Made by a program: the position numbers and the translations under genes. Below the pieces are notes generated by a model. It saw nothing but the letters and a program-made list of their open reading frames with translations. It did no database searches and was not told where the DNA came from. A stretch of 64,000 nucleotides of DNA, from positions 1 to 64,000 of the forward strand of contig NZ_WUWN01000005.1 of assembly GCF_009846865.1 (NCBI RefSeq), in the 5' to 3' direction. Each line of letters starts with the position of its first letter. Position 1 is the stretch's first letter. Positions 1 to 64,000 of this stretch are shown piece after piece. Source of the stretch: Puerhibacterium puerhi (GTDB lineage Bacteria > Actinomycetota > Actinomycetes > Actinomycetales > Cellulomonadaceae).

Positions 1-194
1 GCCGCCGGGGCCGCGACCGCCGCGGCGGCACCGGCGTCGGCCGGCGCGGCGTCGCGGCTCTTGCGGCGCGAGGAGGCGCCGCGGCCGGCGCGCGTCGACA
101 GGTCGCGACGCAGCACACCGATCGCGGTGAGCACGAACACCCACAGCAGGACGAGGTATCCCAGCCGCAGCAGGGTGAACGTCAGCTCACTCAT
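1..194 (-). CDS. fhaB: FHA-domain protein FhaB (FipA), N-terminal part
   Basis: Only the first 64 codons lie in the window; the gene runs off the left edge. The start ATG gives MSELTFTLLRLGYLVLLW, then one membrane helix (about residues 6-27) and a basic, then Ala-rich linker. This is the usual N-terminus of actinobacterial FhaB, where a C-terminal FHA domain follows. FhaB proteins bind phosphothreonine and act with the PknA/PknB kinases and Pstp in cell division and cell-wall control. It starts 10 bp after the end of fhaA on the same strand, so the two are probably one operon. The FHA domain itself cannot be seen here, so the identification rests on the N-terminus and the neighbour. Confidence 0.85.
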   Translation of the reverse strand, partial: MSELTFTLLRLGYLVLLWVFVLTAIGVLRRDLSTRAGRGASSRRKSRDAAPADAGAAAAVAAPA

Positions 195-204
195 CGGGGC
201 GGGG

Positions 205-915
205 TCACCAGTCCTCGTGGTCGGCGGCGGCCGCGCCGGACCAGAACATGATCCGGGTGCGGCCGATGGTCAGCGTGTTGCCGTCGAGCAGCGTCGCGGC
301 AGGGACCTGGTGGCCCTCGACGTACAGGCCGTTCGTGGAGCCCAGGTCCGTGGCGATGACGCCGTCGGGCGTGACGCGGATCTCCAGGTGCTTGCGGGAG
401 ACGCCCGGGTCGTCGACGACGATGTCGGCGTCGGGGTCGCGGCCGATGACCGTGACGGGGCCCGTGAGCAGGTAGCGCTGGCCGTCGATGTCGATCAGCG
501 GATGGCGCGTGCTGGGCTGCGACGTCGCGGGGGCGACGGCACCGCGCACCGTGGCGCTGCGCACCTGGAAGCGGCCGCCGACGAGGTCGGGGTGCTCCTC
601 GAAGGACACGCTGACCGGGCCGACGAACGCGTAGTGCTGCGAGACGGCGTACTCGGTGAGGTTCGTGGCGAGCTCGTCGGCGAGCGTCTCGGCACCCCAC
701 TGCTCGATCTGGCCGAAGTCCTGCGGCGAGAGCTCCACCGTGAACTCGTTCGGTGCCACGGTGCGGTCGCGACCGACCACCGCGGCGCGGTCGTCCAGCT
801 CACGGCGCAGGCGGCTCGCCAGCTCCACGGCCTTGACCTCGCCGTGGCCGAGCTTGGAGAACGCGTTGTTCATCACGCGCTCGACGCTCTTCTCGAAGCG
901 GTCCAGGACGCCCAT
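205..915 (-). CDS. fhaA: FHA-domain protein FhaA (DUF3662 + FHA)
   Basis: A 236-residue cytoplasmic protein. Residues 1-125 (start MGVLDRFEKSVERVMNNAFS) match the DUF3662 domain. Residues about 140-228 form an FHA domain with its hallmark residues: GRD at 158-160, SRKH at 173-176 and GSTNG at 192-196, which bind phosphothreonine peptides. In mycobacteria FhaA binds the phosphorylated MviN pseudokinase domain and restrains peptidoglycan synthesis; the same role is inferred here. The ATG has a good ribosome binding site (GAGGAGGT, 5 bases upstream). It heads the fhaA-fhaB order that normally leads into pstP, rodA, pbpA and pknAB, which would lie left of the window. Confidence 0.93.
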   Translation of the reverse strand: MGVLDRFEKSVERVMNNAFSKLGHGEVKAVELASRLRRELDDRAAVVGRDRTVAPNEFTVELSPQDFGQIEQWGAETLADELATNLTEYAVSQHYAFVGPVSVSFEEHPDLVGGRFQVRSATVRGAVAPATSQPSTRHPLIDIDGQRYLLTGPVTVIGRDPDADIVVDDPGVSRKHLEIRVTPDGVIATDLGSTNGLYVEGHQVPAATLLDGNTLTIGRTRIMFWSGAAAADHEDW

Positions 916-1249
916 GCCACCTCCTCTCGCGGGCCCGTCGCACGTCTCTCGTGCTCGTCGCCGCCGCCCCGCACCTCCCGCACGGGACCGTGCCGAGGAG
1001 CACGGGCGCGCGAGCAGGCGCGGACGACGCCGCGGGCAGACTACCTAGATCGTAGGCAGCCGGGTGGGTGCGACGCCCCGGATCGTGTGGACGTCCTGCG
1101 GACGTGCCGGGGAAATCGGCGTGGTGGCAGGCGTGCGGGGGCGTCCGGCGTGGCGCGGGCCACGGGGCCCGGCGGTCGGGCCGGGCGGCCGGCGCGAGGG
1201 CCGCTGCGGCGCGGGCCACGGCCGTCCTCGGAGGCGCCCGGACGGCCGA
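916..1249. other. Intergenic, probable fhaA promoter region
   Basis: No gene is visible between fhaA and the tRNA-Leu promoter. The only structured element is a 15-bp imperfect palindrome CTACCTAGATCGTAG at 1041-1055. Read on the minus strand it contains TACGAT and TAGGTA, either of which could be the -10 of the fhaA operon, leaving a leader of about 120 nt. No convincing -35 was found. Confidence 0.3.
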
Positions 1250-1280
1250 TTGGGGACCTCCGCCCGGCTCGTGCTAGATT
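1250..1280 (+). promoter_or_regulatory. Candidate tRNA-Leu promoter
   Basis: TTGGGG (1250-1255) and TAGATT (1275-1280) are separated by 19 bp and end 11 bp before the mature tRNA. The spacing is slightly long; this is the best match in the upstream region. Confidence 0.45.
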
Positions 1281-1291
1281 GCTCCGGCAGC

Positions 1292-1375
1292 GCGCGAGTG
1301 GCGGAATAGGCAGACGCGCACGGTTCAGGTCCGTGTGCCCGAAAGGGCGTGGGGGTTCAACTCCCCCCTCGCGCA
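1292..1375 (+). tRNA. tRNA-Leu (anticodon CAG)
   Basis: An 84-nt class II tRNA. The acceptor arms GCGCGAG (1292-1298) and CTCGCGC (1368-1374) pair fully, with discriminator A1375. The anticodon stem CACGG/CCGTG encloses the loop TTCAGGT, so the anticodon is CAG, reading CUG, the main Leu codon of this genome. The long variable arm CCC-GAAA-GGG and the T-arm GGGGG-TTCAACT-CCCCC are intact. No 3' CCA is encoded. It is a single gene, not part of a cluster. Confidence 0.97.
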
Positions 1376-1382
1376 CGCAGCA

Positions 1383-1418
1383 CGAAGGCCCCGGTCCCAG
1401 CAGGGATCGGGGCCTTCG
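1383..1418 (+). terminator. Terminator of tRNA-Leu
   Basis: A hairpin with arms CGAAGGCCCC (1383-1392) and GGGGCCTTCG (1409-1418), 8 bp after the tRNA and followed by TCATTTCC. The loop side is extended by a partial GGTCCC/GGGATC pairing. A close copy of the stem recurs at 1965-2000. Confidence 0.75.
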
Positions 1419-1509
1419 TCATTTCCAACCGTCACTCCGGCCCAAACGTCGGCGTAGCGCTCACGCGTCCGGCACGGAACGTGAGCCTCGAACCGGCGCG
1501 CGCGACGCG

Positions 1510-1776
1510 CTACTCCCGGCCGGTGTGGCTGGGTACGCCGGGCAGCGCCTCGATGATCTCAGCGATGACATGCAACATCCCGGTCGCAGCCTGCGGTCCG
1601 TGCAGCAACAAGGTGGTGGCGACGAGGGCGACCACCGCCGCTCCGAGGGCGATGGAGGCAGCCATGCCAGCCGTGGGCGGAGAGGCCACGAGCCCCAAGA
1701 TCCAGAGGACGGGGCCGACGACGGTGAGCCAGATGATGAGCCAGACGGCCAGGTCTGCGAACAAGGTGACCTCCAT
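1510..1776 (-). CDS. Small membrane protein of unknown function
   Basis: An 88-residue protein starting MEVTLFADLAVWLIIW, with two likely membrane helices (about residues 5-30 and 35-58) and a polar tail ending HTGRE. I do not recognise the family. The ATG at 1776 has no clear ribosome binding site. An alternative GTG at 1851 has GAGAGG just upstream and would add 25 residues lacking hydrophobic character. The gene sits alone between the tRNA terminator and a second terminator-like hairpin, in DNA of lower GC than its surroundings, and its upstream region is rich in hairpins. A transferred or recently acquired origin is possible but unproven. Confidence 0.5.
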   Translation of the reverse strand: MEVTLFADLAVWLIIWLTVVGPVLWILGLVASPPTAGMAASIALGAAVVALVATTLLLHGPQAATGMLHVIAEIIEALPGVPSHTGRE

Positions 1777-1794
1777 TGGGTCGGTCCGGGTGTT

Positions 1795-1846
1795 GACGTC
1801 GGGCGGTTGCCCGACGTCAGAGACCGCTGTTGGCGCACCGCGGTCT
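1795..1846 (-). other. Two hairpins in the leader of the small membrane gene
   Basis: GACGTCGGGC-GGTT-GCCCGACGTC (1795-1818) is a perfect 10-bp stem with a 4-nt loop, ending 18 nt before the ATG at 1776. AGACCGC (1821-1827) pairs with GCGGTCT (1840-1846). Both would form in a transcript running leftward. They may be an attenuator-like leader or operators; the sequence matches no riboswitch I know. Confidence 0.35.
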
Positions 1847-1964
1847 GTCACCTCTCTTGTCCGGGAGGTCGCAGCCACCGGACAGGCTGCCCAGGTGTCG
1901 TGCGGCGATCTCGATCGTTCGGAGGCGACGCCCCCTACTTGTCCGGGGAACTTTCCGGAGCGCA

Positions 1965-2000
1965 GGAAGGCCCCGATCCCGGCGGGGATCGGGGCCTTCC
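1965..2000 (-). terminator. Bidirectional terminator-like hairpin
   Basis: Arms GGAAGGCCCCGATCCC (1965-1980) and GGGATCGGGGCCTTCC (1985-2000) form a perfect 16-bp stem around a 4-nt loop. The stem core is nearly identical to the tRNA-Leu terminator at 1383-1418. It would end the minus-strand transcript proposed to start near 2277. Confidence 0.6.
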
Positions 2001-2211
2001 GCACTCCCAGTACAGCTCAGGGAGCTCGAACCTGATGTGCTCGCTGCTTCCGGGCACGGAAGAGCCCGCGGGCTGGAGGTCTCCCTCCCACCGTGCTGGA
2101 CGAGGGCACGGCACCCGCGGGCTCCGGTGGACGCGATGAACTCGCTTCCCGTCCGGCGTGCCCGGCCTCCGGCGGAGGCGGGACACGAACGTCAGTCGAG
2201 ACGCGCGACGG
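2001..2211. other. Non-coding stretch, possibly a small RNA body
   Basis: No supported protein gene. On the minus strand it lies between a promoter with a short start site (2212-2312) and the hairpin at 1965-2000. It contains two copies of AGCCCGCGGG and several short inverted repeats. It may be the body of a structured RNA; no known family was recognised. Confidence 0.25.
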
Positions 2212-2250
2212 TCAGCGCGCGACCACCTCGTAGGTCCGAAGAGTCTTCAA
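2212..2250 (-). CDS. Candidate 12-residue peptide with strong Shine-Dalgarno
   Basis: TTG at 2250 opens a 12-codon frame, MKTLRTYEVVAR, ending in TGA. Upstream on the same strand lies GGGAGGTGATCC (2267-2256), an almost perfect complement of the 16S rRNA 3' end. A -35/-10 pair precedes it. The ACT and CTT codons are unusual for this genome, which argues either for a leader peptide or against translation. Its function is unknown; the site could also be chance. Confidence 0.25.
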   Translation of the reverse strand: MKTLRTYEVVAR

Positions 2251-2283
2251 CTTCCGGATCACCTCCCTTCTTACGTGCCGACG

Positions 2284-2312
2284 ACGGTACGCCCGCGCAC
2301 CGACCTCGCCAA
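2284..2312 (-). promoter_or_regulatory. Candidate sigma-70-type promoter, leftward
   Basis: On the minus strand TTGGCG (2312-2307) and TACCGT (2289-2284) are separated by exactly 17 bp. The predicted start near 2277 lies just upstream of the strong ribosome binding site at 2267-2256. Confidence 0.45.
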
Positions 2313-2422
2313 GGGGTTTTCGCCGAGGGAGGAGCCGGTGACGAAGCGCCCGCCTGCATGGGGCGGGCGACGGCGCCGACCCTGCCGTCGTCGTGCCCGG
2401 GGGAGGCTGCGTGCCGCACCCG

Positions 2423-3325
2423 TCAGCGCAGCAGGTGGGCCCACTGGTCGGGGTAGTCGTCGAGCCACTCCTCGAACCCTCGGGCGGGCCGTCCGACCAG
2501 GTGCGGGACGTCGTCGGACACGCGCGCCAGATCTCCGGCCGCGATCGCGGCGTACGAGGTCACCCACCCCTCCACCACCGCCGGGTCGACGTCGTAGCCG
2601 GCGCGGGAGGCGTAGGCCTCCTCGAGCGACTCGGGCTCGTAGCGGATGGTCCGGCCTGTGAGACGGGACAGGACCTCGGCGACCTCGTGCAGCGTGTGGG
2701 ACCGGGGTCCGGTGAGCTCGTACGTGCGCCCGTCGTGGGCGCGCGGCCGCTCGTCGAGCAGGACGGCGGTGGCGACGTCCGCGACGTCGTCGTGCGAGAC
2801 GGACGCGACCCGCCCGTCGCCGGCGGGGCCGCGGATCACGTCGTCGGGGCCGACGAACGTGGTCAGGGCGTGGTGGTAGAGGTTGTCGCGCAGGAACGTC
2901 CAGCGCAGCCCGGAGTGGCGGACGTGCTGCTCGGTGTGCCAGTGGTCGCGCGCGAAGGTGAAGACGGCGTCCTCGGCGGCGCCGACGAACGAGGTGTAGA
3001 CGATCCGCTCGACGCCGGCCGCCACCGCCGCGTCGACGGCGCTGCGGTGCTGCTCCACGCGCCCCGGCTCCTCGCGGCCGCTGACCAGGAGCACCGTGCG
3101 GGCGCCGTCGAACGCCCGGCGCATGGCCTCGCCGTCGGCATAGCTCCCCGCGACGACCACCTCGGCCTGCGGCAGCGCGCTGCCGTCGGCGAGCCGCGGC
3201 GCGCGCGCCGGGTCGCGCACCACGAGGCGCTGGCGAGCCCCCTCCGCGGCGAGCCGCAGGGCGAGCCGTCCCCCCAGCCGTCCGGACGCGCCCGTGACGG
3301 CGACGACGCCGTTCGCCTGTCCCAT
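2423..3325 (-). CDS. NmrA-like NAD(P)-binding SDR family oxidoreductase
   Basis: A 300-residue protein with an N-terminal Rossmann fold (VAVTGASGRLGGRLALRL, Gly12-x2-Gly15-x2-Gly18). The later body (YTSFVGAAEDAVFTFARDHWHTE, LRDNLYHHAL) resembles atypical SDRs of the NmrA / quinone oxidoreductase QorB group. Such proteins bind NAD(P)H and either reduce quinones or sense redox; the substrate cannot be told from sequence. The ATG at 3325 was chosen because TACGGT lies 7 bases upstream, the leaderless pattern seen throughout the window, and because the Rossmann motif begins right after it. It is transcribed away from the DUF222-HNH gene. Confidence 0.88.
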   Translation of the reverse strand: MGQANGVVAVTGASGRLGGRLALRLAAEGARQRLVVRDPARAPRLADGSALPQAEVVVAGSYADGEAMRRAFDGARTVLLVSGREEPGRVEQHRSAVDAAVAAGVERIVYTSFVGAAEDAVFTFARDHWHTEQHVRHSGLRWTFLRDNLYHHALTTFVGPDDVIRGPAGDGRVASVSHDDVADVATAVLLDERPRAHDGRTYELTGPRSHTLHEVAEVLSRLTGRTIRYEPESLEEAYASRAGYDVDPAVVEGWVTSYAAIAAGDLARVSDDVPHLVGRPARGFEEWLDDYPDQWAHLLR

Positions 3326-3332
3326 GTGCCAC

Positions 3333-3338
3333 ACCGTA
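3333..3338 (-). promoter_or_regulatory. -10 box of leaderless NmrA-like gene
   Basis: TACGGT on the minus strand, 7 bases before the ATG at 3325. No Shine-Dalgarno lies between them. Confidence 0.5.
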
Positions 3339-3680
3339 GGACGGGGCCGGGCGATCGTCCCGCCGGACGGCTCCCCGTGTGGCGTCCGGAGCCCGCGGCG
3401 GGGCCGGTCCGGGTCGCCGTGCCGCGGTGTCGCCGTGGGAGCGTGCGGCCTGTCCTGTGGACGGTGGAAGTTCGCGCGGACATCCACAGATTTGGCGTCT
3501 GACCTGCATGGATGTCGGTGGGTGGGGGTAGCGTCGGTGGTGTCGACGGGGACGTGGAGGAGCCCGGTGGAGGGACTTCCGGGTCCCGGGATCGGGCGCT
3601 GGTGCGGGCGGTCAGACGGCCGACGGTTCGACGGCGGTCGGGGCCGCGCACGGTGGCGCGAGACGGGAGGGGGTGGTCGT

Positions 3681-5423
3681 GTGGCGGTGGAGCAGCTCGA
3701 GGACGAGGGCGTCGGGACGGGCGCCCTGCTGGAGCGCGCGGTGCGGCTGCTCGACGACGCCGCGAACCTGCTCGCCCGGCTCGCCGCCGGCGGCGACCTG
3801 GCGAGCGTCCCCGTGCCGGAGCTGGCGACCGCGCAGTCGCGGGTCCGGGCCGCCACGACCCGCATCGACACCGCGCGCCTGGGCATGCTGCGGCACCTCG
3901 AGGACGACGGGCGGTGGGCGCTCGACGGTTCGCGGACGTTCGCCGCGTGGTTGGCCCGCCAGGACGGGATCACCCGCCGGCGTGCGAACGCCGAGGTGCG
4001 CACCGCGACCCGCCTGCGGGCGGACCTGCCCGCCTCCGCGCGCGCCGCGCTGGAGGGCCGCCTGGGCGTCGACGAGCTGGCGGCGATGGTCGACATCACG
4101 CCGACGTCCGAGGCGCGGCGCGCCGCTCTCTCCGCACCCGTCGCCGGCGTCGACGCCCCAGACGCCCCAGACGGCGCCGACCGCGACGGCGCGGGGCCGA
4201 CGGGCGAGGAGTACCTGCTGACCTTCGCCGGCCGGCAGCCGATCGGCACGTTCCAGCGGTTGCTGCGGCGGTTCGCGCACGTCGCGGACCCCGAGGCCGA
4301 CGAGCGCGGTTACCGGCGGGCGACCGAGCGCGAGTTCGTCGACCTGGCGCCGACCTGGGGTGGCTACCACCTCGCCGGCTTCCTCACGACGGAGCACGGG
4401 CAGCAGCTCAGGACGGCGCTCGACGCGCTCATGACGCCTGGCGGTGGGAGCGGTGCGGGCACCTCGGAGCCGCCCGATACGGCTCGAGACCTGCACGGCG
4501 GCCTCGCACCGGCGGCCCCCGCGGCCGACGACCGGCGGACCCTGCAGCAGCGGCGGGCGCAGGCGCTCGCGGACCTCGCGCGGGTCGCGCTCGACAGCGG
4601 GCTCGTCGCGCCGGGAGCGTCGGTGCGCCCGCACGTGACGGTGCACGTGTCCTGGACCGAGCTGCAGCGCGCCCTGGTGGACGCGGACCGCCGCACCGCC
4701 TCGGCCGACGGGGCCGAAGGGACCGACGGGTTCGACGGGGCCGGCGGGTTCGGCGGGGCCGGCGGGTTCGGCGGGTTCGGCGGGTTCGGCGGGTTCGGCG
4801 GGGCCGGCGGGGCCGGCGGGAGCGCCCCCGGTGCGGGCCCGCCACGGTCCTTGCCGCCGACGGCCCGGAGCGGCGTCCCACCGCGAGAACCCGCACTCGA
4901 CGTCCGGGCCCTCACCGACCCGGCGACCGAGCACCCCACCTGGGCGGACGACATGGGCCCGCTCCCGCGGGCGCTGCTCGCCAAGATCGCCTGCGACGCC
5001 GAGGTGACGCGCGTCGTGTTCGGCCCGGACTCGCAGGTGCTCGACGTCGGACGCTCCCGGCGCACGATCACGGGGCAGCTGCGCCGCGCGGTCATCGCCC
5101 GCGACCGCCGCTGCACCTGGCCCGGGTGCCAGGAACCCCCCGGCCGCTGCGAGGTCCACCACGCCGTCACGCACTGGGCAGACGGCGGCGCGACCTCCGT
5201 GGACAACGCGGCGCTGCTCTGCTGGCACCACCACACGGTGGTCGACACCACTGGCGTGACGATGCGCTGGGAGCACGGACACTGGGTGTTCACCGACCGG
5301 CACGGGCGGCGGGTCGTCGCCGTCCCGGCGGCTGGGAGCGGGCGAGACGCCGGGAGCGCGCGAGACGTCGGGCACGGTCCCGTGCCGGAGGGCCCCGCCC
5401 TCGCGGGCGGTGCTGCCGCGTGA
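3681..5423 (+). CDS. DUF222 / HNH endonuclease-domain protein (13E12 type)
   Basis: A 580-residue protein. Residues about 8-330 form the helical DUF222 domain (LLERAVRLLDDAANLLARL, LGMLRHLEDDGRWALDG). A C-terminal HNH nuclease domain has zinc-binding C478 and C483, catalytic-region H493-H494, and C514-W-H-H-H518. These proteins occur in many copies in actinobacteria; their biological role is poorly known, and DNA nicking or mobility has been proposed. GTG 3681 was chosen because GGGAGG lies 10 bases upstream and DUF222 starts directly after. A Gly/Phe/Ala-rich tract of near-perfect 9-bp repeats separates the two domains, and the tail is low-complexity. A possible TAGCGT -10 lies at 3529-3534. 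Confidence 0.9.
   Translation: MAVEQLEDEGVGTGALLERAVRLLDDAANLLARLAAGGDLASVPVPELATAQSRVRAATTRIDTARLGMLRHLEDDGRWALDGSRTFAAWLARQDGITRRRANAEVRTATRLRADLPASARAALEGRLGVDELAAMVDITPTSEARRAALSAPVAGVDAPDAPDGADRDGAGPTGEEYLLTFAGRQPIGTFQRLLRRFAHVADPEADERGYRRATEREFVDLAPTWGGYHLAGFLTTEHGQQLRTALDALMTPGGGSGAGTSEPPDTARDLHGGLAPAAPAADDRRTLQQRRAQALADLARVALDSGLVAPGASVRPHVTVHVSWTELQRALVDADRRTASADGAEGTDGFDGAGGFGGAGGFGGFGGFGGFGGAGGAGGSAPGAGPPRSLPPTARSGVPPREPALDVRALTDPATEHPTWADDMGPLPRALLAKIACDAEVTRVVFGPDSQVLDVGRSRRTITGQLRRAVIARDRRCTWPGCQEPPGRCEVHHAVTHWADGGATSVDNAALLCWHHHTVVDTTGVTMRWEHGHWVFTDRHGRRVVAVPAAGSGRDAGSARDVGHGPVPEGPALAGGAAA
4728..4820 (+). repeat. 9-bp tandem repeat coding GGF/GGA
   Basis: About ten copies of GGCGGGTTC / GGCGGGGCC inside the HNH gene code a Gly-Gly-Phe/Ala linker between the DUF222 and HNH domains. 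The unit length keeps frame, so copy-number change would only alter linker length. Confidence 0.9.
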
Positions 5424-5473
5424 CCAGGCCGAAGCCGTGCTGAAGGACTGGCGGAGCGTGTCCGCGGCAGGGC

Positions 5474-5571
5474 GGGATCGGCGCGGTCACCAGGGCAATG
5501 GCGCCGAGGCCGAAGGGCGGGTGGGATCGGCGCGGTCACCGGTGCGGCGGCACCGAGGCCGACGGGCGCGC
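5474..5571 (+). repeat. Two imperfect tandem copies of a 49-bp unit
   Basis: Copy 1 spans 5474-5522 and copy 2 spans 5523-5571. Both begin GGGATCGGCGCGGTCACC and share CACC/CGCC-GAGGCCGA-GGGCG blocks in the same order. The array fills most of the gap between the HNH gene and the phosphatase gene. Confidence 0.85.
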
Positions 5572-5619
5572 GTGGTCGGCGTCGAAGGCTGCCCCGCGGG
5601 CCGCCCGTCGCCGGCGCGG

Positions 5620-5625
5620 GACAAT
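5620..5625 (+). promoter_or_regulatory. -10 box of leaderless phosphatase gene
   Basis: GACAAT ends 7 bases before GTG 5633, the spacing seen at the other leaderless starts here. Confidence 0.45.
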
Positions 5626-5632
5626 GGAGCGC

Positions 5633-6253
5633 GTGAGCTCCGACGTCTACCGCGTGATGACCGTCTGCACGGGCAACATCTGCCGCTCCCCCATCGCCGA
5701 GATCGTCCTGCGCGACCGCTTCGAGGCCGCGGGACTCGGCGACCGTGTCGTCGTCGACTCGTCTGGCGTGAGCGACGAGGAGCACGGCAACCCCGTGGAC
5801 CGGCGCGCGCGCCGCGTGCTCGCCGAGCACGGCTACGACACCGGGGACGGGCACCGTGCGCACCAGGTGACCGCGGCCGAGGTGGCCGGCCGCGACCTGC
5901 TGCTGCCCATGACCGCCCACCACGCCCGCGCGCTGCGCCGGCTGGCAGCCCGTGCCGGGTTCGCCGGCGACCGGCTCACCGGTGACCGGTCCGGCGGCGA
6001 CTCCGACGCCGGCCGGTTCGAGGCGGACGGCCGCGGCCCGGTGATCCGGATGTACCGCTCCTTCGACCCCGACGCACCGCGGGTCGGCCCGGGCGAGAGC
6101 GAGCACGTGCTCGACGTCGACGACCCCTGGTACGGCGGCATGGAGGACTTCGAGCAGTGCCTGGCCGAGATCGAGGCGGGAGCCGACGGGGTCGTGGAGT
6201 TCGTGCGTGCGAAGCTCGCCCGGGCCGACGGAGCGGCAGCACGGCCGGCGTGA
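5633..6253 (+). CDS. Low-molecular-weight protein tyrosine phosphatase
   Basis: A 206-residue cytoplasmic enzyme. The P-loop V-C12-T-G-N-I-C-R18-S-P gives the CX5R signature with nucleophile C12, and the DVDDPWYGG segment near the C-terminus supplies the general-acid Asp. It removes phosphate from phosphotyrosine proteins. The middle (about 105-130) carries a Gly/Asp-rich insertion longer than in typical 150-160-residue members. GTG 5633 is preferred over ATG 5624 because GACAAT lies exactly 7 bases upstream, as for other leaderless genes, and because neither start has a ribosome binding site; the choice affects only three residues. No kinase gene is adjacent. Confidence 0.9.
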   Translation: MSSDVYRVMTVCTGNICRSPIAEIVLRDRFEAAGLGDRVVVDSSGVSDEEHGNPVDRRARRVLAEHGYDTGDGHRAHQVTAAEVAGRDLLLPMTAHHARALRRLAARAGFAGDRLTGDRSGGDSDAGRFEADGRGPVIRMYRSFDPDAPRVGPGESEHVLDVDDPWYGGMEDFEQCLAEIEAGADGVVEFVRAKLARADGAAARPA

Positions 6254-6287
6254 CCGGCGAGATCACCCGAGAACCGGCGACACCAGG

Positions 6288-6293
6288 CAGGAT
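6288..6293 (+). promoter_or_regulatory. Possible -10 box of GNAT gene
   Basis: CAGGAT lies 6 bases before ATG 6300. The first base departs from the TANNNT form, so this is the weakest of the leaderless candidates. GGCAGG here could instead serve as a ribosome binding site. Confidence 0.3.
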
Positions 6294-6299
6294 GCCGTC

Positions 6300-7010
6300 A
6301 TGACTGAGTCCGTCGTCGGTGGCTCGACCGCCGCCGGTCCCGCCGCCGGTCCCGCGGCCGGTCCCGCCTCAGGAGCCGCCGATGCCGCAGCGCCGACCGG
6401 TGGCCCCGTGCTCCCGGTGATCCGCCGGGTCCGCGCCGAGGAGTGGGCGGCCGTGCGCGACGTACGCCTCGAGATGCTGCGCGACCCTGCGGCCGCGATG
6501 GCGTTCCTCGACACGTACGCCAACGCGGCCGCGCAGCCCGACACCTTCTGGCAGGGCCGGACCACGGCCGCGGCCGCTGCCCAGACGGTGGTGCAGTACG
6601 TCGCGGAAGTGCCGGGCGACGGCGCCGGCGGCCCGCTCGACGGGCGGTCCGGCCCGAGCGAGGACACGGGAGCGTCCGCCGTGCCGGGGCGCTGGGTCGG
6701 CTCGGTCACCGGGCTCCTGGAGCAGCCGGGGGCCCAGGACTTCGAGGGCCGGCCCGTCGAGATGCTCCAGGTGCACGTGGTGGGCGTGTGGCTGCACCCC
6801 GACCACCGTGGCCAGGGCGTGGTGCAGCGGATGATCGACGCCGTGGTCGCCTGGGGCGTCGAGCGCGGCGTCGAGCGGGCGCGGCTCTACGTGCACGCCG
6901 ACAACGGCCGCGCGCAGGGCGCCTACCGCAAGGCCGGCTTCGCGCCCTCCGGCCGCGAGCTCATCGCCTCGACGGGCCGAGAGCTCGAGATGGTGCGCGC
7001 GCTGCACTGA
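6300..7010 (+). CDS. GNAT family N-acetyltransferase
   Basis: A 236-residue protein. Residues 1-38 are a low-complexity Ala/Gly/Pro leader coded by 12-bp repeats; the GNAT fold begins at about residue 39. Motif A, VGVWLHPDHRGQGVVQRM (about 161-178), contains the R-G-Q-G acetyl-CoA pyrophosphate loop. HADNGRAQGAYRKAGF is the usual motif B. It should transfer an acetyl group to an amine, substrate unknown. Its last 50 bp overlap the end of the convergent alpha/beta hydrolase gene. Confidence 0.9.
   Translation: MTESVVGGSTAAGPAAGPAAGPASGAADAAAPTGGPVLPVIRRVRAEEWAAVRDVRLEMLRDPAAAMAFLDTYANAAAQPDTFWQGRTTAAAAAQTVVQYVAEVPGDGAGGPLDGRSGPSEDTGASAVPGRWVGSVTGLLEQPGAQDFEGRPVEMLQVHVVGVWLHPDHRGQGVVQRMIDAVVAWGVERGVERARLYVHADNGRAQGAYRKAGFAPSGRELIASTGRELEMVRALH
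6330..6365 (+). repeat. 12-bp tandem repeat in GNAT N-terminus
   Basis: Three copies of GCCGCCGGTCCC (the third with one change) encode AAGP repeats in the disordered N-terminus. Confidence 0.85.
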
Positions 7011-8238
7011 GCCGCGCCAGCCGGGCCAGCCGCAGCACGCGCTCCCGGAACGCGTGCTCGGCCGCCGGGGCCTGCGGCTCGGCGGGCGGCGGCGCGGGCG
7101 CCACGTACGCGCGGTACCAGCGCTCCGTCTCCCGCCAGACGACGTCGCGCACCGGCGCGGCCGACAGCGTCACGTCGTGCAGCGCGCCGTCGAGGCGCAC
7201 CAGCGTGACCAACGACCCGAGGCTGGGCACGCGGCGCGCCACGCCGACGACGTCGAGCACGGAGTCGCTGGTCAGCATGTCGGGGTGCCACCGCACGCCG
7301 ATGGTGGAGCGCGCGGACAGCAGCACCAGGATCGGCACGTCGATGTCCAGCCCACGGGCGACCTGCTCGTGCCCGCGGAAGACGGCGGCGAGCCAGGCCG
7401 GCGTCGCGCGCCACCCGAGGTCGGGCCGCCACGCGGCGTCGTAGTCCCACTCGCCGTCGAACCGGGCGGAGATCGAGCGGGTGTAGAACCCGAGGTCCAC
7501 GTTGACGAGCCGGCTGCGGGGCGCGACCGCCGCGTGCGCCCGGATGCCGGGCTCGAGCACGCGGCGGCCCACCTCGCGCGTCTGGAACTCGAGCCACGGG
7601 CTGTTGAGCACCAGGCCGTCGACCCGGCCGGGGTGCCGGGCGGCCCACAGGCTCAGGGTCAGGCCGCCGGTCGAGTGGCCCATGAGCACGAGCCGACGGC
7701 GGTCGGTCGTGCCGGGCGCGTGGCCCATCGCGGCGAGGGCCGCCTCGAGGTCCTCGTCGTAGGTGCGCAGGCTCGTGGTGTAGCCGGGGGTCTGGTGCGG
7801 GCGCAGGCTGCGGCCGTACTTGCGCAGGTCCAGGGCGTGGAAGCGCACGCCCAGCCGTTCCCAGAAGTCGGCGACGTGGGCCTGGAAGAAGTAGTCGATC
7901 CAGCCGTGGACGTACAGCACGTCGACGCCGGCGTCGGGTACGGCGTCGGGTACGGCGTCGCCACGCTCACCGGCGTGGGACGAGGCCCCGGGCGCAGCCG
8001 TGGCCGTGCCGTGGGCGCGCCGCACGAGCGTCGCGACCACGGGCCCCTCGTCGTCGGGCGCCAGCGGCAGGGTGAGCCGCTCGAACCCGGGCAGCCCGTC
8101 CGGCTCCCAGGCCGGCGCGGCAGCGCCGCCGGACGCACCGTCGGCCCCGGTCGCCCCGCCGGCCCCCGTGCCCCCGCCGGCGCCCGGAGGCGGCGCGGCC
8201 GGGCCGCGGGCCGCCCCCGCGGCCGTCTCGATACCCAC
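6961..8238 (-). CDS. Alpha/beta hydrolase (serine esterase/lipase-like)
   Basis: A 425-residue protein. After a low-complexity N-terminus (about 1-48) comes a hydrolase fold with the oxyanion segment YVHGW (109-113) and the nucleophile elbow G187-H-S189-T-G. A catalytic His is likely in GALHDVTL near residue 360. It is probably a serine hydrolase of the S33 / monoacylglycerol-lipase group; the substrate is unknown. GTG 8238 was chosen because TACGGT sits 6 bases upstream, in a 20-bp gap after the DUF2231 gene, giving a leaderless start. The 3' end overlaps the convergent GNAT gene by 50 bp, so the two transcripts must be complementary there. Confidence 0.88.
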   Translation of the reverse strand: MGIETAAGAARGPAAPPPGAGGGTGAGGATGADGASGGAAAPAWEPDGLPGFERLTLPLAPDDEGPVVATLVRRAHGTATAAPGASSHAGERGDAVPDAVPDAGVDVLYVHGWIDYFFQAHVADFWERLGVRFHALDLRKYGRSLRPHQTPGYTTSLRTYDEDLEAALAAMGHAPGTTDRRRLVLMGHSTGGLTLSLWAARHPGRVDGLVLNSPWLEFQTREVGRRVLEPGIRAHAAVAPRSRLVNVDLGFYTRSISARFDGEWDYDAAWRPDLGWRATPAWLAAVFRGHEQVARGLDIDVPILVLLSARSTIGVRWHPDMLTSDSVLDVVGVARRVPSLGSLVTLVRLDGALHDVTLSAAPVRDVVWRETERWYRAYVAPAPPPAEPQAPAAEHAFRERVLRLARLARLSAARAPSRALGPSRR

Positions 8239-8244
8239 GGCCCG

Positions 8245-8250
8245 ACCGTA
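8245..8250 (-). promoter_or_regulatory. -10 box of leaderless hydrolase gene
   Basis: TACGGT on the minus strand, 6 bases before GTG 8238. Confidence 0.5.
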
Positions 8251-8258
8251 CCGCCGCC

Positions 8259-8831
8259 TCAGTCGGTCCCGCTGACCTCGCTCGCACCGCTGTGCCCGGG
8301 CTCCTGCCGGGCGAGCGTCAGGTGCCCGCCGAGGTACCCGCTGACCGCCACGACGCCGCCGCCGGCCAGGGCGGTGACCACCCCGAGCCCCGTGCGGCCC
8401 CTGCGCCGCAGGAACCACGACGTCGCGTACAGCGAGCCGGCGACGCCGTTCAGCGTGGCGTGCACGGCACCCAGCCGGCTGGACTTCTCGTCCTTGAGGC
8501 CCGACCAGTCGGCCAGGCCGCTCAGCGCGGTGGGCGCCACCAGCAGCACGCCGGTGCCGACCAGCTTGCGCGCCGCGTCCGCGTGCTTGCGCGGGCCGGT
8601 GAGGTCGAGCACCGTCGCGCTGACCCACGCGCCGATCGGCAGGTCGGTCATGATCGGGTGCAGGGCGTGCCCGAGGGACCGCCCGCGCAGCTCCTGCCGC
8701 AGGCGCCCGCCGGGCACCAGCGCCTTGGCGAGCCTGCCGAGCACGCCGACGAGCGGATCCAGCCCGGCGCTGCTCTCGAGCTGCTGGGTCGCGCGGGCCG
8801 CGGGCGACGCCGGCATCGTTTCCACCGTCAT
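8259..8831 (-). CDS. DUF2231 membrane protein
   Basis: A 190-residue protein. The region from about 50 (GRSLGHALHPIMTDLPIGAW) is the DUF2231 signature, with a conserved H-P-x-x-x-D-L-P turn followed by several hydrophobic helices. The family is predicted to be integral membrane proteins of unknown function. The start has a textbook ribosome binding site (GAGGAGGT, 4 bases before ATG). Genes on both sides run the same way, but the 65-bp gap upstream contains a hairpin, so it may be its own unit. Confidence 0.88.
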   Translation of the reverse strand: MTVETMPASPAARATQQLESSAGLDPLVGVLGRLAKALVPGGRLRQELRGRSLGHALHPIMTDLPIGAWVSATVLDLTGPRKHADAARKLVGTGVLLVAPTALSGLADWSGLKDEKSSRLGAVHATLNGVAGSLYATSWFLRRRGRTGLGVVTALAGGGVVAVSGYLGGHLTLARQEPGHSGASEVSGTD

Positions 8832-8856
8832 GGTGACCTCCTCAGTGCGGTCAGGA

Positions 8857-8873
8857 CCGTCCCGTCGGGACGG
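8857..8873 (-). terminator. Weak hairpin between LLM and DUF2231 genes
   Basis: CCGTCCC (8857-8863) pairs with GGGACGG (8867-8873) over a 3-nt loop, with an outer AGGACCG/CGGTCCT pairing. It could end the upstream operon or fold in the DUF2231 leader. No T-run follows. Confidence 0.3.
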
Positions 8874-8896
8874 CCAGGACAGTCGGTCCTCACGTG

Positions 8897-9865
8897 TCAG
8901 GACAGCTGGGGCAGGACGCGCTCGGCGAACGCGTCCACGAAGCGCTCGAGCTCGGCCCGGTCGGCCGAGACGTGGTGCAGGTACAGCCGGTCGGCGCCGG
9001 CCTCGACCAGCGCGCCGAGGTAGTCGCCGAGCCCGGTGAGGGAGTCGGTGACGTGCACGACCTCGCGCACCTCGTCGATCCCCACGCCGGCCGACGCGGC
9101 CTCGAACGCCTCCGGGCTCGCCAGGTCCCAGCTGCGCGGCGGCGGGAACGTGTTGGTGCCCCACTGCGCGACGGCCGTGCGCTCGGCGTCGGCGAGCGAC
9201 GGGGCCCACGCGAGGTGGACCTGGACGGCGAGGTCGCCGCGCCCGCCGGCGGACCGGTAGGCCTCGACGACCTTGCGCAGGTCGTCGAGCGGCTGGTTCG
9301 TGGTGATGAGCCCGTCGGCCCAGTCGGCGTGCGCGGCCGCCGTCTGCGGCGTGATGGCGGCGCCGAACAGCGGCGGCGGCTGCTCCGGCAGCGTCCACAG
9401 GCGCGCGGAGTCCACCTCGACGAGGCCGTGGTGGGTCACCTCCTGCCCGGCCAGCAGCGCGCGGATCACCTCGACGCACTCGCGCAGCCGCGCGTCGCGC
9501 ACGTCCTTGGGCGGCCAGGGGGCGCCGGTGACGTGCTCGTTGAGGTTCTCCCCCGACCCGAGCGCCACCCAGGTGCGCCCGGGGTACATGGCCTCGAGCG
9601 TCGCGACGGCCTGCGCGGCCACCACCGGGTGGTAGCGCTGGCCGGGCGCGGTGACCGACCCGAACGTCAGGCGCGAGGTGCCGGCCAGGGCGGCGCCGAG
9701 CCACGCCCAGGCGAACGCCGAGTGGCCCTGGGCCCGGCCCCAGGGCTCGAGGTGGTCGGAGCACATCGCGGCGCCGAAGCCGGCCTCCTCGGCGCGCCGG
9801 ACCAGCGCGAGCAGGTCCGTGGGGTGCAGCTGCTCGTGGGAGGCGTGGATGCCGACGGCGGTCAC
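8897..9865 (-). CDS. F420-type LLM class oxidoreductase
   Basis: A 322-residue TIM-barrel protein of the luciferase-like monooxygenase superfamily, in the group of F420-dependent, G6PD-like dehydrogenases (TIGR03557-like). Visible markers are GFGAAMCSDHLEPW near residues 29-42, GQRYHPVVAAQAVATLEAMYPGR and the ALGSGENLNEHVTG cofactor loop. It likely oxidises or reduces a small substrate with F420 or FMN. GTG 9865 overlaps the GH13 stop by 4 bp (GTGA), so it is translationally coupled as the third gene of the operon 11951-8897. Confidence 0.9.
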   Translation of the reverse strand: MTAVGIHASHEQLHPTDLLALVRRAEEAGFGAAMCSDHLEPWGRAQGHSAFAWAWLGAALAGTSRLTFGSVTAPGQRYHPVVAAQAVATLEAMYPGRTWVALGSGENLNEHVTGAPWPPKDVRDARLRECVEVIRALLAGQEVTHHGLVEVDSARLWTLPEQPPPLFGAAITPQTAAAHADWADGLITTNQPLDDLRKVVEAYRSAGGRGDLAVQVHLAWAPSLADAERTAVAQWGTNTFPPPRSWDLASPEAFEAASAGVGIDEVREVVHVTDSLTGLGDYLGALVEAGADRLYLHHVSADRAELERFVDAFAERVLPQLS

Positions 9866-11559
9866 GGGGCCTCACACACCCCGTGCCGGTCGCGGGGGCG
9901 CAGCCAGCGGTAGCCGTGGGCGGCCAGGCGCGCGACCGGTCGCTCCACGCCGTCGACCGGTACCGTCGCGCCCCCGACCTGGCCGTAGGGCTGGTCCGCC
10001 AGCACGTCGACGAACGGGGCGTCGGCAGTCTCCACGCACAGGGCGACCTCGAGGTCCTCGTCGGCGAGGTTCGTCAGCATGAGCACCCACGAGCCCTCGT
10101 GCGCGTAGCGCAGCGCCAGCACCGGGTGCGCCGCGCCGCCGGACGCGAGCCGCACCTCGACGGGCTCGGGGGTGACGGTGCCGGTCTCCCGCAGCCCCAG
10201 CCGGGCGCGGATCATCTGCCCGACCTTGGTCAGCAGGCTGTCCGGCTGCACCATCTGCTCGTAGACGTTGACCCGTCGGTGCCCGAACGGCCCGTCGGTG
10301 ATCACGGGCGCCACGAGGCGGTCGGCCGGCGCCGTCGAGAACCCCGCGTTGGGGCCGTCCGTCCACTGCATCGGCGTGCGGACGGCCTCGCGCTCGGGCA
10401 GCGACAGGTCGTCGCCCATCCCGATCTCGTCGCCGTACCGCAGCACCGGCGGGCCCGGCAGCGAGAACAGCACGGCGTGCGCCATCGCGACCCGCCGCAC
10501 GTCGCCGTCGAGCATCGGGGCGAGCCGGCGGCGGATGCCGCGGCCGTACGCCTGCTCGTGGCTCGTGGGGGCGAACGCCTTGAGCACGTCGTCGCGCTCG
10601 ACGGCGGTGAGCTGCTCGAGGTCGAGCTCGTCGTGGTTGCGCAGCCACTGGGCGTACGCGCCGTGCTGCGGCGGCTGCGGGTGCCGGCCGAGGGCCTCCA
10701 CCAGCGGCCGGGCGTCGTCGCGGGCGAGCGCCAGGAACAGGTGGTTGTTGAGGTAGAAGTCGAGCAGCATCGTCATGCCGTCGCCGTGGCCCGTGTCCCG
10801 GGTGCCGAAGTAGTCGGCGTACTGCTGCGGCTCGACGTCGACCTCGCCGAGCAGCACGGCGTCGTGGCCGTGGCGGTCGGCCACGTCGCGCATCTCGCGC
10901 ACCAGCCACTGCCCGCCGTCGCTCGGGTCGGCGGCGCGCGCCCGCTCCACCATGTGCGGCACCGCGTCCACCCGGAACCCCGAGACGCCCAGGCGCAGCC
11001 AGAACGTCATGATCCGCCACAGCTCGTCCCGCACCCGCGGGTTGTCCAGCGCCAGGTCGGGCTCGAACGAGTAGAACGAGTGGCGGTAGAACTGCTGCGC
11101 CTCCTCGTCCCAGGTCCACACGCCGTCCTCGACGTCCGGGAACATCGGCTCGACGCCGGTCTCGACCGGCTCGTCGGACCACACGTAGTAGTCGCGGTAG
11201 GGGCTCTTGCGGCTCGAGCGGGCCTCCTGGAACCACCGGTGCTGGTCCGAGGTGTGCTGGCACACCAGGTCGAGCAGCACGTGCAGGCCCAGGTCGTCGG
11301 CGGCCTCGAGCATCCGCGCGACGTCCGCCACGTCGCCCAGGCGCGGGTCGACGGCCAGGTGGTCCGCGACGTCGTAGCCGCCGTCGCGGAACGGGGAGGT
11401 GTAGAAGGGCAGCAGCCACACCGCGGTGGCGCCGAGCCCGCGCAGGTAGTCGAGACGCCGGGTCAGGCCCCGCACGTCGCCCCAGCCGTCGCCGTCCGAG
11501 TCGTGGAACATCCGGACGTCGGCCTGGTAGACGACGGCGTTGCGGTACCAGGACGTCAC
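9862..11559 (-). CDS. GH13 alpha-glucosyl enzyme, trehalose-synthase-like
   Basis: A 565-residue alpha-amylase-family protein. The N-terminus (NAVVYQADVRMFHDSDGDGWGD) is typical of trehalose synthase, maltase and oligo-1,6-glucosidase groups. The catalytic residues are intact: nucleophile D198 in GFRVDAV, acid/base E239 in LLGEVDV, and D310 in RNHDELD. FEPDLALDNP is close to the QPDLNYDNP of TreS. It probably isomerises or hydrolyses maltose or related alpha-glucosides in the cytoplasm; no signal peptide is present. No pep2 maltokinase domain is attached. GTG 11559 follows AGGAGACC and overlaps the upstream stop by 4 bp. Confidence 0.88.
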   Translation of the reverse strand: MTSWYRNAVVYQADVRMFHDSDGDGWGDVRGLTRRLDYLRGLGATAVWLLPFYTSPFRDGGYDVADHLAVDPRLGDVADVARMLEAADDLGLHVLLDLVCQHTSDQHRWFQEARSSRKSPYRDYYVWSDEPVETGVEPMFPDVEDGVWTWDEEAQQFYRHSFYSFEPDLALDNPRVRDELWRIMTFWLRLGVSGFRVDAVPHMVERARAADPSDGGQWLVREMRDVADRHGHDAVLLGEVDVEPQQYADYFGTRDTGHGDGMTMLLDFYLNNHLFLALARDDARPLVEALGRHPQPPQHGAYAQWLRNHDELDLEQLTAVERDDVLKAFAPTSHEQAYGRGIRRRLAPMLDGDVRRVAMAHAVLFSLPGPPVLRYGDEIGMGDDLSLPEREAVRTPMQWTDGPNAGFSTAPADRLVAPVITDGPFGHRRVNVYEQMVQPDSLLTKVGQMIRARLGLRETGTVTPEPVEVRLASGGAAHPVLALRYAHEGSWVLMLTNLADEDLEVALCVETADAPFVDVLADQPYGQVGGATVPVDGVERPVARLAAHGYRWLRPRDRHGVCEAP

Positions 11560-11951
11560 GAGGTCTCCTGTCGTTCGCGGTAGTCGAAGGTCGTGGGGTC
11601 GATGCCCCTTTCCCGCAGGAGCGCGTCGAGCTTGGCCTCCGTGCGCTCCTCGCCCTCGCGGGACTGCGACGAGCCCCACCAGTAGAAGAGGGCCAGCCCG
11701 GCGGCCTGCCAGACCAGCTGCAGGAACTCCGACTGCCAGTTCTCGAACGTCGACGAGAAGAACTGCGGGAAGAAGTCGGACCAGGCGAACGGTGAGCCGT
11801 GCTCGGTGGCGTCGTTGCGGACGCTGATGAGCTGGAACACGAACTGCCCCACCCACGAGAACAGGAACAGCGCACCCGTGACGATGCCGAACGAGTAGGC
11901 CTTGTGGAACGGGGGCTTGGACTTGGTCTCGTCCGGCGCGTTGACGCTCAT
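11556..11951 (-). CDS. DUF6766 family membrane protein
   Basis: A 131-residue protein with two to three hydrophobic segments (about 20-45 and 78-95) and the FENWQSEFLQL...SSQSRE pattern typical of DUF6766. The function is unknown. It is the first gene of a tightly overlapped operon with the GH13 enzyme and the LLM oxidoreductase (both junctions share 4 bp). The ATG has a strong GGGGAGGTG site. Its place at the head of the operon suggests a membrane role linked to the same stress or sugar function, but this is inference. Confidence 0.8.
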   Translation of the reverse strand: MSVNAPDETKSKPPFHKAYSFGIVTGALFLFSWVGQFVFQLISVRNDATEHGSPFAWSDFFPQFFSSTFENWQSEFLQLVWQAAGLALFYWWGSSQSREGEERTEAKLDALLRERGIDPTTFDYRERQETS

Positions 11952-12029
11952 GCCGGTGCACCTCCCCTGGTCGACAGGGCCCGAGGCGCACCCCGGGCCC
12001 GGCGCGCCCCTCGGTGGGGCGACGCCTCG

Positions 12030-12035
12030 ACGCTA
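12030..12035 (-). promoter_or_regulatory. Candidate -10 for the DUF6766-GH13-LLM operon
   Basis: TAGCGT on the minus strand, 78 bases upstream of the ATG at 11951. Unlike the leaderless genes, this would leave a 5' leader carrying a Shine-Dalgarno. No clear -35. Confidence 0.35.
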
Positions 12036-12128
12036 GGGCGGCACGGTGTCGCTCGCAGCGCGTCGTCCGTGCTGGCGGGAGCAGGCGCGGCGCGTGCGGC
12101 AGGCGCTCCGGGGGACCCGGGGGTCGGC

Positions 12129-12959
12129 TCAGGCGGCGCGGAACAGGTCCGGCGTCGCGACGACGTCGACGCCGAGCCCGGGCACGGCGCGGCGCAGCAG
12201 CGCGGCGACCGCGGCGCTCGCGGCCTGCTCGGAGGGCACGTGCCCGACGACGACCAGGCCGGCCGCCACGCCGGTCGCGACGGCGTCGGCCGCGTACTCG
12301 CCGGTCTCCCACTCGTGGCACTCGCCCACGACGGCGACGTCCACGTCCGGGCGGCGCAGCAGGGCGCGGTTGCGCGCCGCGCCGCGGAACCCGAGGTCCA
12401 GCCCGACGCGCCGCACGACCGCGTCCGGGTCGCCGAGGTACCGCAGCGCGGTGGCCCCGAGCCGCGCGGCCACGTACCGCGCGAGCTCCCCGAGCGTCGT
12501 GGGGCCCACCGTGGCCAGCGCGAGGCCGTCGGCCGCCGCGGCGGGGTCGAGCCGCCAGCCGAGCGCCTCGGCGGTCGCCGCGTCGACGCCGTCGGGCCGC
12601 CGGTCGTGCCAGCGGTCGTGCAGGTGCGCGACCACGAGACCGCGCTCCGCGACGAACCGGCGCTTGGCCGCGTAGACGGGGTCTGCCTCTGCTTCGAGGT
12701 CCCGCCGGGCGGCGTCGGCGTGGTCGAAGTACAGCGGCTCGTGGGTGACCACCAGCTGCGCGCCGGCGTCGGCGGCCCGGCGCAGCACGTCGAGGGTCGC
12801 CATGGTCGTCACCGCGGCGCGGCTGACGGGCGTGGCCGGGTCCCCGTCGAGGACGCCGTCCACGGTGGCGGCCCGGGCGGGTACGCCGGTGGCGGCCAGC
12901 AGGAGGTCGACGACGTCAGCGGCGGACAGCGGCGTCGCGGGGCGGGCGTCGTCGGTCAT
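12129..12959 (-). CDS. Nif3-like dinuclear metal centre protein
   Basis: A 276-residue protein of the Nif3/YbgI (GTP cyclohydrolase I type 2-like) family. Metal-site markers are visible: VVTHEPLYF (71-79; the canonical motif is HHP), the HLHDRWHDRRPDG segment, and the C-terminal GHVPSEQA containing the usual GH..SE. Members form toroidal hexamers with a two-metal site; the function is uncertain. The ATG at 12959 is preferred to GTG 12968 because TACGGT ends 7 bases upstream of the ATG (leaderless pattern). The replacement of the first His of HHP by Thr is unusual. Confidence 0.85.
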   Translation of the reverse strand: MTDDARPATPLSAADVVDLLLAATGVPARAATVDGVLDGDPATPVSRAAVTTMATLDVLRRAADAGAQLVVTHEPLYFDHADAARRDLEAEADPVYAAKRRFVAERGLVVAHLHDRWHDRRPDGVDAATAEALGWRLDPAAAADGLALATVGPTTLGELARYVAARLGATALRYLGDPDAVVRRVGLDLGFRGAARNRALLRRPDVDVAVVGECHEWETGEYAADAVATGVAAGLVVVGHVPSEQAASAAVAALLRRAVPGLGVDVVATPDLFRAA

Positions 12960-12966
12960 GGTCGCC

Positions 12967-12972
12967 ACCGTA
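12967..12972 (-). promoter_or_regulatory. -10 box of leaderless Nif3-like gene
   Basis: TACGGT on the minus strand, 7 bases before ATG 12959. The preference for this ATG over GTG 12968 depends on it. Confidence 0.5.
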
Positions 12973-13008
12973 GGGCCCGGCGCCGCACGCCGGCGCCGCC
13001 CGCGCCGG

Positions 13009-13710
13009 TCAGGCGCGGCGCCACCAGCGGTGGCGCGTGCGCACCCGCGCGGCGGGGGTGCCGGCCTGCTCCGCCCGGGCGCGCTCCTCCGCCGCGGCGC
13101 GCTCGGCGGCGGACGGCGGCACGGGCAGGCCCATGGCGCGGCGCCGGGCGCGCCAGGCCAGCACCTCCTCGTCGACGTCGCGCACCGGCGTCACCACGGG
13201 CGGGCCCCCGGTGAGCTGGCGCCGGGCGTCGATCACGCGGGCGTTGAAGTCCTCGAGGACGCGGCGCACGCCCTCCTCCGAGGCCTCCCGGTCGAGCGTC
13301 TCCTCCATGCGCCGGTGCTCCTCGCGCAGCTGCGCGGCAGGCAGCACGCCGGTGATCTGCTCGCGCTCCACCAGGCCCTTGAGCCACCAGTCCGGGTCGT
13401 AGGAGCCCTTGAGCCCCGGGATGGGCTTGCCCGCCAGCGGCAGGTCGTCGAACTCGCCGCGGCGGACGGCCTGGTCGACGACCGTGTCCACCCAGCGGGC
13501 ACGCTCGTCGGCGCGCACGCGGCGCACCGGCGGCGCGGACTCCGCCGCGCCGGCGGCGCCGTCCCCGGCGTCCGCCCGCTCGGCGCGCTCACGCTCCACC
13601 TCTCGCTCCATCCGGTAGCGCGCGGCGTCCAGCAGCGGGTCGCGCCGCCGGACCGGCTCGTCGCTGCCCGGGTCGCCCTGCGGGTCGACCGGTCCCTCGC
13701 TCGTGGCCAT
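13009..13710 (-). CDS. DUF1992 (DnaJ-like C28 domain) protein
   Basis: A 233-residue cytoplasmic protein. The central segment (about 70-145) contains WVDTVVDQAVRRGEFDDLPLAGKP and DPDWWLKGLVEREQITG, the signature of the DUF1992 / DNAJC28 homologous domain. N- and C-terminal thirds are charged and low in complexity. The function is unknown. ATG 13710 is preceded at 6 bases by TAGCGT, so it too looks leaderless. It is divergent from the aminotransferase gene. Confidence 0.88.
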   Translation of the reverse strand: MATSEGPVDPQGDPGSDEPVRRRDPLLDAARYRMEREVERERAERADAGDGAAGAAESAPPVRRVRADERARWVDTVVDQAVRRGEFDDLPLAGKPIPGLKGSYDPDWWLKGLVEREQITGVLPAAQLREEHRRMEETLDREASEEGVRRVLEDFNARVIDARRQLTGGPPVVTPVRDVDEEVLAWRARRRAMGLPVPPSAAERAAAEERARAEQAGTPAARVRTRHRWWRRA

Positions 13711-13716
13711 GCGTCC

Positions 13717-13722
13717 ACGCTA
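13717..13722 (-). promoter_or_regulatory. -10 box of leaderless DUF1992 gene
   Basis: TAGCGT on the minus strand, 6 bases before ATG 13710. Confidence 0.5.
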
Positions 13723-13812
13723 GGGAAGGGCGCGGCGGCTGTCAGCGCGGAGCCCGGGGCAGGGGCCGGCGGGCGCCGCGGCGGATCGGCGTAGGTCGGC
13801 TTAGATGGGCCC

Positions 13813-14982
13813 ATGAAGGTCTCCCACCGCTCGCACGTGCCGCCGTTCGCCGTCATGGACGTGCTCGCCGCCGCCAACCGGCGCCGGGCGCTGGGGCACG
13901 ACGTGCTCAACCTCTGCGCGGGCGAGCCCGCCACCGGGGCGTCCGACGAGGTGCGCGAGCGCGCCATCGAGCTGCTGCGCTCGGGCGACCTCGGCTACAC
14001 CGAGGCGCTGGGCGTCCCGGCGCTGCGCCGGGAGATCGCCGGGCACTACGCCCGCTGGTACGGCGTCGAGGTGGACCCGGCCCGCGTCGCCGTCACCACG
14101 GGATCCAGCGGCGGGTTCGTGCTGGCGTTCCTCGCGTCGTTCGACGTCGGCGACCGCGTGGCGCTCGCCCGGCCCGGCTACCCGGCGTACAAGAACATCC
14201 TCGCGGCGCTCGGCTGCGAGGTGGTCGAGCTCGACTGCGGCCCCGAGACGCGCTACCAGCCCACGGTGTCGCAGCTGATGGAGGCCTACTACGACGGCGG
14301 CCTCGACGGGCTGATCGTGGCCAGCCCGGCCAACCCGACGGGCACGATGATCGCGCCGGCCGAGCTCGACGCCGTCGCGCGCTGGTGCGGGGAGCACGAC
14401 GTGCGCCTGATCAGCGACGAGATCTACCACGGCATCGCCTACAGCGACGACGTCCAGCAGGCCACCGCCGCGGTGCACGCCGACCGGGGCGCGGTCGTCG
14501 TCAACTCGTTCTCGAAGTACTGGGCGATGACCGGCTGGCGCCTGGGCTGGCTCGTGCTGCCCGAGGAGCTCGTGGGCCCGGTCGACGCGCTGGCGGGCAA
14601 CGTGGCGCTCTCGCCGCCCGCGCTCGCGCAGCACGCCGGCGTCGCCGCGTTCACGCCCGAGGGCTACGCCGCCTCGGCCGCCAACGTGGCGCGGTACGCC
14701 ACGAGCCGGGCCGCCCTGCTCGAGCGGGCCGACGAGCTCGGCTGGCGGCCCGTCGCGCCGGCCGACGGCGCCTTCTACCTGTACGGGAACATCAGCGCGA
14801 CGGGGCTCGACTCCGAGACCTACTGCGCGCGCCTGCTGGCCGAGGCGGACGTGGCGCTGACGCCGGGCACCGACTTCGACGGCGTGCGCGGGCGCGACTG
14901 GGTGCGCCTCAGCTTCGCGGCCGCACCCGAGACGGTGGCGCGTGCGGTCGACCGGATCGTCGCCTGGCAGGCCACGCTGTGA
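13813..14982 (+). CDS. PLP-dependent class I/II aminotransferase
   Basis: A 389-residue fold-type I enzyme. The PLP lysine is K235 in NSFSKYWAMTGWRLG. The pyridine-ring Asp lies in SDEIYHG and the substrate arginine near WVRLSFA. It resembles aspartate/alanine-type aminotransferases; the substrate is unknown. TTAGAT lies at 13801-13806, 6 bases before ATG 13813, consistent with a leaderless start. The downstream SDR gene overlaps by 4 bp, so the two are coupled and may act on one pathway (a keto acid made by one enzyme and reduced by the other is possible, but inferred). Confidence 0.9.
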   Translation: MKVSHRSHVPPFAVMDVLAAANRRRALGHDVLNLCAGEPATGASDEVRERAIELLRSGDLGYTEALGVPALRREIAGHYARWYGVEVDPARVAVTTGSSGGFVLAFLASFDVGDRVALARPGYPAYKNILAALGCEVVELDCGPETRYQPTVSQLMEAYYDGGLDGLIVASPANPTGTMIAPAELDAVARWCGEHDVRLISDEIYHGIAYSDDVQQATAAVHADRGAVVVNSFSKYWAMTGWRLGWLVLPEELVGPVDALAGNVALSPPALAQHAGVAAFTPEGYAASAANVARYATSRAALLERADELGWRPVAPADGAFYLYGNISATGLDSETYCARLLAEADVALTPGTDFDGVRGRDWVRLSFAAAPETVARAVDRIVAWQATL

Positions 14983-15719
14983 CGCTCACCCTCGTCACCG
15001 GCGGCACCCGCGGCATCGGCGCCGCAATGGCGCAGCGGCTCGCCCAGGACGGCCACGACCTGGTGCTCGGGTACGCCGCCGACGAGGAGGCCGCGGCGGC
15101 CACCGCGGCCGCGGTCGCGGCGCGCGGCGCGCGGTGCACGCTCGTGCGCGCCGACGTGACCACCGACGACGGCGTCGCGGAGCTGTTCGCCCGCGCCGCG
15201 GCCGCCGGCCGGCTCACCGGCGTCGTCAACAACGCGGGCGCCACGCTGCACGTGGGGCCGCTCGCCGAGACGCCGGCCGACGTGGTGCGCCGGGTGATCG
15301 ACCTCAACCTCACGGCCGCGGTGCTCGTGGCGCGGGCCGCCGTGCGCGCGCTGAGCACGGCCCGCGGCGGGGCGGGCGGCGTGCTCGTCAACGTCTCGTC
15401 CGCGGCGGCCACCACCGGCGCGCCGGGCGAGTACGTGCACTACGCCGCCGCGAAGGCGGGCGTCGACGCGCTCACCCGCGGGCTGGCGCTGGAGGTGGCC
15501 GGGCAGGGCGTCCGCGTGGTCGGCGTCGCGCCCGGCACCGTGGACACCGGCATCCACGCCGGCGCGGGCGACCCCGGGCGCGCGGCCCGCGTGGCGGCCG
15601 CGCACCCCATGGGGCGCGTCGGCACGCCGCGGGAGGTGGCCGACGTCGTCGCGTTCCTGCTGTCCGACGCCGCGGCGTACGTCGCGGGCACGACGCTGCG
15701 GGTGGCCGGCGGGCGCTGA
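14979..15719 (+). CDS. Short-chain dehydrogenase/reductase
   Basis: A 246-residue classical SDR. The cofactor motif is T7-G-G-T-R-G-I-G14, followed by NNAG near residue 83, the catalytic Ser in VNVSSAAA, and Y155-x3-K159 in YAAAK. It reduces or oxidises a carbonyl/alcohol with NAD(P)(H). The arginine after TGGT suggests NADP preference. GTG 14979 overlaps the aminotransferase stop (GTGA), giving a two-gene operon. Confidence 0.9.
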   Translation: MTLTLVTGGTRGIGAAMAQRLAQDGHDLVLGYAADEEAAAATAAAVAARGARCTLVRADVTTDDGVAELFARAAAAGRLTGVVNNAGATLHVGPLAETPADVVRRVIDLNLTAAVLVARAAVRALSTARGGAGGVLVNVSSAAATTGAPGEYVHYAAAKAGVDALTRGLALEVAGQGVRVVGVAPGTVDTGIHAGAGDPGRAARVAAAHPMGRVGTPREVADVVAFLLSDAAAYVAGTTLRVAGGR

Positions 15720-15748
15720 GACGTCGGCGGCCCGCCACGGCCGTTCCC

Positions 15749-15766
15749 GTTGACTACGTAGTCAAC
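15749..15766. promoter_or_regulatory. LacI-type operator upstream of the lacI-like gene
   Basis: GTTGACTACGTAGTCAAC is a perfect 18-bp palindrome, 41 bp before the regulator start. Its core TGACTACGTAGTCA recurs exactly at 16870-16883. TTGACT inside it could be a -35, so binding would block the promoter and give autoregulation. Confidence 0.85.
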
Positions 15767-15807
15767 GTTGTGGTCCACTGCACCGGTCGCGAGGCGAAGG
15801 AGCTGAG

Positions 15808-16833
15808 ATGGCGGACGCGGTCAAGGGTGCTCACCGGGTGTCGATGATGGACATCGCCCGGGCCGCCGGCGTGTCCCAGAAGACCGTCTCGCGCGTCGTC
15901 AACGACGAGCCGAACGTCTCCGCGGCCGTCCGCGAGGCGGTCACCGCTGCCATCGCCGAGCTCGGCTTCCGGCCCAACGCCGCCGCCCGCGCCCTGGTCA
16001 CCCGGCGCAGCCGCCGCATCGGCATGGTCACCGTGACCACCACCGCGTACGGCCCGGCGTCGATCCTCGAGGGCGTCGAGCACGCCGTGCGCCGCGCGGG
16101 GTACTCGCTCAGCCTCGCGCGGATGGCCGGCGACGACGTGCAGGAGTACCGCGAGGCCATCGAGCGGCTCGTCGACGAGGGCTGCGAGGCCATCGTCCTG
16201 TCCGAGCCGATCGACCTGGGCCACCCGGCCCTGCCCGTCCCGGCAGGCCTGCCCCTGCTGAGCTTCGACACCCCGAGCTCCCAGCACCGCCCCGACGAGC
16301 TCGTGGTCGGCGCGGACGAGGTCGGCGGGGCCCGCAGCGCCACCGAGCACCTGCTGGCCCTCGGTCACCCGACGGTGCACCACATCTCCGGGCCTCCGGC
16401 CTGGGCGGCCAGCGGCCGCCGCGTGCAGGGCTGGCGTGCGGCCCTCGACGACGCCGGCGTCGCGGCCCCGCCCGTCGTCGGCGGCGACTGGTCGCCGGCC
16501 TCCGGCTACGAGGCGATGCGCGAGGTCCTGCGCCGCGGGGACGTCACGGCGGTCTTCGTCGCCAACGACTCGATGGCGATCGGCGCGATGCGCGCGGTCG
16601 CCGACGCCGGGCTGTCGGTGCCCGGCGACGTCAGCGTGGCCGGCTTCGACGACACCCCGGAGTCGGCGTACCTCGCCGTGCCGCTGACCACCGTCCGCCA
16701 GGACTTCGCCGAGGTGACGCGCCTGGCGATGCACCGGCTGCTGCGCACCATCGAGGGCCACCCGCCCACGGAGCGACACCGCAGCATCCCCACCCAGCTC
16801 GTCGTGCGGGAGTCCACCGCCCCGCTCGCCTGA
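15808..16833 (+). CDS. LacI family transcriptional regulator
   Basis: A 341-residue repressor. The N-terminal HTH (about 13-35: MDIARAAGVSQKTVSRVVN) is followed by the hinge PNAAARALVTRRSRRIG and a periplasmic-binding-like effector domain (about 65-335). It sits directly upstream of a sugar ABC operon with a GH42 enzyme, and the same palindrome precedes both it and that operon. It is therefore the likely local repressor, induced by a galactoside-type sugar (inferred). ATG follows AAGGAG at good distance. A hairpin at 16838-16859 ends the gene before the second operator. Confidence 0.93.
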   Translation: MADAVKGAHRVSMMDIARAAGVSQKTVSRVVNDEPNVSAAVREAVTAAIAELGFRPNAAARALVTRRSRRIGMVTVTTTAYGPASILEGVEHAVRRAGYSLSLARMAGDDVQEYREAIERLVDEGCEAIVLSEPIDLGHPALPVPAGLPLLSFDTPSSQHRPDELVVGADEVGGARSATEHLLALGHPTVHHISGPPAWAASGRRVQGWRAALDDAGVAAPPVVGGDWSPASGYEAMREVLRRGDVTAVFVANDSMAIGAMRAVADAGLSVPGDVSVAGFDDTPESAYLAVPLTTVRQDFAEVTRLAMHRLLRTIEGHPPTERHRSIPTQLVVRESTAPLA

Positions 16834-16837
16834 CCCC

Positions 16838-16859
16838 CGCCGCACCACGACGTGCGGCG
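16838..16859 (+). terminator. Hairpin after the lacI-like gene
   Basis: CGCCGCAC (16838-16845) pairs with GTGCGGCG (16852-16859) around a 6-nt loop, 5 bp after the stop codon. It separates the regulator from the ABC operon. Confidence 0.6.
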
Positions 16860-16868
16860 TCCGCGCCG

Positions 16869-16884
16869 CTGACTACGTAGTCAG
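16869..16884. promoter_or_regulatory. LacI-type operator of the GH42/ABC operon
   Basis: CTGACTACGTAGTCAG, a perfect 16-bp palindrome, 23 bp before the binding-protein start. It shares the 14-bp core TGACTACGTAGTCA with the operator at 15749-15766. Confidence 0.85.
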
Positions 16885-16907
16885 AGCCTCTGGATCGAAG
16901 GAGAACC

Positions 16908-18257
16908 ATGAGCATCGGACCATCGCCCACCCGGCGACAGCTGCTGCGGTGGGGCCTCGTCGGCGCCGCCGCTGCCGCGCTGCCGGGCGCCCTGACGGGG
17001 TGCGCGACCCAGACCGCCGCAGCGGTCCGCTCGGGCGACGTCACCCTCGACCTCTGGACCCACGACGACGGGTACATCACGTTCTTCACGGACTCCGTCC
17101 CCGTGGTCCAGTCGGGCAGCAGGTTCCGCTACGAGCTGGACGTGACCAAGATCGGCTCGGCCGACCTCGTCACCAAGGTCCTGGCCCAGGCCGTGGCGGG
17201 CACCGGGACGCCCGACGTCGCCGGCTTCGAGATCGGCAACTTCGCCCGGCTGCTGCGCGGCAACATCACCGAGGAGCTCCTGGTCGACCTGTCGGACGTC
17301 CGGGACCGGCTCGGCGACGACCTCATCCAGGCGCGCGTCGCCCCGTTCAGCAAGGACGGCCGGCTCTACGCGCTCGACTCCGACGCCCCGCTCGTCGTGC
17401 AGTACTACCGCGAGGACCTCTTCCGCGAGGACGGCCTGTCGCTCGAGACGCCCGAGACCTGGGCGGAGTTCCTCGACGCCGCGGAGGCCGTCTCGTCCCG
17501 CAAGGGCACCAGGTACGGCGCCGTCGGCGTCGGCAGCGACCTCGGCCAGGTGCTGCAGGGCTTCCAGATCCCGCTCATGCAGGCCGGCGGCAACCTGTTC
17601 GACGCCGAGGGCCGGCTGACCATCGAGACGCCGGAGGCCGAGCGCGCGCTGGCGTTCCTCGTCGACGGCATCCAACGCGGCGTCTTCACCACGGTCACCG
17701 ACATGTACGGCGGGAGCATCCAGGCGGCCCTCAAGTCCGGCGAGCTCGCGGCCGTGAGCATGCCGAGCTGGTACGCGAGCTACGGCATCCAGCCGAACGT
17801 CCCGGAGCAGGCGGGCCGGTGGCGGATCCGCCCGCTGCCCCGGATGACCGAGGGCGGCAGCCGGACGTCGGTGGGCGGCGGCACCGGGTTCGCGGCCCTG
17901 CGCGCCAAGCCGAACAGCGAGGCCGCCGCCGAGCTCGTCGAGAAGGTGTACCTCTCGCCGGCCCAGCAGGTGGCCCGGTACAAGGCGCTCGGCTACCTGC
18001 CGACCCTGCGCAGCGTCTACGACGACCCCGAGCTCCTCGCGCTCGGCAACGACTACTTCGGCGGCCAGCCGCTCTTCGAGGTCTACGCCGAGATCGTCGA
18101 CGAGATCCCCCCGTACTACCAGAGCCCCGACATGAGCATCCTGCAGACCGTGCTCAGCGGTGCGCTGCTCGACGCCTACCGCGGGCGGCGCACGCCCGCC
18201 GAGGCGCTCAGCACCGCCGCCGACGCGTTCCGCGGCCAGACCCGCAGCGAGCGCTGA
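16908..18257 (+). CDS. Sugar ABC transporter substrate-binding lipoprotein
   Basis: A 449-residue family 1 extracellular solute-binding protein. It has a twin-arginine-like RRQLLRW (9-15), a hydrophobic stretch, and the lipobox L-T-G-C32, so it should be exported and lipidated at C32. The body (VTLDLWTHDDGY, YALDSDAPLVVQYYREDLF, VGGGTGFAALR) matches oligosaccharide binders. It delivers a sugar, probably a galactoside given the GH42 gene, to the permeases that follow. ATG has AAGGAGAA upstream. It is the first gene of the operon 16908-22314. Confidence 0.92.
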   Translation: MSIGPSPTRRQLLRWGLVGAAAAALPGALTGCATQTAAAVRSGDVTLDLWTHDDGYITFFTDSVPVVQSGSRFRYELDVTKIGSADLVTKVLAQAVAGTGTPDVAGFEIGNFARLLRGNITEELLVDLSDVRDRLGDDLIQARVAPFSKDGRLYALDSDAPLVVQYYREDLFREDGLSLETPETWAEFLDAAEAVSSRKGTRYGAVGVGSDLGQVLQGFQIPLMQAGGNLFDAEGRLTIETPEAERALAFLVDGIQRGVFTTVTDMYGGSIQAALKSGELAAVSMPSWYASYGIQPNVPEQAGRWRIRPLPRMTEGGSRTSVGGGTGFAALRAKPNSEAAAELVEKVYLSPAQQVARYKALGYLPTLRSVYDDPELLALGNDYFGGQPLFEVYAEIVDEIPPYYQSPDMSILQTVLSGALLDAYRGRRTPAEALSTAADAFRGQTRSER

Positions 18258-18275
18258 GCCACCCGGGAGACCACC

Positions 18276-19232
18276 ATGACCGCCGTCACCACCACCGTCC
18301 CCGCCGGGCCGCCGGCCGTGCCCGCCGACGCGGCGCCCGCCGCCCGCACGCGCCGGCGCTCGCCGTCGTCGGGCGGCAACGCCCCCTACCTCTTCATCGC
18401 GCCGTTCTACGTCCTGTACGTGCTGTTCATGATCGTGCCGGTCCTGGCCGCGGTGTACCTGTCGCTCACCGAGTGGGTCGGCCTGGGCACGCCCACGTTC
18501 GTCGGCGCCCGGAACTACGCCGACCTGCTGCGCGACACCAGCTTCCGCACCGCGCTCGGCAACTCCGCCGTGTACGTGCTGGTGTCGGTGCTGATCGTCG
18601 TGCCGTGCGCCCTGCTCGTGGCCCAGGCGCTCAACGCGCGCGGCCTGCGGGCGCGCGACCTGTTCCGGGTCACGTTCTTCGTGCCGATGGTGCTGTCGCC
18701 CATCGTCATCGCGCTCGTCTACGGCCTGCTGCTGGACCGCAGCTACGGCGTGGTCAACACCGTGCTCCGGGCCCTGTTCGGCATCGGCTCCGTGGACTGG
18801 CTCGGCGACCCCACCCTCGCCAAGGTCGCCATCTCGTTCGTGCTGCTGTGGCGGTGGGTCGGCTACCTGTCGATCTTCTTCCTCGCCGCGCTGCAGGCGG
18901 TGCCGCGCGAGCTGTACGAGGCAGCGGCGCTCGACGGCGCCGGGGCGCTGCGGCGGTTCACCACCGTGACGCTGCCCGCCATCCAGCCCGTCTCCGCCTT
19001 CGTCGTCGTCACGAGCTTCATCAGCGCGGCCCAGCTCTTCGACGAGCCCTACCTGCTCACCCGCGGCGGGCCCGGGGAGTCCACGCTCTCGGTGGCCATG
19101 TTCATCTACCGGGCCGCCTTCGAGCGCCAGCAGCTCGGCTACGCCGCCGCCGCGGGCGTCGTGCTGTTCCTCGTCGTCTTCGTGGTCAGCCAGGTGCTGA
19201 ACCGCGTGCTCGCCATCGGGAGGGCCCAGTGA
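18276..19232 (+). CDS. Sugar ABC transporter permease (MalF type)
   Basis: A 318-residue inner-membrane permease with six predicted helices. The EAA loop YEAAALDGAGALRRFTTVTLP near residues 212-232 contacts the ATPase. GGNAPYLFIAPFYVLYVLF is the usual first helix. It lies 18 bp after the binding protein and overlaps the second permease by 4 bp. Confidence 0.92.
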   Translation: MTAVTTTVPAGPPAVPADAAPAARTRRRSPSSGGNAPYLFIAPFYVLYVLFMIVPVLAAVYLSLTEWVGLGTPTFVGARNYADLLRDTSFRTALGNSAVYVLVSVLIVVPCALLVAQALNARGLRARDLFRVTFFVPMVLSPIVIALVYGLLLDRSYGVVNTVLRALFGIGSVDWLGDPTLAKVAISFVLLWRWVGYLSIFFLAALQAVPRELYEAAALDGAGALRRFTTVTLPAIQPVSAFVVVTSFISAAQLFDEPYLLTRGGPGESTLSVAMFIYRAAFERQQLGYAAAAGVVLFLVVFVVSQVLNRVLAIGRAQ

Positions 19233-20116
19233 CCGCCGTGACCTCTGCCCCGTCCGTCGCCCGGACCGCCGCGGGCGCGCCGCGCCGGCGCCGGCCCCGC
19301 GTGGCCCCCGGCCGCGTCGCGCTGTACGCCGTCCTCGGCGTGCTGCTGCTGGTGTTCCTGTTCCCGCTCGCCTGGGCGGTGTCCGCGTCGTTCAAGCCGC
19401 GCGGCGACATCTTCTCCTCCACGTCGCTGATCCCCGCGCCCGCCACCCTCGACAACTACCAGCGGCTCCTGGGCGAGCAGCCGTTCTGGAGCTGGTTCGG
19501 CATCAGCGTCGGCGTGGCGGTGGTCGCCACCGTCGTGTCCGTGTTCGTCTGCGCCCTGGCCGGCTACGGGTTCGCGAAGTTCCGGTTCGCCGGCAAGCGC
19601 CTGCTGTTCGGCGTCATGTTCTCGTCGCTGAGCGTGCCGTTCGCGGTCATCCTCGTGCCGCTGTTCATCCTGGTGGTCAAGAGCCACCTGTCGAACCCGT
19701 GGTTCGCGCTGATCGTGCCCTGGGTGGCCCCGGCCTTCGGGATCTTCATGATGCAGCAGTACATCGTGCAGTCCGTGCCCGACGAGATCCTCGAGGCCGG
19801 CCGCATCGACGGGAACACCGAGTTCCAGATCTTCCGCCGCCTCGTGCTGCCGCTGCTGCGCCCCTCGCTCGGGGCGCTCGCCGTCTGGAGCTTCCTGCAG
19901 ACCTACAACTCGTTCCTCTGGCCGCTCGTGCTGGTCTCCGACTCCAGCAGCTACACGCTGCCGGTCGGCCTCAACACGCTCTTCCAGGCCGAGAACCGTT
20001 CGTTCGACCTCGTGCTCGCGGGCGCCGTGCTCGCGAGCGTCCCGACCGTCCTCGTGTTCCTGCTGCTGCGCAAGCAGCTGCTCGAGGGCCTGTCCGCCGG
20101 AGCGGTGAAAGGATGA
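19229..20116 (+). CDS. Sugar ABC transporter permease (MalG type)
   Basis: A 295-residue permease partner. After the first helix come SASFKPRGDIF and the EAA loop LEAGRIDGNTEFQIFRRLVLP (about 187-207). GTG 19229 overlaps the preceding stop (GTGA), and its own stop overlaps the GH42 ATG (ATGA). No ATPase gene occurs in the operon; a shared MsiK-type ATPase is likely. Confidence 0.92.
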   Translation: MTAVTSAPSVARTAAGAPRRRRPRVAPGRVALYAVLGVLLLVFLFPLAWAVSASFKPRGDIFSSTSLIPAPATLDNYQRLLGEQPFWSWFGISVGVAVVATVVSVFVCALAGYGFAKFRFAGKRLLFGVMFSSLSVPFAVILVPLFILVVKSHLSNPWFALIVPWVAPAFGIFMMQQYIVQSVPDEILEAGRIDGNTEFQIFRRLVLPLLRPSLGALAVWSFLQTYNSFLWPLVLVSDSSSYTLPVGLNTLFQAENRSFDLVLAGAVLASVPTVLVFLLLRKQLLEGLSAGAVKG

Positions 20117-22314
20117 CCGACCCCATGCCCAGCGAGCCCACCCCCACCCAGCCCGAGGCGCCCGGTGCCCCCGGTGCCCCCGGAGGCACCCGGCCGACGT
20201 CGGTGACCGAGCGGTACCCGGGGCTGACCGACCGGGTGCTGTTCGGGGCCGCCTACTACGCCGAGTACCAGCCGGTCCCGCGGCTCGAGCAGGACCTCGA
20301 CCTCATGCGCGAGGCCGGCTTCAGCGTCATCCGCGTCGGCGAGTCGGTGTGGTCCACCTGGGAGCCGGAGGACGGGCGGTTCGACCTCGACTGGCTGCAG
20401 CCCGTGCTCGACGGCGCCCACGAGCGCGGCATCCGCGTCGTGCTCGGCACGCCCACCTACGCGGCGCCGCCCTGGCTGGCCCGCCGCTACCCGGAGATCA
20501 ACGTCCACCGCCGGACCGGCCAGCCGATGGGCTGGGGCGCCCGGCAGGAGATCGACTACTCCCACCCCGCGTTCCTCTTCCACGCCGAGCGCGTGGTCCG
20601 CCGGGTGGTCGAGCGCTACGCCGGCCACCCCGCCGTCATCGGCTACCAGGTCGACAACGAGCCGGGCAACGAGATCTTCTACAACCCCCAGGTGTTCCAG
20701 CGCTTCGTCGACCACCTGCGCCGCACCTACGGCGACGTCGAGACGATCAACCGCGAGTGGGGGCTGACCTACTGGTCGCACCGGCTGTCCACGTGGGCCG
20801 ACCTGTGGACGCCCGACATGAACGCCCAGCCCCAGTACGCGCTGGCGTGGCGGAGGTTCCAGGCCACGCTGACCACCGACTTCATCGGCTGGCAGGCCGA
20901 CATCGTGCGCGAGTACGCCCGCGACGACCAGTTCGTCACCACCTGCTTCGCCTACGAGCGCCCGACCCTGCAGGACGAGGCCGTGGCGGCGCGCCTCGAC
21001 GTCACCAGCGGCAACGCCTACTACCGGATGCAGGACCACCTGGCCCTGCCGACGCCGGACGGCGCGCAGCAGCACTGGACGACGCAGGGCACCTGGGCGC
21101 TGTACGCCACGGCCGACCGGATGTACGGCTCGCGCCAGGAGCCGTTCCTGGTGACCGAGACGGACGCGACGGCCATCGGCGCGCCGTGGCAGAACGAGCC
21201 GGCGTACGACGGCCAGTGGCGCCAGGCGGCGTGGGCGCTGATCTCCCGCGGCGCGACGATGATCGAGTACTGGCACTGGCACACGCTGCACTACGGCGCC
21301 GAGACGTACTGGGGCGGGGTGCTGCCGCACAGCCTCGAGCCGGGCCGGGTCTACCGGCAGGTGGCGGCCCTCGGGGCCGAGCTGGCCGCTGCGGGCGACC
21401 GGGTGGCTGGCCTCACGCCCGACCACGACGTCACCGTGGTGTGGGACAACGCCTCGAAGTGGGCGCTGACCGAGCACCCCGCCTTCGGCGGCGGCACCGG
21501 GCGTCACGACCGCACCTTCCAGACGACCGTGGACGCCTACCTGCGCGGCGCCTTCGAGGCCGGGCTCTCGTCCCGCGTCGTGCACGCCGGTGGCCTGGCC
21601 GCCCAGGACCCGGCGGTGTTCGCCGCGCAGCACCCGGTCCTGGTCGCCGCGGCGCTGACCATCCTCGACGACGCGACGCTGACCTGGCTGCGGCGGTACG
21701 CCGAGGCGGGCGGCCACCTCGTGGTCGGGGTGCGGACGGGCTACGAGGACCAGGAGGCCAGAGCGCGGCTCGAGCGCAAGCCCGCGCACCTGGCCGAGGC
21801 CGCCGGCACCTGGTACGACGAGTTCTCCACCGTGGACCAGCCCGTCCCCGTGCACGGCAGCGCGGCGCTGTCGCTGCCCGACGACGCCGCGGGGCAGTGG
21901 TGGGTCGACGGGCTGCAGGCCGACGGCTCCGAGGTGCTCGCCGGCTACGACCACCCGCACTTCGGGCGGTTCGCCGCGGTGACGACCCGGGCCGTCGGCA
22001 GCGGGCGGGTCACCGTGGTCGGCACGGTGCCCTCGCCGGGCCTCGCCGCGGCGGTGCTGGGCTGGGCGGCGGGGCCGGACGGCGCCGCCGGGTGGCGGCC
22101 GCAGGCCGGCACCCAGACCGTGACCGGCGCGCGCAACCGCCACGGCGAGCACCTGCGCTTCGTGCACAACTGGTCGTGGACGCCGTCCACCTTCACCCTG
22201 CCCGAGGCGGCCGCCGAGGTGGCCGGCGACCGGGTCTGGGCAGCGGGGGAGGTCCTCGAGCTCGGCCCGTGGGACGTGCGCGTGCTCGCGGTCACGGAGC
22301 CGGCGCGGGGCTGA
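20113..22314 (+). CDS. GH42 beta-galactosidase
   Basis: A 733-residue glycoside hydrolase 42 enzyme. The TIM barrel (about 40-420) has acid/base E183 in YQVDNEPGNE and nucleophile E349 in LVTETDATAIG. The trimerisation-type and C-terminal beta domains follow (about 420-733). No signal peptide is present, so it acts in the cytoplasm on imported beta-galactosides (lacto- or galacto-oligosaccharides, or arabinogalactan fragments). It is the last gene of the operon and is coupled to the permease by an ATGA overlap. A Pro/Ala/Gly-rich tail of 30 residues precedes the barrel. Confidence 0.94.
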   Translation: MTDPMPSEPTPTQPEAPGAPGAPGGTRPTSVTERYPGLTDRVLFGAAYYAEYQPVPRLEQDLDLMREAGFSVIRVGESVWSTWEPEDGRFDLDWLQPVLDGAHERGIRVVLGTPTYAAPPWLARRYPEINVHRRTGQPMGWGARQEIDYSHPAFLFHAERVVRRVVERYAGHPAVIGYQVDNEPGNEIFYNPQVFQRFVDHLRRTYGDVETINREWGLTYWSHRLSTWADLWTPDMNAQPQYALAWRRFQATLTTDFIGWQADIVREYARDDQFVTTCFAYERPTLQDEAVAARLDVTSGNAYYRMQDHLALPTPDGAQQHWTTQGTWALYATADRMYGSRQEPFLVTETDATAIGAPWQNEPAYDGQWRQAAWALISRGATMIEYWHWHTLHYGAETYWGGVLPHSLEPGRVYRQVAALGAELAAAGDRVAGLTPDHDVTVVWDNASKWALTEHPAFGGGTGRHDRTFQTTVDAYLRGAFEAGLSSRVVHAGGLAAQDPAVFAAQHPVLVAAALTILDDATLTWLRRYAEAGGHLVVGVRTGYEDQEARARLERKPAHLAEAAGTWYDEFSTVDQPVPVHGSAALSLPDDAAGQWWVDGLQADGSEVLAGYDHPHFGRFAAVTTRAVGSGRVTVVGTVPSPGLAAAVLGWAAGPDGAAGWRPQAGTQTVTGARNRHGEHLRFVHNWSWTPSTFTLPEAAAEVAGDRVWAAGEVLELGPWDVRVLAVTEPARG

Positions 22315-22333
22315 GGCCCGGCCGCCCGACGAC

Positions 22334-22367
22334 GAGGGCCGGCGTACCCGCGGGTGCGCCGGCCCTC
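22334..22367. terminator. Bidirectional terminator between GH42 and PAS-ANTAR genes
   Basis: GAGGGCCGGCG (22334-22344) pairs with CGCCGGCCCTC (22357-22367), an 11-bp GC-rich stem between two convergent genes. Confidence 0.75.
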
Positions 22368-22386
22368 CTCGTGCTCGCCGGTGCGC

Positions 22387-23073
22387 TCAGCCGACCATGA
22401 GCTGGGGGTCCTCCGGCGGCAGCGGCGCCGCGAGGAAGCCCTTGATCTCGTCCGCGGAGGGGAACGCCGTCAGGCCGGGCCGGCTGAACCAGTGCACGAG
22501 CCACGAGGCGAGGTCCCGCACCGGGACGTTCGCCAGGTTGGACGCGTGCCGCAGGTGCTCGAACGCCTCCTCGGCGTCCGTGCTGAACGCCACCATGAGC
22601 ACGCCCTTGGCCTGCTCGATCGCCGCCCGCCGCTCGGCCGAGGCGCGGATGGACCGCGTCGCCTCGCGCTGCGCGACCTCCTTCTGCGCCTCGGTGACGT
22701 CGATGAAGTAGCCGATCAGCTCGCAGACCTCGCCCGTCTCCGGGTCCCGGCGGCCCTGGCCGGTGACGGCGAGCGTACGGACCGTGCCGTGGGCGTCGAA
22801 GATGCGGTGGACCGAGCTGAACGCCTCGCCGGTGCGCGCGGCGTCGTGCAGGATCCCGTCCACGCGCTCGCGGTCGTCCGGGTGCTTGTGGGAGAGCATG
22901 AGCTCGGTGGTCGGCACGATCTCGCCCGGCTTGAAGCCGTGCATCACGTAGACCTCGTCCGACCAGGCCCACCTGCCGGTCGCGAGGTCCAGCCGGTACC
23001 GGCCCACCGGCGGGCGCTCGCCCGCGCCCAGCGCGGCCTCGAGCGCATGGTCGAAAGGTGCACTCTCGGTCAT
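22387..23073 (-). CDS. PAS-ANTAR domain regulator
   Basis: A 228-residue protein. Residues about 20-130 form a PAS fold (GRWAWSDEVYVMHGFKPGE, HPDDRERVDG, FIDVTEAQKE). Residues about 140-200 form an ANTAR domain (RRAAIEQAKGVLMVAFSTDAEEAF). ANTAR domains bind paired RNA hairpins and prevent transcription termination; the PAS part is the sensor. Targets are not visible next to it. ATG 23073 was chosen as the first start giving the complete PAS domain; it has only a weak ribosome binding site. TAGTGT at 23177-23182 (minus) is a possible -10. Unusually there is no GAF or kinase partner. Confidence 0.88.
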   Translation of the reverse strand: MTESAPFDHALEAALGAGERPPVGRYRLDLATGRWAWSDEVYVMHGFKPGEIVPTTELMLSHKHPDDRERVDGILHDAARTGEAFSSVHRIFDAHGTVRTLAVTGQGRRDPETGEVCELIGYFIDVTEAQKEVAQREATRSIRASAERRAAIEQAKGVLMVAFSTDAEEAFEHLRHASNLANVPVRDLASWLVHWFSRPGLTAFPSADEIKGFLAAPLPPEDPQLMVG

Positions 23074-23297
23074 GTCGTCTCCCTGGTCAGGGCGGCGTCG
23101 AGGCCGTCTGCTCGACCTCGGATGCGGGCGGAGCCCGGCACGGTGCGCCAGTCCGGGACGGCTGCGCGCGAAGGGCACACTAGGTGCACCTCAGCAGGTC
23201 GGCACGTCGAACGCACATCGCCCCAGCAGATCAGGTCCGGGCGGATCGCGCGAACGCAAGCGACGCCGGGCCGCGTGCGAGCGCCGCGACGGCTGCC
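23074..23297. other. Divergent intergenic region
   Basis: About 290 bp between the PAS-ANTAR gene and the next SDR gene. Nothing coding is supported. TAGTGT (23182-23177, minus) and TACGTT (23298-23303, plus) are the best -10 candidates. Confidence 0.3.
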
Positions 23298-23303
23298 TAC
23301 GTT
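23298..23303 (+). promoter_or_regulatory. Candidate -10 of SDR gene
   Basis: TACGTT, 62 bases before ATG 23366, leaving a leader with the GGAGGT ribosome binding site. Confidence 0.3.
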
Positions 23304-23365
23304 GACGGGCACGGGTCCGTCGTCGGCCCGCGTCCCCACCACCGACACGCGCGGAGGTCACGTTC

Positions 23366-24235
23366 ATGTCCGAGCAGCCCGAGACCGCAGGATTCCCCGC
23401 CCAGCAGCAGGAGCCTCCGGGCCTCACCGAGCCCATGACGCCCCGGCCCGACCACGGCGAGTCCAGCTACGAGGGCTCCGGCAAGCTGACCGGGTCGCGC
23501 GCCCTGGTCACGGGCGGCGACTCCGGCATCGGCCGCGCCGTGGCGATCGCGTTCGCCCGCGAGGGCGCCGACGTCGCGATCGGCTACCTGCCGCAGGAGC
23601 AGCAGGACGCCGAGGAGACCGCGCGCTGGGTCGAGGAGGCCGGCCGCAAGGCGGTGCTGCTGCCCGGCGACATCCGCGAGGAGCAGACGGCGCGCGGCAT
23701 CGTCGACCGGGCCGCGGCCGAGCTCGGCGGCCTGGACGTGCTGGTCAACAACGCCGGCTTCCAGTACGCGCGGCGCGAGTCCATCGCGGACATCACCACC
23801 GACGAGCTGGACCGCACCTTCAAGACCAACCTGTACGCGCTGTTCTGGATCACCCAGCAGGCGCTGACCCACATCGGCGAGGGCGGGGCGATCATCAACA
23901 ACGCCTCGATCCAGGCGTACGAGCCCTCCACCTCGCTGCTCGACTACGCCTCGACCAAGGCGGCCATCACCAACTTCACGGTGAACCTCGCGGCCGAGGT
24001 GGGCGCGCGCGGCATCCGCGTCAACGCGGTGGCGCCCGGCCCGATCTGGACGCCGCTGCAGCCCGCCACCCAGGGGACGGAGAAGCTGGAGAAGTTCGGC
24101 TCCGACACCCCGCTCGGGCGCGCCGGGCAGCCCGCCGAGCTCGCGCCGGCGTTCGTGTTCCTCGCCTCGAACGTCACCGCCTCCTACGTCTCGGGCACGG
24201 TGCTCGGCGTGACGGGCGGCAAGCCCGTCTTCTGA
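23366..24235 (+). CDS. SDR oxidoreductase, YhdG/YghA-like
   Basis: A 289-residue classical SDR with a 40-residue N-terminal extension (PRPDHGESSYEGSGKLTGSRALVTGG). This extension marks the YhdG/YghA / general stress protein 39 group. The cofactor loop is G50-G-D-S-G-I-G56, followed by NNAGF and catalytic Y194-x3-K198 (YASTK). Members are often stress-induced aldehyde/alcohol dehydrogenases; the substrate is unknown. ATG follows CGGAGGTCAC. It is monocistronic by its flanking gaps. Confidence 0.9.
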   Translation: MSEQPETAGFPAQQQEPPGLTEPMTPRPDHGESSYEGSGKLTGSRALVTGGDSGIGRAVAIAFAREGADVAIGYLPQEQQDAEETARWVEEAGRKAVLLPGDIREEQTARGIVDRAAAELGGLDVLVNNAGFQYARRESIADITTDELDRTFKTNLYALFWITQQALTHIGEGGAIINNASIQAYEPSTSLLDYASTKAAITNFTVNLAAEVGARGIRVNAVAPGPIWTPLQPATQGTEKLEKFGSDTPLGRAGQPAELAPAFVFLASNVTASYVSGTVLGVTGGKPVF

Positions 24236-24386
24236 CCCGCGCCCGGCGGCGCCGTCGTCCGCCGGCGCGCCGCGGACGCCGGGGTGCGGGCACCGTCGTG
24301 CGTGCAGCGACCCGCGGTGGTGCGATGAGCGGACCGTCGGCGGGGGCGGCGGGCAGGAGCGGAGGCGAGCGACGACGGAGGCGGCG

Positions 24387-24878
24387 ATGACGATGACCCA
24401 GGAATCGACCCAGGAATCGGGACGGACGGGCGACGAGGTGCCCGTGAGCCGACGCCCCACCGGGCCGGACGACCTGCCGGAGGTGCAGTCCCTCGAGGAG
24501 CTGGCGGAGCTGGCGCGCAGCCGGACCCCGCTGTACGTGCGGTTCAGCACCGGTCCGAAGGTGGACGCGGCGGGCCGCAGCCGGGACCACGAGTCGGGCT
24601 GCATGCTGCCCGGGCTCTCGGCCAACCCGCTGGACCCCGAGCCGTGGTTCGACCGGCCCGCCGTCCACTGGGTGGCCCGGCAGGTCATGCAGTACGCGCA
24701 CCTGCGCCAGGACGAGCGGTTCGCCTGGGTGCTCACCGGCGAGGTCGTGGGCCGCGGCCCCGACTGCGAGCCGCTCATCGGCGACGTGCAGCCGGTCGCG
24801 GCGATCCCCGACCACGTGGTGCGGGCGGCGCGGGACCTCTACGAGGAGGTCTTCGACGTCAGCGAGGACGGCACCTGA
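24387..24878 (+). CDS. DUF6098 family protein
   Basis: A 163-residue soluble protein. The core (about 36-150) has LYVRFSTGPKVD, ESGCMLPGLSANPLDPEPWF and GRGPDCEPLI, the conserved blocks of DUF6098, a family of unknown function found in actinobacteria. ATG follows ACGGAGG. The N-terminus repeats TQEST/TQESG. It stands alone before a strong terminator. Confidence 0.82.
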   Translation: MTMTQESTQESGRTGDEVPVSRRPTGPDDLPEVQSLEELAELARSRTPLYVRFSTGPKVDAAGRSRDHESGCMLPGLSANPLDPEPWFDRPAVHWVARQVMQYAHLRQDERFAWVLTGEVVGRGPDCEPLIGDVQPVAAIPDHVVRAARDLYEEVFDVSEDGT

Positions 24879-24899
24879 CGAGTCCTGCCGGCGGCCCGG

Positions 24900-24941
24900 G
24901 AGGCGGGGGACGGGGGGCGGGCCCTCCCGTCCCCCGCCTCC
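24900..24941. terminator. Bidirectional terminator
   Basis: GAGGCGGGGGACGGG (24900-24914) pairs with CCCGTCCCCCGCCTC (24926-24940). It lies between the convergent DUF6098 and nucleotidyltransferase genes. Confidence 0.8.
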
Positions 24942-24947
24942 GGCGCG

Positions 24948-25547
24948 TCAGCCCTGCGCCTCGGCGCCGTGGGCGGCCGGGACGGGCAGCGCCGTCACCC
25001 CGAGCCGGTCGGTGAGGTAGAGGAAGGCCTCGGCGTACGGGTTGCCGTCCACGCGGCGGCGCACCTCGGCCCAGTCCACCTGCTCGCGCAGCGCGCGCAC
25101 GATCGGCAGCAGGAGGCTGAAGTTGCAGTCGTGCTCCGCGAGCGCGCGCATCTTCGACGCCACGATCTCGGTGGCGCTCAGCACGGGCATGCGTACGGCG
25201 AGCACCTCGATCGTGTCGACCGCCCCGAGCACCCGCTCGCCCACCGGCTCGCCGCCGAGCACGTAGATGACGTCGACCAGCGCGCCGTGGTGGTAGGCCT
25301 TGAACAGCCAGTCCTCCGCCGGCTCGCGCAGCTCGAGGCCGGCCTGGGCGAGGGCCTCCCGGGCCCGGCCGGCGTCCTCGGGGCGCACGACGAAGTCGAC
25401 GTCGTGGTGCGGCTCCGGACCGCCGCGGGCGAACGCCGCGTACCCGCCGCACAGGGCGTACGGGACGCCGGCCTCCCGCAGCGCCACGGCGCTCAGGCGC
25501 ACCGCGTCGCGCAGGTCGTCGCGCTGGTCCTCGGTCAGCAGGGTCAT
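24948..25547 (-). CDS. Nucleotidyltransferase-fold protein
   Basis: A 199-residue protein. The N-terminal half shows the minimal nucleotidyltransferase signature: CGGYAAFARGG (33-43) and H-D49-V-D51, the two metal-binding Asp residues. This resembles the DUF6036 / AbiEii-like group. It may transfer a nucleotide to an unknown partner. No antitoxin- or HEPN-like gene is adjacent, so a toxin-antitoxin role is not supported by context. The start has GGAGGCCGC upstream. Confidence 0.75.
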   Translation of the reverse strand: MTLLTEDQRDDLRDAVRLSAVALREAGVPYALCGGYAAFARGGPEPHHDVDFVVRPEDAGRAREALAQAGLELREPAEDWLFKAYHHGALVDVIYVLGGEPVGERVLGAVDTIEVLAVRMPVLSATEIVASKMRALAEHDCNFSLLLPIVRALREQVDWAEVRRRVDGNPYAEAFLYLTDRLGVTALPVPAAHGAEAQG

Positions 25548-25704
25548 GCGGCCTCCTCCATCGCCTCATGCTGCCCCGGATGCCCGGAGCTCGCGCGCCG
25601 CTCGGGGCGGGTGCGCAGGTCGCGGGGCCGGGCGGCGCCACGGCGCGGCGCTCCGGCCGCGTGCCCCGGCGGCCCGAGCGGGTGCGACCCTCCCCGCCCC
25701 GGCA

Positions 25705-25710
25705 CACAAT
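25705..25710 (+). promoter_or_regulatory. -10 box of leaderless EEP gene pair
   Basis: CACAAT ends 7 bases before GTG 25718; no Shine-Dalgarno intervenes. Confidence 0.45.
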
Positions 25711-25717
25711 CGTGCGG

Positions 25718-26551
25718 GTGACGGATCCCGGACCAGGCGCGCTGCGGCTCGCGACGTTCAACATCCTGCACGGCCGGTCGCTGTCCGACGGCGAGGTGGA
25801 CGTCGACCGCTTCGCCGACGCCGTCGCCGGCCTCGACGCCGACGTCCTGGCGCTGCAGGAGGTGGACCGCGACCAGCCGCGCTCCACGGGCGCCGACCTC
25901 ACCGCCGTCGCGGCGGAGGCCATGGGCGCCACCGACCACCGGTTCGCCGCCACGCTGCGGGGCGAGCCCGGCGTGTGGACGCGCGCCACGGGCGACCGCC
26001 AGCCCGGCGCCGCGGAGTACGGCATCGCGATCGTCAGCCGCTACCCCGTGCTGCGGTGGCGCAAGATGGCGCTGCCCGCGCTGCCGGTCCGGTGGCCGCT
26101 GCTGCTCAGGGACAAGCCCCCGGTCCTGGTCCGGGACGAGCCGCGGGCGGCGCTCGCGGCCCTGGTCGACGTGCCGGGTGGCCCGCTGACGGTGGTCTCC
26201 ACACATCTGACGTTCCTGCCCGGCTGGAACGCCGCGCAGCTGCGCCGCCTGTGGTGGTCGTGCCGGTCCCTGACGCGGCCGATGGTGGTGATGGGCGACC
26301 TCAACCTGCGCGGCCCGCTGCCGTCCCGGCTCACCGGCTGGCGCCCGCTCGCGCAGGACGCCACGTTCCCGCTCGAAGAGCCGCAGCACCAGATCGACCA
26401 CATCCTCGGCAGCGGGGACGTGCACGCCGTCGCCCCCGGCGGCGCCGTGCACACCGGCACGTCGGACCACCGCGCGCTCGTGGCCCAGGTCGTCTGCGGT
26501 CCTGAGGCCGCCGCGAGCGCCCGGCGCGGCGTGCGCGGGGCGAGCGCGTGA
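25718..26551 (+). CDS. Endonuclease/exonuclease/phosphatase family protein, copy 1
   Basis: A 277-residue EEP-fold protein. Active-site blocks are present in order: FNILHG (N15), LQEVD (E48), STHL, GDLNL and a C-terminal SDH. It is a metal-dependent phosphoesterase; the substrate may be DNA, phosphoinositide-like or another phosphodiester. No signal peptide. GTG 25718 was selected by the CACAAT box 7 bases upstream and by the immediate start of the fold. It overlaps its paralogue by 4 bp. Confidence 0.87.
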   Translation: MTDPGPGALRLATFNILHGRSLSDGEVDVDRFADAVAGLDADVLALQEVDRDQPRSTGADLTAVAAEAMGATDHRFAATLRGEPGVWTRATGDRQPGAAEYGIAIVSRYPVLRWRKMALPALPVRWPLLLRDKPPVLVRDEPRAALAALVDVPGGPLTVVSTHLTFLPGWNAAQLRRLWWSCRSLTRPMVVMGDLNLRGPLPSRLTGWRPLAQDATFPLEEPQHQIDHILGSGDVHAVAPGGAVHTGTSDHRALVAQVVCGPEAAASARRGVRGASA

Positions 26552-27450
26552 CCGCGGAGCCGCGCCGCCGGGCCGACGGCGTGGTCCGGCTCGTGACGTT
26601 CAACGTCCAGCACGGCCGGGGCGACGACGGGCGCACCGACGCCGACCGGCTCGCGCGTGCGGTCGCCGCGCTCGACGCCGACGTCGTGGCGCTGCAGGAG
26701 GTCGACCGCGGCCAGGCCCGCTCCGGCGGCGCGGACCTCGTGCGCGCCGTGGCCGACGCGCTCGGCGCGCACGACCACCGCTTCGTCCCGGCGCTCGCGG
26801 GCCAGGTGGGCGCACCGACGCTGGTCGCGGCGCTGACGGGCGGACGGGGCCCGGGCCACCGGGCGCGGCCGGGCGCCGCCGTCGTGCGCGGGCTGCTCGA
26901 CGCCGGCCGGGCGACCCGCCGGGCGCGCGGCGACGAGCCCGCCGACGTCCCCGGCTACGGCATCGCGCTGCTGACGCGGCTCCCGGTGGGGGCGTGGCGC
27001 CGGCTGCGCCTGCCGGTGGGCACGCCGTGGCTGCTCGGCCGGCTGCGGCTCGGCGCGGACGAGCCGCGGGTCGCGCTGGCCGCCGTCGTCGAGACGCCGC
27101 AGGGGCCGCTCACCGTGGTGAACACCCACCTGTCGTCGTGGCGGCGCTGGAACCGGCTGCAGCTGCGCTGGCTCGCCCGCCGGCTGCGGGGCGCGCCGCG
27201 GCCGCTGGTGCTGCTCGGCGACCTCAACATCCCCGGGGACCTGCCCGCGCGGCGCACGGGGTGGCGGGACGCCGTCGCGACGCCGACCTTCCCCCGGCGC
27301 CGCCCGCGCAGCACCATCGACCACGTGCTGCTCGACGGCGCGGTGCGGGCGCCGGGGCCGGCGCGCGCCGTCGATCTCGGGCTGAGCGACCACCTCGCCG
27401 TCGTCGTCGACGTCGAGCTCACCGGCGGCGGGAGCGCGCCCGGGGCGTGA
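26548..27450 (+). CDS. Endonuclease/exonuclease/phosphatase family protein, copy 2
   Basis: A 300-residue paralogue of the upstream gene. FNVQHG (N19), LQEVDRGQ (E51), NTHLSSW, GDLNIPGDL and SDHLAV are conserved in the same order. It differs by an insertion of about 30 residues (GGRGPGHRARPGAAVVRGL) in the middle. GTG 26548 overlaps the previous stop (GTGA). The pair looks like a tandem duplication that has diverged. The stop codon lies inside the terminator stem. Confidence 0.87.
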   Translation: MTAEPRRRADGVVRLVTFNVQHGRGDDGRTDADRLARAVAALDADVVALQEVDRGQARSGGADLVRAVADALGAHDHRFVPALAGQVGAPTLVAALTGGRGPGHRARPGAAVVRGLLDAGRATRRARGDEPADVPGYGIALLTRLPVGAWRRLRLPVGTPWLLGRLRLGADEPRVALAAVVETPQGPLTVVNTHLSSWRRWNRLQLRWLARRLRGAPRPLVLLGDLNIPGDLPARRTGWRDAVATPTFPRRRPRSTIDHVLLDGAVRAPGPARAVDLGLSDHLAVVVDVELTGGGSAPGA

Positions 27451-27465
27451 GGGCCCCGGGCGCGC
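27434..27465. terminator. Terminator overlapping the EEP stop codon
   Basis: GCGCGCCCGGGG (27434-27445) pairs with CCCCGGGCGCGC (27454-27465), a 12-bp stem with an 8-nt loop holding the TGA. It serves two convergent genes. Confidence 0.75.
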
Positions 27466-27468
27466 CGC

Positions 27469-28671
27469 TCACGCCCAGGGGTCGAGCACCACCTTGATGC
27501 AGCCGTCCTCCTTGTGCTGGAACATCCGGTAGGCCTCCGGCGCCTGCTCCAGCGGCAGGCGGTGCGTGCGCAGGTCGAGCACGCCGAGCGGGTCGGCCGG
27601 GTCGGTCACCAGCGGCAGGATCTCGTCGGTCCAGCGGCGCACGTTGGCCTGGCCCATCCGCACCGTGAGCTGCTTGTCGAACAGCTCCAGGAGCGGCAGC
27701 GGGTCCTTGGCCCCGCCGTAGACGCCGGACAGCACCACCGTGCCGCCCCGGCGCGCCGCGTCGATCGCCGTGTACAGCGCGGCGAGCCGGTCGGTGGCGG
27801 CCCGCTCGGCGAGCGGCGCGGCCACGGCGTCGGGCAGGAACCCGACGGCCTTCTGCGACATCTCGGCGAGCGGCGAGCCGTGCGCCTCCATGCCGACGGC
27901 GTCGACGACGGCGTCCGCGCCGCGCCCGCCGGTGCTGGACCGGACCGCGTCGGCCACGTCGCCGTCGCCGGCGTGCGAGGCGTCGAGCACCTCGACGCCG
28001 TGCCGCGCCGCCATGGCGAGGCGCTCGGGCACCAGGTCGACGCCGATGACCCGGCCCGCGCCGCGCTGCAGCGCGATCCGGGCGGTCATCTGCCCGACGG
28101 GCCCCAGGCCCAGCACGGCGAGCGTGCCGCCGGGCGGCACCTCGGCGTGCGCGACCGCCTGCCACGCGGTGGGCAGCACGTCGGACAGGTACAGGTAGCG
28201 CTCGTCCGGCTCGCCGTCGTCGGGCACGACGATCGGGCCGTACTGCGCCTGCGGCACGCGCAGGTACTGGGCCTGCCCGCCGGGCACCGAGCCGTACAGG
28301 CGGGTGTAGCCGAACAGCGCGCCGCCCTTGCCGTGCGCGCGGACCTGGGTGGTCTCGCACTGCGACTGCAGCCCGCGGGTGCACATCCAGCAGTGGCCGC
28401 AGGAGATGTTGAAGGGCACGACGACGCGGTCGCCGACGCGCAGCCGGCCGGCCGCCTCGTGCCCGACCTCCTCGACCACGCCCATGGCCTCGTGGCCGAT
28501 GACGTCGCCGGGATCCATGAACATGCCCAGCACGCCGTACAGGTGCAGGTCGGAGCCGCAGATCGCGGTGGAGGTGACGCGCACGACCGCGTCGGTGGGC
28601 TCGAGGACCTGCGGGTCGGGCACGTCCTCGACGGTGACGGTCTGGCGCTTGCGCCAGGTGAGAGCTCGCAC
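27469..28671 (-). CDS. Zinc-dependent alcohol dehydrogenase (MDR family)
   Basis: A 400-residue medium-chain dehydrogenase. The catalytic zinc ligands are C38 (ICGSD) and H60-E61 (GHEAMG), and the structural-zinc cysteines are C91, C94, C97 and C105. The NAD(P) loop is LGLGPVGQM. Length and the SCGHCWMCTRG segment place it with glutathione-independent formaldehyde dehydrogenase-like enzymes, often annotated as threonine/formaldehyde dehydrogenase. It lies 79 bp downstream of the second sugar ABC operon on the same strand and could be its last gene. Confidence 0.9.
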   Translation of the reverse strand: MRALTWRKRQTVTVEDVPDPQVLEPTDAVVRVTSTAICGSDLHLYGVLGMFMDPGDVIGHEAMGVVEEVGHEAAGRLRVGDRVVVPFNISCGHCWMCTRGLQSQCETTQVRAHGKGGALFGYTRLYGSVPGGQAQYLRVPQAQYGPIVVPDDGEPDERYLYLSDVLPTAWQAVAHAEVPPGGTLAVLGLGPVGQMTARIALQRGAGRVIGVDLVPERLAMAARHGVEVLDASHAGDGDVADAVRSSTGGRGADAVVDAVGMEAHGSPLAEMSQKAVGFLPDAVAAPLAERAATDRLAALYTAIDAARRGGTVVLSGVYGGAKDPLPLLELFDKQLTVRMGQANVRRWTDEILPLVTDPADPLGVLDLRTHRLPLEQAPEAYRMFQHKEDGCIKVVLDPWA

Positions 28672-28721
28672 GGCGTTCGCTCCTTCGGGTGCTGCGGGGT
28701 GGACGGGCGGGACCTTGCCCT

Positions 28722-28751
28722 GGCCTCGGCCTCGGCCTCGGCCTCGGCCTC
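28722..28751. repeat. 6-bp tandem repeat (GGCCTC)x5
   Basis: Five exact copies of GGCCTC end in the stop codon region of the sugar permease gene. The array lies between permease and alcohol dehydrogenase genes. Confidence 0.9.
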
Positions 28752-29673
28752 AGCCCTTGGACCCCGTGGTGGAGATGCCCTGGACGAAGTACCGCTGGCC
28801 CGCGAAGAACAGCAGGATCATCGGCACCGTGGTGATCACCGAGGCGGTGACCACGACCTCCCACTGGGACTCCCCGCCGGGACCGAACTGGTCGATGACG
28901 GCCTTGAGCCCGCGCGGGACCGTGAACGTCGCGCTGTCCTGCAGGTAGACGAGGGGGCGCATGAGGTCGGTCCACGACGCCTGCGCCTCGAACAGGAACG
29001 TCAGCACCATCGCGGGCTTGCACAGCGGCACCGCGATCCGCCAGAACAGCGTCCACTCGCTCGCGCCGTCGAGGCGGGCGGCCTCGAACGGCTCGCGGGG
29101 CAGGCCCAGGAAGAACTGCCGCAGCAGGAAGATGTAGAAGGCGCTGCCGAAGAGGTTGCCGGCCCACAGCGGCACGTGGGTGCCGACCAGCCCGAGCTGG
29201 TTCCAGATGAGGAAGGTCGGGATCAGCGTCACCGCGCCGGGCAGCATCATCGTGGCCAGCACGAGGCCGAACAGCGGTCCGCGAGCGCGGAACCGGTAGT
29301 GGGCGAAGCCCCAGGCCACCAGGGCGCTGGACACCGTGACCGCGGTGGCGGCCAGCGCGGTGACGACCAGCGTGTTGCCGAGCCACAGCGCCAGGGGCGC
29401 CGACTCCCACACGGTCAGGTAGTTCTGCAGCGTCGGGTGCGCCGGGACCAGCCGGTTGTCGAAGACCTCCGATCGCGGCTTGAACGACGCCGACAGCAGC
29501 CACACCAGCGGGTAGACGAACACCACCGTGAGGGCCACGAGCGCCGCGACGACGACGCCGCGCAGCCAGCGGCGCCGGCGCCGGTCGTCGCCGCGGACGG
29601 CGCGGGGCGGGGGCATCGGGACGCTCGCGGCGGCGGCCGGCACCGTCGTCGTGCCGGTGGCCGGAGCGCTCAT
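28750..29673 (-). CDS. Sugar ABC transporter permease (MalG type)
   Basis: A 307-residue permease with an Arg-rich N-terminal tail, six helices, SASFKPRSEVF after helix 1 and the EAA loop FEAARLDGASEWTLFWRIAVP (about 198-218). It is the downstream permease of the second sugar importer. Its ATG overlaps the stop of the second of two duplicated 8-codon reading frames (29670-29719), an unusual arrangement. Confidence 0.92.
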   Translation of the reverse strand: MSAPATGTTTVPAAAASVPMPPPRAVRGDDRRRRRWLRGVVVAALVALTVVFVYPLVWLLSASFKPRSEVFDNRLVPAHPTLQNYLTVWESAPLALWLGNTLVVTALAATAVTVSSALVAWGFAHYRFRARGPLFGLVLATMMLPGAVTLIPTFLIWNQLGLVGTHVPLWAGNLFGSAFYIFLLRQFFLGLPREPFEAARLDGASEWTLFWRIAVPLCKPAMVLTFLFEAQASWTDLMRPLVYLQDSATFTVPRGLKAVIDQFGPGGESQWEVVVTASVITTVPMILLFFAGQRYFVQGISTTGSKG

Positions 29674-29714
29674 CGCTCGGTCCCTTCCGCGGTCATCGCT
29701 CGGTCCCTTCCGCG
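29669..29714 (-). repeat. Tandem 23-bp duplication carrying a ribosome binding site
   Basis: Two copies of a 23-bp unit (29669-29691 and 29692-29714) differ by one base. Each contains, on the minus strand, GGAAGGGA followed by 7 bases and ATG. Confidence 0.92.
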
Positions 29715-29719
29715 CTCAT
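29670..29719 (-). other. Two chained 8-codon reading frames between permease genes
   Basis: The upstream permease stop overlaps an ATG at 29719 that opens MSAEGTER-stop. That stop overlaps the ATG at 29696, which opens MTAEGTER-stop. That stop overlaps the permease ATG at 29673. All three junctions are ATGA and each ATG after the first has its own GGAAGGGA site 7 bases upstream. Whether the peptides are made is unknown; the likely effect is on translational coupling between the permeases. Confidence 0.7.
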
Positions 29720-30702
29720 CGCTGATCCCCCTCGTAGTAGACGAGCCGGCGCGAGACGAGCAGCTGCACCGCCGTGACCAGCATGATGATGACGAACAGC
29801 AGCCAGGCCAGCGCCGAGGCGTAGCCCATGTGCAGCTCCTGGAAGCCCTCGCGGAACAGGTAGATGACGTAGAACAGCGCGGCGTCGTTGGAGTACGTCG
29901 AGTTGCCCGCCCCGAAGTAGGCGGAGTAGGCCTCGGTGAACATCTGGAACGCCGCGATCGTGTTGACCACCGTGACGAAGAACAGCGCGCCGCTGATCAT
30001 CGGCAGCGTGATGGTCCAGGTGCGCCGCCACCAGCCCGCCCCGTCGACGCGGGCGGCGTCGTGCAGGTCCTGGGGCACGTCCTGCAGCGCGGCCAGCAGG
30101 ATGACCACCGCCGACCCGACGCCCCACAGGCTCACCAGCGCCAGGCCCGGCTTGATCCACACCGGGTCCGTGGTCCAGCTCGGCCCGTCGATCCCGAAGA
30201 CCGCCAGCACCTTGTTGACCAGGCCGTACTGGCCGTTGAACAGCATCAGCAGCAGCACGCCGACGGCGACCGGCGGGGTCATCTTCGGCACGAAGAACGC
30301 GGTGCGGAAGAACCCGCGGGCGCGCCCGGCCTGGTGCAGCAGGAGCGCCAGCGCCAGCGCGACGACCACGTAGAGCGGCACCTGCAGCACCGTGTACTGC
30401 AGCGTGTTCCACAGCGCGAGGCGCACCTGCGGGTCCGCCGCCATCCGGCGGTAGTTGTCGAGCCCCACGAACGTGGGGTCGTTGAGCACGTCGTAGTCGG
30501 TCAGCGACAGGTACAGGCTGTAGAGGATCGGCCAGGCGGTGAAGACCAGGAACCCCACGACCCACGGGCTGACGAACGCCAGGCCGGCGTTGCGCTCGTG
30601 CCGCGCGCGGGCGGTGAGCCGGCCGCGCGGGGCGCGGCCGGCGCGGGTGGTGCCGGGGCGCGTGGGCAGCCCCGGCACCACCGCGCCCGGCACGGTGCTC
30701 AC
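29716..30702 (-). CDS. Sugar ABC transporter permease (MalF type)
   Basis: A 328-residue permease. The basic tail (to about residue 38) is followed by AFVSPWVVGFLVFTAWPILYS (helix 1) and an EAA loop LHDAARVDGAGWWRRTWTITLP (about 220-241). GTG 30702 overlaps the binding-protein stop (GTGA). It ends in ATGA with the first mini reading frame. Confidence 0.92.
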   Translation of the reverse strand: MSTVPGAVVPGLPTRPGTTRAGRAPRGRLTARARHERNAGLAFVSPWVVGFLVFTAWPILYSLYLSLTDYDVLNDPTFVGLDNYRRMAADPQVRLALWNTLQYTVLQVPLYVVVALALALLLHQAGRARGFFRTAFFVPKMTPPVAVGVLLLMLFNGQYGLVNKVLAVFGIDGPSWTTDPVWIKPGLALVSLWGVGSAVVILLAALQDVPQDLHDAARVDGAGWWRRTWTITLPMISGALFFVTVVNTIAAFQMFTEAYSAYFGAGNSTYSNDAALFYVIYLFREGFQELHMGYASALAWLLFVIIMLVTAVQLLVSRRLVYYEGDQR

Positions 30703-32150
30703 TGCGCGTCCTGGTCGGCCGATCCGCCGTCGGCCTGCTCGTCGTCCCACTTCTGCCAGGCCTCGTCGAGCGCGGCCTGGGCCTCCTGCTGCGCCTGGGC
30801 CAGCGCCTCCTTCGGCTCCTGCTGGCCGTTGAGCACCCGGTTGACCGCGTCCTGCCACGCCTGCTTGAACTCGTTGTCCGCGGGGTTGGCGGGCAGCGCG
30901 AACGCATGGTCGTTGGCCGCGTAGACGGCGTCGATGGCGTCGGCCCACGGCTGCGGGGCGTCGGCCGGGACCAGCTCGGAGCGGATCTTGGCGTCGGCCT
31001 CCTCGTTGCCGGTCAGCACGCCGGTGAACACCAGGCCGTCGGCCGCGCGGGCGTCGGCGCGCGCCTTCGCCGCGGCCATCCACGCGTCGGTCTCGGTCAT
31101 GCGGGCCGCGTACGCGCAGGCCGCGGCCGGGTCGTCGGCGTCGGCGGGGATGGCCCAGGCCGAGCCGGTGGCGAAGGCGAGCACCTCGCCGTCCGTGCCC
31201 CGGAACGGCCCGAACGCCATCGGCGCCTCGGGCGAGCTCTCGTTGAGGACGTTGACGTACCACTGCTCCATGGGCATCGCGCCGAGCACGTTCGTGGCGA
31301 ACTGGTTGCCCGCGCCGAAGAAGTCGGCCGAGTCGCGGTAGGTCTTGACCGCCGGGAAGCCGCCCTGGGCGTCGTAGACGGCCACGGCCTTCTCGAGCGC
31401 GGTGACCACCTCGGGGTCGTCGAGCTGGGCGGTGCGCCCGTCGGCGGAGAGCAGGTCGGCGTCGCGGCCCTTGGCCCACAGCGGCAGGAACTCCGGCAGC
31501 TTGGAGTCGAACCCGATCACCGAGAGCTTGCCGCCGTCGGTGCGCGTCATCGCCTCGGCCGCGGCCAGGGCGGCGTCGGGGTCCGAGCCGTCGACGGCCG
31601 AGATGTCGAGCCCCGCCTGGGCGAGCAGGTCGGCGTTGGCCATGGTCACCTGGACCTGGTTGAACTCCGGGATCCCGTAGACCTCGCCGTCGAAGGTGAC
31701 CTGCTCGAGGGCGGAGTCGACGTAGGCGTCGGTGTCGATGCCCTGGGCGTCGATGCAGGCGGACAGCGGCAGGATCGCGCCGCGCGAGGCGAACGTGCCG
31801 ATCTGGGTGCGGTCGGCGTAGACGAGGTCCGGCGGGTTGCCGGACGCCGCGGCGGACAGGAACGCCTGCGCGTCGAGGGCGCCCTCGGAGAGCTTCACGT
31901 CGATGCCCAGCGCCTCGACGGCGCGGTCGTGGCGCACCTTGCCGATCTCGTCCCCGGTGCCGAAGCCCATCACGTCGAGCGTGCTGCCCGGCGACGGGGT
32001 AGCACTGAAGTCGACGTCGGTGGTCTGCGCGTCGCCGCCCGTGCCGGTGGCGCACGCGCCGAGCAGCAGGGCGACGGCCGCGGCGCTCGCCGCCGCGGCC
32101 GGCACCCGGCGCGCGACGGACCGGGGGTGTTGACGCTGGTGAACGGGCAC
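30699..32150 (-). CDS. Sugar ABC transporter substrate-binding lipoprotein
   Basis: A 483-residue family 1 binding protein. The signal peptide (SVARRVPAAAASAAAVALLLGAC) ends with lipobox L-G-A-C near residue 33. The mature part has the usual two-lobe pattern (PPDLVYADRTQIGTFASRG, GIPEFNQVQVTMANADLL). The tail (about 440-483) is Gln/Glu/Asp-rich. Start GTG 32150 follows AAGGAGGTCGTC. It leads the operon 32150-28750. No LacI regulator or glycosidase is adjacent, so the substrate is open. Confidence 0.9.
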   Translation of the reverse strand: MPVHQRQHPRSVARRVPAAAASAAAVALLLGACATGTGGDAQTTDVDFSATPSPGSTLDVMGFGTGDEIGKVRHDRAVEALGIDVKLSEGALDAQAFLSAAASGNPPDLVYADRTQIGTFASRGAILPLSACIDAQGIDTDAYVDSALEQVTFDGEVYGIPEFNQVQVTMANADLLAQAGLDISAVDGSDPDAALAAAEAMTRTDGGKLSVIGFDSKLPEFLPLWAKGRDADLLSADGRTAQLDDPEVVTALEKAVAVYDAQGGFPAVKTYRDSADFFGAGNQFATNVLGAMPMEQWYVNVLNESSPEAPMAFGPFRGTDGEVLAFATGSAWAIPADADDPAAACAYAARMTETDAWMAAAKARADARAADGLVFTGVLTGNEEADAKIRSELVPADAPQPWADAIDAVYAANDHAFALPANPADNEFKQAWQDAVNRVLNGQQEPKEALAQAQQEAQAALDEAWQKWDDEQADGGSADQDAQ

Positions 32151-32328
32151 GACGACCTCCTTGGAGCACAGGTCGGTGCATGAGGCGACCGACAACCGGC
32201 TCACCATGCGGCACGCCGTCCGGTTCCGCACGAGAAGTGCTCTCGGGGTGCGAGCGGGCGCCGGGTGGCTGATCGTGCGCCGACCCGGGCGCGCCGCGGC
32301 CGGGGACCGCGATCGGAGGGAGGCGCTC

Positions 32329-32829
32329 GTGACGGACGAGCAGGTGGCCGGGGCCCGGCCGGGCGAGGACGCCGCCAAGCGGCCGGAGACCCCGGCGCAG
32401 CGCTCCGACCGGAACTGGAACGAGCTGCTGCAGGAGCTGCGCGTGATGCAGACCGGCGTGCAGATCCTCACCGGGTTCCTGCTCACGCTCCCCTTCCAGC
32501 AGCGGTTCAGCGAGCTCGACGGCTACCAGGTGCGCCTGTACCTCGTGCTGGTGATCCTCGCGGCGGCGACCACGGGGCTCGCCGTCGCCCCGGTGTCGAT
32601 GCACCGGGCGCTGTTCCGCAAGCACCTCAAGCGCGAGCTCGTCACGGCGGCCGACCGGATGACGCGGGCGGCGCTCGTGCTGCTCGCGCTGGTGGTGACC
32701 GGGACGACGAGCCTGGTGTTCGACGTCGTCGTGGGCCGCGGCGCGGGCCTGGTGGTCGGCGCCGCGGCGCTGGTGGTGCTCGCGGTGCTGTGGCTCGCGG
32801 TGCCGTCGGTGGTCCGCCGGCGCGGCTGA
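32329..32829 (+). CDS. DUF6328 family membrane protein
   Basis: A 166-residue protein. The conserved block ELLQELRVMQTGVQILTGFL (about 32-51), PFQQRF and four hydrophobic segments fit DUF6328, a family of unknown function. GTG 32329 has GGAGGGAGG at 6 to 9 bases and gives the family N-terminus. It is convergent with the next small gene, with only 13 bp between stops. Confidence 0.85.
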   Translation: MTDEQVAGARPGEDAAKRPETPAQRSDRNWNELLQELRVMQTGVQILTGFLLTLPFQQRFSELDGYQVRLYLVLVILAAATTGLAVAPVSMHRALFRKHLKRELVTAADRMTRAALVLLALVVTGTTSLVFDVVVGRGAGLVVGAAALVVLAVLWLAVPSVVRRRG

Positions 32830-32842
32830 CGCGCCCGAGGGG

Positions 32843-33139
32843 TCAGGCGGCGAGGCCGAAGGCGCGCTGCTCGGCGGCGCGCCGCTGGGCGGCGCGCTCG
32901 CGCAGGATGGTGGTCAGGGCCTGCCCGCCGATGACGATCCACGCCACGTTGGCGGCGGCCGAGGGCCAGACGCCGTTCGCGGCGGCGACGAGGAACATCA
33001 GCACCGCGCCGCCGAGGTTGGTGATCTGGAACGCGAGGGAGCCGGCTCCCCAGCGACCCTTGCTGACCATGCCGTAGGCGACGATGCCGGCGACGGCGCC
33101 GACCCAGCCGAGGACGGTGATGACAGTGACGAGCGACAC
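32843..33139 (-). CDS. CBU_0592-like small membrane protein
   Basis: A 98-residue protein with three hydrophobic segments (about 4-24, 36-58, 60-80) and the pattern WVGAVAGIVAYGMVSKGRWGAGSLAFQ typical of CBU_0592 family membrane proteins (unknown function). GTG 33139 is the first start before helix 1. It is divergent from the LysR gene. Confidence 0.78.
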   Translation of the reverse strand: MSLVTVITVLGWVGAVAGIVAYGMVSKGRWGAGSLAFQITNLGGAVLMFLVAAANGVWPSAAANVAWIVIGGQALTTILRERAAQRRAAEQRAFGLAA

Positions 33140-33319
33140 GGTGGACTCCGGGCACGACGGAGGCGCGCGAAGGCGCGCCCGAGGGGGCAGGGGGGTGGGT
33201 TCGCGCCGATGGAGCCCCTGGGCCGTGCTGCTCGTGCTGCTTGCGGGCGGTCGTGGCGCGCCCTCATGAAACACCACGCAGGGCGTTCAGTGCAACCGAA
33301 TGATCGTGTAAAGGACAGT

Positions 33320-33325
33320 TAGGAT
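33320..33325 (+). promoter_or_regulatory. -10 box of leaderless LysR gene
   Basis: TAGGAT, 6 bases before ATG 33332, in the only AT-rich patch of the region (33290-33335). Imperfect repeats there may be the regulator's own site. Confidence 0.55.
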
Positions 33326-33331
33326 ATCTGT

Positions 33332-34237
33332 ATGCCCACAGACCCTCGTCGACTGTCGTTCCTCCTCGCCGTCCACCGGGCCGGCGGCGTCCTGGCGGCC
33401 GCCGAGCTGCTGCACGTCACGCCGTCGGCGGTGTCGCAGCAGATCGCGCGGCTGGAGGCCGAGGAGGGGTTCCCCGTGCTCGACCGCGGGCCCCGCGGCG
33501 TGACCCTCACGCCGGCCGGCCGGGTGCTCGCGGAGGCGGCCGAGCGCATCGAGGCGGAGCTGGTGGAGGCGCACCAGGCGATCGCCGCCCTGGGCGAGGG
33601 CGTGAGCGGCACCGTCAAGATCGGCTCGTTCCAGACGGCGATCCGCGCCGTCGTCGCCCCGGCGCTGGGCGAGCTCGCCGAGCGCTACCCCGCCGTCGAG
33701 ATCTCGGTGATGGAGCACGAGCCCGCGGAGGCGCTGCGGATGCTGCGCGCCGGGGACGTCGACCTCGTGGTGCTCGAGCGGGACTCCGACGTGGACGCCC
33801 CGGCCCCGCGCGGCTCGCACGACGTGCCCCTGCTGGACGAGCCGTGGCGGCTCATCGTGCCGGCCGGGTACCCGGCGCCCGAGCGGGTGGACGACCTCGC
33901 GGACGCGACGTTCGTCGCGGGCGAGCCGGGCACCGCCTCCGACCGCGCCCTGCAGCGCCTCGCGCGCACGCTGGGCACCACGTTCACCACGCGCCACTCG
34001 TTCTACGACTTCGACACCGCGATCGCGCTCGTCGCCGCCGGCCAGGGGGTCGCGATGCTCCCCGCCCTGGCGCTCGAGGCCGACTCGGTCGACGGCGTGC
34101 AGGTGGTGCGCCTCGCGGGCCTCGGCTCGCGGCGCCTCATGCTGCGCCACCGCGCCACCCGCCACGAGCCGAGCCCCGCCGTGCGCGCCGTCGTCGACAC
34201 CATGGTGGAGATCGCCCAGCGCCTCGAGCTCGCCTGA
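33332..34237 (+). CDS. LysR family transcriptional regulator
   Basis: A 301-residue regulator. The winged HTH (about 4-62: LAVHRAGGVLAAAELLHVTPSAVSQQIARLE) precedes a type 2 periplasmic-binding effector domain (about 88-298). LysR proteins usually control a divergent neighbour; here that would be the CBU_0592-like gene, but the downstream dehydrogenase-ACT gene on the same strand is an equally plausible target. The start is leaderless by the TAGGAT box. Confidence 0.92.
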   Translation: MPTDPRRLSFLLAVHRAGGVLAAAELLHVTPSAVSQQIARLEAEEGFPVLDRGPRGVTLTPAGRVLAEAAERIEAELVEAHQAIAALGEGVSGTVKIGSFQTAIRAVVAPALGELAERYPAVEISVMEHEPAEALRMLRAGDVDLVVLERDSDVDAPAPRGSHDVPLLDEPWRLIVPAGYPAPERVDDLADATFVAGEPGTASDRALQRLARTLGTTFTTRHSFYDFDTAIALVAAGQGVAMLPALALEADSVDGVQVVRLAGLGSRRLMLRHRATRHEPSPAVRAVVDTMVEIAQRLELA

Positions 34238-34265
34238 CCGCCCGACCCGTCCGCCGAGCCGTCGT

Positions 34266-34271
34266 TAGGCT
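34266..34271 (+). promoter_or_regulatory. -10 box of leaderless dehydrogenase-ACT gene
   Basis: TAGGCT, 6 bases before ATG 34278; no Shine-Dalgarno. Confidence 0.5.
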
Positions 34272-34277
34272 CGCGGC

Positions 34278-35729
34278 ATGGACGTCGCAGTGCTCGGTGC
34301 CACCGGGGACGTCGGCCGGCAGGTGTGCACGCAGCTCATCGCCGGCGGGCTGCTGACCCCTTCCTCGCGCCTCCAGCTCGTGGGGCGGCCGGGCGGCAGC
34401 TCCGCCAGCGCCGCCTACGGGCTGCGGGCGGACCTCGTCGACGCGTTCGACGAGCGGGCGCCGCTGATCGACGTCGCGCTGTCGCCCGACGACGTCGTGG
34501 CCGACGTCGTCGTCGCCACGGCCGGGCGCACGGCGCCCGCCCGGCCCGGTGCCGACAGCGACCGCGCCGCGCTGGCCGCCGACAACCTCGAGGTGTTCCG
34601 CTCCTACGCGCGGGCGCTGGCCGCCCACGGCTCGGGCAAAGAGGTGGTCATCGTCGTGACGAACCCGGTCGAGCTCGGCGTCGCGGTGATGGCCGACGCC
34701 CTCGGCCGGCACCGGGTCATCGGCATGGGTGCGTGGCTCGACACGCTGCGCTTCCGGCGCGAGATCGCCGTCTCGCTCGGGGTGCGCCGGCACCGCGTGG
34801 GCGGGTTCGCCGCCGGGGAGCACGGGGTGCGGGCGGTGCCCCTGTGGTCGACCGTGCGGATCGCCGGCCTGGACGCCGCCGAGCGGCGCGCCGCCGTCGC
34901 GCACCTGCGCCGCGGCCGCTCCCTCGACGTGCTGCCGCAGGAGGTGGCCGACGCCAAGCGGCTGCTCGACGAGGTGGCGGTGCGCGACGTCGGCGAGGCG
35001 TTCGCGCTGGTGGACGCCATGCCGCCGGACCTGCGGGTCATCACCCGGCCGTGGATGACCCACCAGTCGGGGGCGAAGACGGCGGCGGCGACCGCCGCGG
35101 CCACGGTGGACCTGGTGCGCACCCTGCTCGACGGGCGCGACATCGTCGTGGCCGGGCAGGTGGCGCTCGACGGCGAGGTGGACGTGCCCGGGCACGTGCT
35201 GGGCGTCCCGGTGATCCTCGGCCCCGAGGGCTGGTCGCGCGTGGTGCTCGACCCGCTCGAGGAGGACGAGCGCCGGCAGCTCGCCGCCTCGGGGCAGGGC
35301 ACCGACGCCATGCTCGAGCGGCTCGGCGTGCGGCCGGCCGCGGGCGCCGACCCCGTCGTCGGCGAGGCCGCCGCCACCCCGCCGGACCTCCGCCCGGGCA
35401 CCGAGCCGCGCTGGGAGGTGGCCGTGGAGCTGCACGCCGCCGACGAGGTGGGCACGGTGGCGATGCTGACCGGCGTGTTCGCCGCCCGCGGGGTGAGCGT
35501 GGAGTCGCTGGCGACGTCGACGGCGCCGCCCCCCGCCCCGACCTCGGTGCCGGCCCCGGGGCCGTCCGCCGCCGCCCTCGTGACGCCCCCGGCCGACGTT
35601 CCCGGCCGGGCCGGGAGGGTGGTGCTCACGTTCCGCGCCGGCGCCCGGCGCGCGCGGGAGATCACCCGCACGCTCGAGCGGCTGGCGGCGGTGCGCGGCG
35701 TCGTGGCGCGGGAGGTCGACGCGGCCTGA
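34278..35729 (+). CDS. LDH/MDH-superfamily dehydrogenase fused to an ACT domain
   Basis: A 483-residue protein. Residues 1-340 match 2-hydroxyacid (lactate/malate) dehydrogenases: Rossmann G7-A-T-G10-D-V-G13, an R-containing mobile loop near 93-103, LDTLRFR with D155 and R158, and G-E-H182-G, which keep the catalytic Asp-His pair and substrate Arg. After a Pro/Ala linker, residues about 375-480 look like an ACT domain (WEVAVELHAADEVGTVAMLTGVFAARGVSVESL ending in VRGVVARE) as in IlvN-type regulatory subunits. ACT domains bind amino acids, so an allosterically controlled enzyme is suggested. GEHG is followed by VR rather than the usual DS. A low-complexity insert (PPPAPTSVPAPGPSAAA) splits the ACT unit. 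Confidence 0.82.
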   Translation: MDVAVLGATGDVGRQVCTQLIAGGLLTPSSRLQLVGRPGGSSASAAYGLRADLVDAFDERAPLIDVALSPDDVVADVVVATAGRTAPARPGADSDRAALAADNLEVFRSYARALAAHGSGKEVVIVVTNPVELGVAVMADALGRHRVIGMGAWLDTLRFRREIAVSLGVRRHRVGGFAAGEHGVRAVPLWSTVRIAGLDAAERRAAVAHLRRGRSLDVLPQEVADAKRLLDEVAVRDVGEAFALVDAMPPDLRVITRPWMTHQSGAKTAAATAAATVDLVRTLLDGRDIVVAGQVALDGEVDVPGHVLGVPVILGPEGWSRVVLDPLEEDERRQLAASGQGTDAMLERLGVRPAAGADPVVGEAAATPPDLRPGTEPRWEVAVELHAADEVGTVAMLTGVFAARGVSVESLATSTAPPPAPTSVPAPGPSAAALVTPPADVPGRAGRVVLTFRAGARRAREITRTLERLAAVRGVVAREVDAA

Positions 35730-35745
35730 GCCGCCCGGCGCGCCG

Positions 35746-35961
35746 CTAGACCCGGCCGTCCGGGTGGATGCTGCGCGTCTCCCGGCGGCGGTGGCGCCGC
35801 GGCAGCCAGTCGCGCACGTAGACCTTGGGCAGCACCTTGGCGGCCGCCAGCACCACGTAGACCAGCGTGTTGATCGCGACGAAGGTGGCCAGCACGGCGA
35901 AGGCGTGGGAGTGCAGCACGCCGGTGGGCAGCAGCACCCCGGTGGGCACGGACTGGATCAT
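35746..35961 (-). CDS. Small membrane protein of the glycosyltransferase operon
   Basis: A 71-residue protein with one clear membrane helix (about 20-42) and a strongly basic tail (RDWLPRRHRRRETR). No family is recognised. It starts 1 base after the stop of the glycosyltransferase gene, so it is co-translated. By position it could be an accessory subunit of the synthase, as PgaD is to PgaC, but this is inference from context only. Confidence 0.65.
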   Translation of the reverse strand: MIQSVPTGVLLPTGVLHSHAFAVLATFVAINTLVYVVLAAAKVLPKVYVRDWLPRRHRRRETRSIHPDGRV

Positions 35962-35962
35962 C

Positions 35963-37453
35963 TCAGGCTCCTGCGGGGACGGTGGCGGGCGCGGACTCGG
36001 CCTCGTGCCGGGCGTGCTGGACGTGGTTCCAGCTGCCCTGGCGGCCGAGGGTGATGTCCACGACCGAGCGGACGTTCACGAGGTTGAGGAACATGTCGTA
36101 GAGCAGCTCGGGCAGCAGGGCGGCGGCCAGCAGGCGCGCGCGCCACCCGCCGCTCCACACCGTCACCACCCGCTCGACGGCGAAGACGCCGCCGAGGCCG
36201 AGCCAGAACGGGAACCAGACCCACTGGTCGATGGCCAGGAGCGTCACGCCGACGAGCAGGAAGTAGGACGAGAGCGCCACGCCGCCGTAGCCGAGGGCGA
36301 ACTGCTGCGCCCAGTAGCGGAACGTCTGGGCCGTCAGGCCGTAGGCGCCGATGTTCTCCAGCGCGCCGCGCTGCCACCGCAGCCGCTGCGCCCACAGGGC
36401 GGGCAGCGTGGGCATGAGCTCGGTGACCACGGCGCACTCGGCCGGGGACACCATGAGCGCGCCGAGCGACTTGAGGGCGATGGTCAGCTCGTTGTCCTCG
36501 GTGAGCGCCGCGGTGTCGTAGACGTCGCCCGGGGTGCCGGGGATGGTGCGCCCGCGGGCGGCGGCCACGGTCCGCAGGGCGCGGGGGCGGAACAGGCTGG
36601 CCGTGCCGGTCAGCACGAACACCCGTCCCCGGCGGCGGGCGATCTCGCGGCCGTAGCGGGTGTACTCGTTGCGCTGCAGCAGGCCCAGCAGGCCGTGGCC
36701 ACCCTCCCCGGCGAAGACGCCGCCGACGGCCATGAGCGCGCGGTCGTCGGTCATGCGGCGCACCGCCGCCTCGAGGTAGCCCGGGTCGAGCTGCGTGTCG
36801 GCGTCCATGACCAGCACGGCGTCGTTGTCGCCGAGGCCGGGCAGGACCTCGCGCAGCGCCTGGTTGAGGGCGCCGGCCTTCTTCTGCGTGTTGCCCACGG
36901 TCTCGAAGACCTCGCAGCCGTGCGCGCGGGCCACGGCCGCCGTGTCGTCGGTGCAGTTGTCGGCCACCACGACGACCCGCCGCGGCGCCGGGGACTGGGC
37001 CAGCAGGCTGCGCAGGGTGTCCCCGAGGATCGCGGCCTCGTCGTGCGCCGGGATGAGCACGGTGACGGTGACCGGGCCCGCGTACACGCCCCGGGTCTCC
37101 GCCATGACCACCCGCGCGGCCAGCGGGCGGGTGCGGACGCGGTAGGAGGTGCGGGCGCGCGTCGCCGCCCGGTTCTCGACGGCCGCGACGAAGGCGGCCG
37201 CGAGCAGCGCGACGGCGACCGCCGTCGCCGCCACGCCGAGCGAGGGCGCCGTCGTGTCGTACAGCACCCGCCAGACGCCGAGGAGGATCCGCGACGCCAG
37301 CGGGTCTTCGCGCAGCTCGGCCGCGGGGGCCACGACGAACCACAGCAGCAGCGCGACCAGCACCACGAGCAGCAGCAGGAGCACGCCGACGGCGCGCGGC
37401 AGGACCCGGGACGCCGCGGCGCGGACGGCGCGGCGGCCGTGCGGGCCGGTCAC
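35963..37453 (-). CDS. Membrane-bound processive glycosyltransferase, family 2
   Basis: A 496-residue protein. Two N-terminal helices (about 20-42 and 71-92) precede a GT-A domain. Signature residues are complete: VLIPAHDEA (132-140), D217-x-D219 (MDADTQLD), T-E-D320 (catalytic base) and Q356-R-L-R-W360. C-terminal helices (about 388-440 and later) form the channel part. This is the layout of polysaccharide synthases such as cellulose, hyaluronan or poly-N-acetylglucosamine synthase. It should polymerise a sugar nucleotide and extrude the chain. No PilZ domain is seen. GTG 37453 overlaps the GGDEF stop (GTGA). Confidence 0.88.
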   Translation of the reverse strand: MTGPHGRRAVRAAASRVLPRAVGVLLLLLVVLVALLLWFVVAPAAELREDPLASRILLGVWRVLYDTTAPSLGVAATAVAVALLAAAFVAAVENRAATRARTSYRVRTRPLAARVVMAETRGVYAGPVTVTVLIPAHDEAAILGDTLRSLLAQSPAPRRVVVVADNCTDDTAAVARAHGCEVFETVGNTQKKAGALNQALREVLPGLGDNDAVLVMDADTQLDPGYLEAAVRRMTDDRALMAVGGVFAGEGGHGLLGLLQRNEYTRYGREIARRRGRVFVLTGTASLFRPRALRTVAAARGRTIPGTPGDVYDTAALTEDNELTIALKSLGALMVSPAECAVVTELMPTLPALWAQRLRWQRGALENIGAYGLTAQTFRYWAQQFALGYGGVALSSYFLLVGVTLLAIDQWVWFPFWLGLGGVFAVERVVTVWSGGWRARLLAAALLPELLYDMFLNLVNVRSVVDITLGRQGSWNHVQHARHEAESAPATVPAGA

Positions 37454-38415
37454 GAGGCGCTCGCGGTGCCGGGCACGGTGCCGGGCACGGTGTCGGACGC
37501 CGTGTCGAGGGCGCTCGCGAGCACGGTCGCGAGGTCGGGCTCGGGCGCCGCGGGGCGGGACGCCCGCTTCGCCCGGTACATCGAGGCGTCCGCGCGGTCC
37601 AGGACCGCCTCGACCGCCTCGTCGCCCTGCGTGACGGCGAGCCCCACGCTGACCGAGGGGCGCACCCGGCGGCCGGCCACGTGCAGCTCGGCGGCCACCG
37701 AGGCGGTCACCCGGTCCGCGATCTCCCGCGCGGTCGCCTCGTCGGCCCCCGGGCACAGCAGCACGAACTCGTCGCCGCCGAGCCGGGCCACCAGGTCCGT
37801 CGGTCGCACCGCGCGGCGCAGGCGGTCGGCGACGGCGGTCAGGACGCTGTCGCCCGCCTGGTGGCCCAGGGAGTCGTTGACCTGCTTGAACCGGTCGACG
37901 TCGACGAGCAGGACGGCCAGCGGCCCGTGGCCCGCGCGGGCGCGGCCCAGCTCGTGGAGCAGGCTGCGCTCCAGCGACCGCCGGTTGGCCACGCCCGTGC
38001 TGGGGTCGCTCAGCGCCTCGCGGCGCAGCCGCGCCTCGTGGCGCTGCTGCGCTGTCACGTCCTGCGCCCACACGACGTAGCGGGGCCCGGCGGCCTCCGG
38101 GCACGGGGCGACGACGGTCCGCACGCACACCGCGGTGCCGTCGTGCCGCTCGAGCCAGCGCGGGCGGCTCCAGGCTGGGTCACCCGCGGCGGGCCCGGCG
38201 GGCTCCTCGGCCAGCAGGACGACGGCGTCGGCGCCGGCCACGTCCTCGAGCGGCAGCGCCAGCACGCGCGCCCCGGCGGGGTTGGCGCGCAGCACGCGGC
38301 CCGACCGGTCCAGCAGGAGCAGGCCCACGGGCAGCAGCTCGGCTGCCGCGACCAGCGAGGTCAGCGGGTCCTGCACGACCCGTGCGGCGTGGCGCCGCTG
38401 CGGTCGATCGGTCAT
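37450..38415 (-). CDS. PAS-GGDEF diguanylate cyclase
   Basis: A 321-residue protein. A PAS domain (about 17-122) is followed by a GGDEF domain (about 130-290). The active-site motif is exact, G213-G-D-E-F217. An inhibitory I-site R204-x-x-D207 lies five residues before it, so product feedback is expected. It should make cyclic di-GMP from GTP. No membrane segment. The tail (TASDTVPGTVPGTASAS) is coded by 12-bp repeats. It is the first gene of an operon with the glycosyltransferase, pointing to local c-di-GMP control of a surface polysaccharide. ATG 38415 has GGAGGACC upstream. Confidence 0.92.
   Translation of the reverse strand: MTDRPQRRHAARVVQDPLTSLVAAAELLPVGLLLLDRSGRVLRANPAGARVLALPLEDVAGADAVVLLAEEPAGPAAGDPAWSRPRWLERHDGTAVCVRTVVAPCPEAAGPRYVVWAQDVTAQQRHEARLRREALSDPSTGVANRRSLERSLLHELGRARAGHGPLAVLLVDVDRFKQVNDSLGHQAGDSVLTAVADRLRRAVRPTDLVARLGGDEFVLLCPGADEATAREIADRVTASVAAELHVAGRRVRPSVSVGLAVTQGDEAVEAVLDRADASMYRAKRASRPAAPEPDLATVLASALDTASDTVPGTVPGTASAS
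37465..37488 (-). repeat. 12-bp tandem repeat in GGDEF gene tail
   Basis: Two exact copies of GGTGCCGGGCAC plus a degenerate third encode the VPGT/VSDT tail of the diguanylate cyclase. Confidence 0.85.
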
Positions 38416-38594
38416 GGTCGTCGGTCCTCCGTCCGGGCGCACCGGACGGGCGCCCCCCACGACAGGGAGGACCGGCGCGCCGCCGTCCTATGACGCGGGC
38501 CCGGCGCCCGCGCCCGGTGCTCCGCGTCACACCGACCGTCGCGTGGTCCCGGACCCACCCGCCGGGGCGTGATCCGCGCGACATCCCGGACGGG

Positions 38595-38600
38595 TACACT
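38595..38600 (+). promoter_or_regulatory. Candidate -10 of gcvPTH operon
   Basis: TACACT, about 35 bases before the first glycine aptamer. A matching -35 was not clear. Confidence 0.45.
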
Positions 38601-38633
38601 CGCGCCCACAACGCAACACACGCCGCTCGAACC

Positions 38634-38935
38634 ATGACGGGAGAGCCCTGCGGACCGCCTCGGCGGGCCCCAGGCGCCGAAGGAGCAAACCCTCCCCGGG
38701 AATCTCTCAGGCCCACGTACCGTCACGGCGAGGCAACTCTGGAAAGCGGTCCGACCGCCGTCCCCACGGGCGACGGCCGGGCCCACCGACGGTGCAAGCC
38801 GGCGCGCCCCGTCACCGCCCACCAGCCACGACGCTGAGGGACGGCACACAGGCGGACCGGCCAAACTCTCAGGTCGACCCCGCGGCCACGGGCCGGGCAG
38901 GGGTCCGATGACAGAGCGGGGAGGGACAGCAGTCG
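38634..38935 (+). promoter_or_regulatory. Tandem glycine riboswitch
   Basis: Two glycine aptamers in series upstream of gcvP. Aptamer 1 (about 38637-38755) has GGGAGAGCCC, GCGCCGAAGGAGCAAA, AATCTCTCAGGC and ACTCTGGAAAGC. Aptamer 2 (about 38785-38930) has GACGGTGCAAGCC, AAACTCTCAGGTC and GATGACAGAGCGGGGAGG. These are the conserved core strings of the family in their usual order. Glycine binding should switch on expression of the cleavage system. No clear terminator stem follows, so control may be at translation. Confidence 0.95.
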
Positions 38936-38974
38936 TCCCCGCCGTCCGCGGCCCTCACCGACCGGAGCCCTCCT

Positions 38975-41947
38975 GTGAACAGCGCAGCGAGCAGCACGAC
39001 CGTCCACTCCCCCGCGTCGACGTCGGCGCCGTACGACCCCGACGTGTTCGCCGCGCGCCACCTGGGGCCGCGCGGGCGCGAGGTGCGCACGATGCTCGAC
39101 GAGCTCGGGTACGACTCGCTCGACGCGCTGGTCGACGCCGCCGTCCCGGCCGCCATCCGCACCGCCCGCCCGCTGGACCTGCCGGCCGCCCGCACCGAGG
39201 CCGAGGTGCTCGACCACCTGCGCGCGATCGCCGCGAAGAACCAGGTCAAGCGCCAGATGATCGGCCTGGGCTACTACGGCACGCACACGCCGCCGGTGAT
39301 CCGCCGCAACGTGCTCGAGTCCCCCGCCTGGTACACGGCGTACACGCCGTACCAGCCGGAGATCTCCCAGGGCCGCCTCGAGGCGCTGCTCAACTTCCAG
39401 CAGGCCGTCGAGGACCTGACCGGCCTGGAGATCGCCGGTGCCTCGCTGCTCGACGAGGCCACCGCCGTGGCCGAGGCCGTCGCGCTCATGTGGCGTGCGT
39501 CGCGGGCCAGGAGCGGCTACGTGGTGCTCGACGCCGAGCTGTTCCCGCAGACGCTCGCCGTGACGCGCGGGCGTGCCGAGGCGATCGGCCTGCCGGTGGT
39601 CGTCACGTCGCTCGACGGCGGCCTCGCCGCCGGGCTCGAGGCCGCCGCCGCGGACGGCCCGCTGCCCGAGGGCGACCTCGTCGGCGTCGTGCTGCAGCAG
39701 ACCGGCGCGTCCGGGCGCGTGCTCGACGCGCGCGGCGTGGTCGCCGAGGCCAAGGAGCGCGGGGCGCTGGTCACCATGGCCACCGACCTGCTGGCCCTGA
39801 CCCTGCTCGTCTCCCCCGGCGAGCTCGGCGCCGACGTCGCCGTGGGCTCGGCGCAGCGCTTCGGCGTCCCGCTGTTCTACGGCGGCCCGCACGCCGCGTA
39901 CATGGCGGTGCGCAAGGGCCTCGAGCGTCAGCTGCCCGGCCGCCTCGTGGGCGTGTCCGTCGACGCGGACGGCGCCCCGGCGTACCGGCTCGCGCTGGCG
40001 ACGCGCGAGCAGCACATCCGCCGCGAGAAGGCCACGTCGAACATCTGCACCGCCCAGGCGCTGCTCGCGATCGTCGCGTCGATGTACGCCGTCTACCACG
40101 GGCCCGACGGCCTGACGGCGATCGCGCGGCGGGTCCACGCGCGCGCCGCCGCGGTGGCCGCGGGCCTGCGGGCGGCGGGCGTCGCGGTGGCCCACGACGT
40201 CTTCTTCGACACGGTCCGGGCCGTGGTGCCGGGCCGCGCGGCAGCCGTCGTCGCGGCCGCCGCCGACGCGGGCTACAACCTGTACAAGGCCGATGCCGAC
40301 CATGTACAGATCGCCTGCGACGAGACCACCACCGAGCAGGACGTCGCGGCGGTCCTGGCCGCCTTCGGCGCCGAGCCGGTGCAGGAGGGTGCGCAGTCCC
40401 CGTCCGCGCCCCCCGTCGGCGCTGCGCTCGACGCCACGCTCCCGCTGTCCGTCCGCCGCACCACGGCGTTCCTCGAGCACCCGATCTTCCAACAGCACCG
40501 CTCCGAGACCTCGATGCTGCGCTACCTGCGCCGCCTCGCGGACAAGGACCTGGCGCTGGACCGCACGATGATCCCGCTCGGCTCCTGCACGATGAAGCTC
40601 AACGCGACCGCGGAGATGGAGGCCATCAGCTGGCCGCAGTTCGCGGACCTGCACCCGTACGTGCCGGCCGACCAGGCCCGCGGCTACGCCGAGCTGGTCT
40701 CGACGCTGGAGGCGCAGCTCGCGGAGATCACGGGCTACGCGGCGGTGTCCGTGCAGCCGAACGCGGGCTCGCAGGGCGAGTTCGCCGGCCTGCTCGCGAT
40801 CCGGGGCTACCACCGGGCGCGCGGCGAGGCGCACCGTGACATCGTCCTCATCCCGGCGTCCGCCCACGGCACCAACGCGGCGTCGGCAGCGTTGGCCGGC
40901 ATGCGCGTGGTGGTCGTGGCGACCGCCGACGACGGCTCGATCGAGCTCGCGGACCTGCGCGCCAAGCTGGCCGACCACGGCCCGCAGGTCGCGGCGATCA
41001 TGATCACCTACCCCTCGACGCACGGCGTCTACGAGGAGCACGTCCGCGAGGTCTGCGACCTCGTACACGAGGCCGGTGGTCAGGTGTACATCGACGGCGC
41101 GAACCTCAACGCGCTCGTCGGGCTGGCCCGCCCGGGCGAGCTGGGCGGCGACGTCTCGCACCTGAACCTGCACAAGACGTTCTGCATCCCGCACGGCGGC
41201 GGCGGGCCGGGCGTCGGCCCGGTCGCGGTGGCCGCGCACCTGGTGCCGTTCCTGCCCGGTGACCCGACCCCGGACGCCGGTGCGGGCGCCGGTGCGGCCG
41301 GCGTCGGCACCGCCCCGGTGAGCGCGGCGCCGCACGGCTCGGCGGGCATCCTGCCGATCTCGTACGCCTACGTCGCCCTCATGGGCCCGGACGGCCTCAC
41401 CGAGGCGACCAAGACTGCCGTGCTGGTGGCCAACTACGTGGCGTCGCGCCTGCGCGAGCACTTCCCGACGCTGTACACCGGCCCGAACGGCCTGGTGGCG
41501 CACGAGTGCATCCTCGACCTGCGCCCCGTGACCGCGGCCACCGGCGTCACGGCGGAGGACGTGGCCAAGCGGCTCATCGACTACGGCTTCCACGCACCGA
41601 CGCTCTCGTTCCCCGTGGCCGGCACCCTGATGGTGGAGCCCACCGAGAGCGAGGACCTGGCCGAACTCGACCGCTTCGTCGACGCGATGATCGCGATCAA
41701 GGGCGAGATCGACCGCGTCGCGGCGGGGGAGTGGGCGGTGGCCGACTCGCCGCTGCGGCAGGCGCCGCACACCGCGGCGGCCGTGACCACCGACGCCTGG
41801 GACCACCCGTACCCGCGCGAGCTGGCCGCCTTCCCGGTCCCGAGCCTGCGCGCGGCGAAGTACTGGTCGCCGGTGCGCCGCATCGACGGCGCGCAGGGCG
41901 ACCGCAACCTGGTGTGCGCCTGCCCGCCGGTCGAGTCGTACGCCTGA
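38975..41947 (+). CDS. gcvP: Glycine dehydrogenase (decarboxylating), P-protein
   Basis: A 990-residue single-chain P-protein. It decarboxylates glycine on PLP and passes the aminomethyl group to lipoyl-GcvH. Both halves of the fused form are present; the PLP lysine is K734 in [18 protein letters not shown]. The N-terminus has [10 protein letters not shown]. Length matches the usual 950-990. GTG 38975 follows GGAGCCCTCCT. First gene of gcvP-gcvT-gcvH, controlled by the tandem glycine riboswitch. Confidence 0.97.
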
Positions 41948-42006
41948 CCGACGCCCCCCACGCCGTCCCCACGCCGCGCCCCGCCCCGCTCTCGGAAGGA
42001 GCCTCG

Positions 42007-43203
42007 ATGACCGAGGACGTGACCGCCGACCCCACCACGGCCGACCCCGCGACCGCCCCCACGACGGACCGGACGACGCCGCTGCACGAGGAGCACCTCG
42101 CCCTCGGCGCCACCATGACCGGGTTCGGCGGGTGGCTCATGCCGCTGCGCTACACCTCCGACCTCGCGGAGCACCGCGCGGTGCGGGAGGCGGCCGGGCT
42201 GTTCGACCTGTCCCACATGGGCGAGATCGAGCTCGCCGGCCCGGGCGCCGCGGCCGCGCTCGACCACGCGCTGGTGGGCAGCGCGACGGCGATCGCGGTG
42301 GGGCGTGCCAAGTACTCGATGATCTGCGCCGAGGACGGCTCCGTGCTCGACGACCTCATCGTCTACCGGCTCGCCGACGAGCGGTTCCTGGTCGTGGCGA
42401 ACGCGGGCAACGCCGAGCTCGTCGCCCGCGAGCTGCGCGAGCGTGCGGCGGGCTTCGACACGGTCGTGGCCGACCGCAGCGCCGAGGCGGCGCTGGTGGC
42501 GGTGCAGGGCCCGCGCGCCGAGGAGATCGTCGCCTCGCTCGTCGCGCCCGGCGACGTCGAGGCGGTCCGCGCGCTGCGCTACTACACCTCGGCGGTCGTC
42601 ACCGTCGCCGGCGTGCGGGCCCTCGCCGCCCGCACCGGCTACACCGGCGAGGACGGGTTCGAGCTGTTCGTCGCGGCCGAGGACGCCGTCGCGCTGTGGC
42701 GGGCGGCGTTCGCCGCCGGCGAGGCCCACGGCATGATCCCGGCCGGTCTCTCCGCGCGCGACTCGCTGCGCCTCGAGGCGGGCATGCCGCTGTACGGGCA
42801 CGAGCTCGACACGACCACGACGCCCTACGAGGCGGGCCTGGGCCGCGTCGTGCGGCTCGACAAGACCGACGCCGCGGGGGAGCCCGTCGACTTCGTCGGC
42901 AGGGCGGCCCTGGCCGCGCGCCGGGCCAGCGAGCCGGCGCGCGTGCTCGTGGGCCTGCGCGGCACCGGCCGCCGTCCCGCGCGCGCCGGGTACCCCGTCG
43001 TGCTCCCGGGCGCGGACGGCGCCCCGGGGACCCCGGTCGGCATCGTGACCTCGGGCGCGCCGTCGCCCACGCTGGGCCACCCGATCGCGATGGCCTACGT
43101 GACGCCGGAGCTCTCCGCCGAGGGCACCGAGCTCGCCGTCGACGTGCGCGGCCGCGCCGAGCCGTTCGTCGTCGTGCCGCTGCCGTTCTACCGGCGCGGC
43201 TGA
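42007..43203 (+). CDS. gcvT: Aminomethyltransferase, T-protein
   Basis: A 398-residue T-protein that moves the methylene group from aminomethyl-lipoyl-GcvH to tetrahydrofolate and releases ammonia. The family pattern is clear: GATMTGFGGWLMPLRY, GLFDLSHMGEIEL, ARTGYTGEDGFEL and SARDSLRLEAGMPLYGHEL. A Thr/Asp-rich extension of about 22 residues precedes the fold. ATG has GGAAGGAGC upstream, 59 bp after gcvP. Confidence 0.96.
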   Translation: MTEDVTADPTTADPATAPTTDRTTPLHEEHLALGATMTGFGGWLMPLRYTSDLAEHRAVREAAGLFDLSHMGEIELAGPGAAAALDHALVGSATAIAVGRAKYSMICAEDGSVLDDLIVYRLADERFLVVANAGNAELVARELRERAAGFDTVVADRSAEAALVAVQGPRAEEIVASLVAPGDVEAVRALRYYTSAVVTVAGVRALAARTGYTGEDGFELFVAAEDAVALWRAAFAAGEAHGMIPAGLSARDSLRLEAGMPLYGHELDTTTTPYEAGLGRVVRLDKTDAAGEPVDFVGRAALAARRASEPARVLVGLRGTGRRPARAGYPVVLPGADGAPGTPVGIVTSGAPSPTLGHPIAMAYVTPELSAEGTELAVDVRGRAEPFVVVPLPFYRRG

Positions 43204-43250
43204 CCCACCTGCCAGCACCTACCCGCACCCGCACCGACCGAGGAGCCTCC

Positions 43251-43619
43251 ATGGCCGACTTCCCCGCCAACCTGCAGTACTCCCGCGAGCACGAGTGGGT
43301 CGACGACTCCACCCCGGCCGTCGTGGGCGTCACGTCCGTGGCCGCCGACGCGCTGGGCGACGTCGTCTACCTCGAGCTGCCCGAGGTGGGCACCACGATC
43401 GAGGCGGGTGCCGTCGTGGGCGAGATCGAGTCCACCAAGTCCGTCTCCGAGCTGTACTCGCCGGTGTCCGGCACGGTGGTCGAGGTCAACCAGACGGCCG
43501 TGGACGACCCGGCGCTCGTGAACTCCGACCCGTTCGGCGCCGGCTGGCTGTTCAAGGTCGAGGTGACCGGCACGGGCGAGCTGCTCGACGCCGAGGGCTA
43601 CGCGGCCTTCGCCGGCTGA
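43251..43619 (+). CDS. gcvH: Glycine cleavage system H protein
   Basis: A 122-residue lipoyl carrier. The lipoylated lysine is K63 in GEIESTKSVSELYSP. The C-terminus NSDPFGAGWLFKVE is typical. It shuttles the aminomethyl group between P- and T-proteins and is re-oxidised by dihydrolipoamide dehydrogenase, which is not in this window. ATG follows GAGGAGCC. It is the last gene of the operon and is followed by a strong terminator. Confidence 0.97.
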   Translation: MADFPANLQYSREHEWVDDSTPAVVGVTSVAADALGDVVYLELPEVGTTIEAGAVVGEIESTKSVSELYSPVSGTVVEVNQTAVDDPALVNSDPFGAGWLFKVEVTGTGELLDAEGYAAFAG

Positions 43620-43639
43620 CGCCCGCGAGCGGACGTCCA

Positions 43640-43677
43640 CGAGGCGCCGGGACCCGTTCCGGGATCCCGGCGCCTCG
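43640..43677 (+). terminator. Terminator of gcvPTH
   Basis: CGAGGCGCCGGGA (43640-43652) pairs with TCCCGGCGCCTCG (43665-43677), then TTGTCT. A 13-bp stem 21 bp after gcvH. Confidence 0.85.
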
Positions 43678-43798
43678 TTGTCTGAGAGCGCGCTGACCTG
43701 CACCTTCGCTGAGTGGGTGACGTCACGTCGTGGAGTCGGGTGAAAAAGTCGACGCAACCGCGTCATGATCGCGGCCCCAGCACCTCTCTAGTGGTAGA

Positions 43799-43819
43799 GC
43801 CGGCACCCCTGTTGCCGGC
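43799..43819 (+). promoter_or_regulatory. Hairpin in the leader of the LuxR-HTH gene
   Basis: GCCGGCA (43799-43805) pairs with TGCCGGC (43813-43819), 20 bases before ATG 43840 and just upstream of its GGAGGAAG site. It may be part of the 5' leader; CTAGTGGTAGAGC before it contains possible -10 hexamers. Confidence 0.35.
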
Positions 43820-43839
43820 CGGCTGCACAGGAGGAAGCC

Positions 43840-44085
43840 ATGACCCTCGTCGAGATGGACCGCCCGGCACCCGCGATGGCCGCTGCCCCCCTGACCCGCC
43901 GTGAGCGCGTGGTGCTCGCGAACCTCGCCGAGGACGTCACGCTCGAGCAGATCGCGAACCGCCTCTTCGTCACGCGGAACACCGTCAAGTCGCAGGTCCG
44001 GAGCGTCTACCGCAAGCTCGGCGTCTCCACCCGCGCTGACGCGGTGGCGTGGGCGCGCCGCGCGGGCCTCAGCGCGACCAGCTGA
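43840..44085 (+). CDS. Stand-alone LuxR-type HTH protein
   Basis: An 81-residue protein that is little more than a GerE/LuxR DNA-binding domain (about 17-78: LTRRERVVLANLAEDVTLEQIANRLFVTRNTVKSQVRSVYRKLGVSTRADAV). No receiver or ligand domain is present and no upstream frame supplies one, so it is not a truncated response regulator on this evidence. It may bind DNA as a dimer, or interfere with larger regulators. The ribosome binding site AGGAGGAAG is strong. It stands alone after the gcv terminator. Confidence 0.85.
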   Translation: MTLVEMDRPAPAMAAAPLTRRERVVLANLAEDVTLEQIANRLFVTRNTVKSQVRSVYRKLGVSTRADAVAWARRAGLSATS

Positions 44086-44191
44086 CGGGCAGCCCACCGA
44101 CCGGCGGGCCGCCTCGAGCGGACGGCCCGGCAGGACACCCCGCCGCGGCGTCCGGCGCACGACGCCGTCGTCGGACGCCGCGGCCCGACAC

Positions 44192-44237
44192 CCCGGCACC
44201 TCTCCCGGACACCTCCCGGCACCTCTCCCGGACACCT
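44192..44237. repeat. Two exact tandem copies of a 23-bp unit
   Basis: CCCGGCACCTCTCCCGGACACCT... repeated at 44192-44214 and 44215-44237, in the gap between the LuxR-HTH and Nudix genes. No coding function seen. Confidence 0.9.
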
Positions 44238-44335
44238 CGGACGGACACCGCCGCCACGGCGCACGACCACCGGTCCCGAGGCCCTGCGGCGGGACGCGCC
44301 GCCGCGGCCGCACCGCGCGTGCGGCGCCCGGGTGA

Positions 44336-44341
44336 AACACT
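44336..44341 (+). promoter_or_regulatory. -10 box of leaderless Nudix gene
   Basis: AACACT, 6 bases before ATG 44348; no Shine-Dalgarno. Confidence 0.4.
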
Positions 44342-44347
44342 CGGCGC

Positions 44348-44806
44348 ATGGCCGAGCCGTCCGCCCCCGCCCTGAGCGCCACGTCGTCCGCCGGCCGCCG
44401 GCTCGTGGTCGCGGCGGCGATCGTGGACGACGTCGCGGCGCCACGCCGCCTGCTCGCCGCCCGGCGCAGCCGCCCCGCCGCGATCGCCGGTCGCTGGGAG
44501 TTCCCCGGCGGCAAGGTGGACCCCGGCGAGACGCCCGAGGAGGCGCTGCACCGCGAGCTGCGCGAGGAGCTCGGCGTGACCGTCGACCTCGCGCACGAGG
44601 TCCCGGGCCCTGACGCGGGCGGCTGGATCATCACCGAGCGGCACGTCATGCGGCTGTGGTTCGCGGCCCTGGCCGACGGCGAGCCGGCCCCGCTGGTCGA
44701 GCACGACGAGCTGCGCTGGCTGGACCGGGACGCGCTCTTCACCGTCGACTGGCTCGACGGTGACGTGCGGATCGTCGAGGAGCTCGCGGACCGCCTCGCC
44801 GGCTGA
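44348..44806 (+). CDS. Nudix hydrolase, MutT-like
   Basis: A 152-residue enzyme. The Nudix box is complete: G55-x5-E61-x7-R69-E70-L-R-E73-E74-L-G76-V. WEFPGGKV and the 8-oxo-dGTP-type spacing suggest a nucleotide-pool sanitising (d)NTP pyrophosphatase of the MutT group. The Nudix box glutamates bind the catalytic Mg ions. A 17-residue low-complexity tail precedes the fold. Monocistronic by its flanks. Confidence 0.92.
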
Positions 44807-44820
44807 GCGCCCGCGCCGAC

Positions 44821-44867
44821 AGGGCCTCGCTGCAGGGCCTCGCTGCAGGGCCTCGCTGCAGGGCCTC
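44821..44867. repeat. 13-bp tandem repeat, 3.6 copies
   Basis: AGGGCCTCGCTGC at 44821, 44834 and 44847, with a partial fourth copy to 44867, in the gap after the Nudix gene. Confidence 0.92.
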
Positions 44868-45002
44868 ACCGCGCGGGCCGAGGCCGGACGGCCCACCCGG
44901 TGCGGGTGTCGCACGGGCGGTGGCCGGGGTTACGGTCGGAAGGAGCCGACGCCTCGTCGGCCCCGGGTCCCGCGCCGACGCGGGCCACGGAGGGAGAGCC
45001 TC

Positions 45003-46010
45003 GTGCTGCCCAGGACCACCCCCCGTCGTCGCACGCTCGCAGCCCTCGCCGTCCTCCTCCTCGCCGTCCTCGCGGGGTGCACCCGCACCGGGGGCGCCTC
45101 CGGGGGCGAGGGAACGGCGCAGGCGAGCGGTTCGACGCTGCAACGCCTCCAGGACGCCGGGTCCATCACCGTCGGCTTCGCCGGCGAGGCGCCCTACAGC
45201 TACGAGGAGGACGGCGAGCTCACCGGCGCCATCGTCGACCTCCACCGCAAGATCTTCGGCGAGCTCGGCATCGACGACCTCGACGGGGTCAGCACCGAGT
45301 TCCAGTCCCTCATCCCCGGCCTCAACGCCCACCGGTTCGACGCCGTGAGCGCCGGCATGTCGATCCTGCCGGAGCGGTGCGAGCAGGCCATCTTCAGCGA
45401 GCCCGAGTTCATGTACACCACGGCGTTCCTGGTGCCGCAGGGCAACCCGGACCACCTGACCGACATGCAGTCGGCGGCGGACGCCGGGATCACGCTCGCG
45501 ACGGTCAGCGGCGCCATCGAGACCTCGTACGCCGAGCAGCTCGGCATCGAGAACCTCGAGGTCGCCACCCCGCAGGACGGCCTCGACGCCGTCGTCGCCG
45601 GTCGCGCCGACGCCCTGGCGCTCACCGGCGTCTCGCTCAACAGCCTCGCCAAGGCCACCGACGCGTCGGTCGAGGTGACCCCCTCGTTCGTCGCGGTCAT
45701 CGACGGCGTGCCTCAGATCGGCGCCGGCGGCACGGTGTTCCGCAGCGAGGACACCGACCTGCGCGACGCGTACGACGAGAAGCTCGCCGCGATCGTGGGC
45801 GACGAGCAGCGATACCTCGAGATCATGGGCCCGTACGGGTTCACCGAGGCCGAGCGGCCGGTCGAGGGGCTGACCACCGAGGCGCTGTGCTCCGGCGACC
45901 TGGAGCAGCTGGCGACCGAGCTCGGTCCGGAGCTCGACGTCGGGCAGTCCGCCGGCGCGGGGTCGCCGTCCGGTGCGGGCTCGCCCTCCGGCGCGTCGCC
46001 GTCCCCCTGA
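45003..46010 (+). CDS. ehuB: Amino-acid-type ABC substrate-binding lipoprotein, EhuB-like
   Basis: A 335-residue family 3 binding protein. The signal peptide ends in lipobox L-A-G-C26. The mature fold (ITVGFAGEAPYSYEEDGELTGA, FDAVSAGMSILPERCEQAIFSEPEF) matches ectoine/hydroxyectoine binders (EhuB) among polar amino-acid importers. It captures the solute outside the membrane. GTG 45003 follows GGAGGGAGAG. A TTACGGT box lies about 70 bases upstream. The tail is a GSPSGAGSPSGASPSP repeat. First gene of ehuB-C-D-A; the ectoine substrate is inferred. Confidence 0.82.
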   Translation: MLPRTTPRRRTLAALAVLLLAVLAGCTRTGGASGGEGTAQASGSTLQRLQDAGSITVGFAGEAPYSYEEDGELTGAIVDLHRKIFGELGIDDLDGVSTEFQSLIPGLNAHRFDAVSAGMSILPERCEQAIFSEPEFMYTTAFLVPQGNPDHLTDMQSAADAGITLATVSGAIETSYAEQLGIENLEVATPQDGLDAVVAGRADALALTGVSLNSLAKATDASVEVTPSFVAVIDGVPQIGAGGTVFRSEDTDLRDAYDEKLAAIVGDEQRYLEIMGPYGFTEAERPVEGLTTEALCSGDLEQLATELGPELDVGQSAGAGSPSGAGSPSGASPSP

Positions 46011-46016
46011 CGCGCC

Positions 46017-46745
46017 GTGCCCGACAACCTGCAGTCCCTCGTCGACGCGCTGCCCCGGCTCGGCGAGGGGGTCGTGGTCACGCTGCAGCTCACGCTGGGC
46101 GGCGCGGCGCTCGCGTTCGTGCTCGCGGTGGCGCTGGGCCTCGCCGCGCGCGCCCGCTCGCTGTGGCTGCGCACCCCCACCCGCGTCGTGGTCGAGTTCT
46201 TCCGCGGCACGTCGCTGGTGGTGCAGCTGTTCTGGCTGTTCTACGTGCTGCCCGTGTTCGGCTTCCGGCTGGAGTCGATGGCCGTGGGCATCGTCGCCCT
46301 CGGCCTCAACTACGGCGCGTACGGCTCCGAGGTGGTGCGCGGGTCGCTCAACGCCGTCCCGGTGGGGCAGTGGGAGGCGACCAAGGCGCTCAGCCTGGGC
46401 CCGGTGCACCGGGTGCGCCGGGTGATCCTGCCCCAGGCGTGGGCCCTGATGATCCCGCTGCTGACCAACCTGCTCATCCAGCTGCTCAAGGGCTCCGCCC
46501 TGGCCACGTACATCCTGCTGCACGACGTGAACTACGAGATCGGGCAGCTGCGGATCGCCACGCGCGACACGTTCTTCAGCTACGCCGTCGGCCTGCTCGT
46601 CTACTTCGCCCTGGCCTACGTGCTCACCCTCGGCATGAACGCCCTCGAGGTGCGCGCCAAGCGCCGCGTGGGGGCGGGGCCGACCCTGCGGGAGGTCGTG
46701 CGGCTGGCGCCGGTGCCCACGTCGGTGGGGGCGGGTGCTGCATGA
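46017..46745 (+). CDS. ehuC: Amino-acid ABC permease, EhuC-like
   Basis: A 242-residue HisM/ArtQ-type permease. RGTSLVVQLFWLFYVLP and the EAA-like SLNAVPVGQWEATKALSLGPVHRVRRVILPQA are visible, with five hydrophobic segments. GTG start 6 bp after ehuB, and a 4-bp ATGA overlap with the next permease. It forms the membrane pore with its partner. Confidence 0.82.
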   Translation: MPDNLQSLVDALPRLGEGVVVTLQLTLGGAALAFVLAVALGLAARARSLWLRTPTRVVVEFFRGTSLVVQLFWLFYVLPVFGFRLESMAVGIVALGLNYGAYGSEVVRGSLNAVPVGQWEATKALSLGPVHRVRRVILPQAWALMIPLLTNLLIQLLKGSALATYILLHDVNYEIGQLRIATRDTFFSYAVGLLVYFALAYVLTLGMNALEVRAKRRVGAGPTLREVVRLAPVPTSVGAGAA

Positions 46746-47378
46746 CCGGCGGGCTGTGGAGCTGGGAGCAGGCAGCGGCGGCGCTGCCCCCGATCCTCGA
46801 GGGGTTCCGCGTCACGCTGGTCGCGACGGTCGTCGGCATGGTGATCGCCGCGGTCCTCGGGCTGGTCATCGCCCTGGTGCGGCGCTCGGCCGGCCGCTGG
46901 CTGACCGTGCCGGTCGGCCTGTTCGTCGAGCTGGTGCGCTCCACGCCGCTGCTGGTCCAGCTCGTGTTCGTCTATCTCATGCTGCCGTCGGTGCCGGCGC
47001 TCGTCATCGGCTGCACCGTGCTGGGCGTCCACTACGCCACGTACCTGTCCGAGGTGTACCGCGCCGGGATCGAGGCGGTGCCGCGCGGGCAGTGGGAGGC
47101 CGCCACGGCGCTCGACCTGCCCCGCGCGCGGGTGTGGCGGGCCGTCGTGCTGCCGCAGGCGGTCCGCAACACGCTGCCCGGCCTGGGCAACTACGCGATC
47201 TCGATGTTCAAGGAGACGCCGTACCTGTTCTCCATCTCCGTCGTCGAGATGTTCACCGCTGCGCAGCAGTACGGCGCCGCGACCTTCGACTACACCGAGG
47301 CCCTGACCATGGTGGGGCTGATCTTCCTGGCCGTGAGCTACCCGACCTCGCTGCTGGTGCGCAGGATGGAGAACCGCC

Positions 47379-47386
<8 letters not shown>
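46742..47386 (+). CDS. ehuD: Amino-acid ABC permease, EhuD-like
   Basis: A 214-residue second permease. RSTPLLVQLVFVYLMLPSVP and the loop IEAVPRGQWEAATALDLPRARVWRAVVLPQAVRN are diagnostic of the HisMQ family. Coupled to both neighbours by overlaps (4 bp upstream, 8 bp downstream). Confidence 0.82.
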
Positions 47387-48188
<802 letters not shown>

Positions 48189-48259
48189 CCGCGGTCCCGC
48201 CCGGTGGCGTGGGCGACCGGGGCCGTCGACGTCGCCGGGCGGCTCCGCGCGGGGCGGCC

Positions 48260-48265
48260 TAGCGT
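48260..48265 (+). promoter_or_regulatory. -10 box of leaderless DUF2630 gene
   Basis: TAGCGT, 6 bases before ATG 48272. Confidence 0.5.
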
Positions 48266-48271
48266 GGGTGC

Positions 48272-48517
48272 ATGGCGACGACCGACGGCAACATCCGCGA
48301 GCTCATCAACCAGCTGGTCGAGCAGGAGAAGCAGCTGCGCGAGCAGCTCAGCGGCCATCCCGAGGGGGAGGGGCGCGACCTGCTCAAGGCGATCCAGGTG
48401 GAGCTGGACCAGTGCTGGGACCTGCTGCGGCGCCGTGACGCGGCCCGCGAGTTCGGGCGCAACCCCGACGACGAGCAGGTGCGCCCGGCCGACACGGTGG
48501 AGAACTACCGCAACTGA
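48272..48517 (+). CDS. DUF2630 family protein
   Basis: An 81-residue cytoplasmic protein. The pattern IRELINQLVEQEKQLREQ, LKAIQVELDQCWDLLRRRDA and NPDDEQVRPADTVENY is that of DUF2630, short helical proteins of unknown function found in actinobacteria. Two predicted helices form a hairpin-like coiled coil. The start is leaderless. Confidence 0.88.
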   Translation: MATTDGNIRELINQLVEQEKQLREQLSGHPEGEGRDLLKAIQVELDQCWDLLRRRDAAREFGRNPDDEQVRPADTVENYRN

Positions 48518-48540
48518 CCCCTCGCGCTCCGCCAGCGCGG

Positions 48541-49194
48541 TCAGCGCGGCGGCAGCAGGCCGAGGGCGGAGTCCCGGGCGCGCTCGAACGCGTCCGGGAC
48601 CACCCCCATGCCCGCCATGACGAGCGCCCCCTCGTGCAGCATGAGCAGGTCGCGCGCCAGGTCGTCCGGCGCCCCCGCGTCGCGGGCGATGCCGGTGAAC
48701 AGGTCGAGCATCCAGCGCTTCTGCCCCACGATCACCGCGTAGGCGGGGTGGTCCGGGTCGCTGATCTCGGCGTGGGCGTTGATCATGCCGCAGCCCCGGC
48801 GCCCTCGGTCGGCGGCCCAGTCCGCCGAGGCGGCGAAGACCGCCGCCAGCCGGGCCCGCGGGTCCGGGCCGGCAGCGGCCAGCAGCGGGTCGAGGACGCC
48901 CCGCCACTGCCGGTCGCGCTCGCGCAGGTACTCCACGACGAGGCGCTCCTTGGACCCGAAGCGGTCGTACAGCGTCTTCTTCGTGACGCCGGCGCGCTCG
49001 GCGATCGCCTCGACGCCCACGGCGTGGATGCCCTGGGCGTAGAAGAGCTCCGACGCCGCCGCGAGCACCGCCCGCGCCTTGGGGGTCCACCCGACGGCCG
49101 CCGTGCCGGCGCGGGCGTCCGCGGCCGCCATCCGGTCTGCGCCCTGGTCGGTGCCTCGACCGGTGCCCTGGTCCGTGCCCTGGTCCACGCTCAC
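48541..49194 (-). CDS. TetR family transcriptional regulator
   Basis: A 217-residue repressor. After a low-complexity N-terminal 35 residues (DQGTDQGTGRGTDQG, coded by 12-bp repeats) comes the TetR HTH (about 38-85: AVLAAASELFYAQGIHAVGVEAIAERAGVTKKTLYDRFGSKE). An all-alpha ligand domain follows. It is divergent from an EamA transporter, with two matching palindromes between and inside the starts, so it very likely represses itself and the transporter. GTG 49194 was selected by TAGCGT 6 bases upstream. Confidence 0.92.
   Translation of the reverse strand: MSVDQGTDQGTGRGTDQGADRMAAADARAGTAAVGWTPKARAVLAAASELFYAQGIHAVGVEAIAERAGVTKKTLYDRFGSKERLVVEYLRERDRQWRGVLDPLLAAAGPDPRARLAAVFAASADWAADRGRRGCGMINAHAEISDPDHPAYAVIVGQKRWMLDLFTGIARDAGAPDDLARDLLMLHEGALVMAGMGVVPDAFERARDSALGLLPPR
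49163..49186 (-). repeat. 12-bp tandem repeat in TetR N-terminus
   Basis: GTGCCCTGGTCC repeated twice exactly (49163-49174, 49175-49186) with degenerate flanking copies; codes the DQGT repeats. Confidence 0.85.
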
Positions 49195-49200
49195 ACGGCA

Positions 49201-49206
49201 ACGCTA
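49201..49206 (-). promoter_or_regulatory. -10 box of leaderless tetR-like gene
   Basis: TAGCGT on the minus strand, 6 bases before GTG 49194. Its last bases overlap operator 1. Confidence 0.5.
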
Positions 49207-49220
49207 CACCGACCGGTATA
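49205..49220. promoter_or_regulatory. TetR operator 1
   Basis: TACACCGACCGGTATA, a near-perfect 16-bp palindrome covering the -10 of the regulator and touching the -10 of the transporter gene. It matches operator 2 at 15 of 16 positions. Confidence 0.82.
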
Positions 49221-49224
49221 CCGT
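49219..49224 (+). promoter_or_regulatory. -10 box of leaderless EamA gene
   Basis: TACCGT, 7 bases before ATG 49232, between the two operators. Confidence 0.5.
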
Positions 49225-49231
49225 GACGAGC

Positions 49232-50287
49232 ATGCGTACACCGATCGGTATACCCCGGGGTCCCGCCGGCTGGGCGACGGCGGCGCTCGCGGCGCTCTTC
49301 GTCGTCTGCTGGTCGTCCGGGTTCGTGGGGGCGAAGCTCGGCGCCGGCGACGCGCCCGTGACCACCGTGCTCATGTGGCGGTTCGTCCCCCTTGCCCTGC
49401 TGCTCCTGCCGGCGCTGGTCGTGCGCGGACGCGGCGCGGGGCGGGCGGGCGCCGGCGGCCGCGCCCTGGCGCGGGACGTCGTGATCGGCGTGCTGTCGCA
49501 GACCGGGTACCTGCTGAGCGTCTACGGCGCCATCGAGCTGGGGGTCAGCACCGGGACGACGGCGCTCGTCGACGGCATCCAGCCGCTGGCCGTCGCGGCG
49601 CTCGCCGGGCCGCTGCTCGGCGTCGCCGTCACCGGCCGGCAGTGGGCGGGCCTCGCCGTCGGCCTCGTGGGCGTCGCGGCGGTGACGTGGGCCGACGCCA
49701 CGGCGCCGGCCGGCGGCGCGCCCTGGTGGGGGTACGTCGTGCCGTTCGCCGGGATGCTGTCCCTCGTGGCGGCCACGTTCCTCGAGCGCCGGGCCCCGAG
49801 CGCCACGCCGCCCCTGCGCGCCCTCGCGGTCCACTGCGCCACCTCGGCAGCGGTCTTCGCCGGCCTGGCGCTGGCCACCGGCACGGCGGCACCCCCGCGC
49901 GCCGCGTCGTTCTGGGTAGCCGTCGCCTGGCTCGTGGTCCTGTCCACCTTCGGTGGGTACGGCCTGTGCTGGGTGCTGCTGCGGCGGGTCGGGGTCACCA
50001 CTGTCGACGGGCTGATGTTCCTGGTCCCGGCGGTGACCACGGCCTGGGGTGCCGCGATGTTCGCCGAGCCCGTCACCGCGCTGACCGTGGTGGGCCTGGC
50101 GCTCGCGCTCGGCGCCTGCGCGCTGGTCGCCCGGGACGACACTGTCCGGGACGGCGGGGTTCGGGGCGACGGGGTCCGGGGCGACAGGCCGGGGCGCGAC
50201 CGGGACGGCCTCAGTCGGCGGCGAGCAGCGGCGCGCCGGCCTCGAGCAGCGCTCGGGCGGCGGGGTCCTCGAGCGGCACGTCGGTGA
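49232..50287 (+). CDS. EamA/DMT family transporter
   Basis: A 351-residue membrane protein with about ten hydrophobic segments in two EamA repeats (LFVVCWSSGFVGAKLGAGDAP in the first; VVLSTFGGYGLCWVLLRRVG in the second). It probably exports a metabolite or drug and is controlled by the divergent TetR regulator. ATG 49232 is fixed by the TACCGT box. The second operator lies inside codons 2-7, so the first residues RTPIGIP are the translation of an operator. The charged tail is coded by 15-bp repeats and overlaps the convergent DeoR gene by 77 bp. Confidence 0.88.
   Translation: MRTPIGIPRGPAGWATAALAALFVVCWSSGFVGAKLGAGDAPVTTVLMWRFVPLALLLLPALVVRGRGAGRAGAGGRALARDVVIGVLSQTGYLLSVYGAIELGVSTGTTALVDGIQPLAVAALAGPLLGVAVTGRQWAGLAVGLVGVAAVTWADATAPAGGAPWWGYVVPFAGMLSLVAATFLERRAPSATPPLRALAVHCATSAAVFAGLALATGTAAPPRAASFWVAVAWLVVLSTFGGYGLCWVLLRRVGVTTVDGLMFLVPAVTTAWGAAMFAEPVTALTVVGLALALGACALVARDDTVRDGGVRGDGVRGDRPGRDRDGLSRRRAAARRPRAALGRRGPRAARR
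49237..49252. promoter_or_regulatory. TetR operator 2, inside the EamA coding start
   Basis: TACACCGATCGGTATA, with perfect ACCGATCGGT core, 32 bp centre-to-centre from operator 1 (about three helical turns). Confidence 0.82.
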
Positions 50288-50969
50288 CGATCCCGGTGAC
50301 CTCGGCGAGCGGCAGCACCCGGAACGCCGACGCGGCGCCGATCTTCTCGGCGCTCGCGAGCACGTAGGTGTCGCCCGCGCGGCCCGCGAGCGTGCGCTTC
50401 GTGGCCGCCTCCTCGGCGTCGCCCGTGGTCAGGCCCGCCTCGGGGTGCACGCCGGTGACGCCGAGCAGGAAGACGTCGGCCCAGATCCCGGCGGCGGCCT
50501 CCGCGAGCAGGGAGCCCGAGGTCACCACCGAGTGCTTGAACAGGCGGCCGCCCAGCACGAGCACCTCCACCGTGGGGTGCTCCGCCAGGGCCGCTGCCAC
50601 GGTGGGGCTGTGCGTGACGATCGTGGCGTCGAGGTCGGCGGGCAGGGCGCGGGCCACCGCCAGTGCCGTCGTCCCGCCGTCGAGGATCGCCGTGCTGCCC
50701 GGGCGCACCAGCGCGGCCGCGCGCCGCGCGACCCGGTCCTTGTTCTCCACGGCCACGCCCTGCCGACCGGCGTAGTCGACGACGGCGGGGGAGACGGGCA
50801 GCGCACCGCCGTAGACGCGCTGGCACAGGCCCGCGGCCGCCATCTCGCGCAGGTCGCGGCGCACGGAGTCCTCGGACAGCCCGTGCCGGGCCGCGAAGTC
50901 CTTGGCCACCACGCGTCCCTCGGTGCGCAGCACCCGCAGCAGCTCGTCCCGTCGTTGTGCCGGCAGCAT
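50211..50969 (-). CDS. DeoR family transcriptional regulator
   Basis: A 252-residue regulator. The DeoR HTH (about 1-55: RRDELLRVLRTEGRVVAKDFAARHGLSEDSVRRDLREMAAAGLCQRVYGGA) precedes a DeoRC sugar-phosphate sensor (about 75-235, with DGGTT and LGVTGV). It should respond to a phosphorylated sugar or nucleoside. It is divergent from the DUF4406 gene across an AT-rich 75-bp gap. ATG 50969 has GGTGGAG upstream. The open frame continues upstream without a stop into the MFS gene (see findings). The 3' end overlaps the EamA gene by 77 bp. Confidence 0.9.
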   Translation of the reverse strand: MLPAQRRDELLRVLRTEGRVVAKDFAARHGLSEDSVRRDLREMAAAGLCQRVYGGALPVSPAVVDYAGRQGVAVENKDRVARRAAALVRPGSTAILDGGTTALAVARALPADLDATIVTHSPTVAAALAEHPTVEVLVLGGRLFKHSVVTSGSLLAEAAAGIWADVFLLGVTGVHPEAGLTTGDAEEAATKRTLAGRAGDTYVLASAEKIGAASAFRVLPLAEVTGIVTDVPLEDPAARALLEAGAPLLAAD

Positions 50970-51031
50970 CGATCTCCACCTCTCCAGGGTGATATTCACA
51001 TTAATCCCTAGTGTTGCACGTTCATGCGTAC

Positions 51032-51037
51032 TAGCGT
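51032..51037 (+). promoter_or_regulatory. -10 box of leaderless DUF4406 gene
   Basis: TAGCGT, 7 bases before ATG 51045. The region 50990-51044 is unusually AT-rich for this genome, and the DeoR site is expected here. Confidence 0.5.
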
Positions 51038-51044
51038 GTAAAAC

Positions 51045-51440
51045 ATGAAGCCCATGATGATCCTGATCGCAGGCCCCTACCAGTCCGGCACGAACGGCGA
51101 CCCCGCCGCGATGGCCGCCAACCTCCGCCGCCTCGAGGAGGCCGCGTGGCCGGTCTTCGAGCGCGGTCACGTGCCCATGATCGGCGAGTGGGTGGCGCTC
51201 CCGGTGCTGTCCAGCATGGGCGCGTCCGGCCCCACGGACCCGCGCGCCGAGCAGGTGCTCTACCCGACGGCCGAGCGGCTGCTGGAGCACTGCGACGCCG
51301 TGCTGCGCCTGCCGGGCGAGTCGCGCGGCGCGGACAACGACGTCGCGATCGCCCGACGGCGCGGGCTGCCGGTGTACACGTCGGTCGAGCAGATCCCGCG
51401 CGCCGGGGCCGCCGCCGGGGTGCCGGCCGGCGCCGTCTGA
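51045..51440 (+). CDS. DUF4406 / nucleoside 2-deoxyribosyltransferase-like protein
   Basis: A 131-residue protein. MILIAGPYQSGTNGDPAAMAANL at the N-terminus and LLEHCDAVLRLPGESRGADNDVAIARRRGLPVY match DUF4406, which shares the fold of nucleoside 2-deoxyribosyltransferases (GPY start, conserved Asp/Glu near the C-terminus). Catalysis on a nucleoside or related N-glycoside is possible but unproven. The divergent DeoR gene, a family that often senses sugar or nucleoside phosphates, agrees with this. Leaderless start. Confidence 0.82.
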   Translation: MKPMMILIAGPYQSGTNGDPAAMAANLRRLEEAAWPVFERGHVPMIGEWVALPVLSSMGASGPTDPRAEQVLYPTAERLLEHCDAVLRLPGESRGADNDVAIARRRGLPVYTSVEQIPRAGAAAGVPAGAV

Positions 51441-51491
51441 CCGGGCTGAGGGCCCCGGTCCTCGACCCGGCCGCGCCTCGTCTGCTGACGA

Positions 51492-51528
51492 CGAACGCTC
51501 CGACCGCACGGAGCGGTCGGGGCGTTCG
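51492..51528. terminator. Bidirectional terminator
   Basis: CGAACGCTCCGACCGC (51492-51507) pairs with GCGGTCGGGGCGTTCG (51513-51528), one mismatch. It separates the DUF4406 and MFS genes, which converge. Because it lies between them, the MFS frame that runs on into DeoR is unlikely to be translated as one protein. Confidence 0.8.
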
Positions 51529-51564
51529 CCTGGGTGCCCGGGGGCGGGCCGCCCGGGAGCGGCG

Positions 51565-53189
51565 TCAGTGCCGGGCGCCGGCGAGCTCCGCGCGCTCGGG
51601 CCGGGCGCCGGCGAGCTCCGCGCGCTCGGGCCGGGCGGCGTCGGCCTCGGCGAGGTCGACGGGCACCTCGGAGAGCACCTCGGTGCCGCCCACCTCGACG
51701 GTGGCCTCCGCGGCCGCGGCCAGGTCGGCGGCGCCGTCGGTGCCCGACGCGCCGTCCACCGTCGTCGCGCCGTCGGACGTCGCGCCGTCGTCGCGCCGTC
51801 GGACGTCGCGCCGTCGGACGCCGGGGCGTCCACCGTCGTCGCGCCGTCGGACGTCGCGCCGTCGGACGCCGGGGCCTCGCGGCGCCCGGGGCGCGCGGCG
51901 CCGGCCACGGCGAGGCTCAGCACCACGGCGGCGGTGATCACGAGCAGGGCGTGGCGCGTGCCCCAGGCGTCGGCGAGCAGGCCGAGCACCGGCGGGGCGG
52001 ACAGCGACGCGATGGAGCCGAACGACCCGACGACCGCCACGCGCGCGGCGGCCTTGGTGGGGTCGTCGGCGGCGGCCGCGGTGCCCACGGGGTAGGCCAG
52101 CGCCGCGCCCATGCCCCACAGCGCGATGCCGATCCAGGCGGTCACGATGCTGGGGCTCAGGCCGAAGGCGAGCAGGCCCACCAGGGCGGACACGCCGGAG
52201 GCGCGCAGCACGGCGACGCGGCCCAGGCGCGAGATGAGCGTGGCGCCGGCGAGGCGCACGGTCACCATGGCCAGCACGAACGTGCCGTAGGCGACGGCGC
52301 CGAGCGCCTCGGGGACGGCGAACCCGTCCACGACCGCGAGGTTGAGCCAGTTGGCGGCGGCACCCTCGGACAGCGACGCGGCCAGCAGCACGAGGCCGAT
52401 GAGCACGGTCCGGCGCTCGGTCCACGGCGCGAGGGCGGCCCCCATGCTGCGGCGGCGGGAGCCGCCGGTGGTGGCCGCGCCGCCGGAGCGGGTGGGCGCG
52501 TCCTGCAGCGCGGTGCCCGGCGTGATCAGCACCAGCCGCGCCGCGGTGACGAGCACGGCGACGCCGGCGATGTGCAGGGCGACGGGTACCGCGAGCACCG
52601 AGGTGACGGCGGCCAGGGCGCTGCCGACGGCGGCACCGACCGAGAGCGCGGCGTGCATGTGCGGCAGCACGGCCTTGCCCAGGCGGCGCTCCACGCGCGT
52701 GGCCTCGAGGTTCACCGACACGTTGGTGGCGGGCCCGGTGAGGCCGTTGAGCAGCACGCCCAGCGAGAAGACCGGCACGGAGCCGACGGCCACGCCGAGG
52801 CCCACGAGCAGGAAGCCCACGAGCGGGCCGACCATGCCGATCCGGAGGGTGGCGCGGCTGCCGAAGCGCAGGATCGCGGTGCCGGTGAGGGAGATGCCCA
52901 GGAGCGAGCCGCCGGCGCCGATGACCAGGAGCATCCCGAGCTGGCCGGCGTCGACCCCGAGGCCCTCGCGGACCGACGGCAGCCGGCCCAGCCAGCTGGA
53001 GGTGATGATGCCGAAGACGGCGAACATGCCCATGAGCGACCAGCGGGCGCGCAGGACCTCGGGGTCGTGCGCCGCCGGCGCGGGGCCGGGGCGGTGGGTG
53101 GGGCGGACGCCGCGGTGCAGGCGCAGCCAGGCGCGGCCGGCGGGGCGGCGCAGACGAGGACGGTGGGGGCGGGGCGTGACGACAGGCAT
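51565..53189 (-). CDS. MFS transporter, tail frame shifted inside a tandem repeat
   Basis: A major facilitator family protein with about twelve hydrophobic segments (WSLMGMFAVFGIITSSWLGRLP, LLVIGAGGSLLGISLTGTAILRFG, GIALWGMGAALAYPVGTAAAADDP). It resembles fucose-permease-like and FPR-type transporters. After the last helix the frame enters ASDGATSDGATTVD repeats. At 51789/51790 one unit lacks four bases (GGAC on the plus strand). With the four bases restored, the protein is about 542 residues and ends at 51565 with an acidic, alanine-rich tail. As given, the frame instead stays open past the end. ATG 53189 has no good ribosome binding site, so the start is uncertain. Confidence 0.75.
51571..51630. 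repeat. Two exact tandem copies of a 30-bp unit
   Basis: Units at 51571-51600 and 51601-51630, coding RPERAELAGA twice in the restored MFS tail. Confidence 0.92.
51758..51877. repeat. Compound tandem repeat in the MFS tail, with a 4-bp gap
   Basis: About three units built from GCGCCGTCGGACGTC and CACCGTCGTC blocks encode ASDGATSDGATTVD. Comparing units shows GGAC missing between 51789 and 51790, which shifts the frame. Confidence 0.85.
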
Positions 53190-53453
53190 GAAGGAGCGCA
53201 GACTCGCGAGGTCGAGGTGGAGCGGACGGCGTCAGGGCGCTCGAGGGTGACGCTGCGCCAGGCCGTGGAGCGCGCCCGAGGGCCGTGCGCGGGCACGGCG
53301 GGGCCTCGCTGATCCAGGGATCTGGTCCAGGGACACGGAGGCCGGTGGTTCGGGGGCGGCTCGGCGAGCTCGGCGGCGCGGCGGTGCCGGGACGGACGGG
53401 GCCGTCGCGGCGGGGGCGCCCTGCTTCGATGAGCGCCTGTCGGCGCGAGGTCA
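53190..53453. other. Non-coding leader region of the MFS gene
   Basis: No supported gene. It would be the 5' leader if transcription starts near 53468. It contains short direct repeats (CCAGGGATCTGGTCCAGGGA) but nothing recognised. Confidence 0.3.
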
Positions 53454-53467
53454 TCGAAACGATTTGA
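53454..53467. promoter_or_regulatory. LacI-family-like operator near the MFS promoter
   Basis: TCGAAACGATTTGA is a partial palindrome resembling LacI-family sites (GAAACGTTTC type) at the predicted start of the minus-strand transcript. No matching regulator gene is adjacent. Confidence 0.4.
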
Positions 53468-53474
53468 CCCACCG

Positions 53475-53504
53475 ATCTTACGAGCCTCGAGCACGTGATT
53501 CCAA
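53475..53504 (-). promoter_or_regulatory. Candidate MFS promoter
   Basis: On the minus strand TTGGAA (53504-53499) and TAAGAT (53480-53475) are 18 bp apart, upstream of the LacI-like site. Confidence 0.5.
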
Positions 53505-53660
53505 GGCCGTGGGCGGTGACGTCGCACACGCCTCCCCGGCTCTCGTGCGCGCGTCGTGCGGGCCTCGTGCTGGGCGCGTGCTGGGCGCGTGCGGGCACGG
53601 TGCGCACGACGTGCCCAGTCTCCGGAGCCCCTGCCTTTGGTGCGTGGGCCGCGGCGGCCG

Positions 53661-53666
53661 TAGGTT
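53661..53666 (+). promoter_or_regulatory. -10 box of leaderless small membrane gene
   Basis: TAGGTT, 7 bases before ATG 53674. Confidence 0.5.
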
Positions 53667-53673
53667 TGGCCCC

Positions 53674-53892
53674 ATGAGCGATTTCCACGTGGCCCGGCGG
53701 GAGAGGCAGGAGCCGACCGCGGCCCTCGTCGCCCGCGTGGTGGCCGTCTTCGTGCTGTTCCTCGGCGGCCTCGTGCTGATCGGCGCCGGTGCGTCCGGCA
53801 ACCGTGACTACTCCTGGGCGCTGTTCGCCGCCGGCATCCTCGTGATCGCCCTGGCGTTCGGGCTGCCCATGCGCGGAGCCACCGAGCGCTGA
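53674..53892 (+). CDS. Small two-helix membrane protein
   Basis: A 72-residue protein. A basic N-terminus (DFHVARRERQEPT) is followed by two membrane helices (about 17-40 and 46-63). No family recognised. Start supported by TAGGTT at 7 bases and by the length of the hydrophobic core. Convergent with the Hsp20 gene across a strong terminator. Confidence 0.72.
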   Translation: MSDFHVARRERQEPTAALVARVVAVFVLFLGGLVLIGAGASGNRDYSWALFAAGILVIALAFGLPMRGATER

Positions 53893-53928
53893 CGACCGGG
53901 GCCGGGCTGCGTCCCGGCGTCGAGGCAG

Positions 53929-53965
53929 GACGAGGGCCCGCGGCATCGTGCCGCGGGCCCTCGTC
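53929..53965. terminator. Bidirectional terminator
   Basis: GACGAGGGCCCGCGGCA (53929-53945) pairs perfectly with TGCCGCGGGCCCTCGTC (53949-53965), a 17-bp stem with a 3-nt loop between convergent genes. Confidence 0.88.
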
Positions 53966-53979
53966 GCGCTGTGGGGGCC

Positions 53980-54027
53980 GTGCCTCGGTCCCTGCCTCGG
54001 TCCGTGCCTCGGTCCGTGCCTCGGTCT
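53980..54027. repeat. 12-bp tandem repeat, four copies
   Basis: GTGCCTCGGTCC at 53980, 53992, 54004 and 54016 with single-base changes, just after the Hsp20 stop. Confidence 0.9.
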
Positions 54028-54061
54028 GGGCCCGGTCCGTGCCGGGGGCCGTCCGGTCGGC

Positions 54062-54523
54062 TCAGCCGGCCGTGACCTGGCGGTCCTGCTGGCCGCTCGC
54101 CTCGCCGGCCTCGATCGACGACTGCCGCGACGTGTGGGCGACCTCGATCCGCCGCGGCTTCGCCTCGTCCGCGACAGGGATGGTGAGCGAGAGCACGCCG
54201 TCGGCGTACGCGGCCTCGATGCGGTCGAGCGCCAGCCCGCGGCCCAGCGTGAGCTGACGGGCGAACGTGCCCGTCGGGCGCTCCCGGACGAGCCACTGGC
54301 CCTCGCCGCTGCGGGCCGTGCGCTCGGCGCGGATCGTCAGCGTGCGGTCCTCGCACGAGACGTCGATGGTCCCCGGGTCCACCCCCGGCAGGTCGACGGC
54401 CAGCACGAAGTGGTCCCCCTCGCGGAAGAGGTCCATCGGCATGGCCGGGGCGCTGCGGTTGCCCATCGCCACCTGCGAGAAGAGGCGGTCCATCTCGGCG
54501 AACGGGTCCCAGTACGTAGCCAT
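54062..54523 (-). CDS. Hsp20 / alpha-crystallin small heat-shock protein
   Basis: A 153-residue holdase. The N-terminal arm (YWDPFAEMDRLFSQV) leads to the alpha-crystallin domain (about 28-130), with FVLAVDLPGVDPGTIDV and the closing ADGVLSLTIPV. The I-x-I/V tail anchor is weak (RRIEVA). It binds unfolding proteins during heat stress as an oligomer. The promoter carries a CIRCE element at 54638-54664, so HrcA control is expected. ATG follows GGAGGTGAT. The C-terminus is Gln/Gly/Ala-rich. Confidence 0.93.
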   Translation of the reverse strand: MATYWDPFAEMDRLFSQVAMGNRSAPAMPMDLFREGDHFVLAVDLPGVDPGTIDVSCEDRTLTIRAERTARSGEGQWLVRERPTGTFARQLTLGRGLALDRIEAAYADGVLSLTIPVADEAKPRRIEVAHTSRQSSIEAGEASGQQDRQVTAG

Positions 54524-54637
54524 CGCGCATCACCTCCTCGTCGAGGGCCGCGCCCTGCGGCCCCGGTGCACCCGGCCCCGGGCGGTGGCTCGGCCCGGTG
54601 CCGAACCCGCCAGGGACCGGTTGGCTACGTCTCTGTA

Positions 54638-54664
54638 TTAGCACTCTCGACCGGAGAGTGCCAA
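54638..54664 (-). promoter_or_regulatory. CIRCE element overlapping the hsp20 promoter
   Basis: TTAGCACTC-N9-GAGTGCCAA matches the HrcA-binding CIRCE consensus except for one base in the right arm. On the minus strand TTGGCA (54664-54659) and TAATAC (54640-54635) form a -35/-10 pair 18 bp apart, so the repressor site covers the promoter. Confidence 0.93.
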
Positions 54665-54695
54665 GTGGTTCGGAGGCGTCCTCCGGGCGCCGTCC

Positions 54696-55775
54696 TCAGG
54701 GCTCCGTGACGGTCGCCGCCAGCGGCTCGACGGCGGCCGCCTCGCCGGCCGACGCCCGCCCGGCGAGCACGGGGTCGACCAGCCCGACGCCGGACAGCAG
54801 GTCCAGCGCCGGGCGGTGCTTGTTGAACGTGTAGACGTGCAGGCCGGGCGCCCCGGCGTCGAGCACCGCCTGCGCCACCTCCGCCGACCGCGCCACCCCG
54901 TACACGTGCTGCGCCTCCGGGTCCTCGAGCGCCTCGAGGCGATCGAGCAGGTCCGCCGGCGGCGCGACGCCGGTGAGCTCGTGGACGCGGTGCAGCCGGC
55001 GCGGCTCGGTCGCGGGCAGCAGCCCTGCCAGCACGGGGATCGTCACGCCCGCGGCGCGCGCGTCGGCGACGAACTCGACGTACGACGACGCCTCGTAGAA
55101 CAGCTGGGTGATGGCGAACGAGGCGCCGGCCCGCTCCTTGTCCAGCAGCCGGCGCACCTCCTGGGCGCGGGTCGTGCCGGCGGCCGGGTTGCCGTTCGGG
55201 AACGCGGCGACGGCGATCGACAGGGGGTGCGCGGCCCCGCGCAGCGCGGCGCTGGGGTCCGCGGCGGCGCGGTCCGCCTCGACCTCGCGCAGCAGCCGCA
55301 CCAGCTCGACGCTGCTCGTGACCCCGCCGGGCGCGGGGCGCCAGTCGGGCTGGTCGTGCGGCGGGTCGCCGCGCAGCGCCAGGAACGCCCGCACGCCCGC
55401 GTCGAGGTAGTCGGCCACCACCTGGCGCACGTCCTCGCGCGACGCCCCCACGCAGGTCAGGTGGGCGACGGGGAGCACGGGCGTGCCCGCCAGCAGGGTC
55501 CGCAGCACCTGGCGGGCGGTGGCGCGGTCGCCCCCGCCGGCGCCGTACGTCACCGACACGAAGTCCGGGTGCACCGCGACCAGCCGGCGCGCCGTCTCCC
55601 AGAACCGCGGGGCCACCTCGGGGCGGCGCGGCGGCATGAGCTCGAAGGACAGGGTGGGTCGGGGCGGCCGCCGTCGCGCGGCCTGCGCCGTGTCCGACGC
55701 CGGGGGCTGCGCCGAGGACTCGGTCGCGGCGGGGCGCGGCGGGGCGGGACGGGCGGGGACTGCGTCGTCGGCCAT
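54696..55775 (-). CDS. metF: Methylenetetrahydrofolate reductase
   Basis: A 359-residue MetF. It reduces 5,10-methylene-THF to 5-methyl-THF for methionine synthesis with FAD. Fold markers are SFELMPPR (about 43-50), VSVTYGAGG (73-81), HLTCVGASRED and FLALRGDPP, then FAITQLFY and YTFNKHRPAL. The N-terminal 40 residues are low-complexity. It is functionally linked to the gcv genes through the one-carbon pool, though 11 kb away. The ATG has ACGGAG upstream. Confidence 0.93.
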   Translation of the reverse strand: MADDAVPARPAPPRPAATESSAQPPASDTAQAARRRPPRPTLSFELMPPRRPEVAPRFWETARRLVAVHPDFVSVTYGAGGGDRATARQVLRTLLAGTPVLPVAHLTCVGASREDVRQVVADYLDAGVRAFLALRGDPPHDQPDWRPAPGGVTSSVELVRLLREVEADRAAADPSAALRGAAHPLSIAVAAFPNGNPAAGTTRAQEVRRLLDKERAGASFAITQLFYEASSYVEFVADARAAGVTIPVLAGLLPATEPRRLHRVHELTGVAPPADLLDRLEALEDPEAQHVYGVARSAEVAQAVLDAGAPGLHVYTFNKHRPALDLLSGVGLVDPVLAGRASAGEAAAVEPLAATVTEP

Positions 55776-56082
55776 CGGACACTCCGTCGCACGTGGACGC
55801 AGCGCCGTCGCCGTCGGGCTGCGCGGGGGCGCTCCGTCGGGCGGGTCGCTGCGGCGTCGTCGGCGGCCGTGGCAGTGCCGGGCCGCCCTGATGGTGCGCC
55901 CGATCCTAGGGCCTGCCGCCGGGGTGCGCGACGGTGCCGGGCGCGGGGCCCGGTGAAGGAGCCCGATGACGGGACCCGGGGCGTGGTGCCGGCGCGTCGC
56001 CCACCTCCGGGCCCACCCTCGGGCCCCACCCCGGGCCCGTGGTGCGCCGCGCTGCGGCGGCGCACCACGTACGGTGGCGGGC
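55776..56082. other. Divergent intergenic region metF / NYN gene
   Basis: About 300 bp with no supported gene. TAGGAT (55908-55903, minus) is a possible metF -10, giving a 120-nt leader in which I see no known SAM or cobalamin riboswitch core. TACGGT at 56070 serves the rightward gene. Confidence 0.3.
56070..56075 (+). promoter_or_regulatory. -10 box of leaderless NYN gene
   Basis: TACGGT, 7 bases before ATG 56083. Confidence 0.5.
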
Positions 56083-57489
56083 ATGGACACCGAAGAGCGC
56101 CTGGCCGTCTTCATCGACTACGAGAACCTTGCGCTCGGCGCCCGCGAGCACCTGGGCGGCATGCAGTTCGACTTCAAGCCCATCGCCGACGCCCTCGCCG
56201 TGCGCGGCCGGGTGGTGGTGCGCCGCGCGTACGCGGACTGGTCGTACTTCGACGAGGACCGCCGCGCCCTGACGCGCCACCAGGTCGAGCTCATCGAGAT
56301 GCCTCAGCGCATGGGCGCCTCCCGCAAGAACGCCGCCGACATCAAGATGGTGGTCGACACCATCGAGATGGCCTTCGAGCGCGACTACATCTCGACGTTC
56401 GTCATGTGCACCGGCGACTCGGACTTCTCGCCGCTCGTGCACAAGCTGCGCGAGCTCAACAAGCGCGTCATCGGCGTCGGCGTCGAGAAGTCGACGTCGC
56501 GCCTGCTGCCCCCCGCGTGCGACGAGTTCCTCTTCTACGACCGCCTCGAGGGCGTGGACGTGCCCGACGCCGACGAGGCGCCGCGCCCCGCCCGGGCGGC
56601 GAGTGCGGGCAACCGCCGCCGTCGGCCCGCGAAGGCCGAGTCGCCCGCCGCCGAGCCCGCCGCCGAGCCGGCCGCCGCGCCCGCTGCCGAGCAGCCGGCC
56701 GAGGAGGCGCCGTCGGGCCGTCGTCGCGGCGGCCGGGGCCGCACCAAGGCCGAGGCCGCGCCGGAGGAGGCGACGACGTCGCGTCGCGGCCGCGCGGCGG
56801 CCGCCGTGACCGAGGCGATCGGCGAGGCGGCCCCGGCGCCCGCGGGGACGGCCGCGCCGTCGGCGGAGCCCGAGCCCGCCGTCGAGCCGGCCCCCGAGCC
56901 CACCGCCGCGGCCACCCCGACGGCCGGCGCAGAGCCGGCTGTCGGGACGCTCGACGAGCTGGCCTCGGTCCAGGAGGGCGCCGAGGAGCCCACCGAGGAG
57001 CACGCCGAGGACGGCGAGGAGGTGCCGATGGAGGTGCAGGTGGCCCGCACGCTCGCGGACCTGCAGGCCTCCACCAGCGGCGCCGTCACCGCGTCGATGC
57101 TCAAGCGCACGCTGCTGCGCCGCGACCCCACCTTCAGCGAGGCCGACTACGGCTTCCGCACGTTCGGCGAGTTCGTGCGGTTCCTCGCCGACCGCGGGTT
57201 CCTCGAGCTCGCGCCCGGCCCCGCCAACGGCGACCCCGAGGTGTCCCTGCCCGAGCAGGGCGACACCGACCAGGCGTTCCGGCTCGTGCGCTCGGTGGTC
57301 GAGGAGGCCGGCGGCCCCGTGGCGCTCTCCGGGCTCAAGAACCGCCTGCGCAAGCGCCGGCCGGACTTCTCGGAGAAGGCGCTCGGGTACCGCGGGTTCC
57401 TGCAGTTCTGCAAGGCCGCGGCGGCCTCCGGCGCCGTCGCGCTCGAGTGGGACGACGATGCCGAGGACTACCTGGTCGCCGCGGGCTGA
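56083..57489 (+). CDS. NYN-domain RNase-like protein with two OST-HTH (LOTUS) domains
   Basis: A 468-residue protein. Residues 1-155 form a NYN/PIN-like nuclease domain with acidic active-site residues D12 (FIDYEN, N15), D86 (ADIKMVVD), D112 and D114 (CTGDSDFSPL). A long Ala/Glu/Pro and Arg-Gly-rich linker (about 165-320) follows. Two OST-HTH domains come next (about 322-385, FSEADYGFRTFGEFVRFL; and 402-462, FSEKALGYRGFLQFCK). LOTUS-type domains bind RNA, including G-rich or G-quadruplex forms. The protein is probably a ribonuclease or RNA-binding regulator. Leaderless start; strong terminator after it. Confidence 0.9.
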   Translation: MDTEERLAVFIDYENLALGAREHLGGMQFDFKPIADALAVRGRVVVRRAYADWSYFDEDRRALTRHQVELIEMPQRMGASRKNAADIKMVVDTIEMAFERDYISTFVMCTGDSDFSPLVHKLRELNKRVIGVGVEKSTSRLLPPACDEFLFYDRLEGVDVPDADEAPRPARAASAGNRRRRPAKAESPAAEPAAEPAAAPAAEQPAEEAPSGRRRGGRGRTKAEAAPEEATTSRRGRAAAAVTEAIGEAAPAPAGTAAPSAEPEPAVEPAPEPTAAATPTAGAEPAVGTLDELASVQEGAEEPTEEHAEDGEEVPMEVQVARTLADLQASTSGAVTASMLKRTLLRRDPTFSEADYGFRTFGEFVRFLADRGFLELAPGPANGDPEVSLPEQGDTDQAFRLVRSVVEEAGGPVALSGLKNRLRKRRPDFSEKALGYRGFLQFCKAAAASGAVALEWDDDAEDYLVAAG

Positions 57490-57499
57490 GCCGCCGCAC

Positions 57500-57540
57500 G
57501 CCGACGGGCCCGGCCGCGAGGAGCGGCCGGGCCCGTCGGC
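57500..57540. terminator. Bidirectional terminator
   Basis: GCCGACGGGCCCGGCCGC (57500-57517) pairs perfectly with GCGGCCGGGCCCGTCGGC (57523-57540), 18-bp stem, 5-nt loop, between convergent genes. Confidence 0.9.
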
Positions 57541-57565
57541 GTCTGCGCCGGCGTCCGCGTCGGGG

Positions 57566-58018
57566 TCAGCGCACCGCCTGGCGCACCAGCGCGGTGATGC
57601 GCTCGGCGACCTCCGGCGTCAGCTCCGTCAGGGCGTACGACGTCGGCCAGAGGGCGCCGTCGTCGAGCTTGGCCCGGTCGCTGAAGCCGAGCGTGGCGTA
57701 GCGCGCCTTGAACTTCCCGGCGTGCTGGAAGTGGCAGACCATCACGCCGTCGATCGCGTAGGCGGGCATCCCGTACCAGAGCCGCGGCCGCAGCTCGGGC
57801 ACTGCCGCCATGACGACGGCGTGCACGCCCTCGGCCAGCGCCCGGTCGGCGTCGGGGAACGAGGCGATCTTCTCGAGCACCTCGCGCTCGGCCTCGGCGG
57901 GGTCCGGGGCGCCCGCGCGCCGGCTGCGCTTCTTGGCCTCCCGGGCGCGGTCCTTCATCGCGGCCCGCTCCTCGGCGGTGAAGCCCTCGTACGTCGTGGC
58001 CTGCGTGTCCGTGCTCAT
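57566..58018 (-). CDS. DUF1801 (YdhG/iron-chaperone-like) protein
   Basis: A 150-residue cytoplasmic protein. PELRPRLWYGMPAYAIDGVMVCHFQHAGKFKARYATLGF is the DUF1801 core, related to Fra/frataxin-like YdhG proteins. The N-terminal 45 residues are charged helix. The function is unknown; iron binding is only suggested by the family name. ATG follows GGAGGGGG. Confidence 0.85.
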   Translation of the reverse strand: MSTDTQATTYEGFTAEERAAMKDRAREAKKRSRRAGAPDPAEAEREVLEKIASFPDADRALAEGVHAVVMAAVPELRPRLWYGMPAYAIDGVMVCHFQHAGKFKARYATLGFSDRAKLDDGALWPTSYALTELTPEVAERITALVRQAVR

Positions 58019-58131
58019 GCTGGTCCCCCTCCTGGGCGCTCGGGCCGCGACCGTCGCGGCGTCCTGACCACGACGCTACGGAACGCCGACCTGCGGGTGC
58101 TTCTCGATTCCTGACCGGTCGGCCCGACGGC

Positions 58132-59091
58132 TCACTGGCCGCCCATGCCGGTGGTGGCCACGCCCTGGACGATGCGGCGCTGGAAGATCATGAAGACGAT
58201 CAGCAGCGGCAGCGCGCCGAGGATCGCGGAGGCCATGGTCTGCGCGTACTGCACGCCGTACGCGCTCTTCACGGTGGCGAGGCCGACCGGCAGCGTCATC
58301 AGGGCCGGGTCGTTGGTGACGATGAACGGCCACAGGAAGTTGTTCCACGCGCCGATGAACACGAAGATCCCCACGGCCACGAGGATGCTGCGCGACAGCG
58401 GCATGACGATCCGCCAGAACAGCATCCACGCCCCGGCGCCGTCGATCCGGGCGGCGTCCAGCAGCTCCTCCGGGATGGCGTCGAAGAACCGCTTGAGGAT
58501 GAACACCATCACCGGTGCCACGACCTGGGGCAAGATCACCGCCGCGAGCGTGTCCACGAGGCCGAAGGACTGCATCTGCTGGAAGAGCGGCACGATGAGG
58601 ATCTGCGGCGGCACCAGGATCGAGGCCACCGTCAGCGACATGAGCACCTTGCGCCCGCGGAACAGGGTGCGCGAGAACGCATAGGCCGCCATGGCCGAGA
58701 TCAGCACCGTGACGGCGGTGACGACGACGGCCACGATCGTCGTGTTGAGCGTCCAGCGCAAAACGTCGCCTCGGCCCAGCACGGCGGCGTAGGAGTCCAG
58801 CGTCCAGCCCGACGCCGGCAGCCAGGTGGCGCCGGCCGCCGCGTCGGTCTCCGTCTTGAACGAGGTGGCGACGCCCCAGGCGAGCGGCAGCAGCCAGGCG
58901 GCGGCGAAGAGCACGAGGACCACGATCGTCAGCACGCGGGCCCAGCGGCTCGTGCCGAGCGTCAGGCGGGTCATGGCGCGGTCGTCCGCCGCCCGGGCGA
59001 CGCGCGCGGCCCGCAGCGCGCCGCGCCGGCCGGGGGCCGCCGCGGCGCCCGCGGCGACGGGGACGGGCCGGTTGACGTCGGTGATGGCCAT
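58132..59091 (-). CDS. Sugar ABC transporter permease (MalG type)
   Basis: A 319-residue permease. A 40-residue Ala/Arg tail precedes six helices; SFKTETDAAAGATWLP follows helix 1 and the EAA loop is LDAARIDGAGAWMLFWRIVMP (about 211-231). Last gene of the third sugar ABC operon; begins 1 base after the preceding stop. Confidence 0.92.
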   Translation of the reverse strand: MAITDVNRPVPVAAGAAAAPGRRGALRAARVARAADDRAMTRLTLGTSRWARVLTIVVLVLFAAAWLLPLAWGVATSFKTETDAAAGATWLPASGWTLDSYAAVLGRGDVLRWTLNTTIVAVVVTAVTVLISAMAAYAFSRTLFRGRKVLMSLTVASILVPPQILIVPLFQQMQSFGLVDTLAAVILPQVVAPVMVFILKRFFDAIPEELLDAARIDGAGAWMLFWRIVMPLSRSILVAVGIFVFIGAWNNFLWPFIVTNDPALMTLPVGLATVKSAYGVQYAQTMASAILGALPLLIVFMIFQRRIVQGVATTGMGGQ

Positions 59092-59092
59092 G

Positions 59093-60040
59093 TCAGCTCT
59101 CCTTCCGCGTCGGCCGCAGCCGCACGAGGGTCAGCACGAGGATCACGGCGAAGAAGACGTAGGAGATCGCCGAGGCGTAGCCGAGCCGGTAGTTGGTGAA
59201 GCCGGTGTCGTAGATGTACTCGAGGATCGACCGCGTGGAGCCGTTGGGGCCGCCCGCGGTGAGCAGGTAGATCTGGTCGAAGACCTTCAGCGAGGCGAGC
59301 ACCTGCAGCACGAGCACGACGCCCGTGACGTTGCCGAGCTGGGGCAGAGTGATGGAGAACAGCCGGCGCCAGGCGCCGGCGCCGTCGATCGTCGCGGCCT
59401 CGTAGAGCGTGCCGGGGATCGACTGGAGGGCCGCGAGGTAGAGCAGGAAGTTGAAGCCCACCGTCCACCACACCGTCACCAGGGCGACGGACACCATGGC
59501 CACGCCCTCCTCGGAGAGCCAGCCCACCGGCGCCAGGCCGAGGTTGCCGAGCCAGGTGTTGAACAGCCCGATGTCGGGCTGGAACAGCCACAGGAACAGC
59601 GCGGTGACGACGGCGACCGGCAGCAGGTAGGACGCGAAGAACGCCGTGCGCCACAGCCACTGCCCCGGCAGGCCGGTGTGCACGAGCAGCGCCATCACCA
59701 GGCCGACGAGCACCAGCGGGACGGTGGAGATCACCGTGAACAGGAAGGTCTGCCACAGGGTCTGCCACACCTGCGGGTCGGTGAACGCCTCCGCGTAGTT
59801 CGCGAAGCCGATGAACCCGCCGCCGGAGCCCGTCAGGCTGCGGTCGGTGAGGCTCATCCACAGCCCCGAGACGATCGGCCAGGCCAGGAAGAGGCCGGCG
59901 AAGACCAGGAACGGCAGCACGAACAGGTAGCCGGACCGGTCCCGCGCCCGCAGGCCGGAGCCGCTCCGGGCGCGCGTGGCGCCACGGGCCGGCCTCGACC
60001 GGGCCGGGCGGACGTCGTCGACGGCGCTCGTGACGGACAT
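59093..60040 (-). CDS. Sugar ABC transporter permease (MalF type)
   Basis: A 315-residue permease with helix 1 RSGYLFVLPFLVFAGLFLAWP and the EAA loop YEAATIDGAGAWRRLFSITLP (about 212-232). It is 52 bp after the binding protein and nearly abuts the second permease. ATG has AAGGAGGACGA upstream. No ATPase in the operon. Confidence 0.92.
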   Translation of the reverse strand: MSVTSAVDDVRPARSRPARGATRARSGSGLRARDRSGYLFVLPFLVFAGLFLAWPIVSGLWMSLTDRSLTGSGGGFIGFANYAEAFTDPQVWQTLWQTFLFTVISTVPLVLVGLVMALLVHTGLPGQWLWRTAFFASYLLPVAVVTALFLWLFQPDIGLFNTWLGNLGLAPVGWLSEEGVAMVSVALVTVWWTVGFNFLLYLAALQSIPGTLYEAATIDGAGAWRRLFSITLPQLGNVTGVVLVLQVLASLKVFDQIYLLTAGGPNGSTRSILEYIYDTGFTNYRLGYASAISYVFFAVILVLTLVRLRPTRKES

Positions 60041-60092
60041 CGTCGTCCTCCTTCGCTCCCCGGCGATGCCGGGTCGGACGGATCGGTCCCGC

Positions 60093-61427
60093 TCAGGCGG
60101 GGTTGGGGGTGGACAGGAACCGGTTCATCTCGCGCAGCATCTGCCGTACGGCGCTCGCGGCGTCGGCGCGGCCCTGCATGGCAGGGGTCATGGCGTCGCT
60201 CATGCGCGCCTGGAAGTCGCCGCCCGCGCCCGCGAACCACACCGGCGGGTCGAGCACCACGATCTCGCCGGCGGCCGCGTAGTCCTTCTGCGGGCTCAGC
60301 TTCTGGTAGTCGGGCTCCGACAGGACCGGCTGGTAGGCCGGGATGTGCCCCGCGCCCGCCCACGTGAGGCTGCCCTCGCGCACGATGTGCGCCAGCACGC
60401 GGTACGTGGCGTCCCGACGTGCCCGGTCGGGGTGCGCCTGACGGGGCAGCACGAAGGCGTGGGAGTCGGCGTAGTTGGCCGGGGTGCCCAGGATCGTCGG
60501 GAACGGCATGCCACCGACGTCGGGGATCGCCTCCTGGAAGGCGGGCAGCTCCCACTCGCCGGAGATGATCATGCCGCTGCGGCCGGTGACGAAGCTGGCG
60601 ATGGCCCCGGGGTAGTCCTGGCTGCGCGGTGCGACCGTGCCGTCGAGGATCGCCTGGATCACCTCGACGACCTCGGTGGCCTTCTGCTCGTCGATCTGGG
60701 CGCTGCGCCCGGGCACGAGCTCGTAGCCGGCGCCGGTCTGGGCGTACAGGCCCCAGAACAGCCGCCAGGCCTGGGCTGTGTCGAGCACGTAGCCGTACGC
60801 CAGGCCCGTCTCACCGGTGACCTCGGCCATGGCCTTGCCCGCCGCGAGCAGCTCGTCGACGGAGCCGGGGGAGCGCATCAGCCCGTCCGGACCCGCCAGC
60901 CCCGCGTCCGCGACCACCTGCGGGTTGTAGAAGGTGATGAAGGGATGGGTGTCCAGCGGCAGCGCGTACAGCTCGCCCTGGTAGGACGCCCGCTCCCACA
61001 CGGCGGGGGCGAAGCTCTCCTGGGTGATGCCCAGGTCGGCGAGCACGTCCATGTCGAACGGCTCGAGCAGGCCGCCGGGGGCGTAGCCGGCCAGGCGCGA
61101 CAGGTGCGTGACGGCGGCCTCCGGCGGGCGCCCGCCCGACGACGCCATGGCCAGCTTGGTGTAGTACGCCGAGCCCCACGCGAGGGTGACCGACTCGATC
61201 GCCACGTCGGGGTTCGCCTTCATGGCCTCGGCCTGCATCTTCTGCATGCGCTCGCCGTCGGCACCGGAGAACAGGTCCCAGATGCGGACCTGCGTGCGGC
61301 CCCCGGCGGCCGCGTCGGTGGCGCAGCCGGCCGTCGCGCCGAGGGCGACGGCCCCGGCGCCGACGAGGGCGCTGCGCAGGAGGGTCCGGCGGCTCATCTG
61401 CGGCCCGGGCCCGGTGAGCAAGGTCAT
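60093..61427 (-). CDS. Sugar ABC transporter substrate-binding lipoprotein
   Basis: A 444-residue family 1 binding protein. SRRTLLRSALV gives a twin-arginine-type signal (R13-R14) and the lipobox is T-A-G-C35. VRIWDLFSGADGERMQKMQAE and YALPLDTHPFITFYNPQVVADAG are typical of family 1. It is exported and anchored by lipid. Its promoter region holds two AACGTT-centred operators shared with the divergent LacI gene. ATG 61427 has CGGAGGTCGACG upstream. Confidence 0.92.
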   Translation of the reverse strand: MTLLTGPGPQMSRRTLLRSALVGAGAVALGATAGCATDAAAGGRTQVRIWDLFSGADGERMQKMQAEAMKANPDVAIESVTLAWGSAYYTKLAMASSGGRPPEAAVTHLSRLAGYAPGGLLEPFDMDVLADLGITQESFAPAVWERASYQGELYALPLDTHPFITFYNPQVVADAGLAGPDGLMRSPGSVDELLAAGKAMAEVTGETGLAYGYVLDTAQAWRLFWGLYAQTGAGYELVPGRSAQIDEQKATEVVEVIQAILDGTVAPRSQDYPGAIASFVTGRSGMIISGEWELPAFQEAIPDVGGMPFPTILGTPANYADSHAFVLPRQAHPDRARRDATYRVLAHIVREGSLTWAGAGHIPAYQPVLSEPDYQKLSPQKDYAAAGEIVVLDPPVWFAGAGGDFQARMSDAMTPAMQGRADAASAVRQMLREMNRFLSTPNPA

Positions 61428-61449
61428 CGTCGACCTCCGTAGGGAGTGG

Positions 61450-61474
61450 TGCAACGTTGCGTTCTAACGTTGAA
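61450..61474. promoter_or_regulatory. Double LacI-type operator (AACGTT centres)
   Basis: TGCAACGTTGCG (61450-61461) and TTCTAACGTTGAA (61462-61474) are adjacent palindromes 13 bp apart centre to centre. They lie between the binding-protein gene and the LacI gene. A third site with the same core is at 62819-62835. Confidence 0.82.
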
Positions 61475-61587
61475 CCAAGATGGACTATCGGCCGGCCCGC
61501 GTCAAGCGGAACGACCGACGGCGGGTGGCCGGGCCCTGCGTGCGCCCTGCGTGCGCGGAACCCGGCCGGGGAGGAAGAGGTGGAGCG

Positions 61588-62769
61588 GTGAGCGGTACGG
61601 AGTCGCCCGGGGCTTCGGGCGGTGCGGCGCCGACGACGCCGGACGCGTCGTCCACCCCATCGTCCGCCCCCGGGTCGCCGCCCGCCCGCCGGGCGCAGCC
61701 CGCGGCGCGGGCGGGGTCCGCGACCGGGGCGCAGCCCCGGCCGAAGGCGCCGGGCCTCAAGGACGTGGCGGCGGAGGCCGGGGTGTCGTGGAAGACGGTC
61801 TCGAACGTCGTCAACGGCACCGGCCGGGTCGGCGAGGCCACCCGCAGGCGTGTGGAAGAGGCGATCGAGCGGCTCGGCTACCGGCCGAGCCTCGCGGGGC
61901 GCCAGCTGCGCCGCGGCCGCACCCACATCCTGGCGCTGGCGGTGCCGGAGATCGACCACCCGTACTTCTCGTGGCTCGCGCACGCCACCATCCGCGCCGC
62001 CCGGGCACGCGGCTACCGCGTGCTCATCGACGAGACCGGCGGCGAGCGGGCCACCGAGATGACCGTGGCGCGCGGCTACGACGAGCGGCTCATCGACGGA
62101 ATCCTCTTCTCCCCGCTCGAGCTGAGCCTGTCGGAGGCGGACGCGCTGCGCGGCCGCACGCCGATGGTGCTGCTGGGGGAGCGCGCGGTGGGCGCCGGGC
62201 ACGCGCAGGTGCGCACCGAGCACGTGAGCATCGACAACGTGCGCGCCGCGCGGGAGGCGGTGCGCCACCTCGTGAGCACGGGCCGGCGGCGGATCGCCTT
62301 CGTCGGCGTCGAGCCGGACGCGCCGGAGCGCTCGGGCGTGCTGCGGCTGCGCGGCTACCGCGAGGAGCTGCGCGCGCAGGGCCTCGTGGCGGACCCGGCC
62401 TGGGAGCTGCCGGTCGCGGCGTACACCCGCTCCGAGGGCGCGCGGGTGGTGGAGTCGGTGCTGGCCCGCGTGGACGGCGTCGACGGGCTGCTGTGCGCCA
62501 ACGACCAGCTCGCGCTCGGGGCGATGCACGCCCTGCGGCGCAACGGCGTCCGGGTGCCGGGCGACGTCGGCGTCGTGGGCTGGGACAACATCGAGGACGG
62601 GCGCTACGCCAACCCCACCCTGACCACCGTGGCCCCGGACGTCGACGGCCTCGCCGCGCGGGCGGTGGCCAGCCTGGTCGACCAGGTCGAGGGCCGCGCC
62701 GGGGAGCCCGCCGACGTCGTCGTGCCCCACCGCCTGCTGGTGCGGGAGAGCACCGCCGTCGAGCGCTGA
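61588..62769 (+). CDS. LacI family transcriptional regulator
   Basis: A 393-residue repressor. A disordered Ala/Pro/Ser-rich N-terminus of about 54 residues precedes the HTH (57-80: LKDVAAEAGVSWKTVSNVVNG). The hinge is PSLAGRQLRRGRTHI and the effector domain covers about 110-390. The extended N-terminus is unusual for LacI. It is divergent from the third sugar ABC operon and upstream of a GH2 gene; both have AACGTT palindromes, so it is the likely common repressor. GTG 61588 has GGAAGAGG upstream; a later start near residue 52 is possible. Confidence 0.9.
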   Translation: MSGTESPGASGGAAPTTPDASSTPSSAPGSPPARRAQPAARAGSATGAQPRPKAPGLKDVAAEAGVSWKTVSNVVNGTGRVGEATRRRVEEAIERLGYRPSLAGRQLRRGRTHILALAVPEIDHPYFSWLAHATIRAARARGYRVLIDETGGERATEMTVARGYDERLIDGILFSPLELSLSEADALRGRTPMVLLGERAVGAGHAQVRTEHVSIDNVRAAREAVRHLVSTGRRRIAFVGVEPDAPERSGVLRLRGYREELRAQGLVADPAWELPVAAYTRSEGARVVESVLARVDGVDGLLCANDQLALGAMHALRRNGVRVPGDVGVVGWDNIEDGRYANPTLTTVAPDVDGLAARAVASLVDQVEGRAGEPADVVVPHRLLVRESTAVER

Positions 62770-62818
62770 CCGCCGTGGCGCCCGGGCGGCGCGCCCGCGC
62801 GTGCCGCGGTGCTCCCGT

Positions 62819-62835
62819 GATTCAACGTTGCAATC
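62819..62835. promoter_or_regulatory. LacI-type operator of the GH2 gene
   Basis: GATTCAACGTTGCAATC, imperfect palindrome around AACGTT, 104 bp before the GH2 start. It shares CAACGTTG with the operator at 61450-61461. Confidence 0.78.
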
Positions 62836-62938
62836 TGTCGCCGGGGGTGTTTCGATCGAGGAGCCACACGACCGCCGGACGACGCCGCGGCCGCCTCCGG
62901 GCGCCCTGGCGACGCGACGAAGCAACGGAGCCGCACCC

Positions 62939-64000
62939 ATGACTCGACTGGACCTGCTCGACCCGCCGAGCGCCCCGACGCCCACCTCCGTCCCCCGCCC
63001 CGAGTACCCCCGCCCGCAGATGGTGCGCGAGCGCTGGCTCAACCTCAACGGCACCTGGCAGTTCGAGCTCGACCAGGGCGACTCGGGCCTGGAGCGCGGG
63101 CTGGTGGAGCGGCCGCTGAGCGGCGAGATCACCGTGCCGTTCGCACCGGAGTCCGAGCTGTCGGGGATCGGCAACACCGACTTCCTCGAGGCCGTCTGGT
63201 ACCGCCGCGAGGTCACCGTGCCGGCCGACTGGGCGGCGGTCGGCGACGACGTGCACGTGCTGCTGCACCTGGGCGCGGTCGACCACGACGCGACCGTGTG
63301 GGTCGACGGCGTCGAGGTGACCCGCCACCGCGGCGGGTTCACGCCGTTCACCGCCGACCTGCACGGGCTGGCCGCCCCCGGCGACACCGTGACCGTCGTC
63401 GTGCGGGCGCGCGACCCGCGCGAGGCCCTGCAGGCCCGCGGCAAGCAGGCGACCTGGTACGCCAACACGCACTGCAACTACACCCGCACCACCGGCATCT
63501 GGCAGACCGTGTGGCTCGAGCCGGTGCCGGCCGTGCACCTGCGCCGCCCGCAGATCACCCCGCAGCTGGCCGCCGGCGCGCTCGACGTCGTCGTGCCGCT
63601 GTCCGCCAACCGGCCCGGCTGGACGGTGCGCGCCGTGGTGAGCGACGACGACGGCGAGGTCGCCGTCGCGCAGGCGCGCGCCGACCTGGACCTCGCGCCG
63701 TCGCTGCGCGTCGTGCTGCCCGCCGAGCGGCAGCGCACCTGGTCGCCCGCCGACCCGTTCCTCTACGACGTCGTGGTCGAGCTGCGCGACGCCGACGGCG
63801 CCGTCGTCGACGCCGTGCGGTCGTACGCCGGCCTGCGCTCGGTCGCGATCGACGGCACGTCGTTCCTGCTCAACGGCGAGCCGGTGTTCCAGCGCCTCGT
63901 GCTGGACCAGGGCTACTGGCCCGAGTCGCTGATGACGGCGCCCGACGACGCGGCGCTGGTGCGGGACATCGAGCTGGGCCTGGCCGCCGGGTTCAACGGT
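62939..64000 (+). CDS. GH2 family glycoside hydrolase, N-terminal part
   Basis: 354 codons, cut by the right edge. The GH2 sugar-binding (jelly-roll) domain covers about 25-200 (RPQMVRERWLNLNGTWQFELD, WYRREVTVPADW, VDHDATVWVDGVEVTRHRGGFTPF, NYTRTTGIWQTVWLEPV). An Ig-like domain follows, and the TIM barrel begins at about 325 (FLLNGEPVFQRLVLDQGYWPES). Catalytic glutamates lie beyond the window. The family includes beta-galactosidases, beta-glucuronidases and beta-mannosidases; LDQGYWPES is typical of a beta-galactosidase/beta-glucuronidase-like subgroup. No signal peptide, so it is cytoplasmic and probably acts on the sugar imported by the third ABC system. ATG has ACGGAG upstream. Confidence 0.88.
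   Translation, partial: MTRLDLLDPPSAPTPTSVPRPEYPRPQMVRERWLNLNGTWQFELDQGDSGLERGLVERPLSGEITVPFAPESELSGIGNTDFLEAVWYRREVTVPADWAAVGDDVHVLLHLGAVDHDATVWVDGVEVTRHRGGFTPFTADLHGLAAPGDTVTVVVRARDPREALQARGKQATWYANTHCNYTRTTGIWQTVWLEPVPAVHLRRPQITPQLAAGALDVVVPLSANRPGWTVRAVVSDDDGEVAVAQARADLDLAPSLRVVLPAERQRTWSPADPFLYDVVVELRDADGAVVDAVRSYAGLRSVAIDGTSFLLNGEPVFQRLVLDQGYWPESLMTAPDDAALVRDIELGLAAGFNG

Follow-up and report, generated by a model that had tools for sequence, protein, structure and literature searches.

A 23-bp tandem array with two chained 8-codon ORFs at the junction of two ABC-transporter permease genes in Puerhibacterium puerhi

Organization of the permease junction

We analyzed a 64,000-nucleotide stretch of the Puerhibacterium puerhi draft genome (NCBI RefSeq assembly GCF_009846865.1, contig NZ_WUWN01000005.1, positions 1 to 64,000; hereafter the window) that encodes two ABC-transporter inner-membrane permeases (PF00528) in succession on the minus strand (Table 1). 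The two permeases presumably function as a pair. Permease 1 begins with GTG in a plain GTGA overlap with the stop of the ORF upstream, and its 3' end reads ...GAG GGG GAT CAG CGA TGA, in which the last A of CGA and the stop codon form the first of three ATGA motifs. From this stop (29718–29716), the minus strand passes through the two mini-ORFs MSAEGTER and MTAEGTER to the ATG of permease 2 at 29673, where the third ATGA combines the stop of mini-ORF 2 with the start of permease 2; a −4 overlap was thus found at each step.

The underlying array occupies 29666–29723 (58 bp) and was reported by Tandem Repeats Finder with a period of 23, 2.5 copies and a 94% match, the two full 23-bp copies being identical except at one base (ATGAGC/ATGACC). 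An earlier note on this DNA had described a 23-bp tandem duplication at the junction of two sugar permease genes and a relay from permease stop to permease start through ATGA overlaps, and we confirmed both, the duplication base for base in its coordinates, frames and overlaps. The same note had found it striking that the relay is kept although 23 is not a multiple of 3. This is unremarkable: since ATGA sits at a fixed place in a unit whose length is 2 mod 3, each mini-ORF ATG is in frame with the next TGA, so that an ATGA-bearing unit needs only a length of 2 mod 3 to relay, which is one length in three, and once the first unit bridges, every extra copy relays for free.

Table 1. Features at the permease junction of the window
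Feature	Position	Strand	Remark
Permease 1 (BPD_transp_1)	29716..30702	-	Pfam PF00528, scanned as a partial ORF; C-terminal ...YYEGDQR
Native SD-like site GAGGGGGA in the permease 1 end	29726..29733	-	Now precedes mini-ORF 1
Mini-ORF 1, MSAEGTER	29693..29719	-	ATGA overlap with the permease 1 stop
46-bp insertion (2 x 23), absent from the congener	29675..29720	-	Alternative placement by the aligner, 29665-29710
GGAAGGGA SD-like site for mini-ORF 2	29704..29711	-	Spacing 7 nt
Mini-ORF 2, MTAEGTER	29670..29696	-	ATGA overlap with mini-ORF 1
GGAAGGGA SD-like site for permease 2	29681..29688	-	Spacing 7 nt
Permease 2 (BPD_transp_1)	28750..29673	-	Pfam PF00528
Zinc-type alcohol dehydrogenase	27469..28671	-	Next gene, presumed operon

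The chain comprises three modules of a Shine-Dalgarno (SD) site and an ATGA, the first of which, GAGGGGGATCAGCGATGA, corresponds to the native permease 1 end; in the congener described below, its SD-like site GAGGGGGA precedes permease 2. The earlier note placed GGAAGGGA 7 nt before the later ATGs, where we also located both sites, but it overlooked the SD site of the first mini-ORF. Using the anti-SD given by the 16S 3' end pattern found in the window's genome, the duplex energy was −10.7 kcal/mol for the native site and −6.2 kcal/mol for each new GGAAGGGA site, compared with a median of −7.4 kcal/mol at 94 other −4 junctions of the genome and −3.0 kcal/mol at random positions. No in-frame ATG, GTG or TTG lies between the preceding in-frame stop and the permease 2 ATG at 29673, and an in-frame GTG at codon 11 and ATG at codon 20 are possible later starts. 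A special RNA structure was considered and rejected, as the 121-nt junction folded no better than its shuffles (z 0.34; z 0.69 for the 76 nt of the congener). A scan of 29500–29900 with sigma-70 promoter and terminator consensus sequences, the only types that it covered, returned neither.

Other repeats were seen in the window. A GGCCTC hexamer is repeated 5.7 times at and behind the permease 2 stop (28722–28755), where the congener is shorter by 15 bp, so that extra repeat sequence stands at both junctions of permease 2. Two perfect tandem repeats, of 23 bp in 2 copies (44192–44238) and of 13 bp in 3.7 copies (44820–44867), lie where no gene was called.

Permease junctions in related genomes

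The nearest relative among the genomes compared, which is the only other one of the genus and has the junction sequence of Isoptericola variabilis JZ7, encodes a permease 2 with 92% identity. Its junction reads GAGGGGGAGCAGCGGTGAGCGC, with 0 units and a direct GTGA overlap. The two loci are 91% identical over 3715 aligned positions, and the four-fold sites show differences at 44 of 191 positions for permease 2 and at 42 of 171 for permease 1. Besides smaller indels, the largest insertion in the window's copy is the 46 bp that make up two units, whose exact placement is ambiguous because its ends are repeated. The earlier note had proposed comparing the junction in relatives and had named a single unit with identical coupling as one outcome that would speak against it; the comparison returned the same direct coupling with zero units, so the single-unit case did not arise in its literal form.

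We then read the junction in the best match of each of the 64 genomes, among 221 of the family, that matched permease 2 at E<=1e-85. Direct −4 overlaps accounted for 39 junctions (28 ATGA and 11 GTGA) and direct −1 overlaps (TGATG) for 23, with relays in the remaining two. The 23 matches with TGATG junctions show at most 58% identity and may be paralogous systems; among the 38 matches with a permease 2 of at least 66% identity, 36 junctions were direct −4 overlaps and two were relays. Outside the family, 34 of 396 sampled genomes of the order matched, and all 28 that were new could be read: 17 junctions at −4, 9 at −1, and two with gaps of 1 and 2 nt.

In the combined set of 92 junctions, from which paralogous loci (L011–L015) and weak named hits (L070–L075) were excluded, 88 were direct −4 or −1 overlaps (56 at −4) and two had the gaps of 1–2 nt. 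Long inserts were found in the other two, those of the window and of Cellulosimicrobium cellulans JZ5, and both are exactly bridged. Further named records, after exclusion of 24 rows whose junction sequence had already been seen, added seven distinct −4 junctions and one 21-nt gap without a bridge, in a Chloroflexia MAG (L068) with 51% identity. Among the 49 plasmid records that matched, none had one place covering 80% of the query. In Xylanimonas oleitrophica (L070), a decayed locus keeps a fused permease 2 remnant (residues 120–195 and 287–307), and permease 1 was not found in the stretch examined; the locus is therefore uninformative on the junction.

The second long insert, read in a genome (G137) that shares its junction sequence with C. 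cellulans JZ5 (L056), is 47 bp long and contains a 16-codon mini-ORF, MSGAAVRGAAVDGADR, which bridges the permeases through an ATGA at one end and a GTGA at the other; its SD-like sites score −9.0 and −5.8 kcal/mol. This insert is independent of the window's. Compared across the period of 47, its copies agree in 19 of 28 positions, as well as do 2 of 94 other junctions, so that the JZ5 copies may represent an older duplication. The same 47-bp mini-ORF insert was also seen at the permease junction of a further locus (L032).

Origin of the unit and genomic background

The 19-mer core of the unit has two exact, adjacent copies in the 3.9-Mb draft genome and three other matches, each with 3 mismatches. 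An origin of the unit elsewhere was considered, and a search of the draft genome found no source. The unit was present in 4 of the 80 loci examined, all four of which cover the window's own junction. Its upstream half resembles the native SD region; as 7 of 94 other −4 junctions do so equally well, descent of the unit from the native junction is plausible only.

We assessed how often such relays arise in 464 kb of the genome. Single-step relays through a mini-ORF numbered 7 among 144 gapped pairs, against 8.2 expected from shuffles, whereas two-step relays numbered 2 including the window's, against 0.24 expected; these pair counts, like those of the co-directional junctions below, are approximate since the gene finder was our own codon-usage heuristic. 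The other two-step case lies at 111170 on contig C1, with a gap of 162 nt. As single-step relays occur at chance level, we rejected relay geometry, taken alone, as evidence of function. A looser count of 14 relays in 284 co-directional pairs, higher because any in-frame start was accepted, was superseded by the stricter one. Tandem arrays are common in the same 464 kb (65 Tandem Repeats Finder rows, some overlapping, with a period of at least 12 and a match of at least 90%).

Across 1212 co-directional junctions of five genomes, five have a nearby similar copy of their RTGA junction, and only that of the window chains into the downstream gene through mini-ORFs. Two of the others, at 66329 on contig C1 of the window's own genome (12 bp) and in G126 (48 bp), are −4 junctions with an offset of 0 mod 3 and an in-frame N-terminal repeat downstream, and the remaining two, both in G144, have offsets of 92 and 64 and form no chain into the downstream gene. 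Tandem copies were not enriched at gene stops (8 of 1212, vs 28 of 1212 random positions) in a scan that accepted only copies reaching upstream of the stop and did not pick up the array of the window itself; none of these eight cases was at a −4 or −1 junction.

Further repeat features were noted. At C1 66329 (L123:6329), about four copies of the 12-bp GTGACGCCGGAC lie exactly at the −4 junction and encode a VTPD repeat; the downstream protein begins VTPDVTPDVTPDVTP, has several in-frame GTG starts and looks like a response regulator, these points being read by eye. In G144, similar 20-bp tandem arrays (CCGAGGTAGCGCAC...) stand just behind gene ends about 84 kb apart (L186 near 10656 and L190 near 14332) and are possibly a dispersed intergenic repeat.

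Interpretation of the array

The array is known from one genome, and we conclude that it is real, rare and derived in the window's lineage. The reading that we favour, with some confidence, is that of a tolerated local insertion or duplication at a coupled junction that bridges itself. As the relatives show, the permeases were ancestrally joined through a stop/start overlap of 4 nt, the SD site lying within permease 1. A 23-bp piece that extends from an SD site to an ATGA overlap was then inserted in this lineage, as the alignment with the congener shows, and presumably duplicated in place. The stop of each copy doubles as the next start, and given a length of 2 mod 3, the gap opened by the insert bridges itself. 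A ribosome could pass from the end of permease 1 to MSAEGTER, MTAEGTER and permease 2, restarting at −4 nt each time, as the geometry allows.

From the published distance dependence of coupling (see below), an unbridged gap of 42 nt between permease 1 and permease 2 should be harmful. By their position, the mini-ORFs restore the −4 distance at every step and would act as a bridge if translated. If coupling of the permeases is under selection, the junctions that persist would mostly be gap-free or self-bridging, and the finding that both long inserts among the 92 junctions are exact bridges fits such survival of self-bridging inserts, although two cases are no proof of selection: the chance of a suitable frame is about one in three per independent insertion, and finding both of two inserts bridged may be fortuitous, with odds of about 1 in 9 on the frame alone. 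The abundance of tandem arrays in the genome and the in-frame repeats at the two −4 junctions with offsets of 0 mod 3 favour this reading. Counting against it are the chance level of single-step relays, the lack of enrichment of tandem copies at gene stops, the unbridged 21-nt gap of the Chloroflexia MAG, the coupling cited for much longer gaps and the possible later starts of permease 2. In all likelihood the array is nearly neutral, though it may somewhat lower the output of permease 2. Of the two options in the earlier note, tuning of the permease ratio and a recent neutral duplication, it is the latter that fits best, given a congener that lacks the 46 bp at 91% identity and only one other long insert in 92 junctions.

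We weighed several alternatives against a tolerated, self-bridging insertion. Permease 2 could start de novo from its own GGAAGGGA or from a later start, the mini-ORFs being incidental and rarely or never translated. A well-spaced SD-like site in each unit, the chance level of single-step relays and the later in-frame starts are all consistent with this, but GGAAGGGA is moderate on the energy scale given above, the overlap is kept in nearly all junctions read with gaps of 1–2 nt in two more, and both long inserts are exact bridges; on balance, we regard independent initiation as unlikely. It is somewhat less probable, in our judgment, that the array acts as a copy-number rheostat, in which the permease 2:permease 1 ratio depends on how many relay units are present, each step losing some ribosomes, and slippage among 0, 1, 2 or 3 units lets a population tune that ratio. 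Near-identical units, with 1 difference in 23, do permit changes in copy number, the new units bring weaker SD sites than the native module, and the permeases presumably act as a pair, yet any unit occurs in only 2 of the 92 junctions and a permease pair usually favours a fixed ratio. A ratio-tuning role for the array is possible, but its most elaborate form strikes us as doubtful, namely a ladder of serial reinitiation with three −4 restarts via two 8-codon ORFs, in which slippage of the 23-bp rungs would provide a non-mobile, evolvable dial for the subunit ratio and bridging mini-ORFs would have arisen twice at this junction.

Two further explanations appear very improbable. The architecture and the 2-mod-3 length are those of the 77- and 53-bp MIRUs (mycobacterial interspersed repetitive units), as expected if a MIRU-like mobile element had been inserted at the ATGA junction, but the unit is not interspersed: beyond its two adjacent exact copies the next matches carry 3 mismatches, and the loci that contain it all cover this one junction. 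An assembly or sequencing artefact might be suspected in a draft genome of 94 contigs represented by one record only, but one base distinguishes the copies and the array is embedded in a contig of 157 kb between intact flanking genes.

The junction lends itself to a clean test of serial reinitiation in nature, with near-identical 23-nt rungs and a zero-rung congener whose surrounding sequence is 91% identical. A simple rule is suggested as well: an insert at a coupled junction is retained when it is 2 mod 3 in length and brings an SD site plus RTGA. The window (23), C. cellulans JZ5 (47) and two published MIRU lengths (77 and 53 bp) all fit this rule, which is testable across genomes.

Comparison with known systems

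The −4 termination-reinitiation junction (ATGA/GTGA) is the type present in 56 of the 92 junctions read; the window differs in needing three such steps through two 8-codon ORFs. A study of gene pairs (PMC10666635) reports that gaps of 22–23 nt abolished or nearly abolished coupling at native pairs in Haloferax and that in Escherichia coli a gap of 38 nt cut coupling by 80–90% in two pairs and completely in a third; it also cites other studies in which genes 73 to several hundred nt apart were still coupled. In another study (PMC6728339), removal of the SD site left reinitiation substantially lower in four of five E. coli pairs.

Short ORFs ahead of a gene are known from both synthetic and natural settings. 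In bicistronic designs and nfORF (short nonsense ORF) boosters (PMC13255528), an nfORF with an internal SD site near its stop boosts the following gene, most strongly when it has both a start and a stop. The window shares with these the short ORF, the internal SD site and a start near the stop of the short ORF; the boosters are synthetic, with one ORF before a reporter, whereas the window has a natural series of two ORFs between genes. In axe-txe (PMC8708949), two mini-ORFs likewise precede an operon gene, and inactivating them lowers its translation, whereas expression rose by 30% when the minigene leader was deleted entirely; unlike the mini-ORFs of the window, these minigenes are very short (mg2 has two codons) and form no chain of −4 overlaps. 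Among the papers listed by literature searches, which covered mainly openly accessible journals, there was no direct precedent for a duplicated ribosome-binding site with small ORFs or overlapping genes or for a minicistron relay, nor any account of a 23-bp relay array that is not mobile.

The closest likeness is to MIRUs, which a 2025 review (PMC12548453) describes as short and apparently mobile repeats whose insertion at a start codon leaves an internal ORF coupled at −4 nt, a coupling that likely spares expression. The senX3-regX3 junction contains three 77-bp MIRUs in H37Rv and two of 77 bp and one of 53 bp in CDC1551, and promoter activity has been reported for this MIRU region (PMC4213456). 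The earlier note knew of no described system like the window's junction; this does not stand, as MIRUs place a −4-overlap ORF at start codons (PMC12548453) and senX3-regX3 carries three of them (PMC4213456). Like MIRUs, the units of the window are intergenic within an operon, contain an ORF joined to the flanking ORFs by −4 overlaps and have lengths of 2 mod 3. MIRUs differ in being longer, dispersed and apparently mobile, whereas the window's unit is 23 bp long and confined to one locus, with no dispersed copies, and the promoter activity at senX3-regX3 has no counterpart in a sigma-70-like promoter within 29500–29900 of the window. MIRUs are interspersed, and only the two adjacent copies lie within fewer than 3 mismatches of the 19-mer core; we therefore do not class the array as a MIRU. 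By analogy, the array would function as a MIRU locus in miniature.
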